NCBI GenBank assembly: GCA_964035015.1
Contig: OZ035998.1
Location: 39,519,559 to 39,583,558 of the forward strand
DNA from: Corallium rubrum
Lineage: Eukaryota > Cnidaria > Anthozoa > Scleralcyonacea > Coralliidae
Reading direction: 5' to 3'
DNA: 64,000 bases
The translations under genes and the position numbers were made by a program. The first letter of the stretch is position 1, and each line of letters begins with the position of its first letter. Below, piece after piece: positions 1 to 64,000 of the stretch. The notes under the pieces were generated by a model. That model saw nothing but the letters and a program-made list of their open reading frames with translations. It was not told the origin of the DNA and ran no database searches.

Positions 1-333
1 TATTGATGAGTATTTTAAGTTAAGCTAACATATTTTGTTTTGTACTTTTCTAGGGATACGTCGCACTTTAATTAAAGACGATTCTAAGGACTTTTATATG
101 TTAACTTTTTTATTAAGACCTTTAGTGTTACCACACACACCAGTGATTTACTAAACCGTTTAGCACCGTTTCACTCACTTAATTTGAAGCACAGCAATTC
201 ATTAAACTCTTTATTAAACCATTTTTATATAAAATAAAAATAACCATTTTTATATAAAATAAAAATTCTAAAAAAAATTCCTATATTTTGTCTATACTCG
301 TTATCTATAATACGGAAGCCTAGACGCGACATC
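1..333. other. AT-rich flank, nothing recognised
   Basis: No open frame, RNA gene or repeat unit is recognisable. A short AT-rich direct repeat (about 22 bp) occurs twice near 222-265. Confidence 0.5.
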
Positions 334-340
334 ATGAAAA

Positions 341-706
341 GTATTTTTAACTTTTGTATTTTTAACGTTTGTATTTTTAACTTTTGTAGTTTTAACTTTT
401 ACATTTTTAACTTTTATAGTTTTAGCTTTTGTATTTTTAACTTTTACATTTTTAACTTTTGTTTTTTAACTTTTACATTTTTAACTTTTGTATTTTTAAC
501 TTTTGTATTTTTAACTTTTATGTTTTTAACTGTTTTTAACTTTTGTATTTTTAACTTTTATGTTTTTAACTTTCGTATTTTCAACTTTTGCATTTTTAAC
601 TTTTGTATTTTTAACTTTTGTATTTTTAACTTTTACATTTTTAACTTTTGTATTTTTAACGTTTGTATTTTTAACTTTTGCATTTTTAACTTTTGTATTT
701 TTATAT
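341..706. repeat. 15-bp minisatellite array, left arm
   Basis: About 24 degenerate copies of the unit TTTTTAACTTTTGTA stand head to tail. The reverse-complement array lies at 3753-4437, so the two form inverted tandem-repeat arms around 3 kb of DNA. The open frames across it (phased FNFCIFNF or VKNTKVKN repeats) are by-products of the stop-free unit. Confidence 0.9.
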
Positions 707-1158
707 TTTTGCCGCATGTGTTTACGCGATATAATACATTATCTGGCGTACTTGGCTATTTGTCGACAGTAGTTCGCGACATATATATGCAGAAATTGTC
801 AAAGGCGAAGGGCAAAGACATTGCAATTCTGCCAAACGCAACTGGTGTAAACTAAAAGACGCTTCTGCGGGTTTGCTTTGCGTCAGTTTTGAGTCCGATA
901 GTCTTTATACACGTGATAAAAGCAGTCGCGAGTGAATGTAAAATGACACGCAGCAAAAATTACTTGGACCAAAAACTGGCATGGCACGCGCAGAGAAATT
1001 AGACCGCGTTTACGCTATTACAATATTTACGGCCCTAACGGCATATACCGAACATTATAACGAACAACCCGTATGTCTCCTATTTACCGTAGCGGCAAAC
1101 TACTTGAGGACAGTGTATAAACACAGCGAAGAAACGCTCCCACTCGTTTATGTAATAG

Positions 1159-1232
1159 ATGCTAATTAGTTACAAGCACTAGTGGTTGTATCAGAAGAGT
1201 ATACATCCACTAGTGGTTGTAACTAATTAGCA
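1159..1232. repeat. Hairpin-forming inverted repeat
   Basis: GATGCTAATTAGTTACAA and its reverse complement face each other around a core that contains two copies of ACTAGTGGTTGTA. It looks like a small foldback repeat. Confidence 0.7.
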
Positions 1233-2194
1233 TCATCGGTTTTAGTTTGTATGGGGTTTACAGGGGTATACATGTGACGTAATTTCTGAAATTGGATTGG
1301 CTGCAAAACTCATGAATTAGTAATGAATTTCACAAGAAATATTACTTGACAAAGTTTGAGTGCTCGAAACCTAAACGTCGGATTCTCTTGAAATTTTTGG
1401 TGAATGCTCTTGGCATACAGGGATTTTAGGGAAGACTGTAACAGTGTAAACAGGGCCAATTAGCTATGCTGAACACCGTTTGCAATTGGAATAATATGTG
1501 AAGTAATATTTCAAATCCGAGTTAGTGTTCTAGACGTGGTTTCTAACAATAGCGAGGCGCAGCCGAGCTATTGTTAACGGCACATGGGATTTGGCAACCA
1601 AGTCTGGAACACTAACGAGGATTTGAAATAGCTTCTCACACATCATTAGATATTCATTGCAATGAGGGCAATCACAACAGACTGCATGGTCGTCAAGCGC
1701 TTGCAGAGACAGGGGGAAATTTTGTTTTAAAACAGCCAGGATTTTGGTTCGCAAGACGTTGGATTTATTGGATAACATACATTGGATGATGTTGAATAGC
1801 AGGATCAATTTAGCCAGGACTGATATTGAGCAGAGAAAATATAGATGACAATTGGAATAATGTAGAACTTTACAAACTAAAGAAGACAGAAGATGTTAAT
1901 GGTCGATACCGGAGAAAACAAAGCGTGAGGTGACTGTCTTGTATACTTTTATATGTACTTCATAATATTATGAAAGGTAGATGGATGTTTAAACTTCATT
2001 ACTTCAATCAGTCTGCAAGCAACATCACTGTTTTAGTGCTTGTTGTAGGTTTCTGTCTGTCATCGAATAACTTAAATTGCACCTACGTAAGTTTGGTTTC
2101 TTGTTAGTCTATTTTACTTGTAATACATGCATCGCATGTAGTCGCTTAGCTTATATTGTGAAGCGCTGTTAGGTAAAAAAATCTGTTGTATTTG

Positions 2195-2335
2195 GAACTG
2201 GTTTCTATAGCGACAGAAAACTGTATTGGGAAATGATTTCTAAATACAGCGTACTGTATTTAGAAATGTTTTCTAAATACAGTTTACTGTATTTAGAAAA
2301 CATTTCTAAATACAGTATTGAAATTTTAAGTTAAC
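2195..2335. repeat. Palindromic unit repeated in alternating orientation
   Basis: The unit TTTCTAAATACAGT and its complement alternate about six times, giving nested palindromes. Nothing indicates transcription. Confidence 0.7.
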
Positions 2336-3620
2336 ATATGTATTGTTCTCGCACTTGAATTAATTGGTCTCTGGTTTAGACTGGGTTTCTGGGTAAGTAC
2401 ATGTGACCTAAATCAAGCAACCGGATTGGCCGAAATGCTATGAATATCTAATAATGTGTGAGAAAGCTTATTATCTGATGGGCGACGTTGACCAACCAGA
2501 AATTTAGTGGATCGAGTAAACTTGTAACTCCTTGCTGACGGAATCGTTCCTCTGGGAACGAGACATCAACAAGACACCCAAATGATTCTAATAATCGTCA
2601 AGCGGAGAACCTCTGTCGTCACTCGCCAGACGGAATCGATCGCTCCTCTGGGAATTTTACTCTGTCATTAGAAAGTTAAAAATACAAAAGTTACTAGAAA
2701 TACATGAATGCAACAACCCCTCGCCTGCTTTTATTAAATGCTTTTTTGAAACCTACACCCACCCACCCACCTACCCTGATTAAAATAAGCACACCTGATA
2801 TACAGCCAATATAAAAACAAACAGATATAAAAACAAATGATAATCCTCAAGATAATTCTATAATTTATGAATAAGATGACTAAACTGATTTAACATTTCA
2901 AAGCAAAACTTACATTTCATTATTAAATTCTGGTTGTACAAAATATGTTTTTAGGAGGTTTCAAATGGGATTATTTTTAACAAGCTTTAAATGGCTTCCC
3001 TATGCATACATGTTTTGCAAAGGCAGAATTAAATGTCAACAGCTCAAAAATTACATTTATATTCCGGGATAAAAACAATTCGGTAGAATCGGATTCTAGA
3101 AAGATTTAAGATGTGTTAACTCATGACTTAAACAGACAACGTTTCAGTCGAAAATTTGGAAATACAGCCAAAAAAATAGCCAAAGCCCATGAGTATTTAA
3201 TAACAAAAGGTGATTAGCTTATAAAGGTAGTGTTTTAAGTTAGCTTTAGTTAAGCTGATTTATGGTTTGGACGAGCAAAGGGAAAGCACGAAAGCGTGAA
3301 GCAGTATATTGTTTAGGTTAAGCGAAAACTTGTAAGAATCCTACCGTTAGCTTTAAAATGCATGATGACATTTTGACCACGGAGTCACTGTAATTCAAAT
3401 CGAGTTTTTGTTTACCATATGGCGTTTGGTTTCTTCAAGTTCTCTGGTTTCTCTTCAAGATATATCAAACGGATTGTTTGTATCCTTCTTTTCTTCGTGC
3501 TCCATTTCGTTTCGTTTAAATAAACGAAAACAAAATACTATTTTATTTGCTTGAGCTTTATAGTTTTCTTCGTCGCTAGTCACCAGTGCCCAACCATTCT
3601 CACCGCGTGACACCGTACCA

Positions 3621-3621
<1 letters not shown>

Positions 3622-3659
<38 letters not shown>
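3622..3659. repeat. (TA)n microsatellite
   Basis: A pure TA dinucleotide tract of about 38 bp. Confidence 0.95.
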
Positions 3660-3666
<7 letters not shown>

Positions 3667-3752
3667 CCGTGTAAAATGGACTCCACGCGTGTCGAGATTA
3701 GCACCCTCACCGGGCTCCGGGCCTTCGGCCCTCCGCCCGGCTCGGGGAATAA
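3660..3752. repeat. GC-rich repeat, copy 1
   Basis: A roughly 90-bp segment with a central GGGCCTTCGGCCC palindrome is repeated in inverted orientation at 15391-15485. It is far richer in GC than its surroundings and is probably a small dispersed repeat. It abuts the right minisatellite arm. Confidence 0.8.
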
Positions 3753-4437
3753 TATAAAAGTTAAAAATTCAAAAGTTAAAAATGCAAAAGTTAAAAACAC
3801 AAAAGTTAAAAATACAAAAGTTAAAAACATAAAAGTTAAAAATACAAAAGTTAAAAACAAAAGTTAAAAATACAAAAGTTAAAAACATGAAAGTTAAAAA
3901 TGTAAAAGTTAAAAACACAAAAGTTAAAAATATAAAAGTTAAAAATATAAAAGTTAAAAATGCAAAAGTTAAAAACACAAAAGTTAAAAATACAAAAGTT
4001 AAAAACATAAAATTAAAAATACAAAAGTTAAAAACAGTTAAAAACATAAAAGTTAAAAACACAAAAGTTAAAAATACAAAACTTAAAAAAGTAAAAAATT
4101 AAAAATACAAAAGTTAAAAACAGTTAAAAACATAAAAGTTAAAAATACAAAAGTTAAAAACATAAAAGTTAAAAACACAAAAGTTAAAAATACAAAACTT
4201 AAAAAAGTAAAAAATTAAAAATACAAAAGTTAAAAACAGTTAAAAACATAAAAGTTAAAAATACAAAAGTCAAAAATGTAAAAGTTAAAAATACAAAAGT
4301 TAAAAATATAAAAGTTAAAAATGCAAAAGTTAAAAATATAAAAGTTAAAAATACAAAAGTTAGAAATGTAAAAGTTAAAAATGTAAAATTAAAAATGCAA
4401 AAGCTAAAAATACAAAAGTTAAAAATACAAAAGTTAA
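3753..4437. repeat. 15-bp minisatellite array, right arm
   Basis: More than 40 degenerate copies of AAAGTTAAAAATACA, the reverse complement of the unit at 341-706. A higher-order period (a unit with an inserted AGTTAAAAAC) recurs near 4030, 4120 and 4235, pointing to internal block duplication. Confidence 0.9.
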
Positions 4438-5696
4438 AATTTCTCCAGTTTTCCTTCATTTAAAACAATGTCTGAAAGTTTTTCTCTAAAACAACGAAAC
4501 ACAAACACAAACTGTTTCCCTCGGTGCTACTAAATACGTGTTAATGCTATAGGCACAGATTTAGGTAATTCTTCGAACATTCTGCGGTAGCTATGTTGTT
4601 GAAAATGAAAGCGTAAACTTGCAAGTTCTTTTAAACCTGAGCAAGTGTTGTTGTTTTTTTTGACATGCATAATTATGCAGTATGTCCAAACTCGGACTCA
4701 GTTCCAGGCTCGAAGATAGGACTCGTCAAGGCTGGACTCGACCCGGCGCAATACGACTTGGACGGTCAGGAAATCGAGGATCACGTACGCTGACTCAAGC
4801 AGGCCAACTCTAGCAAGTCAAGTAAAACTTTCCCTTTTTATTGCTTGTTCCATTCCGAAAGATTTGTTGCATTCGAGAGTTAGAGTGCAGTAATTCAGGA
4901 AAGGTTAAAATTTTTGTTCAACAATATTGTCCAACAGCGCAATTATTGTTTAACAATACATGGATCGCGAATCTCGCCAAATGAGCGTATTTGGTGCATT
5001 ATGGGTTACTTGGATGTATTTTTGCAGTGCAGTCATGTACTATTTCTGAGAAGTTAGCCGTATAGATCTTACATTTGAGGAAAAGAAAACATTTTCCGTG
5101 ATTCCATACAGTTATAGAAAAACGGGGGGAAGAATTTAGAAGAACGAGAAATCGTAGTTGGATTCCGAGCCCATAGGGAGAGTATTTCCAAGAAATCTTT
5201 ATAGTTTTCCCAAACCACGAGTGTTTCTATAACGTATATAGGTCCTCGAAAAATGTTTAAATAGCGTTTATTAAATATTCAAACGGCAAATTCTCCTTAT
5301 TAATGTAAGTTCATATCCTATAAAATGAGGTACTTCATGTAAGTCTGAATTATCAATTATTTGAGAATTTGCATTAGAAAAACAAAATAATGTAATAAGT
5401 CAATGACACTTCAAAATTTAATAAAACACTTAAAACTACAAGTTAAACACAAATCGTCCATACTTCGATATAAAATACAGACAATATATAGTTAATATCT
5501 GGTTTCCTATATTTTAGTGTACCACTCAATTGTCGTCCTATTCACGCTAGTGAACAAGTCACCTTTTAACAACAATCACCATGCATCTACCACACTGGTA
5601 TTCACATGAAAAATCATACATTTATATATGTCATGCATGCATGAATCAGGTGAAAAGTGTACACATGATGCATTAGTATTTAGTACGTTCATTCTA
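4438..5696. other. Intergenic, downstream of DUS3L
   Basis: No gene is seen. On the minus strand an ATTAAA hexamer (plus 5417-5422) lies about 275 bp past the DUS3L stop and could serve as its poly(A) signal. The rest is unannotated AT-rich DNA. Confidence 0.4.
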
Positions 5697-27127
<21,431 letters not shown>

Positions 27128-27401
27128 AACAAAAAGAGAAGTGAAGACTCAGAAGTCAGAACTTGTCGACAATTTTCGTACTCTCAATCTCGAGACTCGA
27201 GCCCAGTCTTGCTGCTTTTTGTCAGCGGCTCAGCGCGGGCTATACATCTTTCCCTCTTTCCCCCTCCCTTCCCCCATCTTTCCCCCTTTTTTCTCTCCCT
27301 TCCTCTTTTCTTTCCCTCGCGGGCAACAGGTGGGAAAATTGTCTTAACTGACCAAAAATCGCGGGCGCATTTGCTCTGTTTCTTTATTTTTGTTCGAAAT
27401 G

Positions 27402-27863
27402 TAGCCTGTGCACAGCCTGAAATATCCCTGTATTACAGGTGCGAGATAAAGTTTGTCGGAGAAATCAATCTAAAATTTAACAGAAAGTAAATAAATTAAA
27501 GTACAGTTAAAAAAAGTTTTAAAAAATCTCTAAGTAGTAATGATTTTATAAGAGGTACTAATATGGTAATAAAGGAATAAAACTAGTGTTCAAAAACTCA
27601 TTAATAATTCATGAGGAAAACACAAAAGAAAATCATGACCATATCGTGTCTTTATATGTGATAAAGACACCTCCTGATTTACATAAACTTTAGCTTTGAT
27701 TTTCTCGGCTTAGACAAGGTTATTTTTCAAACTTACTACGCCAATGAACTTACCAAGTGGTTTGTTTTTGAAGTCATTCAATAAACTCGCAGTTCGTGTT
27801 TTATCAGATACAGTACCTTCAGCACCTTGTAATACAGGGATATTTCAGGCTGTGCACAGGCTA
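27402..27863. mobile_element. Pack-MULE-like element carrying a DUS3L fragment
   Basis: This 462-bp element begins TAGCCTGTGCACAGCCTG and ends with the inverted copy. The arms are about 41 bp with one indel. The 9-bp direct repeat TTCGAAATG (27393-27401 and 27864-27872) is the target duplication; 9-bp duplications are typical of the Mutator superfamily. All but about 90 bp of its interior is the 374-bp segment 27437-27810, the same as 23821-24194 of the DUS3L gene. No transposase is encoded. It lies 275 bp upstream of the DUS3L start codon, so it may affect the promoter or 5' UTR. Confidence 0.9.
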
Positions 27864-28028
27864 TTCGAAATGAGGTTCGTTCAGGTTTGAATGTTTTGTT
27901 AGCTGAAATATTTGGTACGCTGAAGAAGAGAAACCTTGACAATTTAAAACTGGTTTTGGTGACTTTCATGTGAGCTATATTTTCCTATGATCGGAGTTAT
28001 GGAAACCTTGGATTATTCGAGGAGAATA

Positions 28029-28111
28029 TGCAACAAACAGGGTTTTTCGTTTCGATGTGCATTTTGTTTGTGTCGACAAACTGTATAAACAGCAAAATAC
28101 TACTAAAAGGT
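28029..28111 (+). CDS. Possible first exon with signal peptide
   Basis: A short frame encodes MQQTGFFVSMCILFVSTNCI then NSKILLK, a plausible signal peptide, ending at a consensus donor AAAAG|GTGAGT. It would be the start of a secreted or membrane protein gene divergent from DUS3L. I could not find a second exon in a compatible phase, so the call is tentative. Confidence 0.3.
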
Positions 28112-29500
28112 GAGTTGAATTATCTAGATCATATGTTTATCTTTAAAAATACTGTGTGAATTGTTAATATTGAAGCCCACTTGACGGTGTAAATTTATCG
28201 CCTAGTTGCTTAATATCCTAAAAACAGTTAAAATCAGTGATTTTGAACGAGCCATAGTTAAAAATTTAGCCCTTTGCCACCCAAATTTTATTCTCTTAAA
28301 CTATCCATAGTTCTTTGCTCCATCCACTGAAATAAATGACAACGTCCAGAAAAATCGAAAACGAACTGAATCTTGTGCCCTTTCGCCTGTCCATAGGAAA
28401 TTGCGATAACAGTCGGCTTAGGAAATGTGCTTGAATTACCGTATATTTTTTGTTAATCGTCTAAATGAAACTTGACAACTGCTTACAGGTTCTTGCAGTA
28501 TGACTAAAACCAGTCTGTTTAAGAATCAACTGCATTTCCGAAGCCTAGGCGAACTCTAAAGTTTGCTCGTTTTCGGTACACAATTTTGACAGCTATAAAA
28601 AGTGATGAAAGCCAATAAATTTAAATTTTCGCCTATGCCACCAATTTTTTTGTCTTTCAAAGTATGCTTTTGATCCTAATTGTTAAGATTGTACCAGTTT
28701 CTGAGCTTCAAAAAATCGTAAACACTTGAATTTCACGCTTTGAATTTGAGTCACTTGAAACCGCCATTTTGGATTTGGATTGCTACCAAAAATAATATTC
28801 CATTGTTATCATGCAAATCTTTGTGTTCTTTTTCTCTTTTTAGATACTATATTAGCTATATTAATGGCTAAAGAAAAAGTTAAAAGAGTGAAGTGTTTAA
28901 TATGCTGTATATATTTATATACATGTACATGCTTATTTTGAAATTGCTAGATTTAAATAAGTGTGTTCAAAATAGGTTGACCAACTACGTTGAGTGAAGA
29001 TACTGAAAGGATTCAAGTTTATTTAATTTACATATATTCTGCTACATGTACCTATGTTTAAATGTTTGTATATAGTCTTGTTGCTTATCAAAGTTTGTTG
29101 TAATTTAAATTGGCAGTGATATGAAGATGTGACAATAACTCCTTATTTTTGCTGTGAACTGTTCTTTTCATTTTCTACTGAACCTTTGACATAACCACCA
29201 AAAGGCCAGACACAAGCTAGTTATAAATTGTATTACTGAGTTTATAAAACAAGAGCAACTGCCAACTTGTACTTCCCTGAGCTTTAATATTATGTGTATT
29301 ATAACCAAAAACTATTTATAATATAAAAAACTATTTATCAAAAACTATTTATTATGGGTTTTCCTCTTTTTTATTATATGGTAGAATATATATAGTATGT
29401 TTCTTAATTAATAAAATATCTAAAAAGAAGTAGAATTACTAAAAAACTCTTCGGATTATTTACAGATTAAAAGCCGCCATATTGCCGTCCCAGTCCCCCG
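28112..29500. other. AT-rich, no gene seen
   Basis: No exon, RNA gene or repeat stands out. If 28029-28111 is real, this is its first intron. The segment near 29530-29565 matches 27319-27348 in inverted orientation (GACAATTTTCCCACCTGTT). Confidence 0.4.
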
Positions 29501-29775
29501 CAGCTTGTTTATATCACGGTTTTCGCGCATGCTCAGACAATTTTCCCACCTGTTCTCGCGGGCTATAATCGTTAATTTTAAAAAACTTATTCCCAACCCC
29601 CACACACCAACCCTAACCCGTCCTGTAAACAAAATGGTGACCGATCCCATTATGCACAGCGAGACTAGAGAGGGCCTGCAAAATCTTTCCGGCTTGGTTC
29701 TAAACTTTCTTACAGATCATGACAATGAAGAAACCAATTTAATTTTTTGCGGTCCGGTATCCATCTGATTGGCCC

Positions 29776-29840
29776 GCTCTGATTGGCTTAGCGAGCGGTC
29801 CGTATCACACGATACGGACCCCGATACGGACCGCTGCGGA
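29776..29840. repeat. Inverted repeats of GGTCCGTATC
   Basis: CGGTCCGTATC and GATACGGACC alternate three times, forming a compact hairpin. Confidence 0.6.
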
Positions 29841-30473
29841 TTTCAAAACAAAAACAAAAACGTTTTTTAATATTTCGTATGCTCGACGCTTTTCACTACT
29901 TTAGACCATAGTGTTTCGGACAGTCCGCGCGAGTACTGAACTATAAAATTATATTTTGTATTTTGTTACTTATTTTAATTGATTATACTCTGATTCATTT
30001 ATTGATTTGCATGCGGTAATATGATATATAGGTGTTGATTGATAACAATCGGACAGTTACTGAACAAAATAGCGAGTAAGTCTGTGATAGAGAGAAGTTT
30101 GCGTCTGTATGACGGGAGTGCGTCGTTTCAAGCTGTAGAGACCCACTCTTCAGGTATTTAACTGATCATTTGTAAAGTGTGTTCAGTCGTTATTTTCCGA
30201 TTAATTATTATCAATGTAATCTAATCAAACTCAATCATTTTAGAATGTATCTTACAAATATATTACGAAATTCTCTACGGCGTCATGGTTTACCTATTGG
30301 CAACACATAGTCAATCGAGATAGATAAATGATACGTTTAATAGAAGAACACCTTGCAGCTAAAAGCTGAATTGCATTTGCGTGTACAGATATATCAAAAT
30401 TTCCATATCAAAAATTTTTTAAACTAACTAAAATAAAATAAACTAAACTGCGGACTACATTTACATGTAAAAG

Positions 30474-30875
30474 CTAAATAATGTTTACAAGGAATTTAAA
30501 AATCTGATGCACATGCAGGTAAAAATGATTGTTTAAATCTATTTGTTTTACACTTGGGGATAATAAAATCCCTTTGGTTCCTAAGTAATAAATAGATGGA
30601 TTAACGTTAGGAAGAATATCATATAATTTGTGATCTCGATTTTCCACTATACTGTTAAAAGTTTTCTTGGTCAGATGATATCGACGGTGATGAAGGCTAT
30701 CCAGGTTTGTAATTGATAGTCTTTCAGAGTAGGATTTTCCAGGAAGAATAATTGATAATATACGCTTTTGAAATCGTTCAATGTTATCACTCAGATATTT
30801 TGGTAACGAGAAATGAAATACTTCACAACTGTATTCTAGAATCGGATAATGGTCTGGAAACTCGGCAAACTTCAA
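30474..30875 (-). pseudogene. 5'-truncated LINE, reverse transcriptase C-terminus
   Basis: The 133-codon frame includes YPILEYSCEVFHFSLPKYLS and ERFQKRILSIILPGKSY, then SITNLDSLHHRR. These match the thumb and C-terminal segments of the CR1/L2-type ORF2 at 51289-53625 (PVLEYGAQVF, ERVQKRALSFIFPGITY, SNLDTLSTRR). Only the 3' end remains, as in typical 5'-truncated insertions. It is a different, diverged family member. Confidence 0.8.
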
Positions 30876-31067
30876 AGCGCCTATAATGAGCTGGGATTTT
30901 ATGTTGAACCATACCTTACACCGTGCACATCCTTTGTTTTAGGTCTATTAATATTTAAATAGCACGGTTGAGTGATTGCATGAACTGAAACGTTGTTATT
31001 GGACAATTCGTTCATTATACTAAAATACAATGTGTTCAGTGACCGTGTACCGTGGACAAAAATGCAT

Positions 31068-31221
31068 AAAGGCTGATTTCCAGTCAGTGGAATTTTGCGA
31101 GCGGGCGGAATTTTTCTTTGTCTTTTGTGCTTTGAATTAGATTAGTTCCGCTCGAGTGCTCACAAGACAAAGAGAAATTCCGCCCGCTCGCAATATTCCA
31201 CTGACTGGAAATCAGCCTTAA
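31068..31221. mobile_element. AAGGCTG-type MITE, member 3
   Basis: TIRs AAGGCTGATTTCCAGTCAGT and complement, with inner GCGAGCGGGCGGAATTT arms. Confidence 0.85.
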
Positions 31222-32140
31222 AGGCGAACAAAAAGATAGCCCAAAGACTTTAGCTGAGTTTCCAGACCATATCTCGATTGACTATGTTTAGACTACAATA
31301 GAATGCCAGTAAAAACAAAGTAAGATGGTTTATCCAAATGGTTTTGACAACTTCATGTGAAAACAGCGAATTTTAAAAGAAATGCTGGGAAAACTGTGAC
31401 AAAAAAAAAATTACGAGCGACATCTATAAAGTTTTCAAGTATTATTGCTCAACAGTGAACGACGTATGAAAACAGTTTAAAACGGTAGGCAAAACATATA
31501 CATGAACTTGTGAACATAGTATTTTGAATCACTAAATGAAACTATATAGACTATATATAAAAAAACATACCACGAGAAGACAGAAAAGCTGAAACCTTTT
31601 GACACTAAACTGTCTTTCTTCTGTTGTTCAACTATCCTTAACAAAACCGCTACAAGTCTTTACCTTTTAGTCAAATATTTTCCACATGCCAACCTCATCG
31701 TGCCATATGTCTTTGAAAAAAAGTTACAAATGACTTAGAACAAGCATTTTCGTCTTCAAACTCGAACAACACACTTTCAATTTCCACGGAGTCAGTCGAG
31801 TATTCAAAGCGACTTTCCAAGCGAACAGCCAAAAACGAGCAAGCGACGAAGAAGAACGACGAAGAATCTTTATCAACTAAACTTTAAAAACAATTGGACT
31901 GCATTCTAAATTCCCTTCGTAACTGGATCTTCACGTTTTGACTGTTTTTCACCACAAAAAAAAAGGTTCCAAGCTTCCCTGTCAGACTGCATGTCGGCAG
32001 TTATTTATTGTCGAACGATAAACTTTGGACTTTTTAATATCACGTGAACGTCATCTCGATTACGCAACTTTATTCAATTATGTTAATTTACTAATTATGT
32101 AAATTATAAATTGTACGATTAGCAAAAAAATAAATATGTT
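31222..32140. other. No gene seen
   Basis: AT-rich intergenic DNA without recognisable exons, repeats or RNA genes. Confidence 0.4.
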
Positions 32141-32290
32141 ATTTACCGTTTTGGTCGGTCCATATAGAAAAATATTTGCCCTCGGTCTCAAAAATGTCCC
32201 TCGGCCTGCGGCCTCGGGCTTTTTTTAAGACCTCGGGCAAATATTTTTCTATACGGACCTCCCAGCCGGTAAATAACATATATATGTTTT
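32141..32290. mobile_element. Palindromic MITE-like element
   Basis: ATATGTTATTTACCG faces CGGTAAATAACATAT, and AGAAAAATATTTGCCC faces its complement, around a CCTCGGCCTGCGGCCTCGGG core. Confidence 0.75.
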
Positions 32291-32666
32291 AGAATTACCG
32301 ACCTTCTGCCAATAATATTTTTAGCGACGAAAAGGAATTACAGGTTTTCCTTATTGTTTTTTGGTTTACCTAGCAATCGAAGACTGTCAACCACTGACCT
32401 GTATATAACTGGACCGCTTGCTCTTGCCAAAAAAGTGTGGCCATTTGAACATGCAGCCGATCCGCACGTTGTAACCAATAAACTACTGTAATTGTAAAGG
32501 CATTGTATCCAGTAAGTTACTGGAAATTGTTTAATAAAGAGGTTTTTAATGAAACCCTTCCCCCCCCCGAACCCCCGAACCCTAATCTCAAAAATGTGAA
32601 TTTCCCGGGGGTAACCCTAATGTTAACATCAAAGACTCGGCGTATTAAAATACTACAAAATACTAA

Positions 32667-32814
<148 letters not shown>

Positions 32815-32939
32815 TTATTATATAGATGGGAGTGTTTTACTAAGAAATATGCAGTGACATATTTTCCATATCCTCACTAGTGAAGATATCGATCACGTGA
32901 TTAAACATTTTCCCACCTTTTGCGTTGAATCTATATAAT

Positions 32940-33090
32940 AAAAAGAAAATTACACGCTGGCTTGAAGATATGAATTTTATCTTCTCGTGGTAAAAACGAT
33001 ATTTTACTCATTCGCTACGCTCATTCGTAAAATATTGTTTTCACCACTCGAAGATAAAATTCATATCGATCTTCGCACCACGTGTAACCA
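32940..33090. mobile_element. Palindromic MITE-like element
   Basis: GAAGATATGAATTTTATCTTC and ACGATATTTTACTCATTCG are mirrored around GCTACGC. Outer arms contain TTACACG/CGTGTAA. Confidence 0.65.
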
Positions 33091-33095
33091 CCGTG

Positions 33096-33097
<2 letters not shown>

Positions 33098-33151
<54 letters not shown>
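33098..33151. repeat. (TA)n microsatellite
   Basis: About 54 bp of TA, immediately after the MITE-like repeat. Confidence 0.95.
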
Positions 33152-33154
<3 letters not shown>

Positions 33155-33274
33155 ATTATATCTCCTCTCTCCGCTCCCCTCGCCCGCGTTCCGATTTTCA
33201 GCGGTTTTCTTTACTCCCCATTACTCTCTACCGCATTACTCTATGCTGCCTGCAAAACCCTATATACTGAAGAG

Positions 33275-33518
33275 CATAGAGATCATATAAATACTAGAGG
33301 GGGCATTGGCGGGAAAATTTGGTAACCACATGGGGGCCGCCATTACCTATGATATTTCAGTCAATTGGTTGGCAAACGTACTAGACCCAGTCCTTTGCCA
33401 ACCAACGCGCCTAATGTTTGCCTCTAAAAAAATCCAAGATGGCGACGTTCAATTGATTACCCGTGGTTGGCTGAAATTAAGATAGGATGCCCCCTCTAGT
33501 ATTTATATGATCTCTATG
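33275..33518. mobile_element. MITE, 244 bp, 8-bp TSD
   Basis: Perfect 31-bp TIRs begin CATAGAGATCATATAAATAC. The direct repeat CTGAAGAG (33267-33274 and 33519-33526) is the target duplication. It split a dispersed repeat whose intact form is seen near 40645 (CTATATACTGAAGAGCT). An 8-bp TSD fits hAT-like or P-like mobilisation. Confidence 0.88.
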
Positions 33519-33811
33519 CTGAAGAGCTCAAAATTTATTTAAAAAGCTCTAGAAGCCTCTTTGGAGGAGAGAGGTTCAACATTGTTGAACGCGTGTTGAA
33601 CGAAAATTTGAACATGTTCAAATTTCGTTCAACATCATTCAACACCATTCAACAACGTTCAACATTTTGGGCAGGCCCGCAGACATGCATATTTAAATTT
33701 AAATTTAAATTCAGTGATACATCGTTAGTCCGTTAGTCATCTGATGCTACTGATGATTGCGTTAAGCACGCTGTAGCCTGAGCACGCTGTGAAACACAGT
33801 GTAATGACGAC

Positions 33812-33814
<3 letters not shown>

Positions 33815-33853
<39 letters not shown>
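33815..33853. repeat. (TA)n microsatellite
   Basis: Short TA tract. Confidence 0.95.
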
Positions 33854-33854
<1 letters not shown>

Positions 33855-33911
33855 ATAGTTTCAAATAAATTGTACATTAAGCTCTACATCTCTGTATCGA
33901 GCACTCTACAC

Positions 33912-33960
33912 GTTTCTCTCTGACGAAGGCCTTCGCTCGAAACGTCGACTACTACGTTCT
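33912..33960 (+). ncRNA. Hammerhead ribozyme-like motif
   Basis: The plus strand reads CTGACGA, a short imperfect stem (GGC/GCT, loop CTTC), then GAAAC and GTC. Position 7 of the core is free, so CTGACGA fits the consensus. Weaker than the candidate at 19748-19800. Likely a tail of a retroelement. Confidence 0.35.
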
Positions 33961-34070
33961 CTGTTTCGACAGTATATTTAACCGCTTACTATGTTTCGAA
34001 TTTCGATTGTTTCAACACTGCCTACGCAACACGCTACTTCTTCTGGACGATGACAATGACAGCATTGTTA

Positions 34071-34164
34071 CTCGGGCTACTGTGGTAGCCGAGTCTCGGT
34101 TTCGCGATTAATTTTTGTTTTCTTGGGGTTGCGATATTGCCCCAACAGGCTTTACGAGACTATA
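34071..34164 (+). repeat. Hairpin-capped dispersed repeat, copy 2
   Basis: Begins CTCGGGCTACTGTGGTAGCC like copies at 20097 and 40634 (inverted). The copy continues after 35031, having been split by the hAT-like element. Confidence 0.75.
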
Positions 34165-34172
34165 TATGCATG

Positions 34173-35030
34173 CAGGGGCGCCGGAAGCTACGTAAGGCGG
34201 CGGGGGCAGCCAAATAAAAAGGGCACTTTTTCTCAGCATTAATTTTTGCACGTGCATAACGGTATAATATAATATAATGAATGACAATGTATTGAGAAAG
34301 AAAATTCAACGATTGAGTTGTACATACTGATGCTACATTCCTATTTACATTTAAGTTAATGAATCGGAAAACACCCGCCAGGTGAAAAAGGCCTGGGCAC
34401 AAGACACAGCTCAACCTCGTTCTCATGCAGAGCGTTTTTGAAATTGGTAAGGTGGGAAAAGGTTCTGGCATCGACTGTTGGATTCGGTATTTTCATTGGT
34501 TGATTGCTTTTCTTAAACATTCCTCGCGAAACATATTTATGCGTAGTTTTGTGCCAGTTGTGATCAAATAGCTTCAATGGGACCGCCAACGGGACAAATA
34601 GGACGGCCATTACAATGAACTTCTCCCACGGGGCTGCCATTACTCAGAATGATTTGGCATACTAAACTAAATTGCTAATTTATTACGCCAAGTATTTTTG
34701 GGTACTGTGACTAGCCGATGCCAAGGCTTTTTCCCACCCTCTAAATTTCAAAAACGCCCTGAGAACGAGGTTGGACATAGCTAACCCAAGGCAAAATTAA
34801 TTTGCTGTCTCTGTGTGGTCTGCAGTAATAAGTTAGCTTGTGAGTCATTTGAAATTTTGAGGTATTAATACAAGAGTCATTTAATACAATAATACAAATG
34901 GCAATTCCTGTAGAAAACATTCCTCTTACAAGAAAGGGCAATTGGTTCCCCCCGTGCTGCCCCCGCGCTGTAAGGGCAGGGGGGGGGGGGGGCAGCTGCC
35001 CCCGCTGCCCCCGTGGCTCCGGCGCCCCTG
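34173..35030. mobile_element. Non-autonomous hAT-like element, 858 bp
   Basis: Termini CAGGGGCGCCGGAAGC and its near complement (GCTCCGGCGCCCCTG) are of hAT type, and TATGCATG (34165-34172 and 35031-35038) is an 8-bp target duplication. Inside are G-rich subterminal blocks (34979-34993) and no transposase. The frames over it have no recognisable domain. Confidence 0.9.
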
Positions 35031-35038
35031 TATGCATG

Positions 35039-35830
35039 ACATGCATGTGACCCACTGCCTTCTTTCTTTTCGATCGAGTGGTTGTTCGAAGTTGGTGGTG
35101 TTTTTGTCAGCTGCTTGCTTGGAAGTGTTTAAAGTCAGTTATGTGGCTGGGAAGTATCTTATTCTTGAATACGCTCACAATGCTTACAATTGCACACGCT
35201 GATCGCGGTAGACCTACTCTAATAAAAGATGCCGAGCGATTTCGAAACGGGTTGGTCCGCGATCTCGATATAAACCGTATACTGAAAATGTGTACTCGAT
35301 CAAACTTATACGAAGACTCTCGATATCAATGTTATACAAAAACTCTCGTTTACATGTGTTATTAAATTGTACTGAAAAATGTTGCTCAAGTGCTGTAAAT
35401 CAAAGAACAAAGAACGTTATTGCTAACTTGCAAGTGAAAGGTTAACATACTGTGTTGACATCTTCATCGAGGCTGACATTACCAGAAGGCCTTAAATATT
35501 TAATTGTGTCTTTGAATGCTGTATGGAAATACGTTCAATGTATTGAGGTAACTGCATTATTTGTGATTTGTTTATTTAAACTTGTATTGTTTATTATTGT
35601 ACTGATGTCTTGCAAATAAAAGTCGATGTTATTCAACAGTGTATAGTTTCATCAAGTGTGTATTCATTATCGATCGTTTATGCACAGCCAAATAAATCAG
35701 AAAGCACGTTGCCATCAGATAACCCTGTTTCACTTGAAATCTTACCTGTACGTAGTTCGTATTAATAAATCTTCTTTGTTATATTGTATATATTTTTGTA
35801 ACTTGAGTAATGCTGTCCATTGTGAGCTAA
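35039..35830. other. Continuation of dispersed repeat, no gene
   Basis: 35041-35210 aligns with the inner part of the 40120-40634 repeat (CTTCTTTCTTTTCGA and CAATTGCACACGC-like blocks). The rest shows nothing recognisable. Confidence 0.5.
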
Positions 35831-35868
35831 ACAGCCTGTAAGTAGCCCGATTTTACGCCTAGCGGGCG

Positions 35869-37056
35869 TCTTGTTTGTTTGTTTGTTTGTTTGTTTGTTT
35901 GTGTTTGTTTGTTTGTTGTTTGTTTGTTTGTTTGTTTGTTTGTTTGTTTGTTTGTTTGTTTGTTTGTGTTTGTTTTGTTTGTTTGTTTGTTTGTTTGTTT
36001 GTTTGTTTGTTTGTTTGTTTGTTGTTGTTGTTTGTTGTTGTTGTTTGTTTGTTTGTTTGTTGTTTGTTGTTTGTTGTTTGTTTGTTTGTTGTTTGTTTGT
36101 TTGTTTGTTTGTTTGTTTGTTTGTTTGTTTGTTTGTTTGTTTGTTTGTTTGTTTGTTTGTTTGTTTGTTTGTTTGTTTGTTTGTTTGTTTGTTTGTTTGT
36201 TTGTTTGTTTGTTTGTTTGTTTGTTTGTTTGTTTGTTTGTTTGTTGTTTGTTTGTTTGTTTGTTTGTTTGTTTGTTTGTTTGTTTGTTTGTTTGTTTGTT
36301 TGTTTGTTTGTTTGTTGTTTGTTTGTTTGTTTGTTTGTTTGTTTGTTTGTTTGTTTGTTTGTTTGTTTGTTTGTTTGTTTGTTTGTTTGTTTGTTTGTTT
36401 GTTTGTTTGTTTGTTTGTTTGTTTGTTTGTTTGTTTGTTTGTTTGTTTGTTTGTTTGTTTGTTTGTTTGTTTGTTTGTTTGTTTGTTTGTTTGTTTGTTT
36501 GTTTGTTTGTTTGTTTGTTTGTTTGTTTGTTTGTTTGTTTGTTTGTTTGTTTGTTTGTTTGTTTGTTTGTTTGTTTGTTTGTTTGTTTGTTTGTTTGTTT
36601 GTTTGTTTGTTTGTTTGTTTGTTTGTTTGTTTGTTTGTTTGTTTGTTTGTTTGTTTGTTTGTTTGTTTGTTTGTTTGTTTGTTTGTTTGTTTGTTTGTTT
36701 GTTTGTTTGTTTGTTTGTTTGTTTGTTTGTTTGTTTGTTTGTTTGTTTGTTTGTTTGTTTGTTTGTTTGTTTGTTTGTTTGTTTGTTTGTTTGTTTGTTT
36801 GTTTGTTTGTTTGTTTGTTTGTTTGTTTGTTTGTTTGTTTGTTTGTTTGTTTGTTTGTTTGTTTGTTTGTTTGTTTGTTTGTTTGTTTGTTTGTTTGTTT
36901 GTTTGTTTGTTTGTTTGTTTGTTTGTTTGTTTGTTTGTTTGTTTGTTTGTTTGTTTGTTTGTTTGTTTGTTTGTTTGTTTGTTTGTTTGTTTGTTTGTTT
37001 GTTTGTTTGTTTGTTTGTTTGTTTGTTTGTTTGTTTGTTTGTTTGTTTGTTTGTTT
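35869..37056. repeat. Giant (TTTG)n array, about 1.2 kb
   Basis: About 295 tetranucleotide units. Interruptions (TTG, GTGTTTG, TTTTG) are confined to the first 450 bp, and the last 730 bp are essentially perfect. It starts within a repeat ending GCGGGCGTCTTGTTTG. The long frames across it (CLFV or QTNK repeats) are artefacts of a stop-free unit. Confidence 0.98.
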
Positions 37057-37216
37057 TTGTTTTTTCTTGGGTTTTTTTGTCTTTTCTTGGGTTTTTTTTC
37101 TGACAAAATTAGCCGAATCGAATGCGGGATCAAAGCGCGCCCACTGATAATTGAAGTCGGAAGTAGACCGTGTTTTGCCAGCGGCGGCCATATTGGATGG
37201 CCCCACTTTGAGGATA

Positions 37217-37274
37217 GTCTCCTTCGCAGACCTTCTTATGTTATGAGCCATAAGAAGGTCTGCCAAGGAGACTA
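37217..37274. repeat. Hairpin 1 of 3
   Basis: AGTCTCCTTCGCAGACCTTC pairs with the complement ending AAGGTCTGCCAAGGAGACT; an 8-base loop. Confidence 0.85.
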
Positions 37275-37338
37275 AGATTGTGGTAGTTCCGGATAGGACT
37301 TCAGCTGGTGGTGATGTGCTCCGTTTCCCCCTCATTGC

Positions 37339-37425
37339 AATCTCGTACCCAGAGCCAACGGGGGGTGGGGGGGGGGGGGGGGGGTGGGGGGGGGGTGGAA
37401 GCTGGCTCTGGGTACGAGATTGCCC
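37339..37425. repeat. Hairpin 2 of 3, G-rich loop
   Basis: CAATCTCGTACCCAGAGCC faces GGCTCTGGGTACGAGATTG. The loop is a nearly pure G tract (37361-37396). Confidence 0.88.
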
Positions 37426-37470
37426 AGATTGCAGTCAAGTCCGACCCTCGCTCTATAGTCTACTAAACCC

Positions 37471-37531
37471 TACCCTGGTCCCAGAGGTCCTACGCGGGAG
37501 CGGACGGCGTAGGACCTCTGGGACCAGGGTA
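37471..37531. mobile_element. 61-bp foldback element with 9-bp TSD
   Basis: TACCCTGGTCCCAGAGGTCC and onward is a 25-bp arm mirrored perfectly around an 11-base loop. ACTAAACCC (37462-37470 and 37532-37540) is a 9-bp target duplication. It is close to the smallest size a mobile TIR unit could have. Confidence 0.85.
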
Positions 37532-38119
37532 ACTAAACCCCTGCAAAGGCTGTAATATTAACAAGACGCCTGGTCAGGCGTTCACTCGGGCTACTGCAAA
37601 ATCACAGTGCTATGCAGTGCTAAGGTCTAAAGTCTATTAAACACATTGGTCACAGACAAAAGTCAAAACGCAATCCAATTCTCCGATAGAAAACACAATT
37701 TGCAATAACAAAACACGATTGCCTATATTTATTAACATATTTCCACACATGTACACAGTGTTCATATGTCGAGTCTCTTCAGGTATTAAAGTGGCAGTAC
37801 GATCGAATTTTCACTTTGCGTTTTTTTTAGCCAAAATAGTTCTTATGGTCCTAATATGACTTACCATGTATTTAAAAACGATTTTAGAAAATGTTTTCTA
37901 TCAGAATTCAGGCATCTTTTACGGGCACTTGGCTTGATTTCGAAATTTTTTGGAGCCTGCAATTTCTTAATAGCGGTAGCTCGTTGTGACGTCATCTACT
38001 CAACACTCTGCAAGAAGATTCATACATCCTACTATATACGTACATAGTTTAAACGCGTCTTCCCGACTTATTCTTCGTTTTTACATGTAATAAAGTTTCT
38101 TGAAAAGCAATACAAAATT

Positions 38120-38430
38120 ATGCCACCATCTCCTTGTGTTGCTCAAGGGTGTAGTAACTGCGCTGATCGTAATGCTGGCATTTCGCGTCACCAGAACCCC
38201 AAAACTAAAAAGCGTCTTGTTTGGGTTTATTTTCCGTTAAAACATATCGCGCTAATTTTAACAAACGGGGCGCTTTGTTATTTGCTCTGCGCATTTTGCT
38301 GATCACTGTTTTGAAAGGCGTCACGTAAGGGGCCAAAGGTGCGAGCCTTCGTTGCCTAAACGATGACTTGAACCCGTCAATATGGAAACCAAAAGACCGT
38401 CGTCGAAGAGAAGCCAGCGAAGAGTATTAA
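38120..38430 (+). pseudogene. THAP zinc-finger domain remnant
   Basis: It starts MPPSPCVAQGCSNCADRNAG and continues ISRHQNPKTKKRLVWV, the CxxxC and basic start of a THAP domain. After a frame change the C-terminal half follows (GRFVICSAHFADHCFERR), holding the C and H ligands. A further frame change leads to DLNPSIWKPKDRRRREASEE. At least two frameshifts and stops, so it is dead. THAP domains bind DNA in P and Kolobok transposases. Confidence 0.8.
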
Positions 38431-39142
38431 CTACACAAATTTGTTATGACTCGTGTTTCATTATCGGATCAAATTTAATCACACACGTAGCTAACAATAA
38501 AAATATTGCGTGGACCTTGAAAATTTTATAGGCCGTTAAAGAATTGTTCAGTTCGCAAAATGTGCAATTAAACACCAGAAGGTTAGCAGCGCCGAACGTT
38601 GCACGCACCAGATATGATTCCCTATCTTTCAAGAGGTAAGTTGATTATGTAACCTCAATTTTCCCCCAAACCCCCATAACATGTAATAAACAGTTAGGCG
38701 GAATGAAGAAACCCATACGTACAAGAATGTACAGATGCAAGAGAATACATTGCCGTTTCACAGGTACCCGCCGCCGCTGTAAAATGGCAGTATTCAAATA
38801 ACAATATATATAATGCATGTACAACTACTCAACCAGTGGTCCAGTAATGCAGTATATTTCAATTTTAGGATAGTCTGCTGGAAATCGAAAGAGAAAACAA
38901 ATGCCTGAAAAAGGTCCAGTTATTCAAAACAAATAATAGTTTAAGTAGAAAGACGGCAGTACTATTCAGAGTCAAGCAGTTAGTAGACAGTATAAACATA
39001 AAAATGTTACATATTTATATATTATAATAAAATACAACTATTGGTAAATAGCAAAATACTATGATATGGTTCAGCTTCAGCTACATGTAAATGCATATAC
39101 AGTATGGTGACAATGACTTATTTAGATTTTATCAATTATATT

Positions 39143-39364
39143 CTAGATGTTACATGTAAATACGACAACAAAAGCAAAGAGGGAGTCAATAAGGAAAGTT
39201 TGGATGACTGACGCATGGATGTTGATAGAAGGTTTGCGTCGGACGTCGAACGCCGTGTGTAAAATATATCCGTGGATCATAACAATAAAATGCGTTAGTA
39301 AACAACCGTCGTTGAATCCTGGGTGTTCGGTAATACAGCGAGTTTGATTCTCCTTATCGCCCAA
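39143..39364 (-). pseudogene. P2X7 C-terminal-like domain remnant
   Basis: The frame contains CITEHPGFNDGCLLTH, resembling the C-I-x-HPGF-x-x-x-C-L motif of the cytoplasmic domain of P2X7-like proteins. An acidic serine-rich stretch (SSPSELSSRNSDSESELYAG) is encoded upstream on the same strand near 39700-39780. The assignment rests on one motif. Confidence 0.35.
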
Positions 39365-40089
39365 GCACTGTTAGTTACTTAGTTTTTCTCCGGCACGGCT
39401 CCAGTCTCACAACAGCAACGACACCTTCGAGAGAGCAACACGAACACTTTAATACACCTAGAAAAACATTCGCTTGTTTTGGAAACTACACAACCAATGA
39501 TTCTCTCAATAATAAGATTTTAATAACTACGTACCATATGAATGCACTGGGACTTCACGGTCTAATAAAACGTCTTGAAAATTCCTGCTGTTCTTGTTGT
39601 TCTCTTGTATTCTCCTTCGTATTCTAAAATTATGTGCGCTTCCTCTGGTGCGCTTCTTCCTCATATAGTCATTAGATCGTTGTCAAACACTTCATTGTTG
39701 ACCCCATCCATATCAGCAATGCCCGCATAAAGTTCGCTTTCGCTGTCAGAGTTTCTAGAACTCAACTCGGAAGGTGAAGACGTTTTGAACAAAACAGGTA
39801 TAACAAATCAACAACACGTTCTCTATAGTTTGGCTGGTGTATCGCTCGTTTGCGTTGAGTAGATGACGTCACAAAGTAGTACCGCTGACTGATTTCGCGG
39901 ACTCCAAAAACGCAATGGCGGAGTGATTTTATGCCAAATTATACGACATTTAATCGATGTTTATGCACTCAAATCAACCTTAAAGTTGCTTTTACTCTTA
40001 TATTTGTATAACTTCTAAGCATAAGAAGTGATTAAGCCGCAAAAATCGTTAACGATTTTCGGTCGTACTGCCACTTTAAATATCAACAC

Positions 40090-40634
40090 AACTATCAACG
40101 GCGTGTGCGATTGTAAGTGTATATAATATCAAGATACTTGCCACCGACATTACTGACCAATAGCTATGTTCGTGAACACACAGAACACATCCGAGACAAG
40201 TGATCAGACATCAGGAAAGCAAAGAAAGAATTTCCACAGCGTTCAATATGTCAAGTCTCTTCGCCTTATTACACAGCTTCATGTTTACCTAGAAAGTGTC
40301 ACTTGCAAGTTCGCTTAATGAACGGCGTGTGCGATCGTAAGTGTATATAATAATATCAGGATACTTGCCAGCGACATTACTGCCCAATAACTATGTCTGT
40401 GGACAAACAAAACACATCCGAGACGAGATCATTCACTCACTCAGTCGAAAAGAAAGAAGGCACTGGTCACATGCAGTTAGTCACATGCCTCAGTTTTGCA
40501 AAGTTTATTGGTCAATATCGCCAGTGGCCGCGCGGAGGACTAATAACGCGTCGCAAAAAAATAAAAATAAAAATAAAAATAATAAAAAAAAGAATCGCGA
40601 AACCTAGACTCGGCTACCACAGTAGCCCGAGTAA
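40090..40634 (-). repeat. Hairpin-capped dispersed repeat, copy 3
   Basis: Inverted relative to copies at 20097 and 34071; the hairpin end is at 40612-40634. Two 60-bp internal copies (GGCGTGTGCGATTGTAAGTG at 40099 and 40323) show internal tandem duplication. Confidence 0.7.
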
Positions 40635-40867
40635 TAAACCCCTATATACTGAAGAGCTAAAAAAAAGCTCAAGACGCCTCTGCTGTAACCTGCGATCAGG
40701 CCAGTTGTTAAACTATGGCCTGATACAAATGTCGTTAAAACTTCGTGCAGTACTTCCAGATTTTGGAAGTCGTCCTGATTGGCTATTGCAACAAAGGACT
40801 CGATTGATAAGGTTTAATTGGCTAGCGCGCAAATCTCTACTTCCTGTTATCCTGTAGTCTTAAAAAC

Positions 40868-41040
40868 ATGGCAGGTTGCTTATCAATAGAGGTATTCGAA
40901 GACGTTCTTGAAAAGGTATTAAATATTTTTCAATTAAAAGCTTTAAAACCGGATCAGAAAGAAAGCATTAGACTTTTAGCTGTTGAGCGGCGCGATGTTT
41001 TGGCTGTGTTACCGACTGGTTATGGGAAGAGTATAATTTA
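40868..41040 (+). pseudogene. RecQ-like helicase, fragment 1 (Walker A)
   Basis: ATG at 40868 opens MAGCLSIEVFEDVLEKVLNI, a Q-motif-like segment follows (LKPDQKES), then DVLAVLPTGYGKSIIY with the Walker A lysine. The frame runs into a 9.2-kb transposon at codon 58. The 6-bp duplication AATTTA and the continuation at 50285 (QVLPKIYEEGYKML) show that the exon was split. RecQ-like helicases of this form are multi-copy in cnidarian genomes and may themselves belong to mobile elements. Confidence 0.88.
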
Positions 41041-41059
41041 TACGGTGGTCCACAAGTGC

Positions 41060-41972
41060 AAAACACAAATAAAAAAGTGTGACGACACAAATAAAAGTTT
41101 GACAACACAAATAAAAAAGCACAAAACACAAATAAAAGAAGCGAAAACACAAATAAAAGAAGCGCAAAACACAAATAAAAGAAGCGAAAACACAAATAAA
41201 AGAAGCACAAAACACAAATAAAAGAAGCACAAAACACAAATAAAAGAAGCACAAAACACAAATAAAAGAAGCACAAAACACAAATAAAAGAAGCGAAAAC
41301 ACAAATAAAAAAGCACAAAACACAAATAAAAGAAGCGAAAACACAAATAAAAGAAGCGAAAACACAAATAAAAGAAGCACAAAACACAAATAAAAGAAGC
41401 ACAAAACACAAATAAAAGAAGCACAAAACACAAATAAAAGAAGCACAAAACACAAATAAAAGAAGCACAAAACACAAATAAAAGAAGCGAAAACACAAAT
41501 AAAAAAGCACAAAACACAAATAAAAGAAGCACAAAACACAAATAAAAAAGCACAAAACACAAATAAAAGAAGCACAAAACACAAATAAAAGAAGCACAAA
41601 ACACAAATAAAAAAGCACAAAACACAAATAAAAGAAGCACAAAACACAAATAAAAGAAGCACAAAACACAAATAAAAGAAGCACAAAACACAAATAAAAG
41701 AAGCGAAAACACAAATAAAAAAGCACAAAACACAAATAAAAGAAGCGAAAACACAAATAAAAGAAGTGCAAAACACAAATAAAAGAAGCGAAAACACAAA
41801 TAAAAGAAGCACAAAACACAAATAAAAGAAGCACAAAACACAAATAAAAGAAGCACAAAACACAAATAAAAGCATGACAACACAAATAAAAGAATGACAA
41901 CACAAATAAAAGAAGCGCAAAACACAAATAAAAGAAGTACAAAACACAAATAAAAGAAGCACAAAACACAAC
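41060..41972. repeat. IS3EU left subterminal minisatellite
   Basis: About 43 units of ACACAAATAAAAGAAGCAAA type (17-22 bp, GAAGCACAAA or GAAGCGAAA variants) in one orientation. The inverted counterpart is at 49637-50262. Open frames across both (CFFYLCFVLLLF) are artefacts. Confidence 0.95.
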
Positions 41973-42078
41973 AATGGAAAGATGCATCACGTCATACTAT
42001 ATATATATAACTTTCAAAAGCATTTAATAAAACAATAACAAACTAATTCTGATGGCTATTTAAACACTTGTCAGTTTC

Positions 42079-43236
42079 ATGTCTATGATGGAAGAAGAAG
42101 AAGAGGAAGCTATCCGTTTCTATTTTTTTCGCGGATTTGACTACTCCGCTATTTTGCAGTTTCTTCAGAGATATCATGGGATTACTATGTGCTACAGGAC
42201 GCCGTTAAATCGCCTAAAATGTTACGGTTTAAGACGCCGTGAATGTCAGTTTGACGAAGTACAAGTAAGGCGCTGTATACAGCAAGAGCTTCAAAGTTCA
42301 GGCAGTTTACTCGGATATAGGGCGATGTGGAGAAAATTGCTATTGAAATACAACATACAGGTTCCTAGACATACAGTACAAATTTTACTACACGAACTGG
42401 ATCCAGAAGGATCAGAGCTAAGACGCGCTCATCGATTGAGAAGAAGAAAGTATATTAATCCCGGTCCCAACTTTTGCTGGCACTGTGATGGCTACGATAA
42501 ATTGAAGCCATACGGCTTCCCAATACATGGCTGTATTGATGGGTTTAGTCGTCGTGTTTTGTGGTTATTGGTAACGAAGACCAACAATGACCCTCGAGTT
42601 ATCGGAAAGTTCTTTGTGCAATGTGTTAGACAAAACGAAGGATGCCCGAGACTCATTCGCACAGATCGAGGGACGGAAAACGGTCTCCTGGCTACCAGCC
42701 AGTGCTTCTTGAGAAGAAACGGGAATGATTCTCTTTCCGGTTTCCATGCCCATCGGTATGGGTTATCACACAGCAACCAACGCATAGAAGCATGGTGGTC
42801 TTTCTTTCGAAAATCCTGGTCCAACTGGTGGATCAACTTCTTTAAAGACATGGTAGACAACGGACAATTAGACACAAGTCATGAGTTACAAATGGAATGC
42901 CTTTGGTTCTGTTTTAGTAAGCTTTTACAAAAGGAAGTGGATGAAGTAGTGCAGCAGTGGAACTCTCACTATATCAGGGAATCTGCATACCATACCCAGC
43001 CAGGAATACCAGATCAGCTGTTTTTCCTTCCGGAAACGGTCGGAAAAACAGATCACAAGCTTCCAGTGACGGAGCCTGATGTTGCTCAAGTTGAAAATGA
43101 AATACGAACTGAGAATGTGGACAGTTTGTACGATGAATATTTTAGTGAAGTTGTATTTACACTTGGTATGAGTGAACCAACAAACTGGAATGAAAGCCTA
43201 GCAATGTATCAACAGCTACTGACACTTGCCGAGTAG
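42079..43236 (+). CDS. Integrase-core (IS3-type) transposase, intact
   Basis: A DDE recombinase expected to cut and join the 9.2-kb element's ends. It is 385 aa, single exon. An N-terminal HTH-like region (about 20-55) and an IS3 OrfB-like segment (GYRAMWRKL, VPRHTVQILL) precede the core. Catalytic residues fit D137 (WHCDGY), D196 (RTDRGTEN) and E237 (HSNQRIEAWW), a D-D-40-E spacing. The W-rich region WWSFFRKSWSNWW follows, and the acidic tail has no known domain. ATG at 42079 follows a short 5' leader after the minisatellite. No stop or frameshift, so it may be active. Confidence 0.9.
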   Translation: MSMMEEEEEEAIRFYFFRGFDYSAILQFLQRYHGITMCYRTPLNRLKCYGLRRRECQFDEVQVRRCIQQELQSSGSLLGYRAMWRKLLLKYNIQVPRHTVQILLHELDPEGSELRRAHRLRRRKYINPGPNFCWHCDGYDKLKPYGFPIHGCIDGFSRRVLWLLVTKTNNDPRVIGKFFVQCVRQNEGCPRLIRTDRGTENGLLATSQCFLRRNGNDSLSGFHAHRYGLSHSNQRIEAWWSFFRKSWSNWWINFFKDMVDNGQLDTSHELQMECLWFCFSKLLQKEVDEVVQQWNSHYIRESAYHTQPGIPDQLFFLPETVGKTDHKLPVTEPDVAQVENEIRTENVDSLYDEYFSEVVFTLGMSEPTNWNESLAMYQQLLTLAE

Positions 43237-43933
43237 AAATATTAAATTAAGACAAATTGTACCTTGATATCACATCCAATAGCACAAAGTAAACAAAACT
43301 AATTTAACAGTTTCATACCCATATTTCCTCTGTTAAGCCCTTTACTGATAACCCCCATGCATTAAGCGAAAGATAAAGATAATACCACCAGCTACGCAGG
43401 CTCTATCAACCCTTTTAACCACCTCCTCCCCTCCCCCTTGCCGCCCTCCCCCAAGTAAAAACGTATATTTTCTGTTTAAAATTACTTTCATTAGTAGAAA
43501 ATCGGTTGCAGTTTTTTTAGATTTCAGGTTTTTCTTACTCTGACTTTGAAAATGTAAATAACCCCCCACCCCCTATTAGAATGCCCTACTTGAAGGCCTA
43601 AATTTAATATGCTGGGGGTTAGGGTTAATAGAGGAGATACTGTAACAAATAATTAAATATATGGGCAATTATTCTGGATATTTTACATCAAGGACATTAC
43701 TTTTCATAGGGCATATGTATAACAGTTTAAATTGTGGCTACCATGCACAGATAGCCTTCATACAGGCATTCCAGCCGAAAAGGTGTGGAACATCTGAATG
43801 CAGGTTATGCACAGGTAGTGGCTAGCACATTTTTTATACTAATCATGTTTATACTAACCCTTGAGTAAACACTACAAACGTATAAATTCACCATATCATA
43901 ATACCTGGCAAAATTCCATATACAGTAGTTATT
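43237..43933. other. 3' flank of the transposase, no gene
   Basis: No exon or repeat recognised apart from short C-rich tracts near 43425-43455 and 43560-43575. Confidence 0.4.
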
Positions 43934-44602
43934 ACAGGTAAACTACGTCAAGTGTTCCTTTTAGTTCCAAACTTGATTGCAATTGACTTCCATTGCAAAT
44001 TTGCAAACTTTCTTGCAAATTTCCAATCAAATTGCAATCATTGTTCCTATATAGGAAATTCACTTCCTATTAAAAGTTCCTAACTTCCTGTTTTGTGTAA
44101 AACTGTCTTTTATTATGTTTTTGCTTTCAAAATGTTGCTGCCATAAATAAAAATTACAAGGCTCTACTTCTAATTTATTGTTCGAAGAAGCAAATCTAAA
44201 ACTCAAACATATTCTACTTGCATGGAAGCCCAGAACTTTAATTCGGTGCAAAAAAAAATCGATGAAAAAAGGACTTTATTTTCCTATTTCCGTCTTTCCT
44301 AAAAAGTTAAATTTGGAGATGGGAGATTTCAGGGATCGTCGGAGATGTGTTGGAAGCGTCAGCTGGACATACATCTCCGACGATCCCCGAAATCTCTGAT
44401 CTCCGAAATAAAGAACCTCTGCGGAGGAGAGAGAAATTAGGCCGAAGCGAAGGCGCGCGAGCAATTGCAAAGGTGGGTGTGGGCCGAGGATGATCTGAGG
44501 CGTGCGGTGGACGATACTCTGCTGCCGTTCTCTGGACAAATTCGCGGTTCTCTGGTCATGGCCTCTGGGTCTGGCAGGCAGCGACGATAGTTTGCTCGAA
44601 GT

Positions 44603-44817
44603 CAGGGCCGTATTAAGGCGGGGGCGGATGGGGCGGCAGCTCCAGTCCAAGAGAGAAATAGGCCCTTCTTTTGAGGGACAATATTAAATTTCTGAGTAAT
44701 AAATATAGTAAACACTAAACAAATAATCTCATAGCGTGAATAAGCGCCAATATCATTGTGCCAAAACACAAAAATCAAATTATTCTGTGGTCCTGGGCCC
44801 CTAGCTATAGCCTGTTT
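44603..44817. mobile_element. hAT-like small element or fragment
   Basis: It begins CAGGGCCGTATTAAGGCGGG and ends with CCCCTAGCTATAGCCTG; the ends are weakly complementary and of the type seen in hAT MITEs. No matching target duplication, so tentative. Confidence 0.35.
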
Positions 44818-44875
44818 AGTTCGACCCGGGCAAAAACGGAGCAAGAGACTGGTGTGATCGAGTGCTGAGCGTACA

Positions 44876-45245
44876 GCATATCCTCTCATTTCGAAATGAT
44901 GATTATCGTCATTTGTGAGATGTCGTTGAATTAACAATAATCATCATTTTAAAAAAAGAATTCCCTGCCCCCAAACCCCCAACCCTAACCCCACCTCTAA
45001 ACCTGACCCTAACCCTAACCACAACCCCCCCGTTGGACCTAACCCTAACCACAACCCTCCGGAAAAAAGAGTCCCGCCTCTCAGACCCCGACCACAACAC
45101 CCCTAATGGTTCTTTTGTTATATGCAATTTAGTTTAACATCCCGCATGTGGGACAGAATCTCACTTGAGTATCATGATAATCATCATATTCGACTTTGTG
45201 AAGAAATGACGATAATCATCATTTCGAAGTGAGAGGACATGTTGG
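44876..45245. mobile_element. MITE with ATGATTATCGTCAT arms
   Basis: TCCTCTCATTTCGAAATGAT is mirrored at about 45215-45236. Inside lies a telomere-like (AACCCT)n-rich patch (44960-45060), probably part of a separate repeat. Confidence 0.7.
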
Positions 45246-45340
45246 AGCGTATCACCTATTTTTGGCGCCAAAACAGCACGGTTGGAGCTCTGGGAACGAG
45301 AATGGTACTGATTATCTGATCATCTGAGTTCGCATCGATG

Positions 45341-45518
45341 TAGCCTGGTAACCACTAAAAACTTCTGCTTTCCTATTGGTTGAAATTTTCCCACGTTTCT
45401 ATTGGCTATGAGTAAAACTGCAATCGTCATAAGTGGATTTAGCCCTGATGACGCGAGAATGAGATTAGTGGTTAGCTGGCCCATATTTCTTTTGAAATCG
45501 GGCTGGGGTACCAGGCTA
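45341..45518. mobile_element. MULE-like MITE, 178 bp, 9-bp TSD
   Basis: Ends TAGCCTGGTAACCACTAA and complement (GGTACCAGGCTA). GCATCGATG (45332-45340 and 45519-45527) is a perfect 9-bp target duplication. It shares the TAGCCTG start with the Pack-MULE-like element at 27402. Confidence 0.85.
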
Positions 45519-45697
45519 GCATCGATGCAACCGACTTTTTAACCAAAACAGTTAACTTTTAATTTCAAAATGTTTTGTACATCACTTCAAATGTACATAC
45601 AGTAATAGCAAAGGTTTCAAAAACACTGTCAGTGACTAAAGAATGATTTGTATCGATTTCCAACAGTTTCGGCGGAGATTTGCAACGTTGTTCGTTT

Positions 45698-45860
45698 AAG
45701 GCTGTTTTCCATTATGTCCGCTTTGCCCGCGCCGGGTTTTGAAAGTTGGAAATATAAATTTCAACTCCCAAGGCGAACTAAACAATACACGCTCAGCCTG
45801 GGCGGGCATTGCAAAGCGGAGAGACAGCTTTGTGTATTTTATAATTTTGATGACGTCACA
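45698..45860. mobile_element. AAGGCTG-type MITE, degenerate member
   Basis: Starts AAGGCTGTTTTCCATTATGT with CCGCTTTGCCCGC facing GCGGGCATTGCAAAGCGG. The right end is decayed. A TGACGTCA octamer is at 45851-45858. Confidence 0.55.
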
Positions 45861-46565
45861 TGAAAATAGGCACATTGTTTTCTTCAAGATCTAAGTATAG
45901 AATGTACTTCTGGATGTTATCATCATCATCGTCATAAGCTTTATTTAAAAAACAAAATATTATATCTAACACGGTACCCTTGACGAGCAAGGAGAATCCC
46001 GCTAGATCGCGCCAAAAACGTCCAATACGCGCGCGACGTAAAGAAAAATCTGATCACGCAGGCACAAAATGCGACGATACATCGACAACTGAAACCAACA
46101 CGCATTTCAGACGTTGTACCGTCTGACCGTGACGGATACAATGTCTCAAACGAATTGAACTCTCCAGTCGAATTTAATTCATTTCGTTCACACGGTACCG
46201 GACCGAAACCGTTACTTTATGTGCGAAACCGTTACTTTATTAACCGGAGCGTTTTCCAAAAACGAGAAATATCTAAGCGGTGCAAGACTTGGCGCTATCG
46301 TGGGAAGTGTGAACACAGATGATGTTATTATTTCACTCCAGTGTCTAGACTACTCCTTTTATGCGATGGCAGATTTTCCTGACGTTGGCAGGATTAATTA
46401 GTCGCTTGTTTCACTTTAGTACTTTTAGTACTCTCTTTTGTTATGTTTATGCTTTCAAAAGGTTGCTTAAAAATAAAAATTACAAATGAAGGCTATATTT
46501 ATAATTTCTTAGTTAAAGAAACAAATAAGCGATACCACAGAAGTTTTCGAATCGCCGCGACACCC

Positions 46566-46600
46566 CTAGGCCCTAGCCTGTGTACAGCCGCTTGCTCTCC
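46566..46600. repeat. Solo MULE-like end
   Basis: TAGCCTGTGTACAGCC matches the TIR start of the elements at 12762 and 27402; no partner end was found nearby. Confidence 0.45.
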
Positions 46601-47248
46601 CCCCGCAGGTAAATTTAAACGAGACGTAAACAAAGACGCCTGATTTTAAACTTAGTAGAGTCCGTTGGTTCAATTCTTATTCTGATTATTGTAGTTGCAA
46701 ATTTTCAAAACCTTGCTGGTCGCTCGCTATACGTATATTCTCGCGTATATTTGTACACGTGAATTTGTAAGATGTTGCGCGATAAAAGAAATCGTGCAAA
46801 TGGTATATATTTTGCTGGTGGGCCACACAAAACAAGTTAGGAAATTAAAACAGGAACCTCGGAACTTTACACAGGAAATGAATTTCCAATATAGGAACAT
46901 TGCAAATTCCTTTGGAGATTTGCAAGGAATTTTGCAAATTTGCAAAGGAAGTCAATCAAAATTGCAATCAAATTTGGAACTCAAAGAAGGAATACTTGAC
47001 GTAGTTTACCTGTATAACATACATATACTTGTAGCCCTGTTTAAGTGCCATTATAATGCAATACATGGGAAGATTTCAATAAGAACAATACATTTACCAA
47101 CAAACCAAATATCAATTTCTAACTATTAGAACAGTGACTAAGGGTCTTGTTCATATAAACAGGCCCTTGCAATTGTTTTATTTAAACACAAGTTGGTTTT
47201 TTTTCAATCCAAGTAACTGTTTCATCTTTCTGGACTTAACTTAATTAA

Positions 47249-49441
47249 TTATATAAGTCCAAATCCAGCACAGTTCATTATACAAAACGTGAACTCTTTA
47301 CAAAAGTTATTGTAATCACAACTCACAGTATTAACAGGTATTTTTAACGTGTTAGAACACGTACTTGCAGAAAGCTTCCTGCTTTGCTCCAGATGTAAAA
47401 ACTCAATTGATGGCCTCGGTGTAAAGCCAATGGCTGGAATTTCAACTGCACCTGTTACAAACTGTAATACTTGATTCAGCGTGAGTGTGACTTCTTCGTG
47501 ATTAATATCACATGTGATTTTTCCTTTTTCCACATCTTCAAGGAAATTATTGAAATGAAACATGATGTTCTGTTCAACAGCTTGTCTGTTGCTGCAATCA
47601 GGACTAAACTTCGGCTGGAACATTTCATCCAACAATTCAGCTGTTAGATCGTGTGACCGCTGAAACACGGGTTGGAACAGGTTTGGGAATTCCCTAATTA
47701 AAGTTAGGATATTACACGTTTTCAGACCATCGATGAACTGGCTAAGCTCGCTGAGCGACGATAATAATGTGTAGTGAAGACTAACACAATTGAAAAACTC
47801 CTTTTTTTCCTGCATTGTTACGTATGGTTTGGTAAATCCTGCTTCGAAACGGAAGTCACTCTCGAATGACGCTTTATCTTTGAACTCACCTTCATCAGTA
47901 ATCTTGTCGAGATTTTCCATGCTCTTTCTCACCTCAGGGTCAGCTACTTCGTCAATCGTCGGACGAACATCTTGAATTTTTTCACCAAGAATATAGCCCA
48001 CTACAGACTTGCTAAAACACCTTGGCCCCGATGATCCTTGCATAAGGCCTAATGCCGTAATACAGCCAAAGTAATGAAACTCATTTCTTTGTAGAGCTGG
48101 AACATTATGTCGGAACAACCCCTCAGACATCAAAGACACTTGAGCATGTTGATTAATTAAAGTGAAAAACTCTCGCGACGGCCCGCCTTGATCAACTGCC
48201 GGCTCGCCAATGAACTGAATTTTCAACGACTTTTTCAGCTCATTTGGTTTAGTACGTTCAAGTTTAAATAAAGTATCTTGCCAAATGTGTTGCCTTCTGA
48301 CCTTTAGTCGTAAATATTCTTTAGAATTAAGTTCTTTCGCTCGCCACGCTGTAACCTTTTGCTGCAACGTTTCATTCGAGGAATAGGTTGAAGAATCTTG
48401 GTCAGAAAGCTCTCCTGGATCCGGTAAAATGATTATATCGTCATCAGCTTCTTCCTCAATCGATAGATCTTCACCCAAGAGGGCAGCGTAGGTATCATGT
48501 ATAGATCCTGAGCCAGACGAACCGTTATCGCTAATCAAACAGCTTACTGCATCCTCCATAGACTGACACGTTTGTAAAGCGCTTTGCAACTCTTGGAAAG
48601 ATTTGGTAGGAAACATTTCCTTTAGGTGATGAAATTCGCGGGGTCTCAATACACTTACATTAACATTTGCAGAGGTTTGCTGCACACCAGGTTTTGTTTC
48701 GTTCGTAACAGCTTTTTCGAATCCACTGGCACTGTCCGTTTCGACGATACGTTGGTTGCTGTCGATTTGGGATTGCTGAGGAGCATTCAGCTCTCTTTTG
48801 GGTGAATCTGAGAGTGACTCACTGCCCGAAGAAACGGATGACCCTTCATGTCTTAAGAGTTCCATTTGACTTCTTGCCACGAGGTACAACGTAACGCGGT
48901 TGTACGGTTTTCCTAAATCTTCTTTATATTTGTCGAGCTGGAATATTTCATTTAGGTTACCAGGTAAGGTAAGCACTTCTGACCCATCAGGGTAGGCTAG
49001 TGTGTACAGTTTCTTACCATTGAATAAGCGATCATGAGCAGAGTGTTTATCGACACCTTTTGAAACAATATCGAGTTTACGGGCCTCAACAGGAACTTTG
49101 ATCATCAAGACTTTGCCCCTTATGGGCTTAAGTACGCCTTTCACCATATTCATAATCCCAATGTTGATCAGGACATCGCTTGGTGCTTTCTTTTGCTTCT
49201 TGGTAGTTTTTCCTTTCGAAATTCTGTCTTCCGATTTCCTTCTTTTAAATTCTTCGAACGATGGAACTGATTTAGACTCCGCGGCTTTCAGCGACGGTTT
49301 ATTATTCAAGGCACCAGGTGGCGTTAGTCCAGGCGAAGGCAACGGAGACGACGTTGATGCATTGGCCTGTATGTTCCCTCCACAAGACGGGCAAAACCTA
49401 AACGCACCTAACACATCAGCTCTACAAGATTTACACTTCAT
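47249..49441 (-). CDS. HECT E3 ubiquitin ligase carried by transposon
   Basis: A 730-aa single-exon protein expected to transfer ubiquitin through a catalytic thioester. From the N-terminus: a zinc-ribbon (MKCKSCRADV...FRFCPSCG, residues 1-21), a low-complexity Pro/Ser linker, a basic patch (KGKTTKKQKK), a CUE-like ubiquitin-binding helix region (HHLKEMFPTKSFQELQSALQ, about 269-305), and a HECT domain (about 388-730). HECT landmarks are IQFIGEPAVDQGGPSREFF, the catalytic Cys at about 695 in STCSNTLKIP, and the C-terminal CAGFGL. The start was set at the ATG before the zinc ribbon; frames further upstream look non-coding. It is G2E3-like in its HECT domain. Lack of introns and position inside the 9.2-kb element mark it as cargo. 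No disabling mutation seen. Confidence 0.88.
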   Translation of the reverse strand: MKCKSCRADVLGAFRFCPSCGGNIQANASTSSPLPSPGLTPPGALNNKPSLKAAESKSVPSFEEFKRRKSEDRISKGKTTKKQKKAPSDVLINIGIMNMVKGVLKPIRGKVLMIKVPVEARKLDIVSKGVDKHSAHDRLFNGKKLYTLAYPDGSEVLTLPGNLNEIFQLDKYKEDLGKPYNRVTLYLVARSQMELLRHEGSSVSSGSESLSDSPKRELNAPQQSQIDSNQRIVETDSASGFEKAVTNETKPGVQQTSANVNVSVLRPREFHHLKEMFPTKSFQELQSALQTCQSMEDAVSCLISDNGSSGSGSIHDTYAALLGEDLSIEEEADDDIIILPDPGELSDQDSSTYSSNETLQQKVTAWRAKELNSKEYLRLKVRRQHIWQDTLFKLERTKPNELKKSLKIQFIGEPAVDQGGPSREFFTLINQHAQVSLMSEGLFRHNVPALQRNEFHYFGCITALGLMQGSSGPRCFSKSVVGYILGEKIQDVRPTIDEVADPEVRKSMENLDKITDEGEFKDKASFESDFRFEAGFTKPYVTMQEKKEFFNCVSLHYTLLSSLSELSQFIDGLKTCNILTLIREFPNLFQPVFQRSHDLTAELLDEMFQPKFSPDCSNRQAVEQNIMFHFNNFLEDVEKGKITCDINHEEVTLTLNQVLQFVTGAVEIPAIGFTPRPSIEFLHLEQSRKLSASTCSNTLKIPVNTVSCDYNNFCKEFTFCIMNCAGFGLI

Positions 49442-49636
49442 TATAAGGTAATAATATATTCCATTGTGCATCCCAGCCAGTTTACGTGTCAATGTCAGTT
49501 CATGTTTACATAGTGAAATAGTGAATGAAATTGACAAGTTTAAATGAAGCAATTATAGGGTGGCCAATCAGAATTAGTTTGTCATTGTTCTCAAGAAAGC
49601 TATATAAATATAGAATGACGCGATGAATCTTCTTAA

Positions 49637-50262
49637 TTTGTGTTTTGTGCTTCTTTTATTTGTGTTTTGTGCTTCTTTTATTTGTGTTGTCATTCTTTTA
49701 TTTGTGTTTTGCGCTTCTTTTATTTGTGTTGTCATTTTTTTATTTGTGTTGTGCGTTTCTTTTATTTGTGTTTTGCGCTTCTTTTATTTGTGTTTTACGC
49801 TTCTTTTATTTGTGTTTTGCGCTTCTTCTATTTGTGTTTTGCGCTTCTTTTATTTGTGTTTTGTGCTTCTTTTATTTGTGTTTTGCGCTTCTTTTATTTG
49901 TGTTTTGTGCTTCTTTTATTTGTGTTGTCATTCTTTTATTTGTGTTTTGCGCTTCTTTTATTTGTGTTTTGTGCTTCTTTTATTTGTGTTGTCATTCTTT
50001 TATTTGTGTTGTCATTCTTTTATTTGTGTTTTGCGCTTCTTTTATTTGTGTTGTCATTCTTTTATTTGTGTTTTGCGCTTCTTTTATTTGTGTTGTCATT
50101 CTTTTATTTGTGTTTTGTGCTTTTTTATTTGTGTTGTCATTCTTTTATTTGTGTTGTCATTCTTTTATTTGTGTTGTCATTCTTTTATTTGTGTTGTCAT
50201 TCTTTTATTTGTGTTGTCAAACTTTTATTTGTGTCGTCACACTTTTTTATTTGTGTTTTGCA
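49637..50262. repeat. IS3EU right subterminal minisatellite
   Basis: Inverted relative to 41060-41972 and shorter (about 31 units). Units with TTGTCATTCTTTTATTTGTG are much commoner here than on the left, so the two arms have evolved separately inside identical outer tips. Confidence 0.95.
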
Positions 50263-50284
50263 CTTGTGGGCCACCGTAAATTTA

Positions 50285-50605
50285 CCAGGTGTTGCCCAAA
50301 ATTTACGAAGAAGGGTACAAGATGCTTCATGCCGGAGACGATAAGAAGTTTTCTGTTATCGTTGTTAGTCCACTAGAGTATATACGGATTCAACAAGTAA
50401 GCAAATTAAATAGCCTTGGGATTAAATCTGTCTGTCTGGAAGAGATTGCAAAGTTGTATATGGCGATATCGAACGGACAATACGAAGTCATTTTCGGAAG
50501 TGCTGAACAGTGGTTGTCTTCGAAATGGAAGAAGGTCCTTCAGGAAGAAAAATTAACAAATATACAAGCCCTGGTTGTAGATGAAGTTCATACGGTTGAA
50601 TTATG
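50285..50605 (+). pseudogene. RecQ-like helicase, fragment 2 (DEVH box)
   Basis: Resumes the exon right after the target duplication: QVLPKIYEEGYKML, VIVVSPLEYI (motif Ia region), IFGSAEQWLSS, then ALVVDEVHTVEL with the DEVH box. It ends at TTATG|GTGAGC, a consensus donor; the split Trp codon is completed at 56550. Confidence 0.88.
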
Positions 50606-51111
50606 GTGAGCATATTCTTAATATTTATGTATATTATAATTCAACATTGTGTGCCTACTGTATTTCCACTGAGCTCATTTGTTTGTGACTACTAAATAAG
50701 TTACACCTAGCTTTTGTATTGTATTTTATGTTTCAATTCTCGATGGTTAATTGTGTGTACATGTATGTTTTCTTACTGAGTTTATGCTTATATGTTTACA
50801 ATCAAAGGCGAATTCAACTGAGAATGATGTGCAGGTGCACAACATTGTTTAAAATGTTGTGATATTTCATACGCACATTTATTCAAATTTGGCCATAGAC
50901 CTGTTTGGAGTTACAGCCGCCATATTGAAGTGATGACAAGTTGAACTCTGGATTGGCCCAGAGGTAACTTTTAATTTTAAAAAGAGAGATTAGCATCAGA
51001 CAATTGGTCCAAAGCCCAACTTGTCCTCGTTTGTCATCACTCCGAAAAAGTCTATTCATATAAGCCATCGCACCATAACTTAATATATCTTTTTCGAGAA
51101 TTTTTTTACTA
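50606..51111. other. Helicase intron, 5' part
   Basis: AT-rich intron sequence with no further feature. 50920-51060 has CCGCCATATTGAAG and mirrored GACAAGTTGAACTC/ACTTGTC-like blocks suggestive of a decayed MITE. Confidence 0.45.
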
Positions 51112-51288
51112 TATGATAGATAGATAGATAGATTTATTTAAAACTCTACATGGCAGTCATAGAGACTGAATTACGTAGGTATACAAGTTATCAGTATTTA
51201 TTATCAATATTTACATTATATTAACATTTAAAAACGTATGAGTCCTAAGAAAGTTAAAAAGTAGTAATACATTGGTTGCATGCATAAT

Positions 51289-54200
51289 TTAAAAATGCGA
51301 GTACTGTCCGCGTTTACTACATGACGGCACGAATGTCTTTTTGAACCGATTAGTGTTAATAAAAGGCAATTCATAAGCTCGATTGTGTCTTAAGTTGTGA
51401 TGTGGTATGTTTATTTTTGGTAAAAGGTGGTATAACTTATGATTGTTATCAGCCAACGTTGATCGAAAAAGTGAATCACACAAGTTTTGGCGACGAGTGG
51501 ACAGCGTATCAAGATTTGATAGTTGTAACCTTTCTTCGTATGTGATCCCTGGAAAAATGAAGGATAATGCTCGTTTCTGAACTCGTTCTAAGTTCTCCTG
51601 AAGATACTCGGGCAGGGCATTATGGAATACTTGTGCCCCATATTCTAGTACAGGTCGAATGCAGGCACAATAGAAGTTAATAATATCTTTCACGTGAACG
51701 TTTGCTCGTTTAAGTTGGACAAGGAAGAATAGACGTTTGTTGGCTTTTTTTATTGCGTTGTTGACATGAATGTTCCATAACAGATTGTCTGAAACGGTAA
51801 GACCCAAGATCTTCGCGTGGTGTACAACCTCAATTGGTTTTCCTTCTATCGTTAATCGGTCGAGATGATGCTTCTGGCGTTTAAAATCAATTACCATTTC
51901 TTTGCATTTGTCTCCGTTAAGTTGGAGTCTATTCTGGAGGGACCAATTTACAACGGTATCAACGCTCCTTTGTGCTTGACTTGAAGAGTTCACGGGCACG
52001 ACTTCTGAGGTAGTCGTATCATCAACGAATTTCCAGCTAGGCAGGTCTGTCACTTTAAGATCGTTTATCATGAGCAGGAAAAGCCAAGGGCCCAATTTAG
52101 TTCCCTGCGGTACCCCTGCAGAAACTCGAGCCCATTGGGAGTAACAGTTATTAGAAAGTTTCACTCTTTGAAAACGGTCCATAAGGAAATCAGCGACCCA
52201 TACAAATATTTCTTTAGGAATAGCTAGTTTACGGAGTTTTTCTAAAAGAATGTGGTGGTCGATCAGGTCAAAGGCCTTCCTGTAGTCAAAAAGGATTACT
52301 CTCACTGCTGATCCCGTACCGTCGGTAGCCTGTGCCCACTGGTGTATCATGGAGACAAGTGCATGGATCGTTGAGGATTTGGGGATGGCTCCATATTGAT
52401 CAGGATCAATTATTTCAAGAACTGCTGGGGCAATATATTTTGACACCACAAACTCTTCAGCAACCTTAGAAACATTGGGAGTTAAGGAGATAGGTCGAAG
52501 ATGTTTATTAATAATGGTAATCGGTTTCTGTTTAGGAACCGGTATGACATCGGCATGTTTCCAAACAGATGGAAGCTTCTGTTGGAGAAGAGAACTGTTG
52601 AGAATAGAACAAATAGGTCTAGCAAGAATTTCCGCATAGGTCTTTAGTAGCCAATTTGGAAGACAATCCGGGCCTGAGGCTTTACGTGGATTCAGTTTGG
52701 AAAGGATGTTATAAACTACCATTTCAGTTGCCAACTCGAATGCACTATGTGCTGTCGGATGATCGGGATCTCTTTGAATAGTGGTCGGGTCCAAGGGTTG
52801 GTAAATGCGGGTAGGTTCTAAGAATGCGTTGTTGATTCTATTAGCAAGATCGACACCATGGATATCGACTTCAACGTTCTCCAAATGGAGCTGTGCTATT
52901 AGATTTTCGGTACCTGCCGAAGGAGCCATACCAGAGATCCGTTTAACCTCCTTCCACCAAAAAGATGGAGTTGTCTCTTTTAGGTGACTGATTTTCATTT
53001 CAAAGAAATTACTTCTGAGCCTTTTTCTTTCTTTGTTAGTACGGTTACGGTACACTCGGTATAAGGTAACGTTGTTCTCGTGGAAAGCTCGTTGCCTGCT
53101 TTGAATGAGCTTCTTAAATTCGGCAGTAATCCAAGGTGGATCATTGGCATGGACCTTTGTATCTTTGACTGGCATTATGGTGTCTAAGCCTGTTTTGACA
53201 AGATTTACAAATAAGGTGTTCTTATCTTCACAGCTAGATAATACAGATTCAATTAGGGACCAATTTATCGAACACAGATATCTCCCCAATTCGCTTTTCC
53301 GGCGAGTGTCTCTTTTCTGAACTACTTTTTGGGTTTGGGTGTTGACAGATCTTACTTTTGGGTATAAGGTAACAACATTATGATCAGAGAGTCCGAAGGG
53401 AGGGTGGATTGACAGGGTGTCGCTTGAATAATGTTGGAAAAGATTTGTTATAATTAAATCTAGGGTTTGGTCCTTTCTTGTGGGAAGGTGAACCAACTGT
53501 TTCATTTTGAATTGCCTTACGAGAGACTTTATGTCAAGACGGTTAAAGTCACCAGCTAACAGTAGCCCGCAATTTGGATATTGACCTTCAATTTCTGTGA
53601 GAGATTTGAATAGATACTCCAACATGGATTTGGCGTCAGCACTCGGAGGATGATATACCGTGCCAGTGATAATGCTTGAAAAACCCCGGGGAGTCTAGTT
53701 GGTGTTATGCGGACCCAAAGAACTTCAAATTCGGGAACATGTAGGTCTTCCAGTACATCAAACTTAATAGAGTTGTTAATATAGAGACATACACCTCCGT
53801 GTGCTCCAAAAGAACGATTTTTACATATTAAATTGTAACTTGGTATCTGAAGGTAATTAGTGTTAATCAAGTCAGTGAGCCACGTTTCAGTAATAAAAAC
53901 GAGATCAGTGTTGTTGTCCTCGACAAAAGGGATCACTTCATCAATTTTCGGGACAAGTGACATAGTATTGGTTAGTGTAATGCTTGGAACAAACTCTTTT
54001 CTCGGGTTAGCGGAAGATGAATTTGCAATAATATTAATTACATTGTTTTTATTGCGTGACCGGGTGGCAAAGGAAGTAGGAAAGTTTGGGGTAGGATGAC
54101 GCGAAGTGATTCTAACTGGTATTCTTATTGTCTCATCATGCGATACACTACATCGAGATGGATCAACCACTCTAGTGAGTGATGACGATGAGATGTTCGA

Positions 54201-54308
54201 TATGATGGTTGCTTGATGCTCTGACGTTTTAAAAAAGGGCGCCGACCAGAGGAATTGCGTATATAAATGTGCCTTGGTGAAGTTAAAAGCTTTGTATTTG
54301 TTGGACAA
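51289..54308 (-). pseudogene. LINE ORF2, endonuclease and reverse transcriptase, one frameshift
   Basis: Two overlapping frames give one ORF2 of about 1000 codons. The upstream frame (54308 to about 53690) carries the AP-endonuclease start (VFITETWL, GAHGGVCLYI). The downstream frame (53625 and upstream to 53690) continues with SSIITGTVYHPPSADAKSM, then LLLAGDFNRLD and GLSDHNVV. The RT core has VILFDYRKAFDLIDH, AGVPQGTKLGPWLF and the catalytic FVDD. The frame changes at a CCCCGGGG run near 53688, consistent with a single-base deletion. This LINE copy cannot make full ORF2 unless the indel is a sequencing error. Confidence 0.88.
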
Positions 54309-55582
54309 CTTTTATAATACTCGGTGTCGTGGTTTTTGAAAACACTACTACTTCTACTTTTAGTGTTGCAGAACGAAGTTTGATTAGCCTGGTTTGACGT
54401 TTCAATCAACGGTAAGCGACCTAACCATTCGATACTGTTCTGTTGATGAGCTTCTAAGACGGAAGATTTGCCGGCTTTTGGTTCTATATTGTTGATATCA
54501 TTGGTCGCTTGAGTGATTTGGGTAGCTGCTCGTTCTTTGGTAGTAGAAATTGAGTGCTGTACTGCTCCAATTGACTCCTTTGAATGATTATTCATATCAG
54601 ACAGTGGAGGGTCAAGGTCAGAGTCCACGATTGATTGATTAACATTTCCTTGACTGTTATTAGTTTCAGGTACACAGCCACTAGAAGTAATACGGACATC
54701 AGCATTAACAGTTGGGAGAGCATTTACTTTAACCATTTGACTATACAGACCCAAACTACTGTTCGCATTTGATGTATTCGTTGATAGCAATTTCATTTCT
54801 AACTCCGAGATACATGACTTTAAATGCAAATTTTCACAGTTTAGTTTGCATAGTTCTTGTTTATTTGAATTAATGATGTTATTCTGCTCAGAGAGTTTAT
54901 AAGATAAACTTTGCAGCTGTACCTCAACATTTTCCTTAAATGTAAAAAATTGTGATTCAAGTTTTGCTAGATTTCCATCAGTGTGTTGTTTAACTGGAGT
55001 AGACAAGTCCGTCGGTTGGGCAAAATCAGGCAGTCCAAAAGCATTACAAAATGACTTGTCGATAAAGTCCTCAAGTTCCTTTATAGTAGAAGCATTAGAG
55101 CTTATCAGTATATCATCAGTTTTGGATATATTAAATGGAGCATCTGTCTGAGATATATTACTTAAGTCATCGATGTTAGACTGATTGGTTAAATTCTCGG
55201 CGTTAGATATGATAGTTCTTTCAACGGACACATTCATAGCGCAAGCCACTTCGTCGAAATCAGCTTGCTTAGACGACGACTGAGGTTCTGAGTATTTTAA
55301 CGTAGAGTTCGCATCACAAACTTTTATTAAGAAGTCTTTCAGCAAATACCCATCCTTTCCCTGGAATAGGAGTGTTCTTTGTTTACCATAATACCAAGTA
55401 ATTGTGATGTTAGATTTGCAGTTTGATAACTTCTTAGAGTTCCCTCCCGGCGATGACCATTTGCCGTTTAGGCCAACAACAATCTCGAAGAAATATTTTA
55501 GATCTTCGAAGTTTTTATTCCATTTTAAACGCTTACCATCATAGGTTAAAGGGATATGGCAATAAAAATTATTTTTGTCCAA
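54125..55582 (-). CDS. LINE ORF1 protein
   Basis: 485 aa, starting MDKNNFYCHIPLTYDGKRLK. The N-terminal 90 residues look globular; a Ser/Asn/Asp-rich linker follows, then a coiled-coil-like helix (about 215-270: QLQSLSYKLSEQNNIINSNK). The C-terminus is basic. No zinc knuckle or RRM is obvious. It overlaps the start of ORF2 by about 180 nt in another frame. Confidence 0.75.
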   Translation of the reverse strand: MDKNNFYCHIPLTYDGKRLKWNKNFEDLKYFFEIVVGLNGKWSSPGGNSKKLSNCKSNITITWYYGKQRTLLFQGKDGYLLKDFLIKVCDANSTLKYSEPQSSSKQADFDEVACAMNVSVERTIISNAENLTNQSNIDDLSNISQTDAPFNISKTDDILISSNASTIKELEDFIDKSFCNAFGLPDFAQPTDLSTPVKQHTDGNLAKLESQFFTFKENVEVQLQSLSYKLSEQNNIINSNKQELCKLNCENLHLKSCISELEMKLLSTNTSNANSSLGLYSQMVKVNALPTVNADVRITSSGCVPETNNSQGNVNQSIVDSDLDPPLSDMNNHSKESIGAVQHSISTTKERAATQITQATNDINNIEPKAGKSSVLEAHQQNSIEWLGRLPLIETSNQANQTSFCNTKSRSSSVFKNHDTEYYKSCPTNTKLLTSPRHIYIRNSSGRRPFLKRQSIKQPSYRTSHRHHSLEWLIHLDVVYRMMRQ

Positions 55583-56078
55583 TTTGTAAGAATATGTAGA
55601 AAAGTTAGAAAGTACGTTTACAGATTTTCATTAGCTGGCTTACTTTTTCAGATATTTGCGAACAAAAACACAAGCCGTCCGCCATCTTGTTTCACAATTA
55701 GATCTAATTAAGTGACGTCACAAGCAGGGTAAACATTGTAAAAATTGCAGTCAGTAGCGAAATGTCAGCTAAAATTCTTTTACATTGTTAGAGTTTCAAT
55801 TTGAAATATATCAGATCAAAATACTTAAGATTTTGCATTAAAATACCTAGGAAATTAAGAAATGTTTAGACAAATTTTACCCTGCTTGTGACGTCATGCA
55901 TATCTGACGATAGATATGCATATCCAAAATGGCGGATGGCGAGCGTATTCGTACGCAAATAATGCCGAATTTCTTAAAAAATAAAAGATCTAATGAAAAT
56001 TTGTAAACGCACTTCATAACTATTCTTGATGTTCTTACAAATTAGACAAAAATAATTTTTATTGCCATATCCCTTTAA
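55553..56078. repeat. Inverted pair of LINE 5'-end sequences
   Basis: 55553-55735 (minus orientation) and 55876-56078 (plus orientation) both run from CCTGCTTGTGACGTCA through ATGGCGGA to GCCATATCCCTTT. The inner 42 bp are nearly identical. So a second 5' end, diverged, faces the LINE head to head. Confidence 0.8.
55713..55720. promoter_or_regulatory. CRE octamer in LINE 5' UTR
   Basis: Perfect TGACGTCA, mirrored by another at 55889-55896 in the facing 5' end. This is the consensus for CREB/ATF factors and could drive LINE transcription. Confidence 0.5.
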
Positions 56079-56549
56079 GTCTGAATTATCCTTATGAGGA
56101 AGGAAAGCGTCTGGATTCAAACTTTTTATACGAAAATCTGAACATTCTACAGAGCAAGGACAGGCACGACCATCCGCCATTGTACTAAATACCAAGGAAT
56201 ACCAATAAATAAAAGATTCTTGTTCAACTGTTTTCATCAATCTTCATTAATTTTGTGCTACAGTATATCACAGTTGAACACATTGACCATCAATGTAGCA
56301 TTGTTAACTTGTTATTTCTTGTTATAAATTATTTGGAGTCATGCACTTCACCTTAAAGTTTATTTAAGTTAAGCAATTTTATTTTTGTTGTAGGTATTCA
56401 AAAACAAATAATTAAATACCATTATTTTTAGCGTGGGTTTACCTTGATCTGGTGTACTGTATACATGTATAAGTGAAAGTTATTCAAAGCTTGTAAGCTA
56501 TCTTTAAAAATATGGGTTTTTTTCTCATCCTTTCTTATTTGTTTTGTAG
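56079..56549. other. Helicase intron, 3' part
   Basis: A minus-strand frame (56240 downward) begins MADGRACPCSVECSDFRIKS and runs into the inverted LINE 5' end; I do not recognise it. The acceptor TTTTGTAG precedes 56550. Confidence 0.45.
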
Positions 56550-57446
56550 GGGAACTGGCAAGAAAGGAAGAGTTGCTTTCCGGGAAGCTTTTGGTCGAGT
56601 TGCTGAATTGAGGTCATATATTCCTAAAGGAACACCTGTCCTAGGTCTCACTGCTACGGCTAGCAGAGAAATGAGACAAAGGCTAATCAAATTTCTTGGT
56701 ATACAAGAAGGAAGAACAATTACAGTTAGCCCAAACAAAAACAATATCAGATTTACTTTCCTTAAATCACGACCAAATCTAGATTGTTTCAACTGGCTAG
56801 TAACATTAATTCTTCAGGAGAAAGAAAGAACACCATTCACAATAATTTTCTGCCAAACTGTGAATGACATTGTTGCTGTGTTAAGCTACCTTCTTGAGAA
56901 ACTTGGAACATCTGGCATTTATATCAATGGAGATACACCACCAAATGAGCGCTGTTTAATTGGAGTTTATTACTCACAAACACCTAAAGATCACAAGGAG
57001 ATAATTACCAAGTCTTTTCAAGGTAATGGAAATGTTCGAGTTGTCATTGCATCATCATCACTGAGTATGGGAGTAGACTTTCCTTGTGTAACTTATGTGA
57101 TTCACTTTGGACCTTCCAGAAACCTAAGTGGACATTTGCAAGAGGCAGGTCGTGGTGGGAGAGATGGGTCACAGTCATACAGTGTGACTGTTTTTCTTCC
57201 AAAGCATCTAGTTCATTGTGACAAGCAAGTTAAATCTGCTGTTAGAAATGGGCTAAATTCTTGTGCACGAATGGCTTTAATAAGTTCTTTTGATGAAAAT
57301 ATCAAGCCTGTTGAACCATTGCACAATTGTTGTAGCTTTTGCCATCAACAGTGCAAATGTAGTGTCAATGACAATTGTACAGTACCTGTACCTTTATTTG
57401 ATAAACTACCTGAACCTCAAGAATCAGATGGTCGTCACTGCCGCAC
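56550..57446 (+). pseudogene. RecQ-like helicase, fragment 3 (motifs III-VI, Zn site)
   Basis: It opens GTGKKGRVAFREAFGRVAEL and contains LGLTATASREM (motif III), FTIIFCQTVNDI (IV), VIASSSLSMGVDFP (V) and LQEAGRGGRDG (VI). A cysteine cluster (HNCCSFCHQQCKC) marks the RecQ-Ct zinc-binding site. The exon breaks at GRHCR by insertion of a 6.1-kb element with TSD CTGCCGCAC and resumes at 63514. Confidence 0.9.
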
Positions 57447-57462
57447 GGTTATCTGGAAAACA

Positions 57463-57580
57463 CGGACACGCGGACACGGACACGCGGACACGGACACACG
57501 GACACGCGGACACGGACACGCGGACACGGACACGCGGACACGGACACGCGGACACGGACACGCGGACACGGACACGGACA
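57463..57580. repeat. GGACAC minisatellite, left arm
   Basis: Units GGACACGC/GGACACGGACAC; inverted counterpart at 63338-63490. The HADTDTRTRG frame over it is an artefact that extends the helicase frame into the element. Confidence 0.95.
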
Positions 57581-58399
57581 CGTTTCCTAAAACGTATAAG
57601 GAACTGTTATCGTAATGAGATGATTATCTGCGGTTTCAACAAAATGGTGTGTCGGCACTTTCATCCGCTTATTTTTTCATTTCGCTGTCGGCCTCACCTA
57701 AGGTTCACACTTTTTCCGGCATGAAAAGGTTTTGTGGCGGCATGAAAAGTCTGGTGGAATGGTGTGAAATGGCTCGAACACATGCATCAGCTACGGCCTC
57801 AACCTTTATAACGTTTTCCTTCAGCACTACACAAGCTTCACAGTTTCACTTCAAAGCTATTGAAACTGTTTAAGTGTTTTTAAAAACTCGCCAAATGATG
57901 TATTCCAAACGGTTGAATCGAATATCGTAATTATTTTATCAAAATTAACCCCTCCTAATTGGCCAATTGTTCAAATAACACGTAAGCATAAAGTATTAAA
58001 GTGCATGTTTTCAGTCATTTCCAACTCACTTTTCATCCAAATCTTAGGAAGTTCGTTCGGAAGTTCGCAAGTTAGTTCGTAGTTCGTGTTGAACGGTTGC
58101 ATTTGGTTGATTGCTTGCTTCCTAGCAGCCAATCAAATGCGTACTTCAAAACGAACTTTGAACTTCCCAACGAACTTCCGAAGATTTGGGTGAAAAGTCA
58201 GTTGGGAATGACTGTAATAATTTCTTGCCCCTATGTTGCAAGTTATATATAAATACATGTACTCGGCGTTTTTTCATATTCGCGTTTTATCCTCATATTC
58301 GTGTTATGACAAGCCAGGAAATAACTTTTATTAATCCATCGAGTGACATGCAGTTTCAAGTTTGTAGTGACCAGTCTGGACTGAGTTTGAGTAACTGTC
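57581..58399. other. Outer element interior, left side
   Basis: No domain recognised in its short frames. AACTTCCGAA and GTTCGGAAGTTCG blocks near 58045-58185 are inverted around a CAATCAAATGCG core, a small MITE-like repeat. Confidence 0.45.
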
Positions 58400-58787
58400 G
58401 TGGGTCGTGGGTCGTGGGTAAAAGGTCGTGGGTCGTGGGTAAAAAGTCGTGGGTCGTGGGTAAAGTCGTGGGTAAAGTCGTGGGTCGCGAAATATGCTAA
58501 AAATTTGGTTTTAACGTAATGTAATGCAATGCAATGCAACTGGCATTTGACACATTGGACCTTCCAAGGGGTGGGGCATTTAAAAATAACGGGGGTGGGG
58601 CATTAGTTATATAATATTATTCCAATATTCTGAGCCTTGTTCTTTTTGCTCAGCACTAAAAGGCGATTGGGAGTATAGGTAATTGAATTGTGTCCCTCTA
58701 CCTCTACCATTTTTATCAACGGATTCATTGCGTAGTTTGAACTGTGTGTTCTGTTGCCTGTTGGGATTCGATTATGGAAGAGTTTAA

Positions 58788-60417
58788 AGTGTCACTGAGA
58801 CGAAAATCAACCATATCAATTTGCCAAAATTCCTTTTCGATAGGGTAAAGTAGCAAATTACTAGCACTTTTACAAAATTTGAATTGATTTGGTCAAATAG
58901 ATGCAGCGTTATAAGCTTTGAAACTTTTCAAAATTGCCGTCCGCCATTAATTTCTGCCATCTTGATCTTGATCTGTTGTGACGTCATAGTCTTAACCCTC
59001 ACAGCGAAGCAAAGCGGATAAGCAACAGCTAACAAGGAGTTTACGACTGTGCATCTGTTGTATACTGTGTCGGTTACGTCTACAACTAATAGTTCTTCTG
59101 CTCCCTGGTCTGATACAGAATCTTCTGAGAGATCATCTGTATATCTCACAGCGAATTCTGACGAGGATAACGCCGAACGTAGTATAAATATTAAATGCGT
59201 CGAACCATTAGCTTCGACTGAAGAAATCGTCGAGGCATGTAGTGAAGAGTGTCGTTGCTGCATGGAGATACAACAGTGTCGCAACAAAATGTTCGAGTAT
59301 GAGAACGGGGAGAATAAAAAGTACGTTTTGGATCATCCAGGCTTTCACGACGTTTGTCTGAATGAGTGGGTGCCTGATATCGCTTCTTTGGGGTTGAAGA
59401 CAAAGAACCGTAGAAATTTAATGCGCCGCTTCAGTTTTCAGAGAGGGTCAGAAGACAAGATCAGAGTAATAATGACGCATTATAATGAAATTAATAATAT
59501 GAAAATGAGCAGGTTCTTGAACTGTCTCTTGGCTAGAAATAACATGATGTTTTAATAAATGTTGGAATTTTACATTAAAACGAATAATAAACTAAAACAT
59601 ATTGTGTTGGACTGGTTTTAAAGTCAGCATTGTGAGCTACTGTAAAATGTGAAATGGTAGTATTTTATGATTCTTGATTTGCAATATTTCGGACCTTATT
59701 TTTAAAATCTATTTCCTCACTTTCGGGTATAGTGGAGTTTAGTTGCTGCATTTCTTGCAGAACCTTATGAATAAATAATCATAAATGCGCCATGAGTATT
59801 ATGTTGCATGGTCTCCAGTCACATTATCCTCGTGGGTTGAAAGCACATGCTTACCTTCTTACGACGACTTCTTGAAGGTGTTTTGATCGATACCGCTGAG
59901 TTCCACGATATGGTAGGTATAGCACCCTACTTTATTAAACAACGAGGTGACCCTTTCACGTGGAACGACCGTTCAAAACACTCTGGGGAAAAGTGATCGG
60001 AGCAAACATAAACCGACGCTTTTTTCGAACAAACTTATTATTCCTTTGAAAGATTTGTCCGTTGGACTCTTATGCAAGGATATATTCCTGCCTGATGATC
60101 AGATTCATTGCTACAATCCTGCGCAAAACAGTGTGTTAATGGCATGTTGATATAATTTAATTTTAATGGACTAGTATAAACGTCGAATAGCGGCGAGATA
60201 GGTTTTGTTTACGGTTGGGTTAAGACTATGACGTCACAGACCGGTAATAAGAACTCGTCGCTTTTAATGGCGGCCAAGAATTGTCAGATTTCTTTCTTAA
60301 ATAACAACTTTATTTTTTTGACTACGAACATGAAACTTCGTCAGGTACGTTTCCGATACCGATACTTTAAACTCGTGAAAAAAAAAGTTTGAAGAAAAAT
60401 TTCGTCTCAGTGACACT
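58788..60417. mobile_element. Kolobok-like TTAA element, 1.6 kb, with P2X7-like ORF
   Basis: Ends AGTGTCACTGAGACGAAAAT and complement, flanked by TTAA (58784-58787 and 60418-60421). Subterminal arms are inverted and include TGACGTCA at 58979-58986 and 60229-60236, next to AAGACTATGACGTCAC. The layout parallels 37790-40075. A further partial end lies at 60597-60618. Confidence 0.8.
59049..59555 (+). CDS. P2X7 C-terminal-like domain protein
   Basis: The open frame has an acidic Ser/Thr/Glu-rich N-terminal part (SSSAPWSDTESSERSS) and a Cys-rich domain with EEIVEACSEECRCCMEIQQC then YVLDHPGFHDVCLNEWV. The C-C-x-C/CC pattern and the HPGF...CL motif are those of the cytosolic domain of P2X7-like proteins, which recurs as a free domain in cnidarian predicted proteins. 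No channel segments. It has no ATG at the 5' end, so it may begin by splicing or start further in. Function inside a transposon is unknown. Confidence 0.55.
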   Translation: MHLLYTVSVTSTTNSSSAPWSDTESSERSSVYLTANSDEDNAERSINIKCVEPLASTEEIVEACSEECRCCMEIQQCRNKMFEYENGENKKYVLDHPGFHDVCLNEWVPDIASLGLKTKNRRNLMRRFSFQRGSEDKIRVIMTHYNEINNMKMSRFLNCLLARNNMMF

Positions 60418-60617
60418 TTAAAGCGAAAGATACAGAGTTTGTTGCGTCTTGGTTGAAAAGCAAACGCATGGACAGTTTAGTAGAGGTGTTTGAAATAAGC
60501 ACTCAAAATAAAATGCTGATCTTTATAATGGTGAATCGATGTGATAAAAATAGAGGGTATACTTTACAATGATGAAATAAAAATGAGAGGTGAAAATTTC
60601 GTCTTTAGTGACACTTT

Positions 60618-62140
60618 AACGGAAACATATCATTTTGGCTTATTGTGCACGCTGAGAGCCTTGCAAACGTCTGTCATCAGTGCCGGAGCCCGGAGACATC
60701 AATGGACCAGGTAGATTTAAACCATTTTGATTGTTTGATTTCTTATTACCGCGTGTCAATAAAAATAAAACCCGGAGTGGGTCGCACTGATGCTTGTAAA
60801 TAAGCCGGGGGTCGTGTTGGGCTTTGAATGAGCGTGGGGTTTGTAACGTAACGTTAAACTCGGAGACGAAACAAGTCTCGGAGTTTAACGTTAATGAACT
60901 TGTCGTTAATGAACAGGGGGGACGTGCATGTATTTGTCACACCAAAGAACGGCAAAACTATTAGTATATGTGGGCAGAATTTCGGTATGTTTTGAGAAGT
61001 GCAAATATATTGAGAAGTCGTATTCTTGGCTCTGTTCTCGGTGAGATTAAAAAATATAAAAGTTATCTTTTGCCATAAATACGCGGCTATATGACCGTGC
61101 AATATGATTCATGACACGGATAATCTGATACCATCGCAGGTTAGGTGCGTGGTCACCTGTAGAAAGGTTAAATTTTTTCTGACTAGCTGCTTGCCACACA
61201 CTTTCTGCAAAGAACATTTCTTTTACAATTAAAACAGTTAAAATACTCCAAATCCTCAGCTGGGACGTTTTCCCCCAGATAAGAGTTAAAGAATAAGTGG
61301 ACAAGCTGGCTATAACACCCATTTTCTGACAACGAATGTCACATCACTGATGCCGCCATCTCACTGTCAGTTCATACGACACTTCCATCACACTTTTGGA
61401 TATCAGTCTTGTAATCGATTCGAGTTCACAGTCAGTGCTCACGTTTTGTTATAAAAGCTTGCGTTATTTCTTTGGTTGGATATATATCTGTTTGCGCAAT
61501 ATGTCGAAACGTCTATATTCGGAAGTTGTTGTAAAGGGCAGTTCAAGTGAGGATGAATCAGAACGTCTTTCTCTTGATATACCGAAACCGAAAGGTTTGG
61601 TTAACTGGTTGGAGCGGTATCAAGTTGAAGAAGAACAAAATTATAGCTCAGTATAAATCGATCATTTGGGGCAATAATATTGTTGTTATTAATATTAAAA
61701 AACTGTCATTAAATAATAACGGGGTATGTAAGGCTTGTGCGAAATAAAACGACAAACTTTTTATTATTCTAATTCAATTCAAACTGGCTTAAATAATAGG
61801 TTAGCCTATATAATATCCTTTAGGCATTCTTCATTTATATATAGGCATGCAAAATAGACTTTCTTTACAGTACGTATTACATTGAATTTGACTCGATCAT
61901 GAAAAGTTCGAATATCTCCTACGGAAATACCTCTGAAACGGCTGAAAATTGCGATTATCCCTGCTTTTTATTATATGTGTATGTGTTAGACGATCGTTTT
62001 TTTTTAATAAAAAAATTGAACTATAAATGCCGCTGCAGCTTTACCGCTCCATATCTCGTTATTGAAAACACTTTTGAATTTTATTTTTTTGCTTAAAAAC
62101 GTCGAACGTCGAACTTATCATGTGCGCATTTACCATTTGA
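60618..62140. other. Interior of the 4.1-kb element
   Basis: A hairpin (GTTAAACTCGGAGACGAAAC against its complement) is at 60850-60893. Minus-strand frames at 60854-61322 match no domain I know. Confidence 0.45.
61501..61656 (+). CDS. Small acidic ORF, 51 aa
   Basis: ATG at 61501 gives MSKRLYSEVVVKGSSSEDES followed by ERLSLDIPKPKGLVNWLERY. The SSSEDES patch looks like a casein kinase 2 site. It could be a first exon within the 4.1-kb element; unsupported by any known domain. Confidence 0.3.
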   Translation: MSKRLYSEVVVKGSSSEDESERLSLDIPKPKGLVNWLERYQVEEEQNYSSV

Positions 62141-62513
62141 CCGAGAACCGGCAACAGAACACACAGTTCAAACTGCGCAATGAATCCGTTGATAAAAATG
62201 GTAGAGGTAGAGGGACACAATTCAATTACCTATACTCCCAATCGCCTTTTAGTGCTGAGCAAAAAGAACAAGGCTCAGAATATTGGAATAATATTATATA
62301 ACTAATGCCCCACCCCCGTTATTTTTAAATGCCCCACCCCTTGGAAGGTCCAATGTGTCAAATGCCAGTTGCATTGCATTGCATTACATTACGTTAAAAC
62401 CAAATTTTTAGCATATTTCGCGACCCACGACTTTACCCACGACTTTACCCACGACTTTACCCACGACCCACGACTTTTTACCCACGACCCACGACCTTTT
62501 ACCCACGACCCAC

Positions 62514-63337
62514 TAAGACCATTCAAATAGTAGAAGTTATTAAAAAAACTATTTAATAATCTATTCATCATATATTCAAAATACAAAGACATTCAGATTG
62601 GCTACAGACTGGAAAGATTTTCCTGTGGAGTAGGCTAAAGGTTTTTCTCCCATTTGAGGCACTTGCGATAGTAATTTCTAGTGTTACATCTCATTCTGAA
62701 TGAGAATGGCAATTAGTAACTCAAGCGCAGCTTTGTACAATCGGATTACACGCGCGTGTGACGGCATTCGTGTTGTTTCCTATTTTGGGGGTCTTTTACT
62801 GCAAAAGACCGAAAAAATATCTTTGCATGAAATTTATGTGAACGTTACAATATATTTGTATAATGAATGAATAGTCTTGCAAATGCTGATTGCATAGACT
62901 CGTGGTCTGTTTATATATGAATGCGAATTACCCGGAAATCTTGGTCTTTTACCTTTGTTGGTTACCCCTCGACGTGTATGGTATATGTCACTTATCACTA
63001 TAGTCTGTAGCCTGTAGCAGTTTCTAGCAATTACTATTTCTGTCACATATCAATCATCTCGATAGAAACATCTGTGTAGTCATTGGTTAACGTAATCGGG
63101 AAATATTATAACATAAATTGAAGTGTTTTTATAGACACATGTTGTCTTCATTTCAACCATAGTCTTTTGAAAGAAAGTCGTGATTGGAGAGCGAAAACAT
63201 AAAACTGCCGTTTGCCATAATGGCCGGCGTTTCTAGCATGCCAAAATTTACAATTAGAAAAGAAACTCTCGATCCTGGAGTACCCACCTTCAAGTGGGAC
63301 GATTTTTCAGCCAAAGTGTTAAGCGTTCATCGTTATT
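62514..63337. other. Outer element interior, right side
   Basis: No domain recognised. A short frame near 63220 (MAGVSSMPKFTIRKETLDPG) runs into the GGACAC array and may be a truncated coding start. Confidence 0.4.
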
Positions 63338-63490
63338 GTCCGTGTGTCCGTGTCCGTGTGTCCGTGTCCGCGTGTCCGTGTCCGTGTGTCCGCGTCCGCG
63401 TGTCCGTGTCCGTGTCCGCGTGTCCGTGTCCGCGTGTCCGTGTCCGTGTCCGCGTGTCCGTGTCCGCGTGTCCGTGTCCGCGTGCCCGTG
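63338..63490. repeat. GTGTCC minisatellite, right arm
   Basis: Reverse complement of the array at 57463-57580, slightly longer. Confidence 0.95.
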
Positions 63491-63513
63491 TTTTCCAGAT
63501 AACCCTGCCGCAC

Positions 63514-63856
63514 TGTGAGTATGAATGACAGAACATGTGTTAGAGAGGCATTGAGAGAGTTACAGGTGTCCTTATCATTCCAATCAAATCTGTCTGTACT
63601 GGGTTCATCTGGTGGAACATATGAACTCTCTAACAGCTGTATTGAGGAAATCATGGAAAATGTGGAAAAAATTTGCACCATATCAGATGTGCTGATTTAT
63701 TGCCCAACAGCAACATACAGATTGTCAGTGATAATACTTGAAGTGTTGCATGAAATTTTTGGAGACATACACATTTCTGATGAAACATATCGTATTTCCA
63801 CTATGTGTCCATTTGTTGGTACAGCTGAAGAGTCTCCTTCATGTGCTTATTTATAA
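63514..63856 (+). pseudogene. RecQ-like helicase, fragment 4 (C-terminus)
   Basis: Continues in frame from 57446 across the duplicated target: TVSMNDRTCVREALRELQVS, then IEEIMENVEKICTISDVLIY and LEVLHEIFGDIHISDETYRI. It stops at TAA 63854-63856, after which the same frame still reads NDSFYENNPPSDYSSDELPE before a double stop, so the TAA may be a late nonsense change. The four fragments sum to 1734 nt (577 codons plus stop). Confidence 0.85.
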
Positions 63857-64000
63857 AATGACTCATTTTATGAAAACAACCCCCCATCTGACTATTCCAG
63901 TGATGAACTTCCAGAATAATAACTCTGACAGACTGATTTGGTAAGAGATATTTTTTGTTTTTAAAGATTGTTTACATGATACTCACTACTGTGCTTGCAA
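63857..64000. other. Helicase 3' flank
   Basis: Carries the residual same-frame extension to 63921 and then AT-rich DNA. Nothing else can be called before the window ends. Confidence 0.4.

Follow-up and report, generated by a model that had tools for sequence, protein, structure and literature searches.

The DUS3L locus and its upstream element

The window analysed here, meaning the whole 64,000-nucleotide stretch of Corallium rubrum DNA, contains a minus-strand gene with a small inverted-repeat element just upstream of its start. The gene is assigned to DUS3L because it encodes a CCCH zinc finger of the PF25585 type and resembles tRNA-dihydrouridine(47) synthases. Specifically, the approximate exon 2 stretch with the CCCH zinc fingers (24312-24932, minus strand, from the open reading frame and Pfam) matches PF25585, zf-CCCH_DUS3L, at 5.1e-18, and the short peptide from exons 3 and 4 matches PF01207, Dus, at 0.03, which is below the curated cut-off. 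A partial protein joined by hand shares 92% identity with an unnamed protein, and its nearest named tRNA-dihydrouridine(47) synthases are those of Paramuricea clavata (65%), Dendronephthya gigantea (59%) and Xenia (53%); Paramuricea is an octocoral, and we take Dendronephthya gigantea and Xenia to be octocorals as well. These similarities make an octocoral host probable. Exon 3 (23812-23853, minus strand, 42 nt) was read by eye, with support from family similarity, and is bordered by a splice acceptor and a GTAAGT donor. The likely first coding exon includes the open reading frame part at 26981-27127 (minus strand, from the ORF list), and the likely ATG ends at 27127 within the frame 26981-27148. 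This leaves a gap of 275 bp to the element, the distance given in the first-pass annotation, which was made from the sequence alone.

The element itself is non-coding and spans 27402-27863 (462 bp, as first described). Its inverted ends, found by TIR search and self-alignment, lie at 27402-27437 (plus strand) and 27828-27863 (minus strand), are 36 bp each and are 100% complementary. They had been put at about 41 bp; the inverted ends are real, but the additional letters are a GGTGC that follows the 36 bp on both arms with a one-base offset. The sequence on either side reads as a perfect 9-bp target-site duplication, TTCGAAATG, at 27393-27401 and 27864-27872, again in line with the initial description. 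Between the ends lie a 374-bp copy of DUS3L sequence (27437-27810, annotated on the plus strand, in the gene's orientation), which overlaps the left inverted end by a single base, its first A (27437), and a 17-bp filler (27811-27827, minus strand). A 20-bp perfect inverted match (27325-27344 and 29535-29554) flanks the element.

Origin of the 374-bp copy

Alignment of 27437-27810 with 23821-24194 (minus strand) gives 374 identical bases out of 374 without a gap, which bears out the reported identity. Exon 3 occupies 23812-23853, and the copy therefore takes 33 nt from the exon and 341 nt from intron 2, the same division as originally proposed. A 152-bp part of the copy was found exactly twice in the 474-Mb assembly, once in the gene and once in the element (both of the 2 candidates were scored). 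The other 222 bp (27589-27810, plus strand, from the genome search) belong to a dispersed repeat that was already present in intron 2 and has at least 39 further places at 93-98% identity, a lower bound that comes from scoring 40 of 2,176 candidates. At all three positions where the gene's copy of this repeat differs from all six other aligned copies, the element carries the gene's base. The unique 152 bp and the gene's private variants in the repeat part thus indicate that the whole 374 bp derive from DUS3L, and not from a common repeat that shares its ends. Because the copy is cut off inside exon 3 and inside the repeat, copying ran from gene to element; on sequence grounds, DUS3L is the source and the element the recipient, as had been argued from the start. 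The repeat in intron 2 extends over 23973-24256 (about 284 bp) and folds into a strong hairpin, and a more diverged copy of it (80%) lies at 19236-19416.

Source and copy are 3,616 bp apart in the same orientation, and the computed odds of a random landing within that distance are about 1.5e-5. Their divergence is zero in 374 bp, or at most about 0.8% at 95%, which suggests that the copying event was recent, unless gene conversion has kept the two copies alike. Perfect identity at such close quarters would also suit an assembly artefact, in which an adjacent segment was misjoined into an ordinary element. However, a misjoin would not be expected to bring with it a unique filler, a perfect target duplication or non-random junctions, and we regard this explanation as very improbable.

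The transposon family and its coding relative

The inverted end of the element has 117 matches genome-wide at up to 3 mismatches, against 0 for a reversed control, so that the TIR is common to many other elements. Both ends and a duplication were found at 42 loci, the DUS3L-filled one included, and these are the members counted here. Their duplications are perfect in 38 cases, with a length of 8 bp in 20, 9 bp in 18 and 10 bp in none, and the remaining 4 have a 9-bp duplication with one mismatch. Outside the 42 stand loci with one end, such as L050, L051, L054, L055, L057, L068, L070, L072 and L076-L078, as well as a diverged member in the window (12763-13082). Family members vary in length between 43 bp and 9.9 kb, and include palindromes of 63 bp as well as foldbacks of about 3 kb whose arms measure 1.1 kb. 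The smallest, of 43 and 52 bp (L019, at 1501-1543, and L074, L079 and L080), consist of little beyond two ends and have perfect 8- or 9-bp duplications, and near-perfect palindromic members of 63 bp are numerous. At L067 (C28:3915580-3915980), a 66-bp palindromic member occurs twice with the same flanks, 245 bp apart, which is a local duplication that includes the element. The diverged element at 12763-13082 has related TIRs with 58-nt inverted arms (88%) and, as read by eye, a 9-bp duplication, CAATGATTT, at 12754-12762 and 13083-13091. A single match to the family's terminal 18 bp lies at 46574-46591; it has 3 mismatches, and its surroundings yielded no partner.

One coding relative, L082 (9,527 bp), was read, and it has the same TIR ends as the DUS3L-filled element. 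On one strand it carries DUF6589 frames (2e-23, with a second piece at 3.7e-4, below the cut-off), and on the other DEAD (3.6e-17) and Helicase_C (1.1e-16) domains, the closest solved structures to the helicase frames being BLM and other RecQ helicases. For two more frames, 232 and 335 aa long, Pfam gave no family match. DUF6589 has at least 107 matches in this genome and none in 14 control genomes. A search of the PDB with Foldseek, using the predicted structure of a DUF6589 relative (mean pLDDT 65), gave no match at E 0.001 or better, and no papers on DUF6589 were found in the literature searched.

These domains point to an AcademH-like DNA transposon family with DUF6589 and a RecQ-like helicase, of which the element upstream of DUS3L would be a non-autonomous member; DUF6589 may in turn be the Academ transposase, for which we consider it a candidate. 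AcademH is reportedly a lineage of Academ DNA transposons, described by Kojima in 2020. The first-pass annotation had instead called the element Pack-MULE-like, with Mutator-like TIRs. Mutator target duplications are about 9 bp (8-11), and the 8- or 9-bp duplications seen here lie within that range but are not specific to Mutator. That assignment was given up, as the coding relative with the same TIRs has DUF6589 and a RecQ-like helicase and not a MULE-type transposase; in the L082 frames scanned against Pfam, DUF6589, DEAD and Helicase_C were the only domains and no Mutator domain was found. A filled element of some other superfamily, Mutator or another, that was cross-mobilised or misfiled would still be compatible with the duplication lengths, which suit some other superfamilies too, but the content of L082 makes this hardly probable. 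A feature of AcademH, a superfamily II helicase within the same TIRs, is present in L082. AcademH elements likewise are helicase-encoding TIR transposons with duplications near 9 bp (PMC10045372, PMC10799480, in their available portions). The available text of PMC10045372 quotes duplications of 9 or 10 bp, so that the 8 or 9 bp found here are close to, but not equal to, that figure. Moreover, the member upstream of DUS3L is non-coding and gene-filled, and the family is likened to AcademH by its domains and by duplications near 9 bp.

Search for further host-gene captures

A search for the same TIRs around other interiors did turn up variation, in the form of deletion derivatives, palindromes and nested insertions, but none of the other members read proved to hold a host-gene capture. 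The end patterns used catch ends with a nearly exact inner half rather than more diverged subfamilies. Inverted ends with an inner sequence other than the two usual ones were found at 12 places (6 + 0 + 3 + 3), two of which are the DUS3L element's own ends. Nine others were read, and none of them combines both ends with captured host-gene sequence; one further place, C8:48280322, lies outside these nine. The nine include the 43-bp member L019, an internal deletion (L063), a one-base variant on C278 (L083) and short members of 71 bp (L065) and 52 bp (L079). L068 and L070 represent one solo end within a repeated stretch, of which about 1.2 kb inward was read. L036 / L050 (C30:4888104) joins an inverted end to a LINE-like reverse transcriptase frame, and the inverted end of L037 stands beside DNA without assignment; no partner end lies within 9 kb of L036 or L037. 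The four solo ends (L068, L070, L036 and L037) and C8:48280322 are the places that could still conceal a capture.

The interiors of the 42 members were compared with family references, L082 serving as a reference and standing outside the comparison. The family references cover all ten shorter or 3-kb members tested in full, and 22 members are 43-86 bp long, hardly more than their ends. Eight longer members contain 11 extra stretches of at least 100 bp, and 8 of these 11 have inverted ends of at least 19 bp, as nested insertions do. The extra stretch of L048 is a repeat also present in L055 and L081, and two stretches of L081 are without assignment. In the DUS3L-filled element, family sequence is confined to the terminal 37 bp on one side and 36 bp on the other. 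Around the 374-bp copy inside it, neither inverted ends nor a duplication of its own were found, in which it differs from most extra stretches in other members. Among the 42 members read, host-gene sequence was thus found in the DUS3L-filled element only, as a single copy.

Junctions and mechanism

At the left join, the TTACA of the inverted end passes into GGTGCGAG of exon 3, and at the right join, read inward, TTACA is followed by AGGTGC and then TGAAGGTACTG. GGTGC therefore stands beyond the inverted end on both arms, as it does in exon 3. The longer word AAGGTGC (23820-23826, plus strand) adjoins the inverted end on each arm, in full at the right inverted end and from GGTGC on at the left; counting exon and filler, it occurs twice per strand in the 64 kb. 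The filler and the adjoining innermost base of the right inverted end (27828) make up 18 nt, which read inward as two 9-mers, AAGGTGCTG AAGGTACTG, alike at 8 of 9 positions. Such likeness arose in 8 of 100,000 shuffles at that shift and in 46 of 100,000 for any shift of 5-10. At its other limit, the copy breaks off within the strong hairpin of the intron repeat (24180-24240, plus strand, 19-bp outer stem, z -7.8), after 15 nt of the hairpin's first arm.

The filler has one exact match genome-wide, which is itself, and none at one mismatch. The idea that it is normal subterminal sequence of another family type was dropped on the same count (49/50 matches at two mismatches, reversed control 10). 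A second candidate, origin from the 63-bp palindromic members, was set aside as well: those have arms CCCTGTATTACA and CCCTGTAATACA, in contrast to CCCTGTATTACA on both arms of the DUS3L element, and a member with two full ends is therefore the better parent. These readings of the junctions are post hoc, and the seams suggest that break repair put the gene piece there.

We favour, with a probability of roughly 0.55, a course of events in which a resident AcademH-like derivative inserted first, lost its interior and was patched in place from the neighbouring DUS3L. An ordinary family copy would have landed at the present site, 275 bp ahead of the DUS3L ATG, and produced the 9-bp duplication, after which a later break would have taken the element's interior away and left the inverted ends. 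The inverted arrangement of the repeats would make the two exposed 3′ ends identical, and the AAGGTGC word in exon 3 of nearby DUS3L may have served both as a priming site. One 3′ end would subsequently have copied 374 bp and halted in the hairpin; the other would have copied about 6 nt, slipped, made the second 9-mer and then been joined to the first. As such, the DUS3L fragment would be a repair patch within a transposon. We infer that insertion preceded patching, that the priming word was shared and that the hairpin stopped synthesis, and the enzymes involved are putative. Patching in place has its single case against it, and also the patch length, as 374 bp exceeds what templated end joining usually yields.

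The order proposed at first, capture and then landing, now seems the poorer account, given that the copy is single, its source lies 3.6 kb away and the junctions suit in-place repair. It nevertheless contains the main rival, a Pack-type element that had acquired the DUS3L piece at another site or time and entered the region upstream of DUS3L as a single unit, perhaps by local hopping. Perfect inverted ends and a perfect target duplication do surround the filled element, and many TIR transposons favour nearby targets, such that closeness to the source would also be expected from local hopping after capture elsewhere. Weighed against this are the presence of the interior in one copy only, the low odds of a random landing within 3.6 kb and a search that found no donor trace, and we consider the rival rather unlikely, at perhaps one chance in four. 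A further route is transduplication, in which elements that flank the DUS3L piece form a hybrid that then moves, as in the Pack-CACTA model published for Arabidopsis (PMC13317346, PMC8616336, in the portions available). Here no inverted end lies at 23821 or 24194, the window's four matches to the terminal 18 bp lying elsewhere, and a unique repeated filler at one junction would not be expected; this route appears quite improbable.

Relation to known systems

How TIR transposons take up host-gene fragments is unsettled, and the DUS3L element offers what appears to be a young case with its seams still readable. In abortive gap repair of Ds and P-type elements, a lost interior is refilled from another template and filler is left at the join. 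Patching in place shares the lost and refilled interior and the filler, but its template is a neighbouring gene from which 374 bp were copied. Polymerase theta-mediated end joining likewise leaves templated insertions, short repeated copies of nearby template at the junction, which the filler resembles; the main patch, however, is far longer than usual, and the enzyme at work here is putative. The definition of a Pack-TYPE element, a non-coding TIR element with a target duplication around a host-gene fragment, also describes the DUS3L element. For a further trait of such elements, transposition of the captured sequence, the assembly offers one filled copy.

In the available portions of PMC13317346 and PMC8616336, Pack-MULE and Pack-TYPE elements are likewise non-autonomous TIR elements that enclose host-gene fragments. 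The present element differs in probably belonging to none of Mutator, CACTA and Harbinger, in its animal host, in having its source 3.6 kb away, in its single copy and in its repair-like junctions. A Ds element with a host-derived inverted repeat in Arabidopsis (Langer et al. 2007, PMC1978519, in its available part) also gained adjacent host sequence via faulty excision and repair, but there the host DNA lies beside a TIR, whereas here it lies between two. A plant review of 2026 considers it possible that gene fragments are taken up by a mechanism yet to be discovered, in the available text for unlinked genes (PMC13317346), and a 2024 fungal study, as far as its available text goes, leaves open the capture of neighbouring genes by helicase elements such as AcademH (PMC10799480). 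No description of host-gene capture by an Academ element was found in the titles and abstract openings of the literature searched, a partial coverage. Tentatively, and at somewhat less than even odds, we suggest that a host-gene fragment was here made in place inside an animal AcademH-type transposon, with two identical inverted ends priming at the same short word. If true, abortive repair would lead to Pack-type elements by a route that can be read from the sequence and needs no earlier capture elsewhere.

The copy also has potential implications for the gene itself. Two perfect 374-bp direct repeats 3.6 kb apart now flank the first coding exons (1 and 2) of DUS3L, and recombination between them is predicted to delete the start of the gene. 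Additionally, the copied splice acceptor (27470-27471) now lies 5′ of DUS3L in the sense orientation, where it could conceivably be used in transcripts.
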